Under the pieces are notes generated by a model. The model did no database searches. It was not told where the DNA came from and was given only the letters and a program-made list of their open reading frames with translations. From positions 31,268-95,267 of the forward strand of contig JAMNXQ010000003.1 of NCBI GenBank assembly GCA_023653075.1: 64,000 nt of DNA, read 5' to 3'. A program made the translations under genes and the position numbers. The DNA is from Algoriphagus sp. GTDB lineage: Bacteria > Bacteroidota > Bacteroidia > Cytophagales > Cyclobacteriaceae. This document shows positions 1 to 64,000 of this stretch, piece after piece (positions within the stretch are counted from its first letter, which is position 1; the number at the start of each line of letters is the position of its first letter).

Positions 1-57
1 TTCTTGATTGAATTTACTCAGCTTACAAGACTGATTGAAGAATTTTACGAAAGCTAA
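1..57 (+). CDS. C-terminal fragment of a CDS running in from upstream (...FLIEFTQLTRLIEEFYES*); identity unknown
   Basis: Frame 1 is open from the window edge to TAA at 55-57; too short to identify. Confidence 0.3.
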   Translation, partial: FLIEFTQLTRLIEEFYES

Positions 58-68
58 ATTTAACCTGG

Positions 69-512
69 TTAGGGTTTTGCTTTGGTCCACTCCACCGTGC
101 GACCAATCAAGGAAAATCCAATGTATCCTTTAACTTCTAGGACATCCTTGGATTTCAAGGTCAGCTGGCAAGAATAAGTTTTTCCTGTTTTCGGATCGTA
201 AATGGTACCATCTTCCCACATTCCAGAATCATATTTCAACCCTTCCAATAGATTCAATCCCATCAAAGGACGAGATTTAAGTTTCGCATCTGGATTATCC
301 TTATCTACTGCAGGTTTACCTCCAGGATTAGGGTCTTTCAACCAGACGATTTTACCGATGAAGGCAGATCCTTTTTTCAAAATTTCAACCTTAGCGGTTT
401 TTTCAGTATTGTACCATACGCCCAAGATTGCATTTTCAGATTGCGCTTGTACCAGAAATGAACTGAAAAAGAAAAGTAAGAAGAGCGAAGAGATTTGCGA
501 TACTTTTTTCAT
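69..512 (-). CDS. DUF2147 domain-containing secreted protein
   Basis: Signal peptide (MKKVSQISSLFLLFFFSSFLVQAQ), then ILGVWYNTEKTAKVEI...GKIVWLKDPN...GLKYDSGMWEDGTIYDPKTGKTYSC typical of DUF2147. Confidence 0.88.
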   Translation of the reverse strand: MKKVSQISSLFLLFFFSSFLVQAQSENAILGVWYNTEKTAKVEILKKGSAFIGKIVWLKDPNPGGKPAVDKDNPDAKLKSRPLMGLNLLEGLKYDSGMWEDGTIYDPKTGKTYSCQLTLKSKDVLEVKGYIGFSLIGRTVEWTKAKP

Positions 513-582
513 TTGTTTTAATTTTATACAATACTAATTGAGAATGATTTTGTTTGTGTAGTTGTGAGTATGAATAATTTCT

Positions 583-1248
583 ATGGGCTCAATAGTTTTT
601 GATTATAAAGGACTGAACTTAACCCTATTGCCAGAAAAGGCAGTTTGGATAGATTCCATGGGCCTGCTATTGATTGCTGATCTCCATTTTGGAAAAGCAT
701 CCCACTTTCGTAAATCTGGAATTCCAATTCCTGAGAAGGTACATGACCAGGATTACATCCAGCTGAATAGCTTACTTTCAACCTATTCCCCGAAGCAGGT
801 CTACTTTTTAGGAGATTTGTTTCACAGCAGTTGGAATGAGGAATGGGAAACCTTACTCCATTTTTTAAAGCGATTCCCATCTTCTTCTTTCCATTTGGTA
901 GTTGGCAATCATGATATTTTGCCTTCAGATAAATACCGAAATCCGCATTTGAAGGTTCATGCACGTCCAATAGTAGTAGGAACCTTACTTCTTGCTCATG
1001 AACCTACTCCCCCTCCAGAGGGGGCACTTACTATCTGTGGCCATATTCATCCCGGAATTTTACTTCAAGGAAAAGCAAAGCAACGGGTGCGTATCCCTTG
1101 CTTCCACTATTCTGAAAATGTACTTACACTCCCAAGCTTTGGGAATTTTACTGGCATTTCCCTAATTAAAGGCGGAAAAAATGATTTCATTTGGGGAATT
1201 ACGGACGATAGACTTATTCCTATCCTTTCTCCCCCCATTATTGGGTAA
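583..1248 (+). CDS. pdeM: Ligase-associated DNA damage response endonuclease PdeM / metallophosphoesterase
   Basis: Metallophosphoesterase motifs IADLHFGKASHFR, FLGDLFHS, VVGNHD, GHIHPG; compact PdeM-like size. Confidence 0.8.
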   Translation: MGSIVFDYKGLNLTLLPEKAVWIDSMGLLLIADLHFGKASHFRKSGIPIPEKVHDQDYIQLNSLLSTYSPKQVYFLGDLFHSSWNEEWETLLHFLKRFPSSSFHLVVGNHDILPSDKYRNPHLKVHARPIVVGTLLLAHEPTPPPEGALTICGHIHPGILLQGKAKQRVRIPCFHYSENVLTLPSFGNFTGISLIKGGKNDFIWGITDDRLIPILSPPIIG

Positions 1249-1290
1249 ATCGCTTAAGCTTTTCTATTTTTGACTTGAATTTGATAGTAC

Positions 1291-2181
1291 ATGGCTAATC
1301 CGGCAAAAGCAAAAAAACAACTAGGTTATTTTAAGTTTGGTAGCGTCCTATTCAGTACGACCTTATCACTTTTTATCGTGGGGCTTTTTGGGATTATTTT
1401 GATTCAAGCGAGCTCACTTACCAAAATGATTCGGGAGAATATTGAGATTCAGGTTTTTTTAGATAAGGAGTTAAGCCAACAGCAACTTGCAGATTTACGG
1501 AAGGATTTGGCAGAAAGACCTTTTGTGCTACGTACAGAAGATAGCCTTTACTTACGGTTCATTTCAAATAAAGAAGCTGCTGAAACCTTTATCAAAAACA
1601 CAGGAGAAGATTTTACCGAATTTTTAGAAGACAATCCACTCAGAGACAGCTACGTGTTTTCGGTTGCTGAGGCGTATCAAAGTTCCGAACAGCTTACCGT
1701 GATCGCAAAAGAGTTGGAAACTCAACCTGGCGTATTTGAAGTGTCTTATATGGCTGACTTGGTGGATTCAATAAATAAAAATCTTATTAAAGTGTCCTTA
1801 ATCATGGGTGGCTTTATTCTCATCCTCATTGTGACTGTCATCATGCTAATCAATAACACGATTCGATTGGCTCTATTTTCTCAACGATTTTTGATTCGAT
1901 CTATGCAACTGGTAGGTGCCACTCGTGGATTTATACGAAAGCCATTTCTGGTAAGAGCCTTTATTTTTGGAGTTTTAGCAGGGGTTTTAGCCTCTTCGAT
2001 TCTATTTGGCCTTTTGGAATACACCAAAGGAAATATCGAAGGGTTCGGGTCCTTACAAAATACGGAACGGATGCTCCTCCTATTTGCTGGATTATCGATA
2101 ATGGGTGGACTCCTTTCCGGTTTTAGTACCTTACGTGCCGTCAACAAATACTTAAATATGTCCTTGGACGAACTTTATTAA
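1291..2181 (+). CDS. ftsX: Cell division protein FtsX (ABC transporter permease)
   Basis: Four-TM FtsX architecture; IEIQVFLDKELSQQQL extracellular domain; MQLVGATRGFIRKPFLVRA. Confidence 0.88.
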   Translation: MANPAKAKKQLGYFKFGSVLFSTTLSLFIVGLFGIILIQASSLTKMIRENIEIQVFLDKELSQQQLADLRKDLAERPFVLRTEDSLYLRFISNKEAAETFIKNTGEDFTEFLEDNPLRDSYVFSVAEAYQSSEQLTVIAKELETQPGVFEVSYMADLVDSINKNLIKVSLIMGGFILILIVTVIMLINNTIRLALFSQRFLIRSMQLVGATRGFIRKPFLVRAFIFGVLAGVLASSILFGLLEYTKGNIEGFGSLQNTERMLLLFAGLSIMGGLLSGFSTLRAVNKYLNMSLDELY

Positions 2182-2184
2182 TCC

Positions 2185-2394
2185 ATGAGCAATACCTCTT
2201 TTCCCTTTTCCAAAAAAAATTACCTCTTCCTTTTCTTAGGTTTGGGGCTAATTGTGCTAGGTTTTGTCATCATGGGTATGGATACTACACCACATGGCAA
2301 TGGATTTATGGGTTTGACACTTGGTCCTATAATTACCCTAGCTGGTTTTGTACTTGAGTTCTACGCCATTTTTGCCAAGGCTTCCAAATCCTGA
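2185..2394 (+). CDS. DUF3098 domain-containing small membrane protein
   Basis: 69 aa, two TM segments, NYLFLFLGLGLIVLGFVIMG; sits between ftsX and truB. Confidence 0.75.
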   Translation: MSNTSFPFSKKNYLFLFLGLGLIVLGFVIMGMDTTPHGNGFMGLTLGPIITLAGFVLEFYAIFAKASKS

Positions 2395-2428
2395 TTTTTA
2401 CGTTCTCAGCTTAGGCTACCCCATTCCC

Positions 2429-3124
2429 ATGCAGCAAGAAGCTTACGGAGAAGTTTTTTTAATCAACAAACCTTTGGAATGGACTTCCTTTGATGTGGTT
2501 AAAAAAGTCAGAAATGCCTTACGCATTAAGAAAGTGGGACATGCAGGTACTCTTGACCCCTTAGCTACAGGATTATTGATTGTTTGCGCTGGCAAAATGA
2601 CCAAGCAAATAGACGGGTTCATGGGGCAAGAAAAGGAATATACCGGAACATTTGTCTTAGGTGCTACCACAGAATCCTTTGACCTTGAAAAGCCCATCAT
2701 TCCAGTAGCAGATCCCTCTTTCATTACTTTGGAACAGGTTCAAGCAGCTGTTTTACAACTTACTGGTACGATTTTTCAGATCCCACCCATGCATTCCGCA
2801 ATTAAGGTGGATGGCAAACGGGTTTATGCTTCTGCTCGTTTGGGAATTGAAGTTCAAATGAACCCCAGACAAGTGGAAGTTCGGGAATTTGAAATTTGTA
2901 GATTTGAAAATGGGGAAATCGATTTTCGGATAAGCTGTTCCAAAGGAACTTATATCCGAAGTTTGGCGCGTGATCTAGGAGCGAGTCTAGCTGTAGGTGC
3001 GTATTTGAAATCCTTGTGTCGAACACGAATAGGGACCTATTCCTTAAAAAATGCAAAGGAGATTTCCGATTTGGTAGAAGAAATAAAATCTAGGCCCAAT
3101 GAAAATCTATCACCAACTCTCTGA
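2429..3124 (+). CDS. truB: tRNA pseudouridine(55) synthase TruB
   Basis: INKPLEWTSFDVVKKVR, GHAGTLDPLATGLL, KEYTGTFVLGATTESFD. Track ORF begins 2348, but ATG at 2429 (MQQEAYGEVFLINKP) fits the family start. Confidence 0.92.
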   Translation: MQQEAYGEVFLINKPLEWTSFDVVKKVRNALRIKKVGHAGTLDPLATGLLIVCAGKMTKQIDGFMGQEKEYTGTFVLGATTESFDLEKPIIPVADPSFITLEQVQAAVLQLTGTIFQIPPMHSAIKVDGKRVYASARLGIEVQMNPRQVEVREFEICRFENGEIDFRISCSKGTYIRSLARDLGASLAVGAYLKSLCRTRIGTYSLKNAKEISDLVEEIKSRPNENLSPTL

Positions 3125-4022
3125 ATTTCATCCGCCTCGTTATGCTGTAGTTACCTCAGGAACCTTCGACGGGGTGCATTTGGGTCATCAGAAAATTTTA
3201 CGCAGGTTGAAGGAGTTGGCTTTGCGTGAGGGTGGGGAAACCGTGCTCCTCACCTATTGGCCCCACCCTCGATTGATCCTCCAACCCGAAGACCATAGCC
3301 TACGGTTATTAACTACTTTACCCGAAAAAGTGAAGTTATTGGAAGAAATGGGTGTGGATCATTTAATTATTCTTCCATTCACCAAGGAATTATCGCAAAT
3401 GAGTTCAGAGGAATTTATACGAAAACTAGTGGTGGATAAAATTCAGACAAAAATTTTGGTCATTGGGTACGACCATAAGTTTGGAAAAAATAGAGAAGGA
3501 AGCTTTGAGTACCTTCAAAGCCATAGTCATCTTTTTGGATTTGCTATTGAGGAGATTTCAAGACAAGATGTGGATGACTTAGCAGTATCAAGTACAAAGA
3601 TTAGAAAAGCGCTTGCTTTAGGAGATAGTTCCACAGCTTCACGTTACTTAGGTAGATCTTATTTTTTGAGTGGTCAAGTGGTAAAAGGCCAACAAATAGG
3701 ACGCTCCTTAGGATTTCCAACAGCCAATATTCAAATCGCAGACCATTCCAAATTGCTCCCACGCGATGGTGTTTATGCGGTGCGCGCGGAAGTAAATTCA
3801 ATTCAATACAAAGCTATTTTGAATATCGGTAATCGCCCCACGGTAGAGGGTGAAAAGAAAACCATTGAAGCTCATTTAATTGATTTTGAGGGGGACTTGT
3901 ATGGGAAGGAGCTTCACATTTATTTCCAAGAGTTTTTACGCGAAGAGAAAAAATTCGAAAGCTTGCAGGCCCTTAAAAATCAGTTGGTGATAGACCGTGA
4001 ACGCGCTATCTTTATTCTATAA
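3099..4022 (+). CDS. ribF: Bifunctional riboflavin kinase / FAD synthetase
   Basis: [48 protein letters not shown]; overlaps truB by 26 bp. Confidence 0.93.
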
Positions 4023-4033
4023 ACCCAAAAGCT

Positions 4034-4732
4034 ATGATTTTAAAAACGGTTAAAAATGCAGAAGATGCTGTCTCTGATATTTCCAATGGAGCGATGCTCA
4101 TGATGGGAGGGTTTGGATTAAGCGGAATTCCCGAAAACTGTATAGCAGCCCTATTAAAAAAAGAAGTTCAAGACCTGACCATCGTTTCCAACAATGCTGG
4201 GGTAGATGATTTTGGGATCGGACTTTTTCTTCAAAAGCGCATGGTGAAGAAAATGATTTCAAGCTATGTGGGTGAAAACGATGAATTTGAGCGGCAACTT
4301 TTATCAGGCGAATTGGAAGTGGAACTAGTTCCTCAAGGAACTTTGGCGGAAAGGATACGTGCGGGTGGGGCTGGGATTCCTGCCTTCTTTACGCCAGCTG
4401 GTGTCGGTACGGAAGTTGCCATGGGCAAAGAAATACGGGAGTTTAATGGGAAGTTGTATTTGTTGGAAACTGGATTGACTGCTGATTTCGCGCTTGTCAA
4501 AGCTTGGAAAGGAGATACGGCAGGAAATTTGATTTTTAAAGGCACTGCTCGCAATTTCAATCCCATGATGGCTACCGCTGGAAAAATCACCATTGCTGAA
4601 GTAGAGGAATTGGTGCCTTTAGGAAGCTTAGATCCAAATGAAATTCATACGCCAGGAATCTACGTGCAGCGTATTTTTCAAGGAGAAAAGTATGAAAAAC
4701 GAATTGAACAGCGAACGGTTACAACAGGATAG
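4034..4732 (+). CDS. 3-oxoacid CoA-transferase subunit A
   Basis: [50 protein letters not shown]; paired with subunit B. Confidence 0.92.
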
Positions 4733-4782
4733 TCGCACATCCGTAAGCGAATCCTTTCTTCAACCTTAATTTTTCAAATCCC

Positions 4783-5442
4783 ATGTTAACTAAAGAACAA
4801 ATAGCTAGACGAATTGCCAAAGAAGTGGAGCATGGGCAATACATCAATTTAGGCATAGGTATCCCAACCTTAGTAGCCAACTACATTCCAGCTCATTTGG
4901 ATGTGGTCTTGCAATCAGAAAATGGACTTTTGGGCATCGGCCCTTTCCCAAAGGAAGCAGATGTCGATCCCGATTTAATCAATGCAGGAAAGCAAACCAT
5001 CACCATGTTACCTGGGTCAGCGATTTTTGATTCTGCCCAATCCTTTGCCATGATTCGTGGGGGTCATGTGCATTTAACGATCTTAGGGGCAATGGAAGTC
5101 TCTGAACATGGAGATATTGCGAACTGGAAGGTTCCTGGCAAAATGGTTAAAGGTATGGGTGGCGCAATGGATTTAGTTGCTTCAGCCAAACACATTGTTG
5201 TTGCCATGCAGCATTGCTCGAAAGATGGACAATCCAAGTTATTGCCTACCTGTTCCCTACCTCTTACGGGTATTCGTTGTGTTAAAAAAATTGTTACGGA
5301 TTTAGCCGTATTGGAAATTGATCCTGCAGGTGGATTTGTGCTATTGGAACGTGCTCCTGGCGTATCAGTTGACGAAATTAATGCTAAAACCGCAGGTAAA
5401 TTAATCGTGAATGGTGAAATTCCGGAAATGACCTTTGCTTAA
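4783..5442 (+). CDS. 3-oxoacid CoA-transferase subunit B
   Basis: YINLGIGIPTLVANYIP, LQSENGLLGIGP, MIRGGHVHLTILGAMEVSEHGDIANWKVPGKMVKGMGGAMDL. Confidence 0.93.
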   Translation: MLTKEQIARRIAKEVEHGQYINLGIGIPTLVANYIPAHLDVVLQSENGLLGIGPFPKEADVDPDLINAGKQTITMLPGSAIFDSAQSFAMIRGGHVHLTILGAMEVSEHGDIANWKVPGKMVKGMGGAMDLVASAKHIVVAMQHCSKDGQSKLLPTCSLPLTGIRCVKKIVTDLAVLEIDPAGGFVLLERAPGVSVDEINAKTAGKLIVNGEIPEMTFA

Positions 5443-5483
5443 TTCCTAAGTTACTTAATAGAAAAACTAGTTTACTCAATCGT

Positions 5484-5828
5484 ATGAAAAAATCAGAAAT
5501 CAACTTTCAAATTGAATTGGATGAGACCAACTTACCCAAAACTATTCATTGGGATGCTTCGGACAAGGAAGGTGAAGGAGCTGAATCTACTAAAAGTATC
5601 AGTTTGAACGTTTGGGATAACCTCAACCACTCCACGCTTCGAATAGATTTGTGGACCGATGAGATGTCGGTCGTAGAAATGAAGCGGTTTTACATCGATA
5701 TCCTAGGTGGAATGGCTCAAACCATTATAAATAGTACGGGTGATGAGTATATGTCAGAAGAAATCAAAGACTTGTGTGACCGATTGGTTAAGCACGTAAA
5801 CGAGGAAAATAAGAAAGCCAAAATTTAG
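5484..5828 (+). CDS. gldC: Gliding motility protein GldC
   Basis: KKSEINFQIELDETNLPKTIHWDASD...SISLNVWDNLNHSTLRIDLWTDEMSVVEMKRF matches GldC pattern. Confidence 0.88.
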   Translation: MKKSEINFQIELDETNLPKTIHWDASDKEGEGAESTKSISLNVWDNLNHSTLRIDLWTDEMSVVEMKRFYIDILGGMAQTIINSTGDEYMSEEIKDLCDRLVKHVNEENKKAKI

Positions 5829-6132
5829 CGAAATCAGAAGTAAAGGAAGCTGTTTCAGCAACTTGCAGCCCCATTTCTAGTGATTTACAAATTTGACAAT
5901 TAGCAATAAAAATAGACTTCATTCAACTTATTTTCAAAATATTCGCTCTAAAATTTCAATATTAAAATTTTAATTCGATTTCTTGAAAATTAATTAAAAT
6001 TAAAGTGTTGGGAGTGCTGTTTTTTTTTACTAGAAAACAATAGAAAATTACCTTTTTCCTATAAATTTCGAATAATTGGATTGGATTCACCTTAATTCAA
6101 AAACCTTCTTAACTATTTTACAAAATTAGCCT

Positions 6133-9100
6133 ATGAAAAATTTTACCAAAAAAATCTGGAGTTCAGTGCTCTCAGCGGTGGTACTCCTAGCCTTAGGAAC
6201 CTCCGTTGCACTAGCTCAGACTACCATTTCCGGTACTGTCACTGATGCGGATACCAAGGAAACATTGGTAGGGGTAAACATCCTCGTGAAAGGAAAAGTA
6301 ATTGGGACCATTACTGACCTCTCCGGAAAGTTTACTTTAAACGTAAACCAAGAACCTCCATTTACTTTGGTGTTCTCAATGGTTGGTTTCGGAACAAAAG
6401 AAGTCGAAATCACCGGTGGAATCTCCAACCTTTCAGTGGAACTAGCTGAAGCTTCTATTTTAGGACAAGAAGTCGTGGTATCGGCATCAAGAGTGGAAGA
6501 GAGCATCCTAAGATCTCCAGTTTCTGTAGAAAAGATGGATATCATCGCGATTAGAGATGTACCTCAGGCAAGTTTCTACGATGCGCTTAACAACATGAAA
6601 GGGGTAGAAATGAGTACCCAGTCTTTGACTTTTAAGTCTTTCAACACCAGAGGCTTCAACGCCAACGGTAACGTGAGAACGGTACAAATGATTGATGGAA
6701 TGGACAACCAGGCACCTGGTCTCAACTTCTCTGTAGGTAACATTGTAGGTATCTCAGAATTGGATTTAGAAAGCGTAGAATTGCTTCCGGGTGCAGCTTC
6801 TGCACTTTATGGACCAAATGCAATCAATGGCATCCTTTTGATGAACTCCAAAAATCCGTTTCAATACCAGGGTCTTTCTGCTAATGTAAGAACTGGCTTG
6901 ATGGATCAAAAAGATAGAACAACTCCAGGAACTGGATTCTATGATTTTAGTGCTAGATATGCAAAAGCAATTAACGATAAGTTGGCATTCAAAGTCAATG
7001 TCCAGTATTTGAAAGCAGATGATTGGCAAGCAAATGATTTTCGTGATCAGTCCTTGTTGAACGCTTCTCGTATCAACAAGGGAGATCGAATCTCCAACCC
7101 AGCTTACAATGGAGTTAACGTTTACGGGGATGAAACCAACGTGAACATGAATTCTATTGCTCAGAGCATGGTAACTGCCGGTGCTTTACCAGCTGCCTTG
7201 CTTCCACTCATCCCACAGACTTTTGTGTCCAGAACTGGGTATAGAGAATCTGATTTGGCGGATTATGGCACCAAGTCTTTGAAATTGAATGCAGCCTTGC
7301 ATTACAGAATTAATGACCGTGTGGAAGCAATCATTCAAGGTAATTACGGATTCGGAACTACGGTATATACCGGAGCTGACCGTTATTCCATTGCTAACTT
7401 TAAGTTAGGCCAGTACAAAGCTGAATTGAAAGGTGCAAACTGGTTCTTGAGAGGCTATACCACTCAGGAGCGTTCAGGTGATGCATTTGCAGTAGGTATT
7501 GCCGCACAAGGTATCAACGAAGCTTGGAAGCCAAGCAGCACTTGGTTCCCGCAGTATGTAGGCGCTTTTGCACAGGCAAGAGCTAGGGGCCTAGACAATG
7601 CCATGGCGCACGATGCTGCAAGAGCATTTGCTGATCAAGGTCGTTTGCTCCCTGGAACTGCTGGATTTGATGCAGCTAAAGCCGCTGTAACTGGTCGTCC
7701 TATTCCAGGTAATGCTCAAGGTGTAGGTGCTAAATTTGTGGATAAAACCAACTTGTACCACGTAGAAGGTTCTTACCAGTTTACAAACATCAAATGGGCT
7801 GATTTCGTTGTAGGTGCTAACATTAGAACTTACCAACTAAACTCGGACAAAACTCTTTTCGCAACAGACGAAAACGGTGATGAATTCACCATCAAAGAGC
7901 ATGGCGCTTACCTACAAGGCGCTAAGTCCTTGTTCAATGATAAGTTTAGATTGACTGCTTCTGCGCGTTACGATAAGAACGAAAACTTCAAAGGACAGTT
8001 GTCCCCTAGAGTATCCGGTGTGTATTCTGCAGGAACTCACAACTTCAGAGCTTCTTACCAGACTGGTTTCCGTCTGCCAACGACACAAGATCAATACATT
8101 GACCTTGTGACTCCTCAGGCAAGATTGATTGGTGGTCTGCCACTTTTCAGAAGTAAGTACAACTTCTCTGGAAACCCAGTGTATTCGCTTGCCACAGTGA
8201 CCAGTTTCGGAGGAGCAGTTTTAGCGGGAACTCAACCTTCTTCACCCGTGTACCAAGCATCTATCGCCCAGGCTACCCAATTAGCGATAACACAAGCTAC
8301 AAATATAGTGACTCAACAGGTTTTGGCGGGCTTGATCCCTGCTGCGCAAGCACCTGCAGCCATCGCCGCCTTGGTGCCTAGCATCGTTCCTCAGATTGCT
8401 GCACAATTGGTACCTGCCAATGCTGCTGCTGCTGCCAAAGACAAGCTGGTGGCTTTCAAGCCTAGCGAATTCAAAGCTGAAACCGTGAGATCTTATGAAT
8501 TGGGCTACAAGGGTTTGTTTGCAAATAAATTGTTGATCGATGCTTATGCCTATTTCAATAGTTTTGAAAACTTCATCGGTGGCCAAGTATTGGTACAGGA
8601 TAAAAACTATGTGGCTACTAGCCCAGCTTCCACCTTGGGTCTTAACCTATTGAATGCAAACACCAGAAATATCTACTCCATGCCAGTGAATAGAACTGAG
8701 ACGATTAAATCATGGGGATGGGCTTTAGGCGCAGATTACCGTTTGCCTAAAAACTACACCATTGGTGGTAATGTGTCTTACAACACCCTTCAAAACCTTG
8801 AGGAGTTGACAGTAACTGGATTCCAGCCCTCTTTCAACACACCTGAGTACCGGTATGTAGTGAACTTCGCTAACCGTGAGCTTGTGAAGAACATTGGATT
8901 CGCTATGTCCTACAGATGGCAAGGTGAATTTGCTTGGCAGTCTTCTTTCGTAGCTCCTGCAGTGTCTTCACAGCAACTTTCTGTGATGCCAGCATTCGGG
9001 ACTTTCGATGCGCAAATGAGCGTAAAAATGAAGGCGCTTAAGTCTATCTTGAAAATCGGTGGATCTAACTTGTTCAATAGCTCCGGATACAGACAAGCAT

Positions 9101-9165
9101 GGGGTAACCCAACTGTAGGATCCATGTACTATGTGAGCTTGACATTTGATGAGTTCTTGAACTAA
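6133..9165 (+). CDS. TonB-dependent receptor with carboxypeptidase-like (CarbopepD_reg-like) N-terminal domain
   Basis: TTISGTVTDADTKETLVGVNILVKGK, plug domain (VEKMDIIAIRDVPQASFYDAL...), beta-barrel, C-terminal aromatic-rich strand; no SusD downstream. Confidence 0.92.
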   Translation: MKNFTKKIWSSVLSAVVLLALGTSVALAQTTISGTVTDADTKETLVGVNILVKGKVIGTITDLSGKFTLNVNQEPPFTLVFSMVGFGTKEVEITGGISNLSVELAEASILGQEVVVSASRVEESILRSPVSVEKMDIIAIRDVPQASFYDALNNMKGVEMSTQSLTFKSFNTRGFNANGNVRTVQMIDGMDNQAPGLNFSVGNIVGISELDLESVELLPGAASALYGPNAINGILLMNSKNPFQYQGLSANVRTGLMDQKDRTTPGTGFYDFSARYAKAINDKLAFKVNVQYLKADDWQANDFRDQSLLNASRINKGDRISNPAYNGVNVYGDETNVNMNSIAQSMVTAGALPAALLPLIPQTFVSRTGYRESDLADYGTKSLKLNAALHYRINDRVEAIIQGNYGFGTTVYTGADRYSIANFKLGQYKAELKGANWFLRGYTTQERSGDAFAVGIAAQGINEAWKPSSTWFPQYVGAFAQARARGLDNAMAHDAARAFADQGRLLPGTAGFDAAKAAVTGRPIPGNAQGVGAKFVDKTNLYHVEGSYQFTNIKWADFVVGANIRTYQLNSDKTLFATDENGDEFTIKEHGAYLQGAKSLFNDKFRLTASARYDKNENFKGQLSPRVSGVYSAGTHNFRASYQTGFRLPTTQDQYIDLVTPQARLIGGLPLFRSKYNFSGNPVYSLATVTSFGGAVLAGTQPSSPVYQASIAQATQLAITQATNIVTQQVLAGLIPAAQAPAAIAALVPSIVPQIAAQLVPANAAAAAKDKLVAFKPSEFKAETVRSYELGYKGLFANKLLIDAYAYFNSFENFIGGQVLVQDKNYVATSPASTLGLNLLNANTRNIYSMPVNRTETIKSWGWALGADYRLPKNYTIGGNVSYNTLQNLEELTVTGFQPSFNTPEYRYVVNFANRELVKNIGFAMSYRWQGEFAWQSSFVAPAVSSQQLSVMPAFGTFDAQMSVKMKALKSILKIGGSNLFNSSGYRQAWGNPTVGSMYYVSLTFDEFLN

Positions 9166-9184
9166 TCAAATCCAGTTATATGAA

Positions 9185-9218
9185 AAGAGGCTATTCGAAA
9201 GAGTAGCCTCTTTTTTTT
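9185..9218 (+). terminator. Rho-independent terminator after the TonB receptor
   Basis: AAGAGGCTA...TAGCCTCTT stem followed by T8. Confidence 0.8.
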
Positions 9219-9220
9219 GT

Positions 9221-9356
9221 ACTAAGTACTAAGTACCATGTACCCTGCCTTCGGCAGGAAGGCAAGATGCTTTCGAAGCACCATTTGGGTCAGAGCAGGA
9301 ATCCCTACTTGGTTCTTGGTACTTTGTACATTGTACTTGTGTTATTTGGTACAAAA
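9221..9356. repeat. Intergenic GTAC-rich imperfect inverted repeat with two internal hairpins
   Basis: GTACTAAGTACTAAGTACCATGTACC on the left, GGTACTTTGTACATTGTAC on the right; between them CCTGCCTTCGGCAGG and TGCTTTCGAAGCA. Confidence 0.55.
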
Positions 9357-9405
9357 AAAGACCACCCCTCCGGATAGCCTTTTTTAAAGAAGAACTGGTT
9401 GAAGG

Positions 9406-10968
9406 TTAATGCACCTCACCCATCATTTTTTTCAATACAGGTTTTAGAAGTAGCAAAACAAAGGCAGAACCCATCACCGTATACACAATCAACATAAACT
9501 GATCTGGCATGGCTGCAAGACCCTCCTCTGATCCCCCACTCGCTTCACCCGCAATCAAGCCTGCAAATAAATTGCCCAAGGCTACTGAAAGAAACCAAAT
9601 TCCCATCATTTGACCTCCATATCCTTTTGGAGCCAATTTGGTCACTAGCGAAAGCCCTACAGGAGACAAACTCAATTCACCAAAAGTGTGGAATAAAAAG
9701 GTGATGATTAACCAACTAGGCGCTGCTAACTCACCTGAAGCGGCAATTTTGGTTGCGAAATACATCACAAAGAAACCCACACCAAGCATCGCTAGTCCAA
9801 AAATGAACTTTAAAGGTGAACTAGGTTCTAAATTCTTACGTCCCAACCAAACCCAAAGTGCGGCAAAGAAAGGTGCGAAAATGATGATGAATAAGGAATT
9901 AATAGATTGGAAATAGCCTGTAGGAACCTCCCAGCCTAACACCGTTCGATCCATAAAGCGCTCAGCAAATAAGTTCAAGGTTGAGCCTGCCTGCTCAAAT
10001 CCAGACCAAAACATGGCAGAGAAAAAGAATAAGATGGCAATTACACCCACTTTGTTTTTATCGACTTTAGAGAGGCCGCCAAAAGCAATTACATAGCCCA
10101 AGTATCCTGCAGCTACAAGCGCGATGACCACACCAGAGGATTTAGCAATTGCTGCCGCATCGATCTTAGCAATTCCTGAGAATAGGACTCCGATCACTAC
10201 CAAGCCCACCAAACCAATCAGGGAGGTAATACTTTTCAATTTCTTTTGTGCTTGCTGTTCGGCTGTGCTTTGCGCCACAGGCACCTCACCATATCCGTCT
10301 AATGAACTACCCGTCAATTTGTATTGAATCAAACCGAAGATCATTCCTAGCCCTGCAAGACCAAAGCCCAAATGCATGTCGTATTCTGCCACTGAGGCAC
10401 AAGCAAGAGGTGCGATAAATCCACCAATATTGATTCCCATGTAGAAAATAGAAAAACCTGCATCTCGCTTGGAACTGCCCACTGGATAAAGTTGGCCTAC
10501 AATCGAACTGATGTTTGGCTTCAAAAGTCCCGTACCTAGGACAATCAAGAGCAAGCCCAAAAAGAAGGAAGTAGTATCTAATGCAGTCAAGGTGGTTTTT
10601 GTTGCTGCGCTACCTGAAACCCAGCCTTCGATTCCTGGAACTGCCATCATAAAATGGCCTAATGCGATAATTATGCCTCCATACCAAACAGACTTTTTCA
10701 ATCCAAACAATCGATCTGCAAGCCAGCCCCCAGGTAGGGCCAATAAGTAAACTCCCATGGTGTAAAGCCCATAAATGGCACCTGCAGTAGGATCATCAAA
10801 ACCAAGCCCACCATCTGCAATGGCCTTGGTCATGAATAGAATCAATAAGGCGCGCATGCCGTAATAACTGAAGCGCTCCCACATTTCTGTAAAGAATAAA
10901 GTCATCAGCCCTTTCGGGTGACCAAAGGCAGTAGGACCTGTAAATTCGGGATTGAGTGCTTTTTCCAA
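9406..10968 (-). CDS. Peptide MFS transporter (POT/PTR family oligopeptide:H+ symporter)
   Basis: GHPKGLMTLFFTEMWERFSYYGMRALLILFM, DRLFGLKKSVWYGG, GTGLLKPNISSIVGQLY, FSIFYMGINIGGFIAPL. Confidence 0.94.
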   Translation of the reverse strand: MEKALNPEFTGPTAFGHPKGLMTLFFTEMWERFSYYGMRALLILFMTKAIADGGLGFDDPTAGAIYGLYTMGVYLLALPGGWLADRLFGLKKSVWYGGIIIALGHFMMAVPGIEGWVSGSAATKTTLTALDTTSFFLGLLLIVLGTGLLKPNISSIVGQLYPVGSSKRDAGFSIFYMGINIGGFIAPLACASVAEYDMHLGFGLAGLGMIFGLIQYKLTGSSLDGYGEVPVAQSTAEQQAQKKLKSITSLIGLVGLVVIGVLFSGIAKIDAAAIAKSSGVVIALVAAGYLGYVIAFGGLSKVDKNKVGVIAILFFFSAMFWSGFEQAGSTLNLFAERFMDRTVLGWEVPTGYFQSINSLFIIIFAPFFAALWVWLGRKNLEPSSPLKFIFGLAMLGVGFFVMYFATKIAASGELAAPSWLIITFLFHTFGELSLSPVGLSLVTKLAPKGYGGQMMGIWFLSVALGNLFAGLIAGEASGGSEEGLAAMPDQFMLIVYTVMGSAFVLLLLKPVLKKMMGEVH

Positions 10969-11245
10969 GGATGTTTCGGGTTAATAAGGTTAAATTCCAT
11001 TGCAATGATAAACTTTTTTAGCGCTTTATTGCAAAGAATATCTAGTAAACCCATTTAAATAAGCACACAAAAACTGGGGAATGAACCTAAATAAATTGTT
11101 CCTTTTTAGAATTCATAATATCCTATTTTTATTTTACGAAATCGATTGAAATAAAAAATTAAGGGGTTTTTAGGTTGACGTATTGATTCTGAAATACTAA
11201 TTTTGAGCAGTACTTTTTTTAAGTAAACCCAAATAAAACTAAAGG

Positions 11246-12829
11246 ATGAAGCAGCCACTTTCCCCTAGCACTCCCCTGTCACTTCTTGCTCAAAAAATTC
11301 ACTATCAACTACCTCCTTCCAAATTAATAGAGCATGCCTTGGAACGGAAAGAAGGAATCCTTACCAATACAGGAGCATTAATGGTTAATACTGGGAACTT
11401 TACAGGAAGATCCCCAAAGGACCGGTATCTAGTTCAAGATTTACTGACAAAAGATTCCGTTTGGTGGGGCGATATCAATATCCCCATAGACTCGGGACAT
11501 TTTGAACAACTTTATTCCAAAATGTTGGACTTCTTGCAAAATAAAGAAATCTACATTCGTGACTTACAGGTAGGAGCTGACCCTGAATATCGTTTATGCA
11601 TTCGAGTAGTGACCACCCTAGCCTGGCATAATCTGTTTTGCGATAATCTTTTTATCCGTCTTTCCGATGAGGAACTACTAGTATTTAAACCAGAGTACAC
11701 GATTTTATGTGTTCCAGAATTTAGTGCAGATCCAAAGTTAGATGGGGTTAAAAATTCCAATTTCACTATTTTGAATTTAAGTCAAAAAACGATTTTAATT
11801 GGGGGAACAGCCTATGCAGGGGAAATGAAAAAAGGAATGTTCTCCATCATGAATTACCTCTTACCTAAAGAGAAAAGTGTCCTACCGATGCATTGTGCGG
11901 CGAATGTTGGTCGTGATGGGTTATCCGCCTTATTTTTTGGTTTATCCGGAACGGGAAAGACAACACTTTCCTCAGATCCTAATCGAATGCTTATCGGGGA
12001 TGATGAACATGGTTGGTCTAAAAAAGGAATCTTCAATTTTGAAGGAGGATGCTATGCAAAGGTAATAGACCTAAGTGCCGAAAATGAACCTGAAATCTTT
12101 CGTGCAATTAAAGGAGGAGCCATTTTAGAAAACACGCGATTTCTTCCAGGAACCCTAGAGGTGGATTACCAAAATAGATCGGTTACCGAAAATACACGAA
12201 CCGCCTATCCATTAAGTCATATTCCTACAGCAATTCATCCCTCTATATCCGAGGCACCGAAACATATTTTTTTCCTTACTGCAGATGCTTTTGGTGTTTT
12301 ACCTCCCATTGCCAAACTTACTCAAGAACAAGCCATGTACCATTTTCTTTCGGGCTATACAGCTAAAGTTGCAGGCACAGAGATGGGAGTAAAAGAACCC
12401 AAATTAACTTTTTCTGCCTGTTTTGGTGCTGCATTTTTACCCTTGCATCCCCTCCGATATGCGGAATTATTTGGTGAAAAATTAAAATCTAGCCATGCAA
12501 CTGTTTGGTTAATCAATACGGGCTGGACGGGAGGGCCCTATGGGGTTGGATCTCGGATGAAACTGAGTTACACTCGGGCCATGATCAATGCTGCTTTAGA
12601 AGGAAAATTAGATTTTGCCCCTTTCCGAAAAGATCCTGTGTTCGGTTTTCAAGTGCCAGAAATTTGTCCACATGTACCTGCATCCCTATTAAATCCAAAA
12701 GGAACCTGGGAGGACCCCGTAGCCTATGATCGACAAGCAAAGGAATTAGCAACTGCCTTTCGAAAAAATTTTGAAACTTATACTTCCAACTTAAATAAGG
12801 ATTTGATAAAAGGCGAGCCATTGATCTAA
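11246..12829 (+). CDS. pckA: Phosphoenolpyruvate carboxykinase (ATP)
   Basis: TGRSPKDRYLV, FGLSGTGKTTLSSDPNRMLIGDDEHGW, FEGGCYAKVIDL, NTRFLPGTLEVD, LINTGWTGGPYGVGSRMKLSYTRAM. Confidence 0.96.
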   Translation: MKQPLSPSTPLSLLAQKIHYQLPPSKLIEHALERKEGILTNTGALMVNTGNFTGRSPKDRYLVQDLLTKDSVWWGDINIPIDSGHFEQLYSKMLDFLQNKEIYIRDLQVGADPEYRLCIRVVTTLAWHNLFCDNLFIRLSDEELLVFKPEYTILCVPEFSADPKLDGVKNSNFTILNLSQKTILIGGTAYAGEMKKGMFSIMNYLLPKEKSVLPMHCAANVGRDGLSALFFGLSGTGKTTLSSDPNRMLIGDDEHGWSKKGIFNFEGGCYAKVIDLSAENEPEIFRAIKGGAILENTRFLPGTLEVDYQNRSVTENTRTAYPLSHIPTAIHPSISEAPKHIFFLTADAFGVLPPIAKLTQEQAMYHFLSGYTAKVAGTEMGVKEPKLTFSACFGAAFLPLHPLRYAELFGEKLKSSHATVWLINTGWTGGPYGVGSRMKLSYTRAMINAALEGKLDFAPFRKDPVFGFQVPEICPHVPASLLNPKGTWEDPVAYDRQAKELATAFRKNFETYTSNLNKDLIKGEPLI

Positions 12830-12940
12830 ACAAAATTTAATTTAAGATTAGTCTTTTTAAATCAGCAGCATCAAAAAGCCGAGACATTGCCTATTTTTGC
12901 ATTGCGAATTAGCAACAACCACTAATCATCATTCCAATCC

Positions 12941-13378
12941 ATGAAGACCGCTGAACTAATTACTGAAAAAGGAACCATGCGAGTAGAGTTTTACGAAAAA
13001 GATGCGCCAATTACCGTGCAAAACTTCGTAGACCTTTCAAACAAAGGATTTTACGATGGATTGACCTTCCACCGCGTCATCCCAAACTTTGTCATCCAAG
13101 GTGGCTGTCCTACTGGAACAGGAACAGGAGGTCCTGGCTACAAAATTCAATGTGAGCTAGATGGCGAAAACCAATACCATGATCGTGGTGTACTTTCCAT
13201 GGCACATGCAGGAAGAAATACCGGTGGATCTCAATTTTTTATCTGCCATAGCCGCGCAAATACCGCGCATTTGGACAGAAATCATACCTGCTTCGGAAAG
13301 GTCGTAGAAGGACTAGAGGTAATCGACGCGATCCGTGCTGGAGATAAAATTGAAAAAATTGTAATCCACGAGTCTTAA
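12941..13378 (+). CDS. Cyclophilin-type peptidyl-prolyl cis-trans isomerase
   Basis: [58 protein letters not shown]. Confidence 0.95.
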
Positions 13379-13388
13379 GATCCACTTT

Positions 13389-13432
13389 AAATCCGGTACA
13401 TGAATGATTTCATCCCTGTACCGGATTTTTTT
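13389..13432 (+). terminator. Rho-independent terminator after the cyclophilin gene
   Basis: AAATCCGGTACA...TGTACCGGATTT stem followed by T-rich run. Confidence 0.8.
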
Positions 13433-13439
13433 ATTTCTT

Positions 13440-13581
13440 ATTATCCGCTTTGTTAACAGTACCCAAAGAAATGTAAGGTTTGAAGTTCCATTAGCTAAGC
13501 TGTGGTCTGTGGACAGTCGTCTGTCGACGATTCCGCAGAAATTCAAGGATGTTTTAAGCTACTGGCATGATTGCGGATAAT
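13440..13581 (+). repeat. Dispersed intergenic repeat, copy A (TIR ATTATCCGC / GCGGATAAT)
   Basis: Aligns by eye with 33444-33604, 37523-37666 (revcomp) and 63692-63828 (revcomp); shared core GAGCTRTGGWCTGT..., GTCGTCTGTCGACGATT. Confidence 0.8.
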
Positions 13582-13587
13582 CCTATT

Positions 13588-15156
13588 TCATTTTTTCAAC
13601 TTTTGCAAGTCCTTCAAAATTCCAAGAACTTCTCCATGGATTTTTGAAGCAGTTTCCGGACCTAAGGAATTGATTTCCCCATAAGGTCTCTCCTTGTAAC
13701 CGTAAGTAAAAGGCGGATTTACATCCCACTGACTTTTAGGCACGATGTAGCCAATCATGTCGTTTGACATTCCAGAGAAGAAAATATACTGCCCTGGAAT
13801 CTTTTCTTTCAAAGCAGGCACTTCTACCGGCTTCATAGCGTAATCAGCCCCAGCAGGAGATTCAATACCACCATGCAGGATTTCAGGATAAAGTTCTCCA
13901 GGCACATGCACAAATGTGGCAGGTCCTAACTTCCATGCAGAAACCTCTGAGCGGATTTTTTTCCATCCCACAAAGCCTCTATCAAAAATGCCTACGAATG
14001 CGGCCAATTGAAAGAGGGAATTGTCCATTCGAAGGGAAATAGATTTGGCTCTTATTCCTAAATCTAAAGTGGAATGAACAATCAAATTGGAGTCGCGAAG
14101 GGTTTCCAAAGTGATTTTAGCCAAGGCTTTCCCTTGCGCAAGCAGTTTATCAGGAGCTTGTTTTTGGTAACTGACACCCGAATAGGGATCCTTAACTGAA
14201 AGGTCTGGGGGTGTAGTCATCAATCCTCCTACCGCACCATTTAGAAAGATCGTCACACCACCTACTCCTGGTTCGGTTAAGGTGTCAGATACTGGAATCC
14301 CCTTCTCGACAAAGTTTCGCCAAGGATCGGCAAAATCGGAACTGATTTGAATATTTTCTAGCCAGAGGGTCTCTGGATGATTGCCCCAATTCAAGAGGGT
14401 ACCTAGGGTGGAGCCCGTTTGTGCATCGAGAACTTGCATCAAGTGCAAGCCAGCATCCGATACAAAAGGTGGACGCGTGTCTCCTACTAAACCCTTTAGT
14501 CGCTCTGGTTCTTGGGCAAATTTAAAATGAGCAGGCTTTCTTACGGTATAGGCCTCTCCTATTGCTTTCGCAATTCCTTCTTTAACGGAGGTCAGGTACT
14601 TTGGATTGACACCCCTCACATAATCTGAAGGACCCCACATGCCCATCAAATCCGGTGCGGAATGCACGTGGGTACTGGAAATGACCACATAATCTAATTC
14701 AGGATACTTTTCCTGGATCAATTTACGCGTAGCAATCACCTCATCGTTTCCAAATCCAATCATATCTATCACGCAAAGGGCTAGGGAAACATCTCCAGAT
14801 TCGAGTACCATGGCCCTTGCCCAAAGTTTGTCCAATACACTTTGTGCTGGCCTTGAATTATGAAAGCCCGCTAACCAAACTGCATCAAATTCCCCATTCC
14901 CATTGGCATCGATAAAGCGATCCCCTTTTTCTGGATCGTACTTCGAATCCCCATCCACATCTTCCCAAGTTTCAAAATCGGTTGGAGTAAGGTCCACTTT
15001 TGAAAATCCCGCTTGAACTGTAGCTGCTGGACTGTATAAAGAAACGTCAGTTTGGTAGTCTGAATGCCGATCTCGAAATTGATATCCTGCATAAACAAGG
15101 ATTGTAAGGAGTAACACAAGAACAATTCCCAAGAAAATTAGAAGCCCTTTTCGCAT
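13588..15156 (-). CDS. Neutral/alkaline non-lysosomal ceramidase-like membrane-anchored protein
   Basis: N-terminal TM anchor; QAGFSKVDLTPT, VWLAGFHNSRPAQSV, VISSTHVHSAPD, NWGNHPETLW, FLNGAVGGLM. Confidence 0.75.
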   Translation of the reverse strand: MRKGLLIFLGIVLVLLLTILVYAGYQFRDRHSDYQTDVSLYSPAATVQAGFSKVDLTPTDFETWEDVDGDSKYDPEKGDRFIDANGNGEFDAVWLAGFHNSRPAQSVLDKLWARAMVLESGDVSLALCVIDMIGFGNDEVIATRKLIQEKYPELDYVVISSTHVHSAPDLMGMWGPSDYVRGVNPKYLTSVKEGIAKAIGEAYTVRKPAHFKFAQEPERLKGLVGDTRPPFVSDAGLHLMQVLDAQTGSTLGTLLNWGNHPETLWLENIQISSDFADPWRNFVEKGIPVSDTLTEPGVGGVTIFLNGAVGGLMTTPPDLSVKDPYSGVSYQKQAPDKLLAQGKALAKITLETLRDSNLIVHSTLDLGIRAKSISLRMDNSLFQLAAFVGIFDRGFVGWKKIRSEVSAWKLGPATFVHVPGELYPEILHGGIESPAGADYAMKPVEVPALKEKIPGQYIFFSGMSNDMIGYIVPKSQWDVNPPFTYGYKERPYGEINSLGPETASKIHGEVLGILKDLQKLKK

Positions 15157-15240
15157 AGATTTGGATTGTAAAACGTAAGCCTAAACTACTTTTTTTTTCT
15201 AAGAAGGAAAGTTAAACCGCTGAACATGAAGGAATCAGCC

Positions 15241-15969
15241 TTACAAATTCTGGTTTTGCTGCCAAAAATGGCGCTCATGAATTTCGGCATGCGGTACAAT
15301 ATCCTTGTACCAACGCAAACGAAGTTCGTCGCACTCCTCATCGGATAGCAAAAAATCAGGAATTTCCATTTCCTTGGCACGTTTCATCAATTCATAAAGA
15401 AAAATGGAAACAGAAACAGAAATATTGAAACTCTCGGTAAACCCTCTCATTGGGATATGCACAAGCCCATCTACCTTGGACTTTACTTCTTCGCTAATTC
15501 CTTCGTGTTCATTGCCGAAAACAAGGGCTACTTTTTGATTTGGCTTCATCGCCAATTCATGGATGGATAAGGAATTTGTCGCTGGGCTAGTTCCAAAGAT
15601 TGCATAGCCTTCGGATCTCAATCTTCCAAAGCACTGGTCCACAGCAGAACCTTCAGGAGTAAAATATTTATGTAAATCCACCCATTGAGCTGCTCCTCTA
15701 GTCACAAAAGGGTTGACCTTATACGTATCGGTCTTTTCAATCAAATGAATATTCTGAATCCCAAAGCAGTCACAAGTCCTAAGGACTGCACTGGCATTGT
15801 GTGGTTTGAATATATCCTCAAGCACCACCGTAAAAAATCGGGTACGTTGGGATAAAACTCGCTCAATAGCAGCCTTTTTATGCGGGGTAATGTATTTTCC
15901 CAAATAGTCTAGGAAATTAGGTTCGCTACCCGGCAAGTTACCTTCCTGCTGATTCATGGAAGCATTCAC
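15241..15969 (-). CDS. TrmH-family (SpoU) RNA 2'-O-methyltransferase
   Basis: VLEDIFKPHNASAVLRTCDCFGIQNIHLIE, VALVFGNEHEGISEEV, HIPMRGFTESFNISVSVSIFLYEL. Confidence 0.9.
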   Translation of the reverse strand: MNASMNQQEGNLPGSEPNFLDYLGKYITPHKKAAIERVLSQRTRFFTVVLEDIFKPHNASAVLRTCDCFGIQNIHLIEKTDTYKVNPFVTRGAAQWVDLHKYFTPEGSAVDQCFGRLRSEGYAIFGTSPATNSLSIHELAMKPNQKVALVFGNEHEGISEEVKSKVDGLVHIPMRGFTESFNISVSVSIFLYELMKRAKEMEIPDFLLSDEECDELRLRWYKDIVPHAEIHERHFWQQNQNL

Positions 15970-15973
15970 TTAC

Positions 15974-18613
15974 TTAAAACAAACCGAGCTGTTCATCCTC
16001 CCCTTTCTTTGGGGTTAGGGAAAGCGTACTACCCACTTCCAAATCATCTGGCAAATCTGTTATTGGCTCCTCAAAAGAAATCATATCTTCCTGGTCTTCA
16101 ACTGCAGCTATCTCCATCACTTGTTCGGATTCAATCAAATGCAAGTCTTTTACCTCATGGGTACTCAATTTATTTCCGATAGCCTTCCAACCTTTCACAT
16201 CAATCAACATTTCCAGATCGTAATCCATTTGCTCTTCGGCCTTGCCTTTAATCAGCGTCACAGAAACCTGTGCTTGCGCATCTGTGGTGACTACTTTGAG
16301 GTAGGATTGCTTGTGTTCCGTAATGAAGTTAAACCGCTTGTTGAGCGTCGTGGTCTCAATCAAAAAGCGTTTCACAAAGTAACCTTTGGTAGCCCCATCA
16401 AAGTAGACAGCTCCAATTACTTTTTGAGAATCAAATTTTTGAATCAATAGTACCTCTGTTGGCTCGTAGCGATTGGTCAACTCAAAACTGGTCAATTCGT
16501 AATCCCCACTTTTGTAGCACACCAGAATTTTATCGTCACCCAGGAAGTTGCCAATTTGCTTGCCTCGCGCATCAGTATTCAGTCGACCCACAGATACATC
16601 AAAGTAAATGTTGATGCCACCCAGGGTAGATTTACCTTCCATTTTAAATTGAACCTTACGCACAGGGTATCTAGTCAATATATTTCCGCCCGCAGCACGG
16701 CCTTTGATTTCAATCTCTGCAAAATCAAAATCGAACACTTTTACTCGAGCCTTAGCACCTTGAGTTAGGTATACGGTCACCACTTCAGCTTCTCCATTGG
16801 GATTGGCTGTGAGATACATGAGTTTGGATCCCTTGGTACCCTTAGTCAGGTCATATTCCTTGTCTCGGGTCACCCCCCCAACTTGAAAGCGTTTGACCAT
16901 GGCTCTTCCAGACACGCCATCCAAATAGATGAAGTTGTAAGTCATGCGCTCGTCATTCTTTCGAAACACCCCGACATGGACAATATCCTTGCCCATAAAT
17001 AACTTTTCTTGGATTTTGGATACCACCAACTTTCCGTCTCGGCGAATGGCGATGATGTCATCCAAATCCGAGCATTCACAGATGTACTCATCCTTTTTAA
17101 GTCCATAGCCCACAAAACCATCTGCCCGATTGACATAGAGCTTGGCATTATTTGCTGCCACTACTGCGGCCTGGATGGTATCAAATGCCCGAATCTCAGT
17201 TTTTCGTTCTCTTCCTTTGCCATATTTATCCAGCAAGTTTTGGTAATACGCAATCGCGAAATCTGTCAAATGTCTCAAATTGTAATTTACCTGCTTCAAT
17301 TCATCCTGAAGGCGCTTCATCAACTCATCTGCCTTGAAGGCATCAAACTTGGAGATACGCTTGATTTTTATTTCAGTCAAGCGAATTAAGTCTTCCTGTA
17401 CAATGATACGGTAAAAATCAGGCTTGTAGGGGTCCAAACCCCTATCGATAGCCTCCAATACCGCGTCCCAGGTGGTACATTCTTCGATGTCTCGGTAGAT
17501 GCGATTTTCAATAAATATCTTCTCTAGGGAAGAGAATAAGAGTTTTTCCAACAACTCCCCCTTCCGAATTTCCAATTCCTTACGGAGCAATTCCTTCGTT
17601 TGAGTGGTGTTGTACTTTAAAATCTGGTTAACAGTTAAGAAAACAGGCTTCTCATCAATGATGACGCATGCATTCGGCGATATGGATACCTCACAATCGG
17701 TAAATGCATACAAGGCATCAATGGTCACATCAGGAGATACCCCGGGAGCCAATTGAATCTGAATCTCTACATCCTTGGCAGTATTATCTACTACTTTTTT
17801 GATTTTAATTTTTCCTTTATCGTTGGCCTTCAAGATGGAATCAATCAGAGAATCTGTAGTAGTACCAAATGGTATTTCCTTGATTAACAATGTTTTATTT
17901 ACATCCTCTTCAATTCGTGCTCTAACTTTAATCTTTCCTCCCCGGAGTCCTTGCTGGTAATCCGAAAAATCAGCCAAACCACCGGTAAGGAAATCGGGTA
18001 GTACTTCAGGGGAGTTGCCTCGAAGGATTTCAATAGAGGCTTGAATCAACTCAATAAAATTATGAGGCAAAATTTTGGTGGACAATCCGACAGCGATACC
18101 CTCTACCCCTTGGGCCAAAAGCAACGGAAATTTCACAGGAAGCGTAACTGGCTCACGTTTTCTTCCATCGTAGGATAGCTGCCATTCTGTGGTTTGCGGA
18201 TTAAAGACCACATCTAATGCAAACTTGGATAGTCTCGCCTCAATGTATCGCGGAGCAGCAGCTCCATCTCCGGTACGCACATCTCCCCAGTTGCCTTGAG
18301 TCTCGATTAAGAGGTCCTTTTGCCCCATATTGACGATCGCATCCCCAATCGATGCATCCCCATGAGGGTGGTACTGCATGGATTGTCCGATGATATTGGC
18401 CACCTTATTGAATCGGCCATCGTCCATTTCCTTCATGGCATGCAGGATTCGGCGTTGGACAGGTTTTAATCCATCTTCTATGGCAGGCACTGCTCGCTCC
18501 AGAATCACATAGGAGGCATAATCTAGAAACCAGTCCTTGTACATTCCAGTTACGGGTACAGAACCATGCAAGCTGCTATCCGGATTTTCAGAAATTTGGG
18601 TATCGTCACTCAT
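15974..18613 (-). CDS. parC: DNA topoisomerase IV subunit A (gyrA/parC family)
   Basis: DYASYVILERAVPAIEDGLKPVQRRILHAMKEMDDGRFNKVANIIGQSMQYHPHGDASIGDAIV; paired with a parE-like gene. Confidence 0.93.
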   Translation of the reverse strand: MSDDTQISENPDSSLHGSVPVTGMYKDWFLDYASYVILERAVPAIEDGLKPVQRRILHAMKEMDDGRFNKVANIIGQSMQYHPHGDASIGDAIVNMGQKDLLIETQGNWGDVRTGDGAAAPRYIEARLSKFALDVVFNPQTTEWQLSYDGRKREPVTLPVKFPLLLAQGVEGIAVGLSTKILPHNFIELIQASIEILRGNSPEVLPDFLTGGLADFSDYQQGLRGGKIKVRARIEEDVNKTLLIKEIPFGTTTDSLIDSILKANDKGKIKIKKVVDNTAKDVEIQIQLAPGVSPDVTIDALYAFTDCEVSISPNACVIIDEKPVFLTVNQILKYNTTQTKELLRKELEIRKGELLEKLLFSSLEKIFIENRIYRDIEECTTWDAVLEAIDRGLDPYKPDFYRIIVQEDLIRLTEIKIKRISKFDAFKADELMKRLQDELKQVNYNLRHLTDFAIAYYQNLLDKYGKGRERKTEIRAFDTIQAAVVAANNAKLYVNRADGFVGYGLKKDEYICECSDLDDIIAIRRDGKLVVSKIQEKLFMGKDIVHVGVFRKNDERMTYNFIYLDGVSGRAMVKRFQVGGVTRDKEYDLTKGTKGSKLMYLTANPNGEAEVVTVYLTQGAKARVKVFDFDFAEIEIKGRAAGGNILTRYPVRKVQFKMEGKSTLGGINIYFDVSVGRLNTDARGKQIGNFLGDDKILVCYKSGDYELTSFELTNRYEPTEVLLIQKFDSQKVIGAVYFDGATKGYFVKRFLIETTTLNKRFNFITEHKQSYLKVVTTDAQAQVSVTLIKGKAEEQMDYDLEMLIDVKGWKAIGNKLSTHEVKDLHLIESEQVMEIAAVEDQEDMISFEEPITDLPDDLEVGSTLSLTPKKGEDEQLGLF

Positions 18614-18664
18614 TTTGGTAATCCCTGGGTTAAGGAAAATGGATTGGGGTACTACTCGGAAACC

Positions 18665-20566
18665 TTAGACATCTACCTCAGTATCCACTTCTTCTAGTTC
18701 AGTTTTTGGGTCATCAAGGGCCAAATCTTTCTCTACTCTCAGATTATCAATAATGAACACCTGACGATCTGGAGTGTTTTTACCCATGTAGAAGGTGAGC
18801 AGGTCCACAATTTTGGTGTCTTTATTGAGTAGAATAGGATCCAAACGGATATCCTCTCCGATAAAGGTTCCAAATTCTTCAGGGGAAATTTCACCCAAAC
18901 CCTTAAATCGAGTAATCTCGGGCTTATTTCCCAACTTATGAATTGCTCGTTGCCGCTCTTCGTCTGAATAGCAATAGATCGTCTCCTTCTTGTTTCTTAC
19001 GCGAAACAAGGGCGTATCCAAAATAAATAAATGCCCATTTTTTACCAGATCTGGGAAAAACTGGAGGAAATAGGTCATGATTAACAAGCGAATATGCATC
19101 CCATCCACATCGGCATCGGTGGCAATTACAATCTTTCGGTAACGAAGGTTTTCGATGCCATCCTCAATGTTCAGCGCATGCTGAAGAAGGTTAAACTCCT
19201 CATTTTCATAAACCACCTTCTTGGTCATTCCGAAGCAATTGAGCGGCTTACCGCGAAGGGAAAAAACCGCCTGGGATTGCACATCCCTGCTTTTGGTAAT
19301 CGAGCCCGAGGCAGAATCTCCTTCGGTGATGAATAGCATCGTTTTATTCTTCAACTCCTCCTCTGCCTTGGGATCATCGTAATGCACGCGACAGTCTCGA
19401 AGTTTTTTATTGTGGAGATTCGCTTTTTTAGCCCGTTCGTTGGCTAATTTTTTGATGCCAGAGATTTCCTTACGCTCACGCTCAGACTGCAGGATTCGCT
19501 TCAATAGAGCATCAGCAGCTCCTGGGTTTTTGTGCAGGTAGTTATCCAGTTCGGTCTTGATGAAGTCGTTGACGAAGGTTCGCAAGGTAGGTCCATCTGG
19601 ACCAATGCTCTGTGATCCTAATTTGGTCTTGGTTTGGGATTCAAATACAGGTTCCTGCACCCGAACCGCAATAGCCGCCACCACGGATTGTCTGATATCA
19701 GATGCATCAAAATCTTTCTTGTAAAACTCCCGAATGGTCTTTACGATAGCTTCCCGAAACGCAGCTAGGTGAGTCCCTCCTTGGGTCGTGTATTGTCCAT
19801 TGACAAAGGAATAGTATTCTTCTCCATAACTTCCAGAGTGCGTAATGGCTACCTCTATGTCATTTCCTTTCAAGTGAATGATCGGGTACCGAATACTTTC
19901 TTCATCCACTTTGTTGGATAGTAAATCGAATAATCCTCGATCCGAGAAGTACTTTTTCCCATTGAATTGGATACTTAAGCCTGCATTCAAGTAGGCATAG
20001 TTCCACATCTGATTTTCCAGATACTCTGGAATAAAGTGATAATTCTTAAAGATGGAGGCGTCTGGGGAAAACACAATCTTGGTTCCATTTCGATCCGAGG
20101 ACTTACCTACAGGTGGGTCATTGACTAGAATTCCTTTTTCAAATTCAGCCACCTTGGTATCCCCCTCTCGAAAGGATTGCACCTTAAAAAAATCAGATAG
20201 AGCGTTTACCGCTTTGGTACCCACCCCATTCAAGCCTACCGATTTTTGGAAGGCACCGGAATCGTATTTACCACCTGTATTAATCTTAGAAACGCAGTCA
20301 ATCACTTTTCCAAGGGGAATTCCTCTTCCGTAATCCCGAACTTCCACCTTATGCTCTGTGATTTTAACCTCGATAACTCGACCATGGCCCATCATGTGTT
20401 CATCAATGGAGTTATCCAAGATTTCTTTCACCAACACATAGATTCCATCGTCAGGCGCACTACCATCGCCTAACTTTCCAATATACATCCCTGGTCTCAA
20501 ACGGATATGCTCTCTCCAATCCAGCGAACGGATGCTGTCTTCAGTATAGTTTACTTGTGCTGCCAT
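18665..20566 (-). CDS. parE: DNA topoisomerase IV subunit B
   Basis: [70 protein letters not shown]. Confidence 0.93.
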
Positions 20567-20569
20567 GGA

Positions 20570-21136
20570 CTAGTTTACTCCCACTTGAGTGGATTTAAAT
20601 TTTTTGAAAAGCAAGACAAATAAGCCTCCTACCCATAGGAAAAGGATAATTGGCATTAAATAAAACCAAAAGTTGTAGGCAGCAGCACTTAGCTCCTCTT
20701 GATTGTTGATCGCATGGACGTAAAGTGCTGCAAGTGCTAAACTAAAGTTGACCCAACCTCCAAAGGAATAAAACCAAAGCAACAAATAATCTCGATAGGG
20801 ATCCCCTATAGGAAATAAGCGATGTAATTTTTGATTGGTTTTGGTCTCCAATGTTTTTGGGGTATAAATTGTCACTAGGTTCAATAGGAAAAACCCAATC
20901 GCTAGACCATAAAAAAACGTGCTTTTTGGATATTCACGAAGAAGGGCGCCTTGGTCATCTAGCCGAATGCCAATTTGCTCAGGGAGTGCAGCATAGAAAT
21001 ACAAGAGCGTAAAAAGAAAAACTAGTACGCCCAAAAAATAGAAAACCTTTCCGAATCTATAATACATGAAATATGGGATTAAGCTTGCAATATAACCGTT
21101 TTGAGTGAACCTTATGTCCTCTTGTCCTATTCGCAA
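20570..21136 (-). CDS. Hypothetical multi-pass membrane protein
   Basis: About four hydrophobic segments; directly upstream of parE on the same strand; start may be internal. Confidence 0.6.
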   Translation of the reverse strand: MRIGQEDIRFTQNGYIASLIPYFMYYRFGKVFYFLGVLVFLFTLLYFYAALPEQIGIRLDDQGALLREYPKSTFFYGLAIGFFLLNLVTIYTPKTLETKTNQKLHRLFPIGDPYRDYLLLWFYSFGGWVNFSLALAALYVHAINNQEELSAAAYNFWFYLMPIILFLWVGGLFVLLFKKFKSTQVGVN

Positions 21137-21227
21137 GTGACAATTTTAGTCAAAATTTAATTTTAGATCGAGTTCACGCGAACCCTATCAAAATTCCAAC
21201 GATCTTTGGCATTTCAAAACCTCCTCC

Positions 21228-21614
21228 ATGAAAAATTCAGTTCTGCTTTTCTCCCTTTTTATTTTCAGTTGGCTCAGCGCCTGTAGCAGTGCGGTAGATG
21301 CTGGTAATATCAATTTAGAAAACTGGAAATCGGACCGCTATGGATGTAAGGGTTTACGGTTGCAGGATATAGAGGCGTTTCGGACTATCAAAAATCAATT
21401 TCTGGGAATAGACAATCAGGCCATAATCAAGACTTTTGGAAGGCCAGATCGAGTGGAATTGGTGGACAAGAGCCAAAGTTTTTTCTTTTATTTCCTTGAG
21501 CCCAGTTCGGATTGCGCAGGTGTTGAACATAAAAAAGAACCCTTGCGAGTTCTCTTTCGAATGAATGCTTTGAGTAAAGTTTCTGAGGTAACGATTACAG
21601 ACCTGAATCCATAA
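21228..21614 (+). CDS. Hypothetical lipoprotein
   Basis: Lipobox LSACSS; LENWKSDRYGCKGLRLQDIEAFRTIKNQFLGIDNQAIIKTFGRPDRVEL, SmpA/OmlA-like layout. Confidence 0.65.
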   Translation: MKNSVLLFSLFIFSWLSACSSAVDAGNINLENWKSDRYGCKGLRLQDIEAFRTIKNQFLGIDNQAIIKTFGRPDRVELVDKSQSFFFYFLEPSSDCAGVEHKKEPLRVLFRMNALSKVSEVTITDLNP

Positions 21615-22527
21615 AGCACAAGGCAGCAGCGCCTAGGGTTCCTGCATTATTTTCAAGAGTGGCTTTTTTCAACCTCAGATCCTTCACGTAGTAAGGCGTC
21701 AAATATTTTCGGGTATTGTATTCGATGGTAGGCATCATAAACTCCAATCCAGCCGCAATACCCCCACCAAAATAGACATCTGTCACATCCAAAACCCGGA
21801 TGGTAGACACGATGGATTCACTGATGATCTCGGCTACTTCTTTAAATACCATTAGCGAAACCTCATTGCCCATGCGGGCAGTATCCACCAAAAGGTGTGT
21901 TCCCAATTCCTTACCGACCAACTCCCCTGCCTTTTCTGGATAAGCAGCAATCAAATTGGCCATAATCTTTAAAATCCCTTGACGGCCTACCAGAGATTCG
22001 AGCCCAGCATTTCCGCGTGATAGCATGTGCCCCATTTCTAAAGCATTTCCTCTAGAACCTTTAAAGACTTCACCATCCAGCACCAAAGCACTGCCAATGC
22101 CTGTACCCATGGTTATAAACAAGAAATTGGAAGAAACATCTCCTTTTCCAAATTGGAATTCCCCTATTGCAGCCGCCGCTGCATCATTTTCTAAGAAAAA
22201 ATCGTGGTTGGGGTATTTAGCTTTTAGCGTAGCCTTCAATGGATAATTATTCAAGCCGGGAATGGCAGGGATTTCCCTTGGAGTCATTCGATCCTTGCTA
22301 ATCATTCCTGGAAGACCTATTCCTATCTTTTTTACCTGAGGAAACTTGGAGAGGTAAGTGCCAATTACTTTCACAAAATTGGGTCCAAATCCTTCACCAT
22401 GTTCCCGGTAAGCAGTGGTGTCCTCTTTGTAAAACTCACAAATTGTACCCGATCTATCTACTAATCCAATCTTGAGATGTGTACCTCCAACATCTACTCC
22501 TAAAAACTGAGTATCCGAAATATTCAT
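21595..22527 (-). CDS. ROK family protein (sugar kinase, glucokinase-like)
   Basis: LGVDVGGTHLKIGLVD, GIGLPGMI, LENDAAAAAIGEF, TMGTGIGSALVLDGEVFKG; lacks the classic ROK CxCGxxGC cysteine motif (has RGNAGLESLVG). Confidence 0.85.
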   Translation of the reverse strand: MNISDTQFLGVDVGGTHLKIGLVDRSGTICEFYKEDTTAYREHGEGFGPNFVKVIGTYLSKFPQVKKIGIGLPGMISKDRMTPREIPAIPGLNNYPLKATLKAKYPNHDFFLENDAAAAAIGEFQFGKGDVSSNFLFITMGTGIGSALVLDGEVFKGSRGNALEMGHMLSRGNAGLESLVGRQGILKIMANLIAAYPEKAGELVGKELGTHLLVDTARMGNEVSLMVFKEVAEIISESIVSTIRVLDVTDVYFGGGIAAGLEFMMPTIEYNTRKYLTPYYVKDLRLKKATLENNAGTLGAAALCFMDSGL

Positions 22528-22573
22528 AGTTTACTGTGCCTTTTTTGTTCGCTAAAAAAGCAAAACTATTCCT

Positions 22574-23068
22574 TTACTTCTTATAATCTTTGTTGATCTC
22601 ATAAAATATTTTGAGGACTGCTGGACATACCAAAGTGTTTTTCAGCGTTAAATCCATGATTCCGAGCATGTTCTTTCGATCGGTATGTGGGTATTCTCTG
22701 CAGGCTTTTGGACGGTCTTCGTAGACCAAACACCCGTTATCCTTGCCTAAAAAAGGACAAGGAGCGCCTTTGAACACGTAATCTCCTTCCTCATCTCGAA
22801 AAAGATAGGTTTCTATAAATTCACTGGAACGCATTCGAAACACCTTGGACAATCGATCTATGTCCGTTTGGATCAAAATAGGACTTGTGGTCTTGCAACA
22901 GTTTGCACAATCCAAACAATTTATCGTTGAAAAAACCTGATTATGGGCCTCCTGAAATTTGGCGTCGAGGTTTTTGGGACGGGTAGCCTTGATCTTATCC
23001 TTGATTTTTTTGTTGGCCGGAAACTCCGACTTACTCTCCTTGGAAAACTTTTCTAGATCTAGGGACAT
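22574..23068 (-). CDS. YkgJ family cysteine cluster protein
   Basis: INCLDCANCCKTTSP, CPFLGKDNGCLVYEDRPKACREYP. Confidence 0.88.
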   Translation of the reverse strand: MSLDLEKFSKESKSEFPANKKIKDKIKATRPKNLDAKFQEAHNQVFSTINCLDCANCCKTTSPILIQTDIDRLSKVFRMRSSEFIETYLFRDEEGDYVFKGAPCPFLGKDNGCLVYEDRPKACREYPHTDRKNMLGIMDLTLKNTLVCPAVLKIFYEINKDYKK

Positions 23069-23122
23069 CGGAGGAATTGCTCAAGTAGTTTAAAGGGGAC
23101 CAAGGAATTATCATCAAGAGGC

Positions 23123-23956
23123 TTAATCCTTGCTCAGTGAAATTCCATCTGCATGGATGGTAATCTCTTGGGCTTTGTACAATTGTCCAATACACTGCTT
23201 AAACTGCTTTTTGCTCATTCCCAAGACTTTTTGAATTGCCTCTGGCTCCGATTTGTCATGCAAGGGTAAAAATCCTTTTTCTTGAAGCATTAGAAGGATT
23301 TTCTCAGACCCCTCTTCATACCTTACCCGCCCGAATGGAAGCAATTGAAGATCAAGTTTACCATCCTCCCTACGTTTCTTCACCCAAAGTTTACGGATTT
23401 CTCCTAAAGTTAAGTCCTGAAAAACCTCATTGGCATAGAGCAGCCCTTCGTAGCGGTCCTCCAACAAAACCTTGTAACCTAACTCTGTTTTTTCAAAAAT
23501 CAAGCCTTGGCATTCGCTTCCTGGTAGGTAGTCCTTTGGTGCAGGATACATAAATTCACGGTACTTACTCACTCCAATCAATCGATTGGATCGGTAATCT
23601 GCACAAAGTCGTATTAAGTATTGTTGACCAGCGGTCATTGGCTTCGCCATCTCCACATTGGGCACAAAAAGATCTTTCAAAAGACCCCAATCCATAAATG
23701 CCCCAAAGGAGGTTACCTCCTTGCAGGTCAATACCCCAAATTCATCCAAAAGCAATAAGGGGGTATCGGTCACAGCCACGGGCCTATCCTCACTATCCGT
23801 ATACACAAAAACAGTTACCTCATCCCCCGCTTGCTCTTGCCCAGTTAAATACCCTTTAGGAAGCAATACTTCTTCACCAGTACTCAGCGCTAAATATGCC
23901 CCAAAATCTGTAAATCGGTTAATTTGTAAGCGGTTGACAAGTCCAAGTTCTTTCAT
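23123..23956 (-). CDS. CvfB-like S1 RNA-binding domain protein
   Basis: MKELGLVNRLQINRFTDFGAYLALSTGEEVLLPKGYL, S1-like repeats, LIGVSKY, C-terminal winged helix (MSKKQFKQCIGQLYK). Track start at 24076 seems too far upstream. Confidence 0.82.
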   Translation of the reverse strand: MKELGLVNRLQINRFTDFGAYLALSTGEEVLLPKGYLTGQEQAGDEVTVFVYTDSEDRPVAVTDTPLLLLDEFGVLTCKEVTSFGAFMDWGLLKDLFVPNVEMAKPMTAGQQYLIRLCADYRSNRLIGVSKYREFMYPAPKDYLPGSECQGLIFEKTELGYKVLLEDRYEGLLYANEVFQDLTLGEIRKLWVKKRREDGKLDLQLLPFGRVRYEEGSEKILLMLQEKGFLPLHDKSEPEAIQKVLGMSKKQFKQCIGQLYKAQEITIHADGISLSKD

Positions 23957-24117
23957 GTAGCAAAGGTAAAAATTAATCCTATTTGCAGGAGGATAAAAAA
24001 TGACCCCAGCATTGGCAGGAAAGCAGATTGGCGAGTTGGAAATCGCAAGCCTTACCCGTAGTTTTGAAAACTTCAATTCACAAATAACCCACTAGACTTT
24101 CTAAAGAATTTAACTTC

Positions 24118-25008
24118 ATGAAAAACATAACAGTTATCGGCTCAGGAACCATGGGCAATGGCATTGCTCACCTTTTTGCGCTGCAAGGATTTGCTGTTGC
24201 CTTGGTGGATCTTTCTGCTGAGCAACTGACCAAAGCAGTGGCGACCATTTCCAAAAACATGGATCGGCAGATCAACAAGGGTACCCTAAGCGAAGCCGAA
24301 AAAGCGGCTGCCTTACAGCGCATCCAAACACACACAGACCTTGCTTCTGGTGTAAAGCATGCCGATCTAGTGGTAGAAGCTGCTACTGAGAAAGTTGATA
24401 TAAAGTTGGAACTCTTCAGTCAATTGGACCAGTTGGCACCTGCAAATGCAGTTTTGGCTTCCAATACCTCTTCCATTTCGATTACCCAAATCGCTGCGGT
24501 AACTCAGCGACCTACCCAAGTGATCGGGATGCATTTTATGAACCCAGTTCCTGTCATGAAGTTGGTCGAAGTGATTCGAGGCTATGCTACTTCAGATGAA
24601 ATCACAACTCAAATCATGCAACTTTCCCTTCAATTGGATAAGGTGCCAGTCGAAGTTCAGGACTACCCAGGATTTGTGGCCAACCGAATTTTGATGCCCA
24701 TGATCAACGAGGCCATTTATACCTTGTACGAGGGAGTAGCCGGCGTTTCGGAAATCGATACGGTGATGAAGTTGGGTATGGCACATCCCATGGGACCCCT
24801 CCAACTTGCAGATTTTATCGGTTTGGATGTGTGCCTTTCCATATTACGCGTACTTCATGACGGCTTTGGTAACCCAAAATATGCTCCCTGTCCCCTATTG
24901 GTCAACATGGTTACGGCTGGATTCAAGGGCGCAAAATCAGGAGAAGGGTTTTACAGCTACCCTGCCGGTACCAAAGATTATCCCGTATCCCCAAGATTTT
25001 CAAAGTAA
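24118..25008 (+). CDS. 3-hydroxybutyryl-CoA / 3-hydroxyacyl-CoA dehydrogenase
   Basis: ITVIGSGTMGNGIAHLFALQGF, LASNTSSISITQIA, GMHFMNPVPVMKLVEVI, DYPGFVANRILMPMINEA, GMAHPMGPLQLADFIGLD. Confidence 0.95.
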   Translation: MKNITVIGSGTMGNGIAHLFALQGFAVALVDLSAEQLTKAVATISKNMDRQINKGTLSEAEKAAALQRIQTHTDLASGVKHADLVVEAATEKVDIKLELFSQLDQLAPANAVLASNTSSISITQIAAVTQRPTQVIGMHFMNPVPVMKLVEVIRGYATSDEITTQIMQLSLQLDKVPVEVQDYPGFVANRILMPMINEAIYTLYEGVAGVSEIDTVMKLGMAHPMGPLQLADFIGLDVCLSILRVLHDGFGNPKYAPCPLLVNMVTAGFKGAKSGEGFYSYPAGTKDYPVSPRFSK

Positions 25009-25019
25009 AAACTACCTCC

Positions 25020-25637
25020 ATGCATTTAGCAGTATCTGGAAATATTGGCAGCGGCAAAACCACGCTTACCGAAAAATTAGCAAAACATTACGGCTGGAAG
25101 GCTGAATTTGAGGCGGTAGATGATAATCCCTACCTGCCCGATTTTTACGAAGACATGAAGCGCTGGTCTTTTCACTTGCAGGTTTACTTTTTGAATTCCC
25201 GTTTCAACCAACTGAAAACCATCCAAGGAAGAAGTGAATCGACCATCCAAGACCGGACGATTTACGAGGATGCTTATATTTTTGCGGCAAACCTTTACAA
25301 AAGCAAGCTCTTGACAGAGCGAGACTATGCCAATTACAAGAGTCTATTTGATTCCATGATTTCCCATGTAAAGGCTCCAGATCTTTTGATCTATCTGAAA
25401 GCGAATATCCCCAAACTTGTAGGTCAAATCGAAAAGCGTGGAAGAAGTTACGAGACGGCCATGCGCATCGACTACTTAAAAAACCTGAACGCACACTACG
25501 AGGAATGGATTGCGGGTTACACAGAAGGAAAGCTGTTAATTATAGATGTCAACAAGTTAGATTTTGTGGAGCGCTCCGAAGACTTTTCCCTAATTGTAGA
25601 AAAAATTGAGCGAGAAATGTTTGGACTTTTTTCCTAA
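25020..25637 (+). CDS. Deoxynucleoside kinase
   Basis: MHLAVSGNIGSGKTTLTEKLAKHYGW, DNPYLPDFYEDMKRWSFHLQVYFLNSRF, DRTIYEDAYIFA, RGRSYE. Confidence 0.9.
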   Translation: MHLAVSGNIGSGKTTLTEKLAKHYGWKAEFEAVDDNPYLPDFYEDMKRWSFHLQVYFLNSRFNQLKTIQGRSESTIQDRTIYEDAYIFAANLYKSKLLTERDYANYKSLFDSMISHVKAPDLLIYLKANIPKLVGQIEKRGRSYETAMRIDYLKNLNAHYEEWIAGYTEGKLLIIDVNKLDFVERSEDFSLIVEKIEREMFGLFS

Positions 25638-25660
25638 TCCTAGCCTATTCTACTTAAATC

Positions 25661-26308
25661 TTATAAGGCCAATTTCCGCATCAACCACCCAAACAGCATG
25701 TTTCGCTGCTCTTCCTTCGGATTAATTAAGAGTTGATCCAATCGCTTCAAGGAGCCCCCAATCATGAGGGTCTCGTAGGGGCTTAACCGGATCAATTTGT
25801 ATCCATGGACACGAGTCAGTAAATCCACTTGCAAGTGATTGTAAGCGCTTAATTTCCATCCAGTAGCACCAACACCATGAAAACCTCCAGGATCTGATGG
25901 GCGACCAAAAATACGTGTCGCCAGTGGAGGACCATCCCAAATTCGCTGGGACATACCCGCCTTTAATGCCTCTTTTTCAAAAGTTCTACAAAGTCGTTTG
26001 TGCCCTTCAAAGAAGGTATACTGAAATTCTTCATACATCGGGGATCGCAAACTAATTCCACGGTAACGGTTAAAATTCACATCCTCATCCCAAATCAGCA
26101 GGGTTCTTCCCAACTTTAAATCAACCGGAACTTTTTCAAAAAGGGGAAATGGTCCTGTTCCTCCTAAATCTTCCAAAGCAGCGGTCAACCAGGATTTACT
26201 GCGCTCATCTAAGTAGCGGGGTTGAACTTCAAAATCTACCTGCTAATCGTAAGTAGCCCCTCCTTCCTTCAAGATTAGATCCAGTTGCCTGGTCATCAGG
26301 TGCTCCAT
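25661..26308 (-). pseudogene. Uncharacterised protein gene interrupted by an in-frame TAG at codon 22, or re-initiated downstream (TTG 26186-26188)
   Basis: Frame reads MEHLMTRQLDLILKEGGATYD[TAG]QVDFEVQPRYLDERSKSWLTAALEDLGG...; ATG at 26308 lies 5 bp after the DUF2452 stop; the track calls only 25661..26188. Confidence 0.55.
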
Positions 26309-26312
26309 GGTC

Positions 26313-26771
26313 CTAACTTACGTCTCGAAGGATTTCCCAGGTGTGGTCAGCCAATAATTTGATTTCAGCTACAAAATTGGCCCAGTTCTTTTTTCTTCCC
26401 CATTCTTCAGGGGCGATCATGCTTAAAAAATCCGTTCCATCCTCTTTTTGGTAGAGAAAATAGCGGTGGTTGATCAAGGGTTCAAAGGAGATCGAAGCCT
26501 GGTAAATGCGTTCTGAAACTTCGATACGAGACCGAATTTTCTTGGCTTGATCTGCCAAAAGTTTCATTTGATCGTAGATCTGGGCCATTTGCATATCGGT
26601 CTGACTATGCATTGCCGCTACTGCCCTACCTGTAATCTTTCCCTTGTCTTCTGGTTTGATAATCGCACTACCTGCATGGTGTGCATAGGGCAAAATCCCA
26701 GGATTCTCAGTCGTCTTTTCTTTCATCAAATCCAGATCCAAACGATCAACATCAATCTTTTTTCCAATCAT
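26313..26771 (-). CDS. DUF2452 domain-containing protein
   Basis: ENPGILPYAHHAGSAIIKPEDKGKITGRAVAAMHSQTDMQMAQIYDQMKLLADQAKKI. Confidence 0.8.
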   Translation of the reverse strand: MIGKKIDVDRLDLDLMKEKTTENPGILPYAHHAGSAIIKPEDKGKITGRAVAAMHSQTDMQMAQIYDQMKLLADQAKKIRSRIEVSERIYQASISFEPLINHRYFLYQKEDGTDFLSMIAPEEWGRKKNWANFVAEIKLLADHTWEILRDVS

Positions 26772-26776
26772 GCCTA

Positions 26777-26926
26777 CTATTTTTCAACTTCTGTAGAAAT
26801 TCGTTCTTTCAAATTACCCTTAGAGCCTGGAAAAGTGGTTCTTCTAGAGATGTCATAACTCACGTAGAGAATGCCCAGCATGAATAAAACAAAAAGCAAC
26901 AAGAAGATTTTTTTATTTTTCTGCAT
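26777..26926 (-). CDS. Small (49 aa) single-TM protein upstream of the DUF2452 gene
   Basis: MQKNKKIFLLLFVLFMLGILYVSYDISRRTTFPGSKGNLKERISTEVEK*; ends 5 bp before the DUF2452 start; below the track length cutoff. Confidence 0.55.
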   Translation of the reverse strand: MQKNKKIFLLLFVLFMLGILYVSYDISRRTTFPGSKGNLKERISTEVEK

Positions 26927-27243
26927 CAGCTAAAAGATTCAACACACAAAATTAACGATTACCACCCTTTTTGTTTCTGTTTGATTCCCTCATTTTTAAA
27001 ATTCTTTCCAATCCCAAAAGAACTGAGTACACATTCAAGGTTACTTAAAAGTTTAAAACTCATTAGCTACTCAATTGTTAAAAAACTCTTGTTGAAAAAT
27101 TACCTAGGTAATTTCCACCAATGGAATACCTCTAAAGTCTTAGATTTATAAATTGCAAGGAACACACCCTTGATTCTTGTTCATGGAATTCAAAAACCAT
27201 CCAATGGTCTCCGTTCCGAATTAAACTCACTTGTTACAGCCTT

Positions 27244-29604
27244 ATGCTTCGTAAAACCGTTCTTCTTCTTCCCCTACTTTGGGTATACTCCCTTGCCTCA
27301 GCACAGTCTCAATTGTCCGTAGAGTCCATCATGCGCGACCCAAGTTGGATGGGAACATTTCCATCGGGACCTTATTGGAGCGCCAATAGCAAGCAGATTT
27401 ACTTCAAATACAATCCCGAAAAGAACCTGGCCGACTCGCTCTACAAAATTGAGGCGATTGCAGGAGCCCTACCCAGCAAAGTCCTGTGGTCAGAAGAAAA
27501 AACACTGAAAAAAGAGGATATTTTAGCTGCTGATGAAAGGCTAAAACTTTACAAAAAAGGCAATCAAATCTTTTTGGAAGAAGTAAAAAACGGAAAAACA
27601 ACCTCCTTATTTGATTGGTATGGTCCTTTGGAGAAACTCCAATTTCTCGCCAATGAAAACTACATCGCCTTTAGTTCGGAACTAAATTTTTACCGTTTTG
27701 ATCGAAAAAATAATCGTCTTGAAAAGCTTACCTCCATCGTCAACGCATCCAAACCAGCGAAAGGAAAACCCGCGGAGACAGGAAAACCAAATTTTCTGGA
27801 ACAAGAAAATTTAGCCCTACTGGAAGAGGTTCGCAAGCGAAAAGAAGCCCAACAAGCATCCCAAGCCTACCGAGCCAGCATTCGTGAAGCCGTCCAGGGG
27901 GAGTTTGTGTTTTATACCGAAGGAAAAAATCTCTCCAACCTGCAACTTTCACCTGATGCACGTTACGTGACCTTCTCTGTGTTTACTCCTCCAGCAGGCA
28001 ACAAAAATACCAAAGTGCCTGACTACGCTGCGGCCTCAGGCTACACCGAGGATCTCAACAGCAGACCTAAAGTGGGTACACAAGCAGGTAAGACGGAATT
28101 GGGAATTTATGATTTGGACCGAGATACCGTCTATTACGTAACTACCTCCAACCTTCCAGGAATTCAGGATGCTCCGGATTATAGAGCAGATTATCCAGAG
28201 AAAACTTGGGAGAAAAAGAATCGAGAAGTATCCCTTACAGGACCTTACTTCTCCCCAGACGGAACCAAAGCCATCCTCCAAGCCAGAGCTATCGACAACA
28301 AGGATCGCTGGATAGCTTCCATTGATTTGACCTCAGGAGCCTTAACCAGCCTAGACCGGCAGCGCGACGAAGCCTGGATTGCTGGGCCAGGAATTGGTTG
28401 GGGAGGCACCTTGGGTTGGCTCCCTGACTCTAAGCACCTGTACTTCCAATCTGAAGAAAGCGGCTATTCCCATCTGTACTTAGTTCATGTGGAGACCAAA
28501 GAGAAAAAAGCACTGACAGCAGGAAAATTTGAAGTATTTGATCCCTTCCTATCCAAAGACAAAAAGTCGTGGTACTTGACCACCTCGGAAGTTCATCCAG
28601 GCGAGCGGCACTTTTACCGAATGCCGCTATGGGGTGGAAAGATGGAGCAGTTGACCTCCATGGAAGGTGAAAATCAGGTGGTCCTTTCTCCAGATGAAAA
28701 GCAGCTTGCCATCTTACACAGTTACTCCAATGTGCCGTATGAATTGTATGTGCAAGAAAATAAGGTTGGGGCCAAGCCCATCCGACTTACAGATGGACGA
28801 TCTGAGGAATTCAAAAACTATGCTTGGCGTGACCCTCAACTGGTACGCTTCCCTGCTCAGGATGGTGCACAAGTACCCGCACGGCTTTACCTACCCGATC
28901 CTAGCAAAAAGAATGGGGCGGCCGTCCTCTTCGTTCATGGTGCCGGATACCTCCAAAATGTCCACAAATGGTGGAGCAGTTACTTTAGAGAGTATTTTTT
29001 CCATAACCTCCTGACTGACCTAGGCTACACCGTCCTAGATATTGATTACCGAGGATCCGCAGGCTATGGTCGCGACTGGCGTACCGGGATCTACCGTCAC
29101 ATGGGAGGCAAAGACCTTTCCGATCAAGTGGATGGAGCCCAATACCTCATGAAGCAGCATGGAATCGAAGCAGGACGAATCGGGATTTATGGGGGAAGTT
29201 ATGGAGGCTTTATCACCCTGATGGCTCTATTTAAACATGGAGATCTATTTACCTCGGGGGCAGCCTTGCGTTCAGTGACCGATTGGGCACATTACAATCA
29301 TGGCTACACGGCAAATATTTTGAATACCCCGGAAGAAGATCCCATTGCCTACCGCCGCTCCTCTCCCATCTATTTTGCTGAGGGCTTGAAAGGCAATCTC
29401 CTCATCGCACACGGCATGTTGGATGTAAATGTGCACTTCCAAGATGTGGTTCGCCTTTCTCAGCGACTGATTGAACTGAAAAAGGATAACTGGGAAATGG
29501 CCGTTTACCCCATAGAAGACCATGGTTTTGTAACCCCAAGTTCCTGGACTGACGAATACAAACGAATTCTGAACTTATTCAACACGACTCTTCTAAGAAA
29601 ATGA
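27244..29604 (+). CDS. S9 family peptidase (DPP IV / prolyl oligopeptidase-like)
   Basis: WD40-like beta-propeller segments; GYTVLDIDYRGSAGYGRDWR, GRIGIYGGSYGGFITLMAL, HGMLDVNVHFQD, PIEDHGF. Confidence 0.93.
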   Translation: MLRKTVLLLPLLWVYSLASAQSQLSVESIMRDPSWMGTFPSGPYWSANSKQIYFKYNPEKNLADSLYKIEAIAGALPSKVLWSEEKTLKKEDILAADERLKLYKKGNQIFLEEVKNGKTTSLFDWYGPLEKLQFLANENYIAFSSELNFYRFDRKNNRLEKLTSIVNASKPAKGKPAETGKPNFLEQENLALLEEVRKRKEAQQASQAYRASIREAVQGEFVFYTEGKNLSNLQLSPDARYVTFSVFTPPAGNKNTKVPDYAAASGYTEDLNSRPKVGTQAGKTELGIYDLDRDTVYYVTTSNLPGIQDAPDYRADYPEKTWEKKNREVSLTGPYFSPDGTKAILQARAIDNKDRWIASIDLTSGALTSLDRQRDEAWIAGPGIGWGGTLGWLPDSKHLYFQSEESGYSHLYLVHVETKEKKALTAGKFEVFDPFLSKDKKSWYLTTSEVHPGERHFYRMPLWGGKMEQLTSMEGENQVVLSPDEKQLAILHSYSNVPYELYVQENKVGAKPIRLTDGRSEEFKNYAWRDPQLVRFPAQDGAQVPARLYLPDPSKKNGAAVLFVHGAGYLQNVHKWWSSYFREYFFHNLLTDLGYTVLDIDYRGSAGYGRDWRTGIYRHMGGKDLSDQVDGAQYLMKQHGIEAGRIGIYGGSYGGFITLMALFKHGDLFTSGAALRSVTDWAHYNHGYTANILNTPEEDPIAYRRSSPIYFAEGLKGNLLIAHGMLDVNVHFQDVVRLSQRLIELKKDNWEMAVYPIEDHGFVTPSSWTDEYKRILNLFNTTLLRK

Positions 29605-31310
29605 GCTCCTTCTCCCAAAACGTATTTTCCTTTGCAATCATTTTAGGAATTGCAGTTGGTTTTATTCCCCAAAGTATGGGTCAGACGACCAAAGTGCAGG
29701 GGCTTATAGCCGATAAAGCCATGGTGGTCTCTGCGCGGGAGGAAGCCTCACGGATAGGAATCGAGATCATCAAGTCAGGTGGCAATGCCTTTGATGCAAT
29801 GATGGCTACCGAAATGGCTTTGGCAGTGACTTTCCCCTTTGCGGGTAATCTTGGCGGTGGAGGATTTATGGTCTACCGCATGGCAGATGGACGGATTGGG
29901 AGCCTAGACTACCGAGAAAAAGCCCCTTTCTCGGCCACCAAAGATATGTACCTGGATGAAAAGGGAAATGTCATCCCCCAATTAAGTACCCAAGGAATTT
30001 TGGCTTCGGGTGTACCAGGCACCTTGGCTGGCATTTTTGAAGCCCAGGCCAAGTTTGGAAAACTCAAACCCAAACAAGTGCTTCAACCCGTTATTGATTT
30101 GGCACGAAATGGCTATGTAGTGACTAAAAATCAAGGCGAAAGTCTACGAATGCATCGGCAGATTTTCATTCAAGTAAATGGTCCAAACACCTTTTTTGGA
30201 AAAGAGATCAAAGCTGGCGACACCTTAAAACAACCTGCACTCGCGAATACCTTGGAGCGAATTGCTAGGAATGGAAAAAATGAGTTTTACAAAGGAGAGA
30301 CGGCAAAGATCTTGGTCAATCATTTTCAAACCAAGGGTGGAATCCTTACCAAAAAGGACTTGAAACAATACCATGCTGTCTGGAGAGACCCCATCGTATT
30401 TCCTTACCGTGATTTGAAGATCATTTCCATGGCACCCCCTAGTTCTGGTGGAATCACCTTGGGCCAAATCCTCAAAATGCTCGAACCCTATCCCCTACGC
30501 CAACTAGGGCATCATTCCCCCGAATACATTCAAGCACTGGTGGAGGCGGAACGACGTGCCTATGCGGATCGAAATTACTACTTGGGTGATCCTGACTTTG
30601 TACAAATCCCTGTCAAACAGTTACTTGATTCATCTTACTTAAAATCCAGAATGAGTGACTTTTCCTTCGAAAAAGCCAGTAAGTCGGCAGACATTGGCAG
30701 AGGAGACATACAGTTTTCCGAAAGCATGGAAACTACCCACTATTCCATTGTGGATGCAGATGGAAATGCCGTTTCAGTGACTACCACCCTCAATGGAGCC
30801 TATGGGTCCAAGGTATTTGTGGAGGAATTAGGCTTCTTCATGAACAATGAAATGGATGATTTCAGCGCCAAGCCAGGAATCCCCAATATGTTTGGCCTCA
30901 TCGGAGCCGAAGCCAATAGCATTGCTCCAGGCAAGCGCATGCTGAGCTCCATGACCCCCACCATCGTGGAAAAAGAAGGGAAACTGGCCATGGTTGTGGG
31001 CACTCCGGGAGGATCCACCATCATCACTTCCGTGCTTCAGACGATTCTCAATGTGCATGAGTTTGACATGGGGATGCAGGAGGCAGTTAATGCTCCTCGT
31101 TTTCATCACCAATGGCTGCCTGACCTAGTCAACTTTGAACCTAAAGCCTTTGGAGCGGCATTAGTAGAGCAACTCAAATCTAGAGGGTATCTAATCAACG
31201 AGGGAAATAGCCCCATCATTGGAAAAGTAGATGCCATTCGCGTCTTGGCAAACGGTAAACTTGAAGGAGGTGCTGATCCGAGAGGAGACGATAAGGCCGT
31301 TGGATTTTAA
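29601..31310 (+). CDS. ggt: Gamma-glutamyltransferase
   Basis: GGNAFDAMMATEMALAVTFPFAGNLGGGGFMVYR, MAPPSSGGITLGQIL, METTHYSIVDADGNAVSVTTTLN, GKRMLSSMTPTIV; 4-bp overlap with the preceding gene. Confidence 0.95.
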   Translation: MSSFSQNVFSFAIILGIAVGFIPQSMGQTTKVQGLIADKAMVVSAREEASRIGIEIIKSGGNAFDAMMATEMALAVTFPFAGNLGGGGFMVYRMADGRIGSLDYREKAPFSATKDMYLDEKGNVIPQLSTQGILASGVPGTLAGIFEAQAKFGKLKPKQVLQPVIDLARNGYVVTKNQGESLRMHRQIFIQVNGPNTFFGKEIKAGDTLKQPALANTLERIARNGKNEFYKGETAKILVNHFQTKGGILTKKDLKQYHAVWRDPIVFPYRDLKIISMAPPSSGGITLGQILKMLEPYPLRQLGHHSPEYIQALVEAERRAYADRNYYLGDPDFVQIPVKQLLDSSYLKSRMSDFSFEKASKSADIGRGDIQFSESMETTHYSIVDADGNAVSVTTTLNGAYGSKVFVEELGFFMNNEMDDFSAKPGIPNMFGLIGAEANSIAPGKRMLSSMTPTIVEKEGKLAMVVGTPGGSTIITSVLQTILNVHEFDMGMQEAVNAPRFHHQWLPDLVNFEPKAFGAALVEQLKSRGYLINEGNSPIIGKVDAIRVLANGKLEGGADPRGDDKAVGF

Positions 31311-31434
31311 TTGAAAAGATTAACTGAAGTAAAATTTAACCCTACCCATGGTTTCCCTTGCCGTTGGTAAAAAATCTTTGAGAAACCCTCAGAAATAGTC
31401 TACCTTAAGAAGGTAATTCTCAACCAATAAACCC

Positions 31435-32463
31435 ATGAAAAACCGTCGCGAGTTTCTACAACAATCACTACTTGGAATTGCAGGAGTCTTGACCGCACCC
31501 ACTTGGCTACAAGGAGCACCAGCAATCATCAAATCCCTTGGTAAGCCAAATTCCCTGATCAATGGAGTTCAGATCGGCTGCATCACCTACTCCTTCCGGT
31601 CCATGGCAGATCAAAGTGCAGAAGCCACCCTCAAGTACGTGCTTGACTCGGGTATTTCATCCATTGAACTGATGGGAGACCCGGCTGAGAGTTTTGCTGG
31701 AATGCCTACTCCTACCTTCAATCGTTCTCGAATTTTTCAATTGGGAGGAAAGCAGCGTCGTGGAGAAGCACTAAATGAGGATGAAAAAAAGGAACTTGCA
31801 GACCTCCAAGCCCAAAGTGCTGCCTTTAACAAAACTGTTGCCGATTGGCGAGCCAATGCAGACATGAAGAAGTTTGAACAGGTGGGCAAAATGTACAAGG
31901 ATGCGGGTGTATCCATCTATGCCTTCAAACCCAATGCCTTTGGTGCCAATAACTCGGATTTGGAAGTGGTCTATGGCATGCGCGCAGCCAAAGCCCTTGG
32001 TGCAAGTCATGTGACCTTGGAGCACCCTTCTGATGATGCACAGACGATGCGTTTGGGGAAATTGGGAGAAAAAGAGCGCATGGCGGTGGGCTACCATGGG
32101 CACGAACAGGAAACGTTTACTTTTTGGGACACAGCACTGGCACAAAGTACTGCCAACGGCTTAAATCTCGATGCTGGACACTACATTGCCGCTGGCCATA
32201 CGGATTTACTTCCTTTAATCGAAAAGCAGCAGGGTCGGATTTTAAGCATGCACACGAAGGATCGTAAAACTCCTGCCAACGGAAAAGGAAACGTGGCTTG
32301 GGGATCAGGTGACACTCCTATTGGAGACATCTTGCACTTGATGAAGAAAAAGAAATACGCCTTCCCAGCCACCATCGAACTGGAATACCAGGTACCTGCC
32401 GGTTCAAATGCCGTCACTGAGGTACAGCGTTGCTTGGAATTTTGCCGTGAGGCATTGAAATAA
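31435..32463 (+). CDS. Sugar phosphate isomerase/epimerase (TIM barrel) with Tat-type signal
   Basis: MKNRREFLQQSLLGIAGVLTAP signal; IELMGDPAE, GYHGHEQETF, LNLDAGHYIAAG, SMHTKDRK, TIELEYQVP. Confidence 0.85.
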   Translation: MKNRREFLQQSLLGIAGVLTAPTWLQGAPAIIKSLGKPNSLINGVQIGCITYSFRSMADQSAEATLKYVLDSGISSIELMGDPAESFAGMPTPTFNRSRIFQLGGKQRRGEALNEDEKKELADLQAQSAAFNKTVADWRANADMKKFEQVGKMYKDAGVSIYAFKPNAFGANNSDLEVVYGMRAAKALGASHVTLEHPSDDAQTMRLGKLGEKERMAVGYHGHEQETFTFWDTALAQSTANGLNLDAGHYIAAGHTDLLPLIEKQQGRILSMHTKDRKTPANGKGNVAWGSGDTPIGDILHLMKKKKYAFPATIELEYQVPAGSNAVTEVQRCLEFCREALK

Positions 32464-32497
32464 GAAAGGGGATTACTCCTTGCTTTATGCCCAAACC

Positions 32498-33370
32498 CTA
32501 TTCATGCCCTTCAGGCATCTTTTCTCCTGCAGGAACTGCGAAAGGTAGCCGATTGGATTTGGGAGGGATGGGACAAGTAGCAAACTCCGTGTAGGCGCAG
32601 GGAGGATTGTAGGCATAATTGAAATCAAGGATCGTCATACCTTTCACATCAGGGGCATGGACATACAGGTAGCGACCTGTGGGATAGGTTTCCAAAGCGG
32701 AAGTCTCGTCGGAGAATAGCACAAAAAGTTTACCCAACTCATCCAAAACCAAAAGTTCATATTTTTGTCCCTCATGTTCAAACTGAAGTACTCCAGTCAC
32801 CTTCCAGGAGATCAGTTGTCCCAAAACATTAGGGATCTCAAGGGTTTGATTGAATTTAGGTATCAACTTTGCAGTAAACCGGAAGGCTGGATTGTAGTTA
32901 AAAGTGGGCGTAGGAGTGAAATTTTGAAGCTTTGGATGATTAAGATCACGCAATCGGAGTGCATAATTTCCGCCCCGCTGAATAATGGTCCACTTCCAAT
33001 TCTTGTAGTAAACCCCTCCACCAGTGCCGTAGGCAATAGGGTACACCAGCATCCTTTTGGAAGGTGCAACATTGGACTTCTTTTGAAGAGCTACTTCTGT
33101 CGGTTCAAACCACACCGAATCTTTTCCAAAATCAAACTTTCCTAAGGTAGCTGAACCAAACTTCGCCGCAAAGCCAAGAGTAGTCCCATTCACTTCTTCC
33201 AAAAAGGGAGAATCAACCTCCATCCAATACAAACCTACCAAATTAAGCCAACCGTCTTCTCCAGTCAACTCAGCTTGCCTTTTGAATTTCCACTGGGTAA
33301 ACTCAGATTCCTGGGCTCTTGAAATCCCGACAAAGGCCAAAATAAAAAAACAAACAAGAAAGGATTTCAT
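32498..33370 (-). CDS. DUF1684 domain-containing secreted protein
   Basis: Signal peptide; FKRQAELTGEDGWLNLVGLYWMEVDSP, ILDFNYAYNPPCAYTEFATCPIPPKSNRLPFAVPAGEK. Confidence 0.9.
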   Translation of the reverse strand: MKSFLVCFFILAFVGISRAQESEFTQWKFKRQAELTGEDGWLNLVGLYWMEVDSPFLEEVNGTTLGFAAKFGSATLGKFDFGKDSVWFEPTEVALQKKSNVAPSKRMLVYPIAYGTGGGVYYKNWKWTIIQRGGNYALRLRDLNHPKLQNFTPTPTFNYNPAFRFTAKLIPKFNQTLEIPNVLGQLISWKVTGVLQFEHEGQKYELLVLDELGKLFVLFSDETSALETYPTGRYLYVHAPDVKGMTILDFNYAYNPPCAYTEFATCPIPPKSNRLPFAVPAGEKMPEGHE

Positions 33371-33443
33371 GAAAAATTTTAATTTAAGTTTTGATTTAGA
33401 GATGTTTTTATAACTAATTTATTTTCAGTGCTTTATTTATCTG

Positions 33444-33604
33444 ATTAACCGCTTTTTCACCCCTAACCAAACAAAAAAGGTTTGAGCTTCAATTAGGTGA
33501 GCTGTGGACTGTTGACTGTGTTCTGCCTGTGGGCCGAGGCCTATCGACGATTATCCGCAGGTTTTAAATAGTCGAGCTGAGCTACTGACATGATAGCGGA
33601 TAAT
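33444..33604 (+). repeat. Dispersed intergenic repeat, copy B
   Basis: ATTAACCGC at left, GCGGATAAT at right, internal CGACGATTATCCGCAG, core GGTGAGCTGTGGACTGT; longest copy (161 bp). Confidence 0.7.
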
Positions 33605-33624
33605 CCCAATTATTTATCACAAAT

Positions 33625-34782
33625 TTAATCAAAAAGTGTTTCAATGTTTTGGATTCGCCGCAGAGCTTCTTCCAATTCCTCTTCTTTTTTAGCAAAACAA
33701 AAGCGAAGCACCTGCTGATCCTGTCCAGTTGAATAGAATACGGAAATGGGAATACAAGCTACCTTGAGCCTCCGAGTCATCTGCTCAGCGATCAACACAT
33801 CGGATTTTTTGCTGAGATGCGCATAGGACACCAACTGGAAAAAACTTCCCTGACTGGCTTGAAGGGTAAAAGGAGTGGATTTCAAACCGCTGACAAACAA
33901 ATCCCGCTTCTTTTGGTAAAAGGTCGGCAAATCCAGGTAATGTTGGGGATTTTTCAGGTATTCGGCTAGTGCAAATTGTATTGAAGTGACGGTGCTAAAA
34001 GTCAAGTATTGGTGGATTTTCCGAAATTCTTGACTTATGAGCTTTGGCGCAATACAATAGCCAATTTTCCAACCGGTGACATGGAAGGTTTTTCCAAAAG
34101 AACCACAAACAAAGGTGTGCGCTCGTAAGATGGGATGCCCTCCCAATGAAATATGAACTCTCCCATCAAATAAGATGTGTTCGTACACTTCATCACTAAT
34201 TACATAAATACCCAACTTCGATACCAAGGAAGCCAATTGCTCCACATCCTCCCTGCTCCACACCTGCCCACTCGGATTGTGTGGGCTATTGACTACGATG
34301 GCTCGGGTTTTGGAAGTGATTTTGGAGGCCACTAACTCCCAATCTATGGAAAAATCGACAGGATTTAAGGCTACAAAAATGGGAATACCCCCATTTAAGT
34401 GGATTGTAGGCACATAACTGTCGTAGGCAGGTTCCAAGACAATCACTTCATCTCCAGGGCGAACCACAGCCGTAAAGGCTGCAAAAAGCGCTTCTGTGGC
34501 TCCAGATACAATCGTTACCTCCGAATCTGGGTCTGGAAAATAACCTTGTGTGAGTTGGGTCTTTTGGGCCAATGCAAGTTTTAACTCAGAAACTCCCGAC
34601 ATGGGCGCATACTGATTTTGTCCTCCGTGAGTATACTTGGCCACCAATTCCAGCAAGGCTGGGTCTGATCCAAAGCCTGGAAATCCCTGAGCCAAGTTAA
34701 TCGCATTTTCCTCCAGGGCCATCTGGGACATGGTTGTGAAAATGGTCGTTCCTACCTGAGGGAGTTTTGAATTCAGAGGCAT
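33625..34782 (-). CDS. Methionine aminotransferase / PLP-dependent class I aminotransferase
   Basis: NLAQGFPGFGSDPALLELV, VNSPHNPSGQVWSREDVEQL, ISDEVYEHILFDG, GSFGKTFHVTGWKIGYC. Confidence 0.92.
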   Translation of the reverse strand: MPLNSKLPQVGTTIFTTMSQMALEENAINLAQGFPGFGSDPALLELVAKYTHGGQNQYAPMSGVSELKLALAQKTQLTQGYFPDPDSEVTIVSGATEALFAAFTAVVRPGDEVIVLEPAYDSYVPTIHLNGGIPIFVALNPVDFSIDWELVASKITSKTRAIVVNSPHNPSGQVWSREDVEQLASLVSKLGIYVISDEVYEHILFDGRVHISLGGHPILRAHTFVCGSFGKTFHVTGWKIGYCIAPKLISQEFRKIHQYLTFSTVTSIQFALAEYLKNPQHYLDLPTFYQKKRDLFVSGLKSTPFTLQASQGSFFQLVSYAHLSKKSDVLIAEQMTRRLKVACIPISVFYSTGQDQQVLRFCFAKKEEELEEALRRIQNIETLFD

Positions 34783-34857
34783 TTGATTTACTTAGTTCAG
34801 TTTATCCTTGTCAAGAAAGGAATTTTTTTCAAATTTGAGAAGTAAAGCGCTACTCCT

Positions 34858-35136
34858 ATGAAATTCCAAATCCTTTTTTTTGCACTTCTTGGCACCTTAC
34901 TCTTCGCCTGCACGGTAGAATCCCCTGAGGATCCTCTAAATGTCTACCGAAACATCGCCTACACCGCCTTGAGTCCAGCACAAAAATCTTTGATTCTCGG
35001 AGATTGGACAAAAGCCGAAGTAGCCGCTTGGACCAATGGCAACTATGTGGTGGTATTCAAAACAAAAGACAATGCGGTGACTATTCGGGTGGTGGTAGAT
35101 CCAGTAAATGGAAGGGTAGTCGAGATTTTAACCTAA
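34858..35136 (+). CDS. Small hypothetical lipoprotein
   Basis: Lipobox LLFACTVES; 92 aa. Confidence 0.65.
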   Translation: MKFQILFFALLGTLLFACTVESPEDPLNVYRNIAYTALSPAQKSLILGDWTKAEVAAWTNGNYVVVFKTKDNAVTIRVVVDPVNGRVVEILT

Positions 35137-35155
35137 TTCGACAGAAGAACCCTCC

Positions 35156-35902
35156 ATGCTTGATTTAAAACACCCCAGTAAACCACTTTTTCTACCCCAA
35201 ATCAATTGCGACCTGGGTGAGGGGGTAGCCTGGGAGGAACAAATTTTTCCTTTTGTAGATGTAGCCAGTTTGGCTTGTGGGGGACATTTTGGTACACAGG
35301 AGAGTTTGAATGCTTCCTTAGCCTTAGCCATCAAATACGGCAAAAAAGTGGGGGCACATCCCTCCTATCCGGATCGAGAAAATTTTGGAAGAGTTTCAAT
35401 TTCTATTCCAAACGAAGAACTGATCGAATCCATCCGGCAACAAATTGAATGGTTTACGAGAAGCGCCCGTTCCCATGATTTAAACCTAGATCACATTAAA
35501 TTTCACGGCGCGCTTTACAATGACGCCGCAAAAGATTCGAATCTAGCCACTCTATTGACTGATTTTTTAGAAGAAAATTACGCGCAAACTCCCTTGCTAG
35601 TTCCTCCACATTCTGAATTGGAGAAAAAGGCAAGGGAAAAAGGCCTCTCGATTCGGCTGGAAGTATTTGCAGACAGAACCTACACGGCAGACTACCTGCT
35701 CAGTTCAAGAACCCTATCAGGTTCCTTGCTTCAGGATATCTCCTTCGTTGAACCTCAAATCATGCGCTTACTTTTTGATGGGGAATTGCTGAGTAGGGAA
35801 GGTGTTCAATTGCCTATTCAGGCTGATACCCTATGCTTTCATGGCGATAATCCAGGCATTGTTGACTTTTTACCTATCCTTAGAAAGCGGTACTGGACAT
35901 GA
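35156..35902 (+). CDS. pxpA: 5-oxoprolinase subunit PxpA (LamB/YcsF family)
   Basis: INCDLGEG, VASLACGGHFGTQESLNASLALAIKYGKKVGAHPSYPDRENFGR, VKFHGALYN-like segment, EVFADRTYT. Confidence 0.92.
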   Translation: MLDLKHPSKPLFLPQINCDLGEGVAWEEQIFPFVDVASLACGGHFGTQESLNASLALAIKYGKKVGAHPSYPDRENFGRVSISIPNEELIESIRQQIEWFTRSARSHDLNLDHIKFHGALYNDAAKDSNLATLLTDFLEENYAQTPLLVPPHSELEKKAREKGLSIRLEVFADRTYTADYLLSSRTLSGSLLQDISFVEPQIMRLLFDGELLSREGVQLPIQADTLCFHGDNPGIVDFLPILRKRYWT

Positions 35903-36588
35903 TTCCAAACTATCAACTCCTCAGCCCAACCTTTGGGGAATTGGTATGGGATCAGCTCCCAACCGATGAACTGCTTGGATTCCAATTGGCCTATTTGACT
36001 TACATTCAATCTAATTTCTCGGATGCCTTAACGGAAGCGCGCCAGGGATTTACACGCATCAGTTTGGTTTGGAAAAACCCCAATAACCAACAGGAGTTCT
36101 TAGCCCAGGTAAAGAACCTCCAACTTCCACCAATGGAGTTATCCCATGCAATCTGGCAGGTACCTGTATGCTATGAACCCGACTATGGGCAAGATCTAAA
36201 CTCCCTAGCTGAATCCAAAAATCTAAGCTTAAAGGAACTTATCCAACTCCACACCGAACCGAATTACAGAATCCATTTCTTTGGATTTTTGCCAGGGTTC
36301 TTCTACCTAAACGGCCTTCCTCCAATGCTTCATGCTCCACGAAAAAGCGTGCCCTTACTTTCCGTTCCGCCTGGCTCTGTGGCCATAGGAGGTGCCCAAA
36401 CGGGCATCTATCCCATGCAAAGTCCTGGGGGTTGGCACATTATCGGAAGATGTCCCCTTACCTTTTTTGATTCCAAGCAGCCTAGCCCGGTTTGGGCTAA
36501 GCCAGGGGAACAAATTAAATTTGTACCCATCAGTGCGGCCCAATTCCAGAACTGGAATGAACTTTATCCTAAACTCCTTCGGAAATGA
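35899..36588 (+). CDS. pxpB: 5-oxoprolinase subunit PxpB (KipI family)
   Basis: YRIHFFGFLPGFFYLNGLPPMLHAPRKSVPLLSVPPGSVAIGGAQTGIYPMQSPGGWHIIGRCPL; ATGA overlap with pxpA. Confidence 0.92.
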   Translation: MIPNYQLLSPTFGELVWDQLPTDELLGFQLAYLTYIQSNFSDALTEARQGFTRISLVWKNPNNQQEFLAQVKNLQLPPMELSHAIWQVPVCYEPDYGQDLNSLAESKNLSLKELIQLHTEPNYRIHFFGFLPGFFYLNGLPPMLHAPRKSVPLLSVPPGSVAIGGAQTGIYPMQSPGGWHIIGRCPLTFFDSKQPSPVWAKPGEQIKFVPISAAQFQNWNELYPKLLRK

Positions 36589-37460
36589 GTCAACACCTTG
36601 GTAAAGCGGTAGTGCTGCGCTGCCCAGCAGGCACTTCCTTTCAGGATGAAGGACGTCACGGAGGAGCTAAATACGGCATTCCTAGCTCTGGGGCAATGGA
36701 TCAAAGGAGTTTTCGCTGGGCAAATCACCTCCTTAAAAACTTCAACACTGCAGTGGCCTTGGAAATGGCTCAACCTGGTCTAAGAATTCAATTTGATCAA
36801 ATCTGCCATATCTCTTTGGTGGGAGCAAAAGTGATGGCAAGCCTAAACCAAACTCCAATTACCAATCCAAGTTTAATTGCTATTGCAGGAGGAGATCTCC
36901 TTGAAGTTGGCAAATTCCTGTCCGGTAGCCGTTTGTACCTATGCATTCAAGGTGGATTTCAGGTGGAGCGTTACCTAGGGTCAGGAAGCGATTTTGAATC
37001 GATCACTTCTCCTTCCATTCGAAGTTACCCGAAGGTCTTGTCCTACATCCCAATCCCTCAACCCAGTTCACTTGGAGCAAAACCCAAGTGGGAAACTTCT
37101 TGGTTTGAATCACCTGAAATCGAAGCCTATCATGGTGCTGATTGGGCACTTTTGTCCTCAGCGCAACAAAAATTAATCCACTCTTCCATCTTCCATGTTT
37201 CCAAATTCAGTAATCGAATGGGCATTCAGTTGGAAGAACTCGTTCCCAACCCACTGGAAGATCTCCCCACCAATCCTGTTTTTCCAGGAACAGTGCAATT
37301 GACCTCTGGAGGAAAGATCATTGTCTTGATGCGGGATGCAGGGGTGACGGGTGGGTATCCCCGAATCCTGCACCTGACTGAAGATGGGCAATCCAAATTG
37401 GCGCAGAAAAGGGTTGGAGATCCCATTCGATTTCAACTTCTTGAGACGATTACGGGTTAA
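36585..37460 (+). CDS. pxpC: 5-oxoprolinase subunit PxpC (KipA / biotin-dependent carboxyltransferase family)
   Basis: SFQDEGRHGGAKYGIPSSGAMDQRSFRWANHLL, MGIQLE, VQLTSGGKIIVLMRDAGVTGGYPRI; ATGA overlap with pxpB. Confidence 0.92.
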   Translation: MSQHLGKAVVLRCPAGTSFQDEGRHGGAKYGIPSSGAMDQRSFRWANHLLKNFNTAVALEMAQPGLRIQFDQICHISLVGAKVMASLNQTPITNPSLIAIAGGDLLEVGKFLSGSRLYLCIQGGFQVERYLGSGSDFESITSPSIRSYPKVLSYIPIPQPSSLGAKPKWETSWFESPEIEAYHGADWALLSSAQQKLIHSSIFHVSKFSNRMGIQLEELVPNPLEDLPTNPVFPGTVQLTSGGKIIVLMRDAGVTGGYPRILHLTEDGQSKLAQKRVGDPIRFQLLETITG

Positions 37461-37522
37461 TTCCACCAAATAAAAGCCTAGAAGGTGTTGAGATTTTGCA
37501 GAAAGTAAATTACCTTTTAGGT

Positions 37523-37666
37523 CTATCCGCAAGCACACTAGTAGCTTAAAGCATCCTTGGATTTCTGCGGATAATCGTCGACAGACGACTGTCCACAGAC
37601 CATAGCTCACCTAAAGAAACTTCATGGTTTATTTTTCTTTGGCTACTGGTAACAAAGCAGATAATC
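37523..37666 (-). repeat. Dispersed intergenic repeat, copy C (reverse orientation)
   Basis: Revcomp GATTATCTGCTTTGTTACCAGTAGCCAAAGAAA...GGTGAGCTATGGTCTGTGGACAGTCGTCTGTCGACGATTATCCGCAGAAATCCAAGGATGCTTTAAGCTACT...GCGGATAG; closest to copy A. Confidence 0.8.
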
Positions 37667-37708
37667 AGTTTACTTTAACTACTTGAGTTTATCCTAAACT
37701 ATCCAGCC

Positions 37709-39220
37709 ATGGACGCAACACTCACCCAAAAAATAACTGCACAAGGCAAGCAGGTTGAAGCTGTACAAGGACAGTTGGAAAGTTTCAAAAAAGGGTTTCC
37801 TTTTTTGAGCTTGCTGTGCCCTGCTACTTCTGCTCGAGGAATCCAGGTTTGGAATGAAAATCAAGTACAGCATTACCAAAGTTTTTTCTCCCGTCGGGCT
37901 CCAGAATTAGAAATCGTCAAATTTGTTCCTGCCTCTGGTGCTGCCAGTCGCATGTTTAAGGATCTTTTCTCCTTTTTAGAAACAGACGGCGATTTATCAA
38001 AAAATGGCTTCACCCAGAAATTTATTGGGAACCTGAGCAAGTTTGCTTTTTTCCAAGACTTAGATGGAGTACTTCAACAAGAAGGCGAATCCATTGCTTC
38101 TTTGCTGGAAAACAAGGAATACAAGAAATTGGTAGCCGCCTTGCTTACAGAAACAGGCTTAAACTACGGTAACCTCCCCAAAGGTCTATTGAAGTTCCAT
38201 GCCTATGGAAATGCAAACCGGTGCCCTGCGGAGGAACATTTAATCGAAGGAATTCAGTACGGCGTAGGCAGGGACAAGCAGGTCCGCATCCATTTCACTG
38301 TTTCGCCTGAACACGAAGAAGGCTTTGTCAAGGAAATAAACCAGCACCTTCCTCGACTTCAGGAATCAACTGGATTGGTATTTAAGGTCAGCTATTCCCA
38401 TCAAAAAAAATCCACCGATACCATTGCTGTAGACGAATCAAATGAACCCTTCCTGGAAGAGGATGGGAGCCTCTTGTTTAGACCCTCAGGTCATGGAGCC
38501 TTACTTGAAAATCTAAATGAGGTAGCCGGGGACCTGATTTTTATCAAAAACATTGATAATGTCGTTCCTGATCGGCTAAAGCCAGTGACGAAATCCTACA
38601 AAATGGCCCTTGCTGGCCTTTTGCTAGAAGTTCAATCTCGTATATTTGAAGCCTTAAGAGCACTTGAAGAAGTATCCTTTAAATCGGTAAGCAAAGCAAA
38701 AGAAGTGTATGTCTTGGATTTGGGGGGACTAGTTCCAGAGGGAATCCAGAACGCTAGCCTAGCGGAGCAAGCGGCATTTTTTCATGCCAAGTTGAATCGC
38801 CCAATTCGGGTATGTGGAATGGTGAAAAATACTGGTGAACCGGGCGGAGGCCCTTTTTGGATCCATGAAAAAGACGGCACCCAATCCCTTCAAATCTTAG
38901 AAACTGCCCAAATTGATTTGAATGACGCCACCTCCAAACAGCATTTTCAAGCATCTACGCATTTCAATCCAGTAGATTTGGTTTGTGGCACTCGGGATTA
39001 CCGTGGCCAGGCCTTTGACCTGCCGCAGTTTCGAGATATGAATACAGGATTTATTACCGAAAAATCAAAAAGTGGAAAGGTGCTTAAAGCCTTGGAACTT
39101 CCTGGATTGTGGAATGGGGCTATGGCAAACTGGAACACCCTTTTTGTGGAAGTACCCATAATCACGTTCAATCCCGTAAAAACCATTAACGACCTGCTTC
39201 GGGAAGAGCACCAAGCTTAA
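37709..39220 (+). CDS. DUF4301 domain-containing protein
   Basis: ELEIVKFVPASGAASRMFKDLFSF, LPKGLLKFHAYG, RPSGHGALLENLNEV, NIDNVVPDRL, CGMVKNTGEPGGGPFW. Confidence 0.88.
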   Translation: MDATLTQKITAQGKQVEAVQGQLESFKKGFPFLSLLCPATSARGIQVWNENQVQHYQSFFSRRAPELEIVKFVPASGAASRMFKDLFSFLETDGDLSKNGFTQKFIGNLSKFAFFQDLDGVLQQEGESIASLLENKEYKKLVAALLTETGLNYGNLPKGLLKFHAYGNANRCPAEEHLIEGIQYGVGRDKQVRIHFTVSPEHEEGFVKEINQHLPRLQESTGLVFKVSYSHQKKSTDTIAVDESNEPFLEEDGSLLFRPSGHGALLENLNEVAGDLIFIKNIDNVVPDRLKPVTKSYKMALAGLLLEVQSRIFEALRALEEVSFKSVSKAKEVYVLDLGGLVPEGIQNASLAEQAAFFHAKLNRPIRVCGMVKNTGEPGGGPFWIHEKDGTQSLQILETAQIDLNDATSKQHFQASTHFNPVDLVCGTRDYRGQAFDLPQFRDMNTGFITEKSKSGKVLKALELPGLWNGAMANWNTLFVEVPIITFNPVKTINDLLREEHQA

Positions 39221-39243
39221 GTAATTCTTTTACTGAACTAGGG

Positions 39244-40158
39244 TCAATAAAACCCTTTTTGAATTTGCTCTGCTAGGTAGGCTTTGAGTTCATTCCCCTC
39301 CTCTACTTTGATTTCTCCAGGGAGCCCCAGAATAAATCGAGCCAAGCCAGGTAAGTGCGGAATCTCCCCTTCAAAATAGTAGTGATTTCGGTTTTTGATT
39401 TGGATAAAAGGTCTGGCCGTTGGATACTCTTCGACCATCAATTGGTAGGCTTTCTTACTCAGTTTGAGTTTGATGTGAATCTTTCCCTTTCCTGTAAATC
39501 CAAACAAGGCTTGCTCTGGGAGTTCATGGGCAGATTCAAACTTCCAACCTTCAGAAGCAATAACCACCTCTCCCATCCGTTCCAATTTAAACATCTTCAT
39601 GGTTTGACTCTCCAGTTCAAACGCATGAATGTGCTCGTAATCGGAAGTAAATCCTACCGGCTCTACTAGGCGATCAGATACGGTATCGCTGCGTAATGAA
39701 TAGTAATCCTTGATCCAAACTTGCTTCTTCTGAGTGATCCCTTGGGCAATAAGGTCCACCATGCGACCAAGATTTGCCTTGAATAGGTCCTCCGTGCTCA
39801 ATTGAACTTCCGATTGGAGGTTGAGCTTTTGCACTACCGCATCTTTTAGCGCATTCCCTTTACCTTGACTTTCCAAAATTGTACTGAGCCATTGGTTCTC
39901 CTCAGGAGAAAAAGATGTACCCGAACTTGGCTTAGGTAAGTATTCTGGGCGCTCCTGGATCTTGTACTTGCTAAATTCTCTCACCACCACAAATCCCAAA
40001 GCTTCCAAAAGTTTGAAGTACCTGTAAATGGTCCGCTCGTCCGTTTGCAACAATTCCGCGAGGCGGTGAACAGGCTTCCCAATGGTACCTTGCAAAAGGT
40101 TGATTAACTTAAAAACGCGCAAGATTTTTTGTTGCTCAATAGGAGTTGATTTGGCCAT
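39244..40158 (-). CDS. HTH / WYL-domain transcriptional regulator
   Basis: KPVHRLAELLQTDERTIYRYFKLLEALGFVV (HTH), then IKDYYSLRSDTVSDRLVEPVGFTSDYEHIHAFELESQ (WYL-like). Confidence 0.82.
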   Translation of the reverse strand: MAKSTPIEQQKILRVFKLINLLQGTIGKPVHRLAELLQTDERTIYRYFKLLEALGFVVVREFSKYKIQERPEYLPKPSSGTSFSPEENQWLSTILESQGKGNALKDAVVQKLNLQSEVQLSTEDLFKANLGRMVDLIAQGITQKKQVWIKDYYSLRSDTVSDRLVEPVGFTSDYEHIHAFELESQTMKMFKLERMGEVVIASEGWKFESAHELPEQALFGFTGKGKIHIKLKLSKKAYQLMVEEYPTARPFIQIKNRNHYYFEGEIPHLPGLARFILGLPGEIKVEEGNELKAYLAEQIQKGFY

Positions 40159-40322
40159 GGCATTTTTGACGATTAGTGTCCAAAAATAATGGAATGAAAA
40201 TTGTCAAACTAAATTTTGACACTATTTGTCAATATTTTTGAAAAAAATAAAGGCCTCAATCCATACCTGAATTGAGACCCAAAAGGAGGTGAACGGAAGA
40301 AAAGATAGTCTAGAAAATACCG

Positions 40323-40817
40323 TTACTTATTGATTGTAAGCGTAGTACCTGAAACAGAAGTGGTATACACCTGCAAAGGCTGCGTGGCAGGACCTTGAAG
40401 AACTTGCCCAGCAGTATCAAAAATAGAGTTGTGACAGGTACAGGTAAACTTGCTGCTCGCAAAAGTCCAACTATCGAAACAGCCAGAGTGAGTACAGACC
40501 GAGGTCAAAGCCACAAAAGTCCCATTGAGATTGGCCACCAGTGTTTTTGCAGAGTCAATCAGTAACCATCCCCCTGAAGTGGCCAACCGGGTTTGAATGG
40601 TTAGATTCACCTGTATCGTGGATCCGGAAACTGTAATTCCATTGGAAGAACTTGAACCCGGAGGCGGCGTTGAATCATCAGGTTCCTCAGAACTCACACA
40701 AGAAGTAAAGAATGCGATCCCAAAAGATCCTAAGACGGTCGCTAATCCTGCTTTTTCTAAAAATTGTCTTCTAGATTCAGAAAGACTACCCGATTGTAAA
40801 AATTGATCTTTTTTCAT
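40323..40817 (-). CDS. Exported Rieske (2Fe-2S) protein with Tat/lipoprotein-type N-terminus
   Basis: SRRQFLEKAGLATVLGSFGIAFFTSC; Rieske motifs CTHSGC and CTCHNSIFD. Confidence 0.88.
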   Translation of the reverse strand: MKKDQFLQSGSLSESRRQFLEKAGLATVLGSFGIAFFTSCVSSEEPDDSTPPPGSSSSNGITVSGSTIQVNLTIQTRLATSGGWLLIDSAKTLVANLNGTFVALTSVCTHSGCFDSWTFASSKFTCTCHNSIFDTAGQVLQGPATQPLQVYTTSVSGTTLTINK

Positions 40818-40888
40818 TTCCAGTTGATTTAGATTTACTTGTAACTCACAAGTAATAAACTGATTTGAATAAAAAAGGTTTCGGAATT

Positions 40889-41404
40889 TTAAAAATGTTT
40901 GGGTTTAAGAATTTCACTTACCACCACAGCATCTCGAAAAGATTTGGGATTCTTCAAGAGTTCTGCGTAAGGGTTTCGGTTTTCCACAGGAAGCTCATAG
41001 ATTTTAGGTCGAACACTTGGTGTTATCGCTGTAGTGGACTCTGTTTGCGCATAAAACTGCTGCCTAGCATTTCTTCTTGAACTTTCTGCCTCTACATCTA
41101 TTCCTTCAGCCACCACTACTTCCTGATGCGGCAGTGCTTGTCTCTTGGATTTTTTAGGATTTGAAGAACTAGGAACGGCCTCTTCCATTTGGACCGGAGG
41201 TGTTTCAACAACCACTTCAGGAATTTTTGGCTCCTGGCTTTCCCGAATTTCACGTAGTAATTCCTCGAAAGTGAACCCTTTTTGAGGAGCTTCAGGGGCT
41301 GGATTTTCTCCCTCTGGAAGAGATTCAGGCTTCTTTTTTGAACTTGCCCGATATAGAAAATAAGCCACAATGGCTACGACATAGATGATTTGTCCGAGTT
41401 CCAT
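40889..41404 (-). CDS. Hypothetical protein with N-terminal TM segment
   Basis: MELGQIIYVVAIVAYFLYRASSKKKPESL; start at 41404 more plausible than track start 41443. Confidence 0.65.
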   Translation of the reverse strand: MELGQIIYVVAIVAYFLYRASSKKKPESLPEGENPAPEAPQKGFTFEELLREIRESQEPKIPEVVVETPPVQMEEAVPSSSNPKKSKRQALPHQEVVVAEGIDVEAESSRRNARQQFYAQTESTTAITPSVRPKIYELPVENRNPYAELLKNPKSFRDAVVVSEILKPKHF

Positions 41405-41567
41405 GGAGTTAAGGTAAACCAAAAAGTTGTAATTACGAACCAACCCAATTTTTTGTAGCTCGGATCATTTAATTTTCTCCATAAAAACAACTCCTATTCC
41501 TTCGATTTTTTTGCCAAATTCCTAGAATCGAGCTATTTTGACCCTTTATTCCCCCTAAAAATTAGTA

Positions 41568-44500
41568 ATGCTACTTAGTAAGCTGGAAATCAAAGGATTC
41601 AAAAGTTTCGGAGACAAAATGGTGATCCATTTTGACAAAGGCATTACGGGTGTGGTGGGTCCTAATGGCTGTGGCAAATCCAATGTCGTTGATGCGATTC
41701 GCTGGGTATTGGGTGAGCAGAAATCTAGAATGCTCCGCTCCGATAAAATGGAGAATGTGATTTTCAACGGGACTAAAAATAGAAAGCCAACCAACTTGGC
41801 AGAAGTGTCCCTCACCTTTGAAAACACCAAGAACCTACTCCCCACCGAATATACCCATGTGACCATTACCAGAAGGTACTACCGCAGTGGGGAAAGTGAA
41901 TACCAAATCAATGGAGTCACCTGCCGACTGAAGGACATCACCAACTTATTTTTAGATACAGGCATCAATTCCAATTCCTATGCGATCATTGAACTCAAAA
42001 TGATCGATGAATTGCTCAATGACAAGAATAATTCCCGTCGTGAACTTTTTGAAGAAGCCGCTGGAATCTCCAAGTTTAAAAATCGCAAGCGGGAAACACT
42101 TCGAAAGTTGGAGGATACAGATGCAGACCTTTCACGGGTAGAAGACTTGCTTTTTGAAATTGATAAAAACCTCAAGTCTTTAGAAAAGCAAGCCAAACAG
42201 GCATCCAAATACTTCGAAATTAAGGCAGAGTACCGAGTGGCTAGCATCAATCTGGCCAAAAAATCCTTGGAGCAATTGCAACTTGCCCTAGTGGATTCAC
42301 AAAGCAAAATCCAACAGGAGTCTGACCAAAAGTTGGAGATTCAAACTCAAATTGCGGAACTAGAAGCCCAATTGAGTGCTGCTAAGGCAGACCTGATTGG
42401 AAAAGAAAAGTTGCTCGCCTCTAGACAAAAAGCCCTCAACGAGCAGGTCAACAAAATCAGGACCTTTGAATCAGATAAGAAAATAAAAAATGAGCGCCTC
42501 CGATTTCTAGAAGATCGGTCACAGGCCCTTCGTGAACAAATTGACCAAGACCGCAAATCAAATGAACGAGCGGCATTTGCAATACGATCCCTCGAACAAG
42601 AGAAAGAGGCGGCTGAAAAGATCTTGGCAGAAAAGGAAGTGCTAGTTGCCCAATTACGGGAAGCCTACGACTTTCAAAAAACTGCTGCTTCAGAAAAGCA
42701 AGAGAAGCACAAGGAACTCAGTCTGCAGGTTTCCCAAATCAAAGAGCGTGTATACCAAGCGGGTAAAGAAGTTGAAATCAAGCAAATTCAATGGTCCACC
42801 CTCAAACAAGAACTGGAGCGTACCTCCTCAGACGATAGTTCGCAGGAAGCGAGTCTCGCAGATTTTGAACAAAATTTAACGCTGATCAAGGCACAACTCG
42901 ATGAGGCCCAGGAGGCTTTTGACCTACTTAAGCAAAAGCAGGAGGACCAAGATCAAAAAGTTGAAGAAACGAGCCGAATCGTTGAAATGATCCGTGAGGA
43001 ATTAACTCAAGTTTCCCGTAAACTGGATTCAAAGACGAATGAGTTCAACTTGACCAAGTCCTTGGTTGAAAATCTGGAAGGATTTCCCGAAGCCATCAAA
43101 TTTTTGAAGAAGAATCCAAGTTGGGGCAAGGATGTTCCCCTCCTATCCGATCTCCTTACTACTGATGAAAAGTACCGGGTCACCATCGAAAATTACCTGG
43201 AAAATTACCTTAACTATTACGTGGTAGATACGGAAGCCGAGGCTATTTCCGCCATACAATTGCTTAGCGATGCAGCCAGAGGAAAGGCGAATTTTTTCAT
43301 CCTAGCCCATTTTGAACAGTTTTCTCCAAGTCAATCCCAGATCTTTCCAAATGCACGCGCTGCAACAGAGATCATCGAGTTTGATGTCAAATACAGTCGC
43401 TTGATCAATTACATTCTGGATAATGTCTACATCGTTCAGGGGGATTATGCTGACTTTCCAAGCCAAAAAGAAGGAGTTTTCCTTTCGGAATCTGGTAAGT
43501 ACATCAAGAAGAAATTTTCCCTTTCCGGGGGTTCTGTTGGCTTGTTTGAAGGTAAGCGAATTGGTAGAGCCAAAAACCTAGAAAAGCTAGAGAAGGAAAT
43601 CAAGGAACTGAACAAAAAAGTAAGCACCTCACGGGCCAACCTGGACCAAAAGTTGGGAGAGCTGACCAAATTGAAGGAGTTGAGCTACAAAAAAGCCTTG
43701 GAAGATAGTCAGGCCAACTTACAAGTGCTCAATTCTGAATTTGTATCGGTTCGTACCAAAAAGGAACAACTTTCCGAATTACTTACATCCAATGCCACTA
43801 AACGAGAGGACATCTTGGCACGAATTGAGAGCCTAGATGCAAGTTTAGCGCAAATCCAGCCACAACTTACCCAAGAAAAAGCCCTTTTCGATGAATTAAA
43901 CGAACAATTGATTCTCCTAACAGAGGAGTTGGAGGTAGTCAACAAGCTACTTGCAGAGAAGTCTCAACTTTTCAATCAAGAAAATATTACCTATATCCAG
44001 CAGTTGAACCGCGTGAGTAATGCGGAGCAGGAAATCGAATTCAAGCAAAGTGCGTTTGAAAGTTCAAAAGAGCGGATCGAAAGATCCCAAGAAGAACTCG
44101 GCCAATTGGACGCTGAAATCAAGTCCCTCTTGGACAACAATGAAGTAAAAGACGATGAATTGATCGCGCTTTATACCGAAAAAGAGGACATTGAATTGGG
44201 GGTAACGGAAGCAGAAAAAGTCTATTACGGTACTCGAGGGCTGATTGACGAACTGGATACGCGAATAAGAAGTTTGCAAAAAGCCAAGGAAGGTTACGAT
44301 GATTTGGTGCTTGCCCTACAGTCGCAAATCAATGAAATTCGTCTCAAAATGGCTGGGATGAAGGAACGCTTGAATGTAGAGTTTGAGCTGGACCTGGAAG
44401 CCCTGATGTCCGAAAATCCGGCACTAGACGAAGAATTTGCTGCCTTTAAAGAAGATCAGCTCAAGGAGCTAGTTCACAAGCAAAAGGACCGACTTGATAA

Positions 44501-45107
44501 AATTGGCCCCATTAATCCCATGGCTATGGAAGCCTACGATGAAATCAAGATTCGTTATGATTTCATCACTACCCAAAAAGAGGATTTGATTAAAGCCAAG
44601 GACTCCCTCCTCTCCACAATTTCGGAGATTGACTTAGTAGCTCGAGAAACCTTCTTGGATGCGTTTGGTAAGATCAAAGAGAATTTTGTACGGGTATTTC
44701 GTTCCCTATTTACCGAGCAAGACGATTGCGATCTGACCTTGGTAGATCCAGAAAATCCCTTAGAGTCTGCCATCGAAATTATGGCCAAGCCAAAAGGCAA
44801 GCGTCCATTGACCATCAATCAGTTGAGCGGAGGTGAAAAAACCTTGACGGCCACCTCCTTGCTATTCTCAATCTACCTGTTAAAGCCTGCCCCTTTCTGT
44901 ATTTTTGACGAAGTAGATGCACCACTTGACGATGCCAACATTGATAAATTCAATCAGATCATCCAGCAGTTTAGTGCAGAAAGTCAGTTTATCATTGTCA
45001 CGCACAACAAACGAACCATGGCCAGTACGGATATTATCTATGGCATTACCATGATTGAAGCTGGAGTCTCACGTGTGGTTCCTGTGGATTTGAGGGAATT
45101 GAACTGA
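41568..45107 (+). CDS. smc: Chromosome segregation protein SMC
   Basis: LEIKGFKSFGDK, GVVGPNGCGKSNVVDAIRWVLGEQ, coiled coils and hinge, LSGGEKTLTATSLLFSIYLLKPAPFCIFDEVDAPLDDAN. Confidence 0.97.
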   Translation: MLLSKLEIKGFKSFGDKMVIHFDKGITGVVGPNGCGKSNVVDAIRWVLGEQKSRMLRSDKMENVIFNGTKNRKPTNLAEVSLTFENTKNLLPTEYTHVTITRRYYRSGESEYQINGVTCRLKDITNLFLDTGINSNSYAIIELKMIDELLNDKNNSRRELFEEAAGISKFKNRKRETLRKLEDTDADLSRVEDLLFEIDKNLKSLEKQAKQASKYFEIKAEYRVASINLAKKSLEQLQLALVDSQSKIQQESDQKLEIQTQIAELEAQLSAAKADLIGKEKLLASRQKALNEQVNKIRTFESDKKIKNERLRFLEDRSQALREQIDQDRKSNERAAFAIRSLEQEKEAAEKILAEKEVLVAQLREAYDFQKTAASEKQEKHKELSLQVSQIKERVYQAGKEVEIKQIQWSTLKQELERTSSDDSSQEASLADFEQNLTLIKAQLDEAQEAFDLLKQKQEDQDQKVEETSRIVEMIREELTQVSRKLDSKTNEFNLTKSLVENLEGFPEAIKFLKKNPSWGKDVPLLSDLLTTDEKYRVTIENYLENYLNYYVVDTEAEAISAIQLLSDAARGKANFFILAHFEQFSPSQSQIFPNARAATEIIEFDVKYSRLINYILDNVYIVQGDYADFPSQKEGVFLSESGKYIKKKFSLSGGSVGLFEGKRIGRAKNLEKLEKEIKELNKKVSTSRANLDQKLGELTKLKELSYKKALEDSQANLQVLNSEFVSVRTKKEQLSELLTSNATKREDILARIESLDASLAQIQPQLTQEKALFDELNEQLILLTEELEVVNKLLAEKSQLFNQENITYIQQLNRVSNAEQEIEFKQSAFESSKERIERSQEELGQLDAEIKSLLDNNEVKDDELIALYTEKEDIELGVTEAEKVYYGTRGLIDELDTRIRSLQKAKEGYDDLVLALQSQINEIRLKMAGMKERLNVEFELDLEALMSENPALDEEFAAFKEDQLKELVHKQKDRLDKIGPINPMAMEAYDEIKIRYDFITTQKEDLIKAKDSLLSTISEIDLVARETFLDAFGKIKENFVRVFRSLFTEQDDCDLTLVDPENPLESAIEIMAKPKGKRPLTINQLSGGEKTLTATSLLFSIYLLKPAPFCIFDEVDAPLDDANIDKFNQIIQQFSAESQFIIVTHNKRTMASTDIIYGITMIEAGVSRVVPVDLRELN

Positions 45108-45181
45108 TTATGCTATAAAACTTAATAGTAGCCTAATGTTCAGTTAAAGGGTATTACGAAACGAGCCAGTATTTTTAACAA

Positions 45182-45862
45182 GTGAAGGCTCGAAAAAAGA
45201 AATTAGCAATTCTTGGAAACTACTTTTTAGTAGTGTTGGTATTAGGGCTTATTTTTTTGCCATTTTATAAAAAAGGTGTAATTGAATTGTATATCAATAC
45301 CCATCATCATCCTTATTTAGATTCTTTTTTTTCTTATGTAACGCATTTAGGTGATGGACTAATTCTTGTTGTTCCAATATTCCTTTTCCTTTTTCATAAA
45401 TACTGTTATTTAGTACTAATCAGTTTGGCATCTGGAATCCATCTTCTATTGGTTCATATAGGTAAAAAATGGTTATTTGAAGGGATGCCAAGGCCTGCTG
45501 AATTTTTTAAAGGTGTACCTTTTTATGAAGTTCCAGGAGTTACCCTACATCATTGGGGTAGTTTTCCATCAGGCCATACTGCAACGGCTTTTATGCTTGC
45601 TTCATTTTTTTATTTAGTACTACCAAAAAAATTCAAACTACATTCCATTTTAATGGGAATTGCTCTACTAGTGGGCATGAGTAGAGTTTACCTTATGCAG
45701 CATTTTCTGGTTGATATTTGGGCAGGAGCATTGATTGGAGTTTTTTCTACAGGAATAGGCTATTTAATTGTCCAAAAAGCTTTCGCAAAAAGAAAATACC
45801 AACTTCAAATCTTTAAAAATCCACTTTTTGTTTTCAAGAATTTAAAAAAAGGTCATCAATAG
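45182..45862 (+). CDS. PAP2 family phosphatase
   Basis: GKKWLFEGMPRP, FPSGHTATAF, SRVYLMQHFLVDIWAG (three PAP2 motifs); GTG start. Confidence 0.9.
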   Translation: MKARKKKLAILGNYFLVVLVLGLIFLPFYKKGVIELYINTHHHPYLDSFFSYVTHLGDGLILVVPIFLFLFHKYCYLVLISLASGIHLLLVHIGKKWLFEGMPRPAEFFKGVPFYEVPGVTLHHWGSFPSGHTATAFMLASFFYLVLPKKFKLHSILMGIALLVGMSRVYLMQHFLVDIWAGALIGVFSTGIGYLIVQKAFAKRKYQLQIFKNPLFVFKNLKKGHQ

Positions 45863-46008
45863 AATCCAATTAACTCAGTTAAAATCGTTGTATTAAATCG
45901 ATACGGTTTGTTTGTTTGTTTATTTTTTTTGAGGTGTAATTAAACCTTGGTGGCGTGGTAAAAGTCTAATTTCTTTCTTGGATTTCCATTAAATTTAGAT
46001 TTGGCTCA

Positions 46009-46680
46009 ATGATCTGTAAAATGAAATTTAAACTTCCACTTTTGTGCTTTTGTTCCTTTTTTCTATATCCAATAATGGATGGCTGGGCCCAGACTCCGAA
46101 TCCACCCACCCCCATGGAATTTATGTTTGGCCAAGATCGGCTGGATTTCCAATTGGTATTTAAGCGAAATTTCACCCCTAAAAGCAAGTTTAGCGTATTG
46201 GCGATTGCCGTCTTCTCCGAAAATTATGGAAAAGGGAAGCGACTCGGTGATTCCGTAGTCATCCCCTTTCAGTTAAACTATTCTTTAGGGAATTCCGGAC
46301 TTTCACTTGCTGCCGGTGCAGAGGCCAATTCAGTGGCCGGATTCGGAACCACCCTTGGTCTCACCCATAGTAAGGCTACCAAAGAAATTCTAGCCATCAG
46401 CGTACTTTCCTATCAATTGAGTGGTGCTCAGAATGTGAAATTTTTCGGTCTTTACGAATACAAGCCAGCCTTGACTGAGAAATGGTCCCTTTACAGTCGC
46501 CTGCAGCTCACCTATAACCAAAATATGGCAGAAGGCTTTCACAATAGAAGTTTCCTATACCTTCGAGCAGGTCTTAAAAAAGGACCATTAGGCTTTGGAC
46601 TAGGTGCTAATTTTGATGCTTATGGAAAATCTAAAGTAGCTCGGGAAAATTATGGATTGTTTACGCGATGGGAATTTTAA
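46009..46680 (+). CDS. Hypothetical outer-membrane beta-barrel-like protein
   Basis: Signal peptide ending GWAQ; alternating beta-strand pattern; C-terminal Phe. Confidence 0.55.
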   Translation: MICKMKFKLPLLCFCSFFLYPIMDGWAQTPNPPTPMEFMFGQDRLDFQLVFKRNFTPKSKFSVLAIAVFSENYGKGKRLGDSVVIPFQLNYSLGNSGLSLAAGAEANSVAGFGTTLGLTHSKATKEILAISVLSYQLSGAQNVKFFGLYEYKPALTEKWSLYSRLQLTYNQNMAEGFHNRSFLYLRAGLKKGPLGFGLGANFDAYGKSKVARENYGLFTRWEF

Positions 46681-46850
46681 TTTTCCAAGGATAAAAATCT
46701 CGTAATTAGCCCTCCGAAAGTGGACAATGGAAGAAATAGTCGTTCGATTACGAACAGCTCTTTTTTAGTTGAAGCCCAATTTTGGCTTAAAAAGACATTT
46801 TTTTTTATTGGTCTACTTTTAGCTAATCAAAATTAAACTACGAACTCCTT

Positions 46851-47567
46851 ATGAAAGCTATCTTCTATGTTCTCGCAATTCTCCTATTCGCCCTTTTTTC
46901 CTCCTGTGAATCAAGTGACTCCTATAGTTCGGAAAACGAAATCCAAGAGAAAAAAACTCTTAGTGGAGTGAAAAGATTACAAACTGATGGGGTATTCAAT
47001 TTGATCCTTTCACAATCGAATGAAGAATCAATTGAAGTGGAAGGACCAGCAGAACTTATCGATAAGTTGACCATTGACCAACAAGGAGATTTGTTGGTAC
47101 TTAAAATGGAAAAAATTGGCGGATTCAATTTCAATAAAGGAGATTTCAAAATAAGAATTGCTCTCAGGGAACTAACAGAATTAAACTACGATGGTGTAGG
47201 GAATGTCAAAACGAATGGGCTGTTTAAAGTAGGTAACCTCAAGTTGGTAGGCAATGGAGTAGGAAACCTAGAATTGGAACTGGAGGCTCAAGAAATTGAT
47301 GCAAATTTCGATATGGTCGGAAATATTAAACTTAAAGGGAACGCATTTAGGGCAATTTTCGAAAACAATGGTGTCGGAAAATTGGATGCCTCTCAACTGA
47401 TTGTTGAAAACATGGAGGTAAACAGTTCGGGTATTGGAAAAGTGGAAATACACTGTGAAGGTGATCTCTCCCTAGTCGTAGATGGCATCGGAAAGGTAAG
47501 CTACTCTGGAAATCCCCGAATCATTAAAAAAGAAGTTAACGGAATCGGGAAAGTAGAAGAAAATTAA
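46851..47567 (+). CDS. DUF2807 (head GIN domain) lipoprotein
   Basis: Lipobox LFSSCESS; repeated GVGNV/GVGNL/GVGKL/GIGKV units typical of this beta-structure. Confidence 0.88.
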   Translation: MKAIFYVLAILLFALFSSCESSDSYSSENEIQEKKTLSGVKRLQTDGVFNLILSQSNEESIEVEGPAELIDKLTIDQQGDLLVLKMEKIGGFNFNKGDFKIRIALRELTELNYDGVGNVKTNGLFKVGNLKLVGNGVGNLELELEAQEIDANFDMVGNIKLKGNAFRAIFENNGVGKLDASQLIVENMEVNSSGIGKVEIHCEGDLSLVVDGIGKVSYSGNPRIIKKEVNGIGKVEEN

Positions 47568-47652
47568 ATTATTGAATCCCCTAGCTGACCAAAACCAAGT
47601 GAATGCATCCCTTTCATTTTGATTTTTCCTAGAATAACATGATTTTAGAGCA

Positions 47653-48555
47653 ATGGCTCCACCCAATGCGCTAGATTCAGTACAACTCAATTTTTCTCCA
47701 GACAATTTGCTAGGACTCAATATCGCCCTCGCAATCATCATGTATGGGGTAGCCTTAGAGTTGAAATGGGCAGACTTTCAATACCTTGTCCAAAATCCGA
47801 AAGGATTTTTGATCGGAATAATCTCCCAGTTTTTCATATTGCCTTTCTTCACCTGGGTGTTAGTTTCGCTTCTCAACCCTCCTCCGAGCGTTGCTTTGGG
47901 GATGTTTTTGGTAGCGGCTTGCCCAGGTGGAAATATCTCTAATTTTTTGACTAGCCTTGCCAAAGGAAACGTAGCACTTTCAGTCAGCTTAACTGCCGTA
48001 TCGAGTGTTGCAGCAATCTTTTTCACCCCATTTAACTTTTCCTTTTGGGCCGGCAACTATGCTCCCACCGCCCAACTCCTACGAGAAGTTCAACTCGACA
48101 CGCTAGAAGTTTTTTTGACCATCGGACTGATCCTTGGTATTCCATTATTTCTCGGAATTTTGACCACCTCCAAATTTCCAGAGCTGGCTAAAAAATTAGC
48201 AAAAGCAATCAAACCACTTAGCTTGGTGATTTTTGGAGCTTTAGTGCTTCTTGCCCTTCTGGGAAATCACGAACTATTTAAAACCTACATCGGTGCCATC
48301 TTCCTTTGGGTACTGGCACATAATTTTGTAGCGCTAAGCAGTGGATTTCTCATGGCTAAACTCGCAAAATTGCCTTCAAAAGATGTGAAGACGATTACCA
48401 TCGAAACAGGCATTCAAAATTCAGGACTCGGGCTGGTCCTCATATTTAGTTTTTTCGCAGGCTTGGGCGGGATGGCCTTAATTACTGCTTGGTGGGGAAT
48501 TTGGCATCTCCTATCTGGAATTCTCTTGGCCAGCATCTGGAAAAAGTACGTATGA
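47653..48555 (+). CDS. Bile acid:sodium symporter family protein
   Basis: MYGVALELKWADFQYLVQNPKGFLIGIISQFFILPFFTW, FLVAACPGGNISNFLTSLAKGNVALSVSLTAVSS, IETGIQNSGLGLVLIF. Confidence 0.92.
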   Translation: MAPPNALDSVQLNFSPDNLLGLNIALAIIMYGVALELKWADFQYLVQNPKGFLIGIISQFFILPFFTWVLVSLLNPPPSVALGMFLVAACPGGNISNFLTSLAKGNVALSVSLTAVSSVAAIFFTPFNFSFWAGNYAPTAQLLREVQLDTLEVFLTIGLILGIPLFLGILTTSKFPELAKKLAKAIKPLSLVIFGALVLLALLGNHELFKTYIGAIFLWVLAHNFVALSSGFLMAKLAKLPSKDVKTITIETGIQNSGLGLVLIFSFFAGLGGMALITAWWGIWHLLSGILLASIWKKYV

Positions 48556-49556
48556 GAAGGTTGATTTATAAAGCATTGCGATTTTTACTAAAAATAGGGT
48601 TGCATGTCTATTACAAAAAAATCGTGGTGGAAGGTCTGGAAAACATCCCCAAAAATCAGCCCCTTATTTTAGTTGCCAACCATCAAAATGCGCTAATTGA
48701 TCCCTTATTAGTTGCAACCCATATTTCAATTCGGCCCTATTTTTTAACTCGTGCTGCTGTATTTAAAAATCCAGTAGCAGCGTATTTGTTGAACCTCATT
48801 CAAATGCTACCTGTCTATCGTGTTTTGGATGGGTTTTCCACTATTCCTCAAAACCAACAGACTTTTCAAAAAACAAATCAAGTCCTACAGCAAAATGGAT
48901 CTGTTTTGATTTTTGCCGAAGGCAATCATAGCATAATACGGAATATACGCCCTCTCAGTAAAGGATTCACCCGCATGGCATACGGAGCCCTTGCAGAATG
49001 TCCAGAACTCAATCCTGTGGTGATCCCTGTAAGCATTCAATACAGCGCCCACAAAAGAACCGCTGGGGTGGTCCGAATCATCTTAGGGGAAAGCATTTCG
49101 GTAAACCCGGATCCTACTCAAGCACTCAAACTAACCAAACAGGTTGAGGAAGCATTGAAAGCTTTGGTGGTGGATATCCCTGATGCAACTTATCCTGAAA
49201 CCTTGGCCAACCTATTAGAAAATCAAGTCGATGTAACGAATAAGCAAGAGGTTGAACATTTTCTTTCCGGCAAACCTACTTCCTATCAAGTGAAATCTTT
49301 TGGGTCACTTCGAAACAAACTGATGAAGATTTTTCACCTCCCTTTGTACTGGATTTGGTTGTTTGGTATCGCTCCTAAAATGGAAGATGAAGTGTTTACC
49401 AGTACCTGGAAGTTTTTAATTGGTTTTGTACTGGCGCCAATTTATTACTTCTTGCTAGTCCTGTGTTGCTTCCATCCTGAATACGGAACCTGGGCCATTT
49501 CTTTTTTACTTATGGCTTGGATTAGCCTTTGGGCTAACCAAAATTCTCAGGAATAG
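48552..49556 (+). CDS. Lysophospholipid / 1-acyl-glycerol-3-phosphate acyltransferase family protein
   Basis: LILVANHQNALIDPLLVA (NHxxxxD), FAEGNHS, PVVIPVSIQYS; ATG at 48552 overlaps upstream stop (ATGA). Confidence 0.88.
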   Translation: MRRLIYKALRFLLKIGLHVYYKKIVVEGLENIPKNQPLILVANHQNALIDPLLVATHISIRPYFLTRAAVFKNPVAAYLLNLIQMLPVYRVLDGFSTIPQNQQTFQKTNQVLQQNGSVLIFAEGNHSIIRNIRPLSKGFTRMAYGALAECPELNPVVIPVSIQYSAHKRTAGVVRIILGESISVNPDPTQALKLTKQVEEALKALVVDIPDATYPETLANLLENQVDVTNKQEVEHFLSGKPTSYQVKSFGSLRNKLMKIFHLPLYWIWLFGIAPKMEDEVFTSTWKFLIGFVLAPIYYFLLVLCCFHPEYGTWAISFLLMAWISLWANQNSQE

Positions 49557-49623
49557 TAGATAGCAAGCAGAAATTTAGGGGGACTTTTTTACCTTTGATC
49601 AAGATTTAACCCAAATACAACCC

Positions 49624-50718
49624 ATGACTGAAGACTTCCTCCCCATCAACGGTACCGATTATGTGGAACTCTATGTTGGCAATGCCAAGCAGAGTGCACT
49701 TTTCTACCAATATGCCTTCGGATTTGAATTGATTGCTTATGCTGGACCCGAGACCGGAGTGAAGGATCGTGCTTCTTATGTGCTCAAGCAAGAAAAGATC
49801 CGATTGGTGCTCACTTCTCCCCTTGGAGCCAATCATCCCATCAACGACCACATCCGCCAGCATGGCGACGGAGTCAAGGTATTGGCTCTCTGGGTGGATG
49901 ATGCGGAAAAGTCCTGGAAAGAAACGACGAGTAGAGGAGCAGTGTCAGTTGAAGCACCAAAAACGCTTCAAGACGAGAATGGAGAAGTTCGGGTAGCAAG
50001 TATACAAACATACGGCGATACCATTCACACCTTCGTTGAACGCAAAAACTTCCAAGGAGTCTTCCTTCCCGGCTATCATTCACGAAAAAGCACCTATCCT
50101 GCCCAATCCATTGGATTGAAATACATCGACCACTGCGTGGGAAATGTGGAGCTTGGCGAAATGAATCGCTGGGTCAACTTTTACGAGGAAGTCATGGGAT
50201 TCAAGTTGCTCCTGACCTTTGATGACAAAGATATCTCCACGGAGTACTCTGCCTTGATGTCCAAGGTAGTCTCCAATGGCAACGGATACATCAAGTTCCC
50301 GATCAACGAACCCGCTGAAGGAAAGAAAAAGTCACAAATTGAAGAGTATCTCGACTTCTATGGGGGTCCAGGTGTACAGCACATTGCCATAGCTACCTAC
50401 GATATCATCCATACCGTAGGCGAACTGAGAAAAAGAGGGGTTGAATTTTTGGAAGTTCCTAGCTCCTACTACGATGACCTGTTGGACCGAGTAGGAAAAA
50501 TTGACGAGGACCTGCAGCCACTCCAAGAGCTCAACATCCTAGTCGATCGTGATGAGGAGGGCTATTTGCTTCAAATTTTCACCAAACCCGTTCAAGATAG
50601 ACCTACCCTCTTCTTTGAAATTATTCAGCGAAAAGGGGCCACTTCCTTTGGAAAAGGAAATTTCAAAGCCTTGTTTGAATCCATTGAGCGAGAACAACAG
50701 TTGAGAGGAAATCTATAA
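49624..50718 (+). CDS. hppD: 4-hydroxyphenylpyruvate dioxygenase
   Basis: DYVELYVGNAKQSALFYQYAFGFELIAYAGPETG, IDHCVGNVELGEMNRWVNFYEEVMGF, GPGVQHIAIATYDI, LQIFTKPVQDRPTLFFEIIQRKGATSFGKGNFKALFE. Confidence 0.96.
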   Translation: MTEDFLPINGTDYVELYVGNAKQSALFYQYAFGFELIAYAGPETGVKDRASYVLKQEKIRLVLTSPLGANHPINDHIRQHGDGVKVLALWVDDAEKSWKETTSRGAVSVEAPKTLQDENGEVRVASIQTYGDTIHTFVERKNFQGVFLPGYHSRKSTYPAQSIGLKYIDHCVGNVELGEMNRWVNFYEEVMGFKLLLTFDDKDISTEYSALMSKVVSNGNGYIKFPINEPAEGKKKSQIEEYLDFYGGPGVQHIAIATYDIIHTVGELRKRGVEFLEVPSSYYDDLLDRVGKIDEDLQPLQELNILVDRDEEGYLLQIFTKPVQDRPTLFFEIIQRKGATSFGKGNFKALFESIEREQQLRGNL

Positions 50719-50811
50719 AAACTCTCTAAAATCGAAAAAATGGCTTTTTAGAGACCTAGCGAGACTTGATATTTTTCCTAACTTGTAGTATTAACCTAAT
50801 TTTTACATCCC

Positions 50812-52542
50812 ATGAGTTCCATTGATTCTTCGATTTTAAAAAAGGCAGAAAGTTGGTTGTCCAGTTCCATTGACGGGGACAGCAAGGAAAGCATTCGACA
50901 ATTGATTGCCACAAATCCTACCGAATTGATCGATTCCTTTTACCAAGATCTCGAATTCGGTACGGGCGGATTGCGTGGACTGATGGGGGTGGGTACCAAC
51001 CGGATGAATGTATATACCGTAGCTATGGCTACTCAAGGATTAGCCAATTACTTAATCGCCTGCTTCCCGGGAGAAAAAATAAAAGTTGCCATCACCCACG
51101 ACAGCAGAACCAACAATACGCTCTTTGCAAGGACTACTGCGGATGTATTTACGGCAAATGGCATTGAGGTGATGTACTTCAAAGAGATGCGCCCCACTCC
51201 AATGCTTTCTTTTGCAGTCAGACACTTTGGTTGCAAGTCAGGGGTTATGATTACCGCATCACACAATCCCAAAGAATACAACGGCTACAAGGCCTACTGG
51301 GAAGATGGTGCGCAAGTAGTCGCCCCACACGATACGAACATTATTAGAGAGGTACAAAAAATTACCTCTTTTGAACAAGTCAACTGGAGCAAGCAGAATG
51401 ACCTCATCCAGTACATTGAGGAAGATTTTGATGCCATTTACTTGGAAAAAGTAAAGGAATTAAGTCTTTCCAAGGAGGCAATTCATGCACAGAAGTCCAT
51501 GCCTATAGTCTTTTCTCCTATACATGGCGCCTCCGGTAAAATGGTTCCTGCTGCACTACGGGCATTTGGATTTGAAAATATTCAAGTGGTCAAGGAACAA
51601 GCCGAACCTGATGGAGACTTCCCTACAGTAATTTATCCCAATCCAGAAGAGCCTGAAGCACTTACATTAGCTGTGGCACTAGGTAAAAAGACAGGCGCAG
51701 CCCTAGTCCTTGCCTGTGATCCAGATGGAGATCGATACGCTGCCGTCGTACCTAATGAAGCGGGGGAATACGAATTGCTCAATGGAAATCAAACAGGCGC
51801 CCTCCTAGTCTACTACCTCCTTTCACGGAAGAAAGAGTTGAATCTGATGTCTGGGAATGAGTTTCTAGTGAATACCATCGTCACGACCGAACTGATCAAT
51901 AAAATTGCCGAAGGGTTTGGAGTCCCCTGTTACAATGTCCTTACTGGATTTAAAAATATAGCTTCCATCATCCTTCAGAAAGAAGGAAAAGAACAGTTTC
52001 TTGCAGGTGGAGAAGAATCATTTGGCTTCTTGGTTGGGGACTTTGTCCGGGATAAGGATGGGGTCAGTGCCTGTGCATTGGTGGCAGAAGCGGTAGCATA
52101 CTACAAAACTCAAGGTAAACAGGTGTTTGACGTGTTGGCAGATGTGTACCAGCGATTTGGCTTTTACAAGGAAGCCCTTATATCCGTAACTAAAAAGGGA
52201 AAAGACGGTGCAGAGCAAATTCAACACTTGATGAACCAGTTCCGAACCAACCCACCGCAAGAGATGAATGGATCGGCTGTAGAGAAGATTTACGATGTAA
52301 AGAACGCGAGCATTCACTATCTCAAAACCCAAAAAGTGGAAGTTTTAGACCTAGATAAATCCAATGTGATGCAATTCTACCTCGCAGATGGAAGCAAAAT
52401 TTCTGCAAGACCTTCAGGTACTGAACCAAAAATAAAATATTATTTTTCAGTCAATACAAATCTCTTAAATACAGGTGATTATAGAAAGGTGGAGCAAGTG
52501 TTACTTGAAAAATTGGAGGGTTTAAAAACCTATTTTAGTTAA
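50812..52542 (+). CDS. Phospho-sugar mutase (phosphoglucomutase/phosphomannomutase family)
   Basis: FGTGGLRGLMGVGTNRMN, GVMITASHNPKEYNGYKAYWEDGAQV, CDPDGDRYAAVV, GGEESFGFLVGDFVRDKDGV, ARPSGTEPKIKYYF. Confidence 0.95.
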   Translation: MSSIDSSILKKAESWLSSSIDGDSKESIRQLIATNPTELIDSFYQDLEFGTGGLRGLMGVGTNRMNVYTVAMATQGLANYLIACFPGEKIKVAITHDSRTNNTLFARTTADVFTANGIEVMYFKEMRPTPMLSFAVRHFGCKSGVMITASHNPKEYNGYKAYWEDGAQVVAPHDTNIIREVQKITSFEQVNWSKQNDLIQYIEEDFDAIYLEKVKELSLSKEAIHAQKSMPIVFSPIHGASGKMVPAALRAFGFENIQVVKEQAEPDGDFPTVIYPNPEEPEALTLAVALGKKTGAALVLACDPDGDRYAAVVPNEAGEYELLNGNQTGALLVYYLLSRKKELNLMSGNEFLVNTIVTTELINKIAEGFGVPCYNVLTGFKNIASIILQKEGKEQFLAGGEESFGFLVGDFVRDKDGVSACALVAEAVAYYKTQGKQVFDVLADVYQRFGFYKEALISVTKKGKDGAEQIQHLMNQFRTNPPQEMNGSAVEKIYDVKNASIHYLKTQKVEVLDLDKSNVMQFYLADGSKISARPSGTEPKIKYYFSVNTNLLNTGDYRKVEQVLLEKLEGLKTYFS

Positions 52543-52545
52543 GCA

Positions 52546-52574
52546 AAAAAGGCAATGCAATTCAAAGCCTTTTT
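52546..52574. terminator. Hairpin between convergent genes (possible bidirectional terminator)
   Basis: AAAAAGGC...GCCTTTTT stem between stops at 52542 (+) and 52597 (-). Confidence 0.55.
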
Positions 52575-52596
52575 GGGCTTAAGCGAATAGGTAGGA

Positions 52597-53541
52597 TTAT
52601 TCTTCTCCTAGGTGAAGCAATGCATCCCCTACATTCACCACAGGATTATTATTTACCCCGATCAGGTGCCCTGTAGTCGTTGCTTTGATTGGAACTACTA
52701 CCTGTCCATAAGGATCTGAAATGGAAGCCAATACCTCCCCTTTTCGAACGAAATCCCCGAGTTGAGCGACACAGGAAAATATCCCCGAGGCCTTGGCACG
52801 GATCCAAGTACTCTCCTTCAACACGAGGGTGCTTTGGAGGATTTGAGGAGAATCGATCATTTCCAAATGGTGCAAGAGCCGTTTAGTACCCGTAATTGCT
52901 TCTTCAATGGAATAGGAATCCAGTCGCATGGATTCTCCTCCTTCGTAGACCAACAGGTGCTTTTTGTTTTTGTAAGCCGTCTTTCGAAAGGATTTATCGA
53001 TGTGTTTGGAATGGACCACATAGTGCGTTCCAAAGGCTTTAGCAAGTTCAACTCCAATCTTATCTTTAAAATCCACACGGATTTGAGGATGATTCGAAAT
53101 CATTCTTCCGCCTGTATGGAAGTCAATCCCAAAATCAATATGAGGCACTATTTCCTTGCTTAAGATATGCGCTATACGCGAAGCTAGCGATCCCTTTTTG
53201 CTTCCTGGGAAACTTCGATTTAAATCTCGACCATCGGGAAAAGTGCGGCTATTGGATAGAAATCCATAAATATTGACTACCGGAATGACGATGACGGCCC
53301 CACGCTTTAGATCTAATTCTTGGTCAAAAGCCTCCAAGAGTTTCTTCGCCGTAGCAATCCCGTTGATTTCATCCCCATGCACCCCCCCACTTATCAACAC
53401 TACGGGACCTTCTTGCAAAGAAGAACGGATAAAAATAGGCAAATCAATGAGCGTATGGGTGGGTAGCTTGGCAATAGGAATTTTGATGTTGGCTATTTCC
53501 CCTGCTCGTATGTGTACTCCTTGAATGATTAATTCTTTCAT
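52597..53541 (-). CDS. Succinylglutamate desuccinylase/aspartoacylase family protein
   Basis: LISGGVHGDEINGI, DLNRSFPGSKKGSLASRIA, DFHTGG; ATG at 53541 (MKELIIQGVHI) preferred over track start 53574. Confidence 0.88.
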   Translation of the reverse strand: MKELIIQGVHIRAGEIANIKIPIAKLPTHTLIDLPIFIRSSLQEGPVVLISGGVHGDEINGIATAKKLLEAFDQELDLKRGAVIVIPVVNIYGFLSNSRTFPDGRDLNRSFPGSKKGSLASRIAHILSKEIVPHIDFGIDFHTGGRMISNHPQIRVDFKDKIGVELAKAFGTHYVVHSKHIDKSFRKTAYKNKKHLLVYEGGESMRLDSYSIEEAITGTKRLLHHLEMIDSPQILQSTLVLKESTWIRAKASGIFSCVAQLGDFVRKGEVLASISDPYGQVVVPIKATTTGHLIGVNNNPVVNVGDALLHLGEE

Positions 53542-53618
53542 AATTGGATAGATCCTTCTGTCATTCCATTTCACATTGGCGCAAAAACTTCTTTACTTCG
53601 CAGAATAAGTTTTGGCCC

Positions 53619-54632
53619 ATGAAGATACAAGAAAACATTTCTTTGAAACCCTTTACCACCTTTGGGATCGACAAAAAGGCCAATTTTTTTACTACTGTAG
53701 CGACTTTAGACGAATTAAAAGCCGCCTTACTTGCCGCAAAAGAAAGACAGTTACCAGTATTCATTTTAGGTGGAGGAAGTAATATTTTGTTGACTCGTGA
53801 TATCGATGGACTAGTCATCAAACTAGAAATCAAAGGCATCAACCTAGTCAAAGAGGAAGGAGACCAACTTTGGGTGGAAGTAGGAGCCGGAGAAATGTGG
53901 CATGAGCTGGTCCTGCACAGCATCGCACAGGATTGGGCTGGATTAGAAAACCTTTCCTTAATCCCTGGAACTGTTGGCGCCTCCCCCATGCAAAATATTG
54001 GAGCCTATGGCGTGGAGATCAAGGACGTGTTTGATAGCCTACAGGCCATGCATCGGGAAACTTTGGAAATGCAGTCCTTTGATGCAAAAGCTTGTCGGTT
54101 TGGGTACCGAGAGAGTGTATTCAAACAAACTTTCAAAGACCAATTCGTCATTACCTCAGTTACGTTTCGCTTGTCGAAAATCCCTATTTTTCATTTGGAA
54201 TATGGAGCCATTCGAGAGGTACTTGCTGCCAACGGCATTGAGCAGCCTAGCATTCGTTCGATAAGTGATGCTGTCATCCAAATACGGCAGTCCAAACTTC
54301 CAGATCCCAAGGAGATTGGAAACGCAGGTTCTTTTTTCAAAAACCCCACCATCCCAAGCACACAGTTTGACATGCTTAAAGCCTCCTATCCCAGCATTCC
54401 TGGCTATCCAAGTACAGAGGGAGTTAAGGTAGCTGCAGGTTGGCTAATCGAGCAGGCCGGATGGAAGGGCAAACGAATTGGGGACGTTGGGGTACATGCC
54501 AAGCAAGCCCTGGTTTTGGTCAATTATGGGAAGGGTACTGGAGAGGAGATAAAAAGCTTATCCCAACAGATTCAGGCTTCGGTACTTGAAAAATTCAGGA
54601 TTCAACTACATCCCGAAGTCAATTTCATTTAA
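53619..54632 (+). CDS. murB: UDP-N-acetylmuramate dehydrogenase
   Basis: NISLKPFTTFGIDKKANFF, FILGGGSNILLTRDIDGLVIK, NLSLIPGTVGASPMQNIGAYGVEIKD, CRFGYRESVFK, GNAGSFFKNP; start at 53619. Confidence 0.95.
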   Translation: MKIQENISLKPFTTFGIDKKANFFTTVATLDELKAALLAAKERQLPVFILGGGSNILLTRDIDGLVIKLEIKGINLVKEEGDQLWVEVGAGEMWHELVLHSIAQDWAGLENLSLIPGTVGASPMQNIGAYGVEIKDVFDSLQAMHRETLEMQSFDAKACRFGYRESVFKQTFKDQFVITSVTFRLSKIPIFHLEYGAIREVLAANGIEQPSIRSISDAVIQIRQSKLPDPKEIGNAGSFFKNPTIPSTQFDMLKASYPSIPGYPSTEGVKVAAGWLIEQAGWKGKRIGDVGVHAKQALVLVNYGKGTGEEIKSLSQQIQASVLEKFRIQLHPEVNFI

Positions 54633-55111
54633 ATCAGGTGATCGCTTACTTCAAGCGATTTGCTGTAGCGCTGCACATTCACGCCAAATTTAACCAAAAA
54701 GTCCACTCCCTCATCCGATCCAATACCCTTGTACTCTGCATAAGAAAAGAGGTAAACAACCTTAGAAATTCCCATTGAAAAAATAATTCGGGCACAAGCA
54801 AGGCATGGAGATAAAGTTACGTATAGGGTAGAACCCTCTACAGAAGTATTGTTCTTTACGGCATAGAGAATGGCATTTTGCTCCGCATGCAGGGCCAAGG
54901 AGCAACTGCCTTTGGAATCCCGAGCACAACCCTCAGCTGGAAATTCTACATCACAATTGTGCGTTCCAGCGGGAGGACCGTTGTAGCCAATCGAAATAAT
55001 TCGGGTATCCTTCGTCAATACGGCTCCCACATGTTTTTTGATGCAATGGGATCGCTTGGCGAGATTTACCGCCAATTCCATATAAATATCGTCAAAATCA
55101 GGTCTGCTCAT
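54629..55111 (-). CDS. dCMP deaminase / ComE-type cytidine deaminase
   Basis: GYNGPPAGTHNCD, HAEQNAILYAVKNNTSVEGSTLYVTLSPCLACARIIFSMGISKVVY. Confidence 0.93.
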   Translation of the reverse strand: MSRPDFDDIYMELAVNLAKRSHCIKKHVGAVLTKDTRIISIGYNGPPAGTHNCDVEFPAEGCARDSKGSCSLALHAEQNAILYAVKNNTSVEGSTLYVTLSPCLACARIIFSMGISKVVYLFSYAEYKGIGSDEGVDFLVKFGVNVQRYSKSLEVSDHLI

Positions 55112-55250
55112 GGGTACAATTTGTCAAAAATAGCATTCCTTGCGGTAGACCGAAACACAATCTTCAGAATCCTCGTATTTTTTTCATGAAAAAGATAACT
55201 TAATTTCACCTTTGACTAGTAAACAAAAGAGATTTGTGCCCTTCTCAAAA

Positions 55251-55823
55251 ATGAAAACTGTCCCCATTTATAGCTTTCTCCTTGTTGCTTTTTTATTTTC
55301 CTGCAACACGGCTGAGGTATTCGTGGAAAACAGAGAAATTCCTTTTCAAAAAACCTACCACAGTTTTGTGTTGGTCAATAAGGAACTGGGCATTCCAGGA
55401 TTTGCAGACCCCAAATTGGACCAGCAGGTACTCGAAGCACTCGAAACCCAATTACTAGCCGCAGGGCTTGTATACGATGCCAAACAGCCTGATTTGGTCA
55501 TCCGCTACCACTCTAATGAAGATCCAAGGCAACGAGATCGTGTGGATACGATGAATCCCTATCCTTTCTGGGGAATGCGCATGTACGATCCTTGGTTATT
55601 CAATCCACTTATGAGAAATTACCGCTCCAATGTAACTACCACAAAATACGAGCTCCTCCAAGTAATCCTAGAGGTCATAGATCCAAGTCAAGAAAAGTCC
55701 TTGATGATGCTCACGGGGGTTACTGAGGTATCTTCACCCAAAAGCAAAGCAAAAATTACTTTAAAAGCTTTGGAAAAAACTACAAACACATTTCTTGAAT
55801 TTAATTTCACCCAAACTAAGTAA
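55251..55823 (+). CDS. DUF4136 domain-containing lipoprotein
   Basis: Lipobox FLFSCNTAEV; FQKTYHSFVLVNKE..., PDLVIRYHSNED; ATG at 55251. Confidence 0.75.
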   Translation: MKTVPIYSFLLVAFLFSCNTAEVFVENREIPFQKTYHSFVLVNKELGIPGFADPKLDQQVLEALETQLLAAGLVYDAKQPDLVIRYHSNEDPRQRDRVDTMNPYPFWGMRMYDPWLFNPLMRNYRSNVTTTKYELLQVILEVIDPSQEKSLMMLTGVTEVSSPKSKAKITLKALEKTTNTFLEFNFTQTK

Positions 55824-55825
55824 GC

Positions 55826-56134
55826 ATGGAAAAGAAGTATACCTCTTTAAAGGAATTTTATCCTTACTACTTAACTGAACACCAGAATCCTACCTCACGC
55901 GTACTTCACTTTATAGGTACAGGATTGGTCTTGGTGGTGCTAGGCGGAGCCATTGCGCTGGCACAATACCTTTGGCTTGCAGCCATTCCAGTAATTGGGT
56001 ATGGTTTCGCTTGGGTTGGGCATTTCTTTTTTGAAAAAAATAAGCCAGCTACCTTCACGTATCCGTTTTACAGTCTCGCATCCGATTTTATCTTATTTTT
56101 TGACCTACTTCGTGGGAAGGAAAAATTTTCTTGA
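55826..56134 (+). CDS. DUF962 (Mpo1-like) membrane protein
   Basis: FYPYYLTEHQNPTSRVLHFIGTGLVLV, GYGFAWVGHFFFEKNKPATFTYPFYSLASDF. Confidence 0.88.
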   Translation: MEKKYTSLKEFYPYYLTEHQNPTSRVLHFIGTGLVLVVLGGAIALAQYLWLAAIPVIGYGFAWVGHFFFEKNKPATFTYPFYSLASDFILFFDLLRGKEKFS

Positions 56135-56253
56135 GAATCCAGTTGAAGTTTCTATTATTTTAAAATCATCTGTAAATTAGGTGATAGGAGAAAATTTGAG
56201 AACCATAATTCAAACCATCCCGATTCAAGTGAGTTAATTCGAAAAAGCAAAAC

Positions 56254-56739
56254 ATGGCTACAGCAAATCCAGAATTAATCGCTGCATTGGAACGCACTGC
56301 TTCCAAACTGCAGCAAGGAGCCTCCTACCAATGGGGACACATGGGTTCTTGCAATTGCGGAAATTTAGCACAAGAACTCACCCCTTTTTCTCGAGCCGAA
56401 ATTCACCAGTACGCCATGCAGCGCCATGGAGACTGGAATGAGCAATTGATCGATTATTGCCCTACAAGTGGCTATCCAATGGATTTGATTGTTTCCAAAA
56501 TGCTCGAGAATGGATTAAGCCTAAACGATTTGGGACACTTGGAACGCCTTTCAGATCCTCAAATCTTGTCTCAAATGGAAAAAGGAAGAAGAGATTCCCT
56601 CTCTAAAAACTCACGTGAAGATGTGATTTTTTACCTGCAAGTTTGGGCTAACTTATTGAGAGAAAAGTGGATTGCTACTCAACCAAATTTAGAAGTACTA
56701 GAAATTGAAAAAAAATTAAAGACTCCATTATTGGTCTAA
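56254..56739 (+). CDS. Conserved-looking hypothetical protein with GSCNCGN motif
   Basis: 161 aa ORF; YQWGHMGSCNCGNLAQELTPFSRAEIHQYAMQRHGDWNEQLIDYCP. Confidence 0.7.
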   Translation: MATANPELIAALERTASKLQQGASYQWGHMGSCNCGNLAQELTPFSRAEIHQYAMQRHGDWNEQLIDYCPTSGYPMDLIVSKMLENGLSLNDLGHLERLSDPQILSQMEKGRRDSLSKNSREDVIFYLQVWANLLREKWIATQPNLEVLEIEKKLKTPLLV

Positions 56740-56796
56740 TTAATTTTTTGGTTTATTTCGTATCGTTGAATCATAAAAACCCTTTTAAAGAAAGTT

Positions 56797-57003
56797 ATGG
56801 AGGATTTTGAAGAAGAATTCGAAGAAATGGATGAGTTTGAAGAAGAAGAGGACGAGTTTGAAGACGATTTTGAGGACGGCTATGACCTCGATGAAGACAA
56901 TGAATTTTTGGATGATAACATTGTCGACTTTGATGAAGAAGAGTCCGATGATGAATTCGATGAATTCGAAGAAGAGGAAGAATTTGATGACGACTTAGAT
57001 TAA
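56797..57003 (+). CDS. Small hyperacidic hypothetical protein
   Basis: ATG-initiated 68 aa ORF; 46 Asp/Glu, no Lys/Arg/His. Confidence 0.55.
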   Translation: MEDFEEEFEEMDEFEEEEDEFEDDFEDGYDLDEDNEFLDDNIVDFDEEESDDEFDEFEEEEEFDDDLD

Positions 57004-57032
57004 TTGTTAACCTGAGGCACCTATTTTCTGTC

Positions 57033-57063
57033 TTGTAATTTCGAGGCATCTCGTCTATCTTTG
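57033..57063 (+). promoter_or_regulatory. Candidate Bacteroidota-type promoter (TTG ... TATCTTTG)
   Basis: TTG at 57033-57035, 20-bp spacer, TATCTTTG at 57056-57063 matching TAnnTTTG; 29 bp before the ATG at 57093. Confidence 0.45.
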
Positions 57064-57092
57064 CTACTTATTCACTGAGAAATTAAACTTAT

Positions 57093-57242
57093 ATGATCCT
57101 ATTAGATATCTTTAGTTCTCCAATTATGCCTGGAGCACAACTGTTTTTATTGATTGTCTGCTCTCTAATTGGGTTAGGAGCCGGTATTTCGTTAATGGAT
57201 GCACGAAATACCTTCTCCAAAAAAAAGAAAAGTGATCATTAA
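57093..57242 (+). CDS. Small (49 aa) single-TM protein
   Basis: MILLDIFSSPIMPGAQLFLLIVCSLIGLGAGISLMDARNTFSKKKKSDH*; upstream promoter-like motif, downstream terminator. Confidence 0.55.
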   Translation: MILLDIFSSPIMPGAQLFLLIVCSLIGLGAGISLMDARNTFSKKKKSDH

Positions 57243-57255
57243 TAAGTCATAGTAC

Positions 57256-57280
57256 AGGAGGCCTCAAGCCTCCTTTTTTT
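57256..57280 (+). terminator. Rho-independent terminator
   Basis: AGGAGGC CTCAA GCCTCCT followed by T7. Confidence 0.8.
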
Positions 57281-57290
57281 ATCCCCACCC

Positions 57291-57749
57291 ATGAAAATCA
57301 ACGGTAAGAGAACCCTGCCCGTTACTTTCTCATTCACCATTTTGTACCTACACCACTTACTACCATCTCTTTTTGTTTGGACTATCGCTAAAATGGATTT
57401 TTCCTCTCAGAAAGTAGCCTTTGACAGTAGAATCCTTTTAAGTGGCGCCTTAATGCTGGTTTTACTTCCCTTGGTCGCTCGTGTGTACGCACGCACACCT
57501 CAAAATCAAATTAGCTTCAACGAAATGCGAAGCTGCTACTTCCATTTAACTCGAAAAACTTTTGAACTGAAAGAGAAAAACTTGAAGCAAGGTCAACTTA
57601 TAGGGCTACGATTTGCTAGTGATGAAAATCTCTTAAGCTTGATAGACCCTACAATCGAAGAGAAATTAACGGCAAAAGATAGTAAACAGCAGCTTACTAA
57701 CTGGAGAGACGATTACCTTCGTGAGTACCTAGTCGAAGACTTTAATTGA
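57291..57749 (+). CDS. Hypothetical protein with N-terminal hydrophobic segments
   Basis: 152 aa ORF, ATG start after a terminator; no family recognised. Confidence 0.5.
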   Translation: MKINGKRTLPVTFSFTILYLHHLLPSLFVWTIAKMDFSSQKVAFDSRILLSGALMLVLLPLVARVYARTPQNQISFNEMRSCYFHLTRKTFELKEKNLKQGQLIGLRFASDENLLSLIDPTIEEKLTAKDSKQQLTNWRDDYLREYLVEDFN

Positions 57750-58838
57750 AATTACTTTCCTCAAAAGTCCTTGAAATTCTTCTCTCGCTCTTTTTTGGTA
57801 CTCAGGATCCGAAAAATCAAGCGGGGTCAATTCGAGAACCGCATCAAATCCAGAAGCGTATCCCTCTTGACCTGAAGCAATCAAGGCAATTTTTTTTCCG
57901 TGTTTGTGGGCGAGTTGCTTCAATTCAAAACAAGCCTTACCCTCCTCACTTTGAGAATCGTACTGTCCCTCACCCGTGAGGATCCAATCTGCTTTCTTAA
58001 CTTTCTCCTCGAGGTTCACCTGCTTAAAAAAGTATAGTGCGCCGTACTCCAAGGAGCAAGGGAAAAATTGTGCCAACCCGAATGCTATTCCTCCTGCCGC
58101 ACCAAAGCCAGGCTGATCCAAAACAGGACTGTGAGATTTCCGAAGGAGTAATTCCACCATAGCGGCAGTACTAACTTCTGTGGCTTCTATTTCTGCTTCT
58201 TTCAACCCTTTTTGAGGACCAAAAACAGGAACTGCACCTTTGGATCCAAAAAACGGGTTTCTTACGTCACATAAACAAGTAAAGGACACCTCAGGAAGCC
58301 GCAACGGCCGTTGGATATGTCGACAGCTTTTCAAAAACTCAGGAGAAAACGCTGGAATCTCTCTTCCATTTTGATCCAAAAACAAAAAGCCCAAGGCCTG
58401 CAATATACCAGTTCCCAGGTCAATGGTTGCAGATCCACCCAATCCTAAGATCAGGTGCTGAGCTCCTCCTTGAATCGCCTGTTGGATAAGGATTCCTGTT
58501 CCATAGGTAGAAGTTAGACTTGGCTCTCTTGCATAAGTTGACAAAACCCCCAATCCAGAGCAAGTAGATACATCCAAAAAAGCTGTTTTTGAAGATTTAT
58601 CCCAAGCATAGAACCCAACAAGGGATTGCCCAATCGCATTTAAGGAAAGACACTCAATCTTCTCCAATCCCAAGGATTCTGCCAGCAAGGCACAGGTTCC
58701 ATCTCCCCCATCCGCCAGGGCTTGGCTAGCGAATTGGGAAGATGGATACGCCTGAATTAAAACTTCTTCAATAAGAGAAACTGCTTCTAACGCGGTAAAC
58801 GTTCCTTTGTAGGCGTTGGGAGCAATTAAAAATCTCAT
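57729..58838 (-). CDS. Glycerate kinase (GlxK/GarK family)
   Basis: MRFLIAPNAYKGTFTALEAVSLIEEVL, ALADGGDGTCALLAESLG, ILGLGGSATIDLGTGILQALGF, DWILTGEGQYDSQSEEGKA. Confidence 0.93.
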   Translation of the reverse strand: MRFLIAPNAYKGTFTALEAVSLIEEVLIQAYPSSQFASQALADGGDGTCALLAESLGLEKIECLSLNAIGQSLVGFYAWDKSSKTAFLDVSTCSGLGVLSTYAREPSLTSTYGTGILIQQAIQGGAQHLILGLGGSATIDLGTGILQALGFLFLDQNGREIPAFSPEFLKSCRHIQRPLRLPEVSFTCLCDVRNPFFGSKGAVPVFGPQKGLKEAEIEATEVSTAAMVELLLRKSHSPVLDQPGFGAAGGIAFGLAQFFPCSLEYGALYFFKQVNLEEKVKKADWILTGEGQYDSQSEEGKACFELKQLAHKHGKKIALIASGQEGYASGFDAVLELTPLDFSDPEYQKRAREEFQGLLRKVISIKVFD

Positions 58839-61822
58839 GCCGTGTTTTGCTTCATTCGCCCAAAGTAATCCTTTGCAGCGGCTTTCACCTTAGGCGCTAG
58901 ATATAGCGCTGCAATCATGTTGGGAAATGCCATCACTGCATACATTCCATCAACCAAACTCACCACCAAATCTAAGGAAGCTACGGCTCCTATCACAATC
59001 GTAACCAAGTAAATATAGTTGTAGTATCCAGCAAACTTTGCCCCAAAGAGGTAACTAGCACATTTTTGACCGTAATAGGAATAGGTAAACATGGTGGAGA
59101 GTGCAAATACCAGTGCAGACACCATCAAAAGGTATTTGCCAATCACCGGTATCCCCAATTCAAAAGCTTCGAGCGTAAGTTTCACCCCATCATTTTCAGA
59201 GTTTTGCCAAACTCCCGTGAGCAAGATAGCAAACGCAGTAAGCGAGCAAACCACTACCGTATCGATGAAAGGACCCAACATGGCAATTAAACCTTCTCGG
59301 ATCGGTTCTTTGGTTTTGGATTGACCATGTACCATCGGAGCAGTACCAAGGCCTGCCTCATTGGAAAATAAGGATCTTCTTGCGCCAATAATGATCACAG
59401 AACCCACCGCCCCACCCATTGCAGCATTACCTGTGAAAGCGTCCACAAAGATGAGTTGAACCACTTCCGGGATGTTTCCAAAATACTGCAGAATGATGAT
59501 TGATACGGAAACAAAATAAATCCCAACCATGAAAGGAACCATTTTGGATGCGGCTGCTGCAATCCGTTGAATTCCCCCTAAAATCACCACCGCCGTCAGC
59601 AGCATCATGATGACTCCGATGATCCAATTATTACGAGTTGATTCTGCTGCAGTTTCTGGCTCCAGCAGCACAGCCTGAACCACAGCCGCCAACTGGTTGG
59701 AAGTAAACACAGACAACAGACCGACGATACCAGCAAAGCAAAAGATATAGGAAAGAAATTTCCATTTTTTCCCCATTCCCTGTTCGATGATGTACATAGG
59801 GCCTCCTTGGATGACCCCTGCCGTATCTTTTCCCCGGTACATGATGGACAGGCTACAGGTGTAGAACTTGGTAGCCATGCCTACAAAAGCAGCCACCCAC
59901 ATCCAAAAAAGTGCTCCCGGACCTCCCATATTGATGGCAATGGCTACGCCTGAAATATTTCCCAAACCAACCGTAGAAGCAATGGCTGACATCAAAGCCT
60001 GTTTGGATGTGATTTCACCTGGAGCTAATTTATCCTCGTATTTTCCTTTCAAAAGTTCGAATGCATGACCTATTTTGGTGAGCGGAACGAAGCCAGAATG
60101 GATAAAAAAAAAGGTGCCTCCTCCCAAAAGTAAAATCAAAATGGGTGGACCCCAGATCCAATTGCTAAAGGCAATAATGCTTTCTTCGAATGCACTCTTT
60201 TTCTTGGTTTCCCAAGTTACTTTAGGGGATTTGTAAAAATTTATTCCCTGAATAGTCCAACGTTCCCCTTGAATCGGAATCCGAGAAGAAAATCCCTTCC
60301 AACTCCTTTTTTCTTTTTTAGTCCAAGCCACCTCTGCGAAAGCTGCCAATCGTGGAAAGGCTAGGTAATTGATATCTTCTAAGTTAGTCACAGTCTCAGA
60401 CCATAGCGGTGCCTCAACACCTAAAATATCGGCATTGGCAAGCCCCTTCACATAGGTAGCAGGATCCCAGAGGTAAGCCGAATCCAATTCAATGTAGGCA
60501 GCCCAGTGCAATCCGATTCGAGAAAGGCTATCGTATTGCATATCCAAATAGGTCTTTTTTGCAGGAGAAAGTAACACCTTATTTCCTTGATTTTTGGCTA
60601 GGATTGCGTTCTCTTCTTTGGCCCAAAATTGAGCAACATTGCCTGGAAGCAATTTTGCAGAGGCCACTTCATCCCATCCTATACTAGTTTTGCCATATTT
60701 GGAGACGATATCTTGCACTCGCTCCACGAAGTAGGCATAGTCGTCCTTTTCGGTGACATGCGATTCATCTCCACCAATGTGAAAATAAGGGCCTGGTGAA
60801 AGTTCGGAAATCTCACGAACCACACTATCCACAAAAGCGTAAGTCACCTCCAATTGCGGTGCAAAAGTACTCCAGCCCACTTCGATTCCCGTGTACATTT
60901 GAGAAGCTTGAGGGGTTGTCAATGGCATTTGGTAATCCAAAGGACTCTTGTTTAGCGAATCTAATCCCTGACCTACAGGTAAGTTGACTCCAGGATTTAA
61001 TTCAGCATAAGACGCCAAGGCAGAATTGGTATGGCCAGGCATATCTATCTCCGGAACGATGGTGATGTATCGCTCCGCTGCATAGGCGACCAATTCCTTG
61101 AAATCATCTTGTGTGTAAAATCCTCCTTTTCCCCCTCCAACTTCAGTAGCACCTCCGATTTCAGTTAATTTAGGCCAGGACTTGATCTCAATTCGCCATC
61201 CTTGATCATCGGTGAGGTGGAGATGGAGGTAATTCAACTTCATGCTGGCCATTTGGTCGATGTAAAACCTGACATCTTCTTTGGAAATAAAATGTCTAGC
61301 GACATCTAGCATGGAGCCTCTGTAAGCAAATTCAGGGGCATCAATGACCTTACCTTGAGGAAGGATCCAATCCCTATTCTGAATGGTAGTTTGTTTGATA
61401 TCAGGCGGGAAAAGTTGAAGGAGCGTTTGCACCCCATAAAAAAGACCCGCTTCTCCAGAAGAAGTAATTCGGATTCCCTCATCAGAAATTTCAAGTTCAT
61501 ACGCTTCAGAAGGCCCGGATCCAGTCAATTCCAAAGCAATTTCACCTGAATCCTTAGAAATAGGTACCGTAAACCCTGTAGCAGGCCTAAGGCTATTGGC
61601 TAAAATTTCACCGATGGAAGTTAATTTTTCAGAGGTGCCAACCAAGTGGATACCTGTCTGAGCTGTTACTTCAAAAGTTCCGCTTCCATCCGTTACCTCT
61701 TGCGGTAATGGAATAAGTCCTGCTTCCGAAAGGGGCGCAGGTTTTTGACAAGATCCTAATACTAGGAGTATTCCAATTAGGAGCATCCAATTTAAATTTT
61801 TCATAGGGATGATTTTAATCAA
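58835..61822 (-). CDS. Fusion protein: N-terminal lipoprotein-type GH20 beta-N-acetylhexosaminidase + C-terminal AGCS sodium:alanine/glycine symporter
   Basis: Lipobox LVLGSCQKP; GH20: FAYRGSMLDVARHFISKEDVRFYIDQMASMKLNYLHLHLTDDQGWRIEI, FHIGGDESHV, SIGWDEV; AGCS: SNWIWGPPILILLLGGGTFFFIHSGF, GEITSKQALMSAIASTVGLGNISGVAIAINMGGPGALFWMW, QGGPMYIIEQGMGKKW, SLFSNEAGLGTAPMVHG. Start could be 61804 (MKNLNWM). Confidence 0.93.
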   Translation of the reverse strand: MIKIIPMKNLNWMLLIGILLVLGSCQKPAPLSEAGLIPLPQEVTDGSGTFEVTAQTGIHLVGTSEKLTSIGEILANSLRPATGFTVPISKDSGEIALELTGSGPSEAYELEISDEGIRITSSGEAGLFYGVQTLLQLFPPDIKQTTIQNRDWILPQGKVIDAPEFAYRGSMLDVARHFISKEDVRFYIDQMASMKLNYLHLHLTDDQGWRIEIKSWPKLTEIGGATEVGGGKGGFYTQDDFKELVAYAAERYITIVPEIDMPGHTNSALASYAELNPGVNLPVGQGLDSLNKSPLDYQMPLTTPQASQMYTGIEVGWSTFAPQLEVTYAFVDSVVREISELSPGPYFHIGGDESHVTEKDDYAYFVERVQDIVSKYGKTSIGWDEVASAKLLPGNVAQFWAKEENAILAKNQGNKVLLSPAKKTYLDMQYDSLSRIGLHWAAYIELDSAYLWDPATYVKGLANADILGVEAPLWSETVTNLEDINYLAFPRLAAFAEVAWTKKEKRSWKGFSSRIPIQGERWTIQGINFYKSPKVTWETKKKSAFEESIIAFSNWIWGPPILILLLGGGTFFFIHSGFVPLTKIGHAFELLKGKYEDKLAPGEITSKQALMSAIASTVGLGNISGVAIAINMGGPGALFWMWVAAFVGMATKFYTCSLSIMYRGKDTAGVIQGGPMYIIEQGMGKKWKFLSYIFCFAGIVGLLSVFTSNQLAAVVQAVLLEPETAAESTRNNWIIGVIMMLLTAVVILGGIQRIAAAASKMVPFMVGIYFVSVSIIILQYFGNIPEVVQLIFVDAFTGNAAMGGAVGSVIIIGARRSLFSNEAGLGTAPMVHGQSKTKEPIREGLIAMLGPFIDTVVVCSLTAFAILLTGVWQNSENDGVKLTLEAFELGIPVIGKYLLMVSALVFALSTMFTYSYYGQKCASYLFGAKFAGYYNYIYLVTIVIGAVASLDLVVSLVDGMYAVMAFPNMIAALYLAPKVKAAAKDYFGRMKQNTA

Positions 61823-61999
61823 ACTTACTTTAAAATATCAAAAGTCTGATTTCAGAAAGCTGAAAAATTATACTTTTTCAAAAGATCAAGCGTGTAAGGA
61901 AGAATCATGGAGGTCCATTGGAATAAAAATCCTTTTTGCTTTCTGACTTTTCAATTTTTTAGACTTACTTGAGAGTTCGAAAACACCTTTTCTATTCCC

Positions 62000-63460
62000 A
62001 TGAAAAATAAAAAACAAAACCAGGGAGAAAACTCCAGAAGGGACTTTATAAAAAGTTCAGCACTCGCTTTTGCAGGAATTACACTCATCCCAAGGCATGT
62101 ACTGGGTGGGCCTGGCTTTATCGCTCCTAGTGACAAACTAAGAGTAGCATCCATTGGCATCGGAGGAATGGGCTATGGTGATCTTTCTGGAGTGCATAAA
62201 AGCGGCAAAGTTGATATCATCGCCCTATGTGATGTAGATGACACTCGCGCAGCCCAAGGAAGAAAAGATCATGCCAAGGCAAACTACTACAAGGATTACC
62301 GGATCATGCTCGAAAAAGAGGAGAAAAATATCGATGCAGTGACCGTTTCCACCCCCGATCACATGCACGCCGTACAAGCCATGATGGCCATGAAAATGGG
62401 CAAGCATGTGTATGTACAAAAACCTCTCTCCCACGACATCTATGAAGCTCGGATGCTTACGCGGGCAGCAGAAAAGTATAAGGTAGTCACCCAAATGGGC
62501 AATCAGGGTTCATCCGGTGATGGAGTACGCAAAATGGTGGAATGGTATGAAGCAGGCTTAATTGGTGAAGCCACCAAGGTATGGTCTTGGACCAATCGTC
62601 CCGTATGGCCTCAGGGGATTCCTTGGCCAAGTACGCCAGTGACTCCTCCAGCAGATCTAGATTGGGACCTTTGGTTGGGAACGGCTCCTTACAAGGATTA
62701 TGTGGGCAATCTAGTACCCTTCAACTGGAGAGGCTGGTGGGATTATGGAACAGGAGCATTGGGAGATATGGCTTGTCATATCATGGAGCCACCTTTCCGA
62801 GTTTTGGGCTTAGGATATCCCAAGTCTGCTGAATGCTCTGTAGGATCTGTGTATGTAGGTGAATTTAAGCGAGGTCATTTTCCTGAAAGCTGCCCTCCAT
62901 CTTCACACATTACTTTACGATTTGATCGTCCTGGAAAGGATGATTTGGAATTCCATTGGATGGATGGCGGCATACAGCCTACCCGACCAGAGGAGTTGGG
63001 TCCAAATGAAATGATGGGTGACGGTGGCAATGGTGTGATCATCGAAGGAACAAAAGGCAAAATGATGTGCTCCACCTATGGCGCGAATCCTCAGCTATTG
63101 CCTACATCCAAAACCAAGGATATTACAGTAAAGGAGTCACTGTATCGAGTACCAGGAGGTGATCGAGGCCACTATGACAACTGGGTGAATGCTTGTATTG
63201 CAGGCTTCGGTTCCACTGAATTTAAGCAACTCAGCTCCCCTTTCTCAATCGCTGGTCCGCTAACAGAATCTGTACTGATGGGTAATTTAGCTATTCGTAG
63301 CTACGACTACCAGGTTCCTCGTGCAGGTGCTGCAAATCAAATGGATTACCCTGGCCGAGGCATCAAACTGCTTTGGGATGGTCCAAATATGAAAATCACC
63401 AATTTCGAACCAGCAAATCAGTTTATAACTCGAAATTATAGACCTGGATATACCTTGTAA
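62000..63460 (+). CDS. Gfo/Idh/MocA family oxidoreductase with Tat-type signal
   Basis: SRRDFIKSSALAFAGITLIP signal; RVASIGIGGMGYGDL, DVDDTRAAQGRKDH, VSTPDHMHAVQAMMAMKMGKHVYVQKPLSHDIYEARMLT. Confidence 0.93.
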   Translation: MKNKKQNQGENSRRDFIKSSALAFAGITLIPRHVLGGPGFIAPSDKLRVASIGIGGMGYGDLSGVHKSGKVDIIALCDVDDTRAAQGRKDHAKANYYKDYRIMLEKEEKNIDAVTVSTPDHMHAVQAMMAMKMGKHVYVQKPLSHDIYEARMLTRAAEKYKVVTQMGNQGSSGDGVRKMVEWYEAGLIGEATKVWSWTNRPVWPQGIPWPSTPVTPPADLDWDLWLGTAPYKDYVGNLVPFNWRGWWDYGTGALGDMACHIMEPPFRVLGLGYPKSAECSVGSVYVGEFKRGHFPESCPPSSHITLRFDRPGKDDLEFHWMDGGIQPTRPEELGPNEMMGDGGNGVIIEGTKGKMMCSTYGANPQLLPTSKTKDITVKESLYRVPGGDRGHYDNWVNACIAGFGSTEFKQLSSPFSIAGPLTESVLMGNLAIRSYDYQVPRAGAANQMDYPGRGIKLLWDGPNMKITNFEPANQFITRNYRPGYTL

Positions 63461-63691
63461 AAATATTTATGATACATGTCACCCTTACCCAACCTGGTTG
63501 GGTGACATTTCAACTATATCTTATCGACAATAATCCTACCACCCTTTCTGGGTATTAATTAAATCCTATTCATGGAATAATCACTAGTTATTTCAGCTGG
63601 CACCATTTTACTAGAATCATTTCATCCCTTCGGGATTGGGTAGGTTATACGATGAAAGCCGAGAGGGAAAATTATTAAAAGAATTAATATG

Positions 63692-63828
63692 ATTATCCGC
63701 AATAATGCTAGTAACTCAGCATATTTGTTCAAAACCGCAACTAATTTGTTGACAAACTACGGTCCACAGCTCTCTTAATTCAGCATCAACCCTTTTTTTC
63801 TCTGGATAGTGGTTAAAAACCGGATAAG
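63692..63828 (-). repeat. Dispersed intergenic repeat, copy D (reverse orientation, most diverged)
   Basis: ATTATCCGC at 63692; CCGGATAAG at 63820-63828; revcomp core GAGAGCTGTGGACCGTAGTTTGTCAAC, GCTGAGTTACTAGCAT. Confidence 0.65.
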
Positions 63829-63855
63829 CATAAGAATTAAAATCCCGCCCCCAAA

Positions 63856-64000
63856 GAGGCTGTCTCAAAAGTCTCTTAAAATTAGAAGGCTAGTCGATTT
63901 CTCGGCTAGCCTTTCTTGTTTAACTCAAAATTGTTATTTTGAGGTGTGCAAAAACAAGACACGAATATAGTCTTTAAAGACTACACGACCAACCAGCTGA
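63856..64000 (+). mobile_element. 5' end of a probable IS1182-like insertion sequence, truncated by the window edge
   Basis: GAGGCTGTCTCAAAAGTCTC end-like sequence, hairpin AAGGCTAGTCGA/TCGGCTAGCCTT, then GTG ORF MQKQDTNIVFKDYTTNQL... resembling the start of IS1182-type transposases. Confidence 0.5.
63946..64000 (+). CDS. Transposase N-terminus (partial, probable IS1182 family)
   Basis: GTG start at 63946, in-frame TGA just upstream; MQKQDTNIVFKDYTTNQL; open to window end. Confidence 0.45.
   Translation, partial: MQKQDTNIVFKDYTTNQL

Follow-up and report, generated by a model that had tools for sequence, protein, structure and literature searches.

The window, by which we mean the whole stretch of 64,000 nucleotides that was analysed, contains on its minus strand a frame of 995 codons (58835-61822) which is open throughout, and the question raised by this locus is whether a GH20 lipoprotein and an AgcS symporter are made here as one protein and, if so, what brought them together. 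The preliminary description had read the frame as a single gene joining both; this was confirmed, with the start moved. At 61822 the frame opens with a TTG that lies further upstream, while the ATG at 61804 is the start conserved among relatives and gives a protein of 989 residues with the N-terminus MKNLNWMLL, so that the fused gene, composed of a GH20 lipoprotein, a linker and an AgcS symporter, spans 58835..61804 (minus strand, as are all its parts; 989 codons and a TGA stop). The Pfam domains GH20b, GH20 and Na_Ala_symp (the latter at residues 594-987) were all found in the one chain. The stop codon overlaps the start of a glycerate kinase gene (57729..58838, minus strand; ATGA), and on the other side a divergent Gfo/Idh/MocA oxidoreductase gene (62000..63460, plus strand), whose product resembles the BT_2158 family but scores below that model's cut-off, served as a synteny marker common to the relatives.

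The protein begins with a putative signal peptide (residues 1-19, 61748..61804) with the lipobox LGSC, in which C19 would be the lipidation site. It is followed by a GH20b N-terminal domain (residues 29-155, 61340..61720; PF02838, E 1.5e-20, 75 bits against a cut-off of 26.1) and by the GH20 catalytic barrel (residues 159-496, 60317..61330; PF00728, E 4.6e-88, 296 bits against a cut-off of 22.3). The hexosaminidase of Streptomyces plicatus/coelicolor (SpHex; 1hp4, 4c7d), which is 48% identical to the GH20 half across the aligned part, has the same two-domain fold and the same C-terminal end (...FYRSPQVPW), but is not attached to a membrane protein; the fusion adds an N-terminal lipoprotein signal and an 11-helix symporter. 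Alignment to 1hp4 placed the catalytic pair at D346-E347 (60764..60769), the equivalent of D313-E314 in SpHex, and both the lipobox and the Asp-Glu pair are as first described. All 11 of the SpHex active-site positions that were compared are identical in the GH20 half and are also invariant in 13 fused proteins. The half stops at W531, the same point as the whole solved hexosaminidase, and its predicted model superposes on 4c7d with a TM score of 0.95. From its family, the GH20 half is probably an exo-beta-N-acetylhexosaminidase acting in the periplasm; the carriers examined also keep another GH20, about 850 residues long.

Every fused protein with a complete N-terminus has LGSC or LSSC at the lipobox, and S18, C19, Q20 and K21 are invariant in 13 of them. 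The conservation of S18-C19 suggests that cleavage and lipidation are still in use, though the helices alone would be enough to hold the protein in the membrane. Surface-exposed lipoproteins of Bacteroidota carry an acidic export signal, such as C-X-K-(D/E)2-X (PMC5080379); the fused proteins have no acidic residue at positions +2 to +6 relative to the cysteine (CQKPAP, CQKSTT and similar), which makes it most likely that the ancestral GH20 enzyme was turned towards the periplasm.

The AgcS half (residues 542-989, 58838..60181; 11 predicted membrane helices) agrees with the full-length AGCS transporter of the preliminary description, since TIGR00835 was matched end to end (positions 1-424 of 424, residues 551-980; 402.9 bits against a cut-off of 272.65). 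Residues 627-642 (59879..59926), GGPGALFWMWVAAFVG, gave a computed match to the pattern of the AGCS family signature. Methanococcus maripaludis AgcS (6cse/6csf; AGCS family, TC 2.A.25) is matched over its whole length, the alignment running from residue 10 to residue 448 of the 453 of 6cse, with a TM score of 0.94 between 6cse and the predicted model. The GH20 half ending like the solved hexosaminidase and the AgcS half spanning 6cse, both proteins are complete; the difference is that 6cse begins at the transporter, while in the fusion about 540 residues of periplasmic enzyme take the place of a few N-terminal residues. Substrates vary among AGCS members, GutA for instance transporting glutamine (PMC12795558), and going by its family the AgcS half is probably a Na+-coupled importer of a small neutral amino acid. 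It was the sole AgcS found in the carriers examined and therefore presumably works.

The charge of the loops between the 11 hydrophobic helices (25 K/R in the inner and 6 in the outer loops of the predicted N-out arrangement) predicts an N-out, C-in topology for the AgcS half, which would put the GH20 domain on the correct, periplasmic side and is compatible with the arrangement supposed earlier. Three lysines among the residues ahead of the first helix argue against this topology. An AlphaFold model of the fusion gave both domains at high confidence (mean pLDDT 85, pTM 0.58), matching 4c7d and 6cse, with a flexible joint (pLDDT below 50 at residues 534-536), and the model does not fix the placement of the domains relative to each other.

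The distribution of the fusion was addressed by searching 76 genomes of Algoriphagus (GTDB). The fused frame was present in 17, all of 2.2-2.8 Mb, and every genome of this size class in which the gene was found has the fused version; the junction is open in each of the 17 (15 read directly, two by search). The remaining genomes with a match are of at least 3.3 Mb and gave separate matches for GH20 and AgcS, and in all 33 of the separate-gene loci that were read base by base a stop and a start are present between the two genes. Separate genes in all close relatives, which the preliminary description had named as a finding that would speak against the fusion, are thus not what was seen: the genes are separate in larger genomes and fused in the small ones. 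In one genome of 2.9 Mb (G056, 74% complete) the search found neither the GH20 nor the agcS of the pair. The fused sequences form a single clade (support 1.0 for the concatenated halves, 0.999 for GH20 alone and 0.986 for AgcS alone), which gives one fusion event in the small-genome clade, and a single in-frame loss of the intergenic segment is the simplest account. Independent fusions in unfused species had been considered on account of frames of about 1030 aa that the genome search gave for several relatives; this figure arose because joined matches were spanned, and a stop was found in each locus read. The named carriers are metagenome-assembled genomes (MAGs), many of them from freshwater, to judge in part from the record names. 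Three fusion-carrying public MAGs (L065, L066 and L072) are labelled Spirosoma fluviale but lie within Algoriphagus (GTDB) and are probably mislabelled. In genome G027 a short contig (C150, 999-3797) carries a further, incomplete fusion copy, which probably stems from another strain or species binned with the first.

Where GH20 and agcS are adjacent but separate, in Algoriphagus as in other Cyclobacteriaceae, they have the same order, strand and flanking genes as the fusion locus. In the 33 loci read, the GH20 gene ends in ...SPKVNW and a stop, followed by a gap of 89-202 bp, and agcS opens with MGDIIIAFSNWIWG; the fused counterpart reads ...SPKVTW-ETKKKSAFEE-SIIAFSNWIWG, the comparison of loci defining ETKKKSAFEE as the linker (residues 532-541, 60182..60211). 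Of the 33 intergenic regions, 30 contain a hairpin that resembles a terminator and has a T tract, against 11% of shuffled controls, and a motif of the type CTATTATCG upstream of agcS is common to most of the closest relatives, terminator and promoter calls alike being consensus-based. In a series of separate-gene relatives (L025-L052) the promoter-like motif before agcS reads TTTTTG..TTTTG..about 15 nt..CTATTATCGA. Where these Cyclobacteriaceae make two proteins, with a terminator and a promoter-like motif between the genes and therefore no shared transcription unit, the fusion would give one chain: at the fused junction the GH20 stop, the hairpin, the promoter-like motif and the agcS start are all gone. 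The codon at the former agcS start is now TTC, TTT, TTA, ATC or CTT, being TTC in the window, and TTG in two of 15 fused loci (L012, L013). The earlier statement that the junction lacks an in-frame ATG, GTG or TTG holds only in part, as two in-frame TTG codons are present (L556 and L560); both lie within the first membrane helix, and a start at either would therefore destroy it.

Taken together, these observations make it probable, in our judgement, that a single ancestral in-frame join produced one protein in which both activities are kept, the enzyme having been relocated and the two functions co-expressed, and that this was a by-product of genome reduction. As the comparison of loci shows, one change in an ancestor of the small-genome freshwater clade removed the GH20 stop, the intergenic segment and the agcS start, so that the two coding sequences now form a continuous frame with about ten linker residues between them. 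Translation would begin at the GH20 start; the lipoprotein signal would take the GH20 domain through Sec into the periplasm, C19 would probably undergo cleavage and lipidation, and a stop-transfer role is predicted for the first AgcS helix, by which the symporter would enter the inner membrane in the usual N-out, C-in orientation. Judging from the two families, the ancestral activities of both halves are probably kept. The main consequences would be that the enzyme, which in the relatives is probably a periplasm-facing lipoprotein of the outer membrane, is now held at the inner membrane, and that the GH20 transcript has come to include agcS, followed by glycerate kinase. Direct transfer of product from enzyme to transporter would not be expected; the fusion would have been tolerated and then fixed during genome reduction, of which it is probably a by-product with both functions kept.

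Whether the open frame really yields one working chain is best judged from its pattern of change. Purifying selection acts strongly on both halves, with dN/dS of 0.076 (GH20) and 0.048 (AgcS) in the fused genes, compared with 0.154 and 0.077 in the separate genes, whose pairs are more diverged; codon change at the junction itself is mostly synonymous (pN/pS 0.30). These values together indicate that reading through the junction is maintained as protein, and we infer translation into one stable chain, the likely product being a protein of the inner membrane that combines the two activities and is translated from a single mRNA. That two proteins arise from the fused frame instead, through translation starting internally close to the former agcS start or through proteolytic cutting of the linker, we hold to be rather unlikely: the TTG at the old start in two loci and a charged, poorly ordered linker that could be cut would allow it, and cleavage in the linker after synthesis is also the point that weighs against the single chain we prefer, but the other species have no conserved start codon at the old agcS position, the next in-frame TTG codons lie within the first helix, and the frame has been maintained with mostly synonymous change at the junction although a stop would be cheap. 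The reduced genomes of the clade and the loss of related genes could also point to a decaying fusion with one half non-functional, which the low dN/dS and the invariance of catalytic residues and signature make very improbable. An artefact of assembly or sequencing was rejected and is given almost no weight; the carriers are all MAGs and some contigs end inside the gene (L018, L019), but the same junction recurs in 17 genomes from several unrelated projects, at 79-93% protein identity, which form a single clade with normal codon-level change, and an open frame in all 17 is far beyond chance or sequencing error.

The other alternative concerns why the fusion was kept. The preliminary description had suggested that cleavage of GlcNAc-containing substrates or muropeptides is coupled to uptake of alanine or glycine, and in this form a hexosaminidase tethered at the mouth of the symporter would capture amino acids released from muropeptides or glycopeptides, and the fusion would have been selected. 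The adjacency of GH20 and agcS in at least nine other Cyclobacteriaceae genera (with L166-L170 among the loci), the retention of the fusion across the whole clade under strong purifying selection and the short linker are in its favour, but what a GH20 exo-enzyme releases is an amino sugar rather than an amino acid, the genes of relatives are divided by a terminator and a promoter-like motif, and some genera have them far apart (about 37 kb in g97). Moreover, no NagA homologue was found in six of six carriers (G000, G002, G006, G058, G734 and G735; MAGs 67-91% complete), while four of four separate-gene relatives have one (E about 1e-66), and a nagB-like gene lies about 2 kb from it; it seems that the reduced clade has lost the GlcNAc-6-P route via NagA, with the reservation that the carriers are incomplete MAGs. 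GlcNAc catabolism as a common theme is weakened by the missing NagA homologue, and the nagB-type matches, being weaker, do not decide the matter. The conserved partner 3' of agcS throughout the genus is glycerate kinase, which agcS overlaps or closely precedes in all separate-gene loci inspected, so that a link to serine, glycine and glycerate metabolism is as plausible as one to GlcNAc, hinting at the true metabolic partner of AgcS. With differing substrates, a missing NagA homologue and a terminator between the ancestral genes, the proposed coupling is unsupported and we regard it as unlikely; similarly small is the chance of a wider version, in which the tethered hexosaminidase feeds or regulates uptake as a selected unit and AgcS symporters habitually gain N-terminal periplasmic enzyme domains. 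In another order, a Marinilabiliaceae bacterium (A049; L078) has GH20 (5001-6536, plus strand) and AgcS (1680-3005, minus strand) in divergent orientation about 2 kb apart.

Taken singly, the two halves of the fusion are typical representatives of their families, and it is the architecture made from two known families that is new. Among the matches listed from 398 genomes of the phylum there was no other frame combining GH20 and AgcS, the largest AgcS frame being of 704 aa, and a search of open-access papers turned up no description of a GH20-AgcS protein, nor of AgcS topology in words. The locus represents a clean and dated natural experiment in which a symporter with the LeuT fold was joined once, by intergenic loss, to an exported lipoprotein enzyme, and the join was kept clade-wide. 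It bears on the outside N-terminus of AgcS, on the ability of a lipoprotein signal to start a polytopic membrane protein, and on whether gene fusions in reduced genomes bring a benefit or are neutral; it is also a caution that inferring a functional link from a fusion may mislead where genomes are streamlined.

Two of the longest AgcS frames listed resemble GH20-AgcS in having a signal peptide and an exported domain ahead of AgcS, with N-terminal domains unrelated to GH20, and the N-outside end of AgcS therefore seems to have accepted exported domains more than once. The 704-aa frame (L163, 652-2763, plus strand; genome G233) is composed of a signal peptide, an acetolactate-decarboxylase-like domain (PF03306, E 1.6e-13) and a full AgcS; of five genomes of its Cyclobacteriaceae genus only this one has it, the siblings having AgcS alone and no such gene in the flank, and since it comes from one MAG only it may be an artefact. 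The other, from a relative of the same taxonomic class (L162, 370-2427, minus strand; genome G696), has a signal peptide, an SprB-like repeat scoring below the cut-off, a Biotin_lipoyl-like domain and AgcS in one frame.
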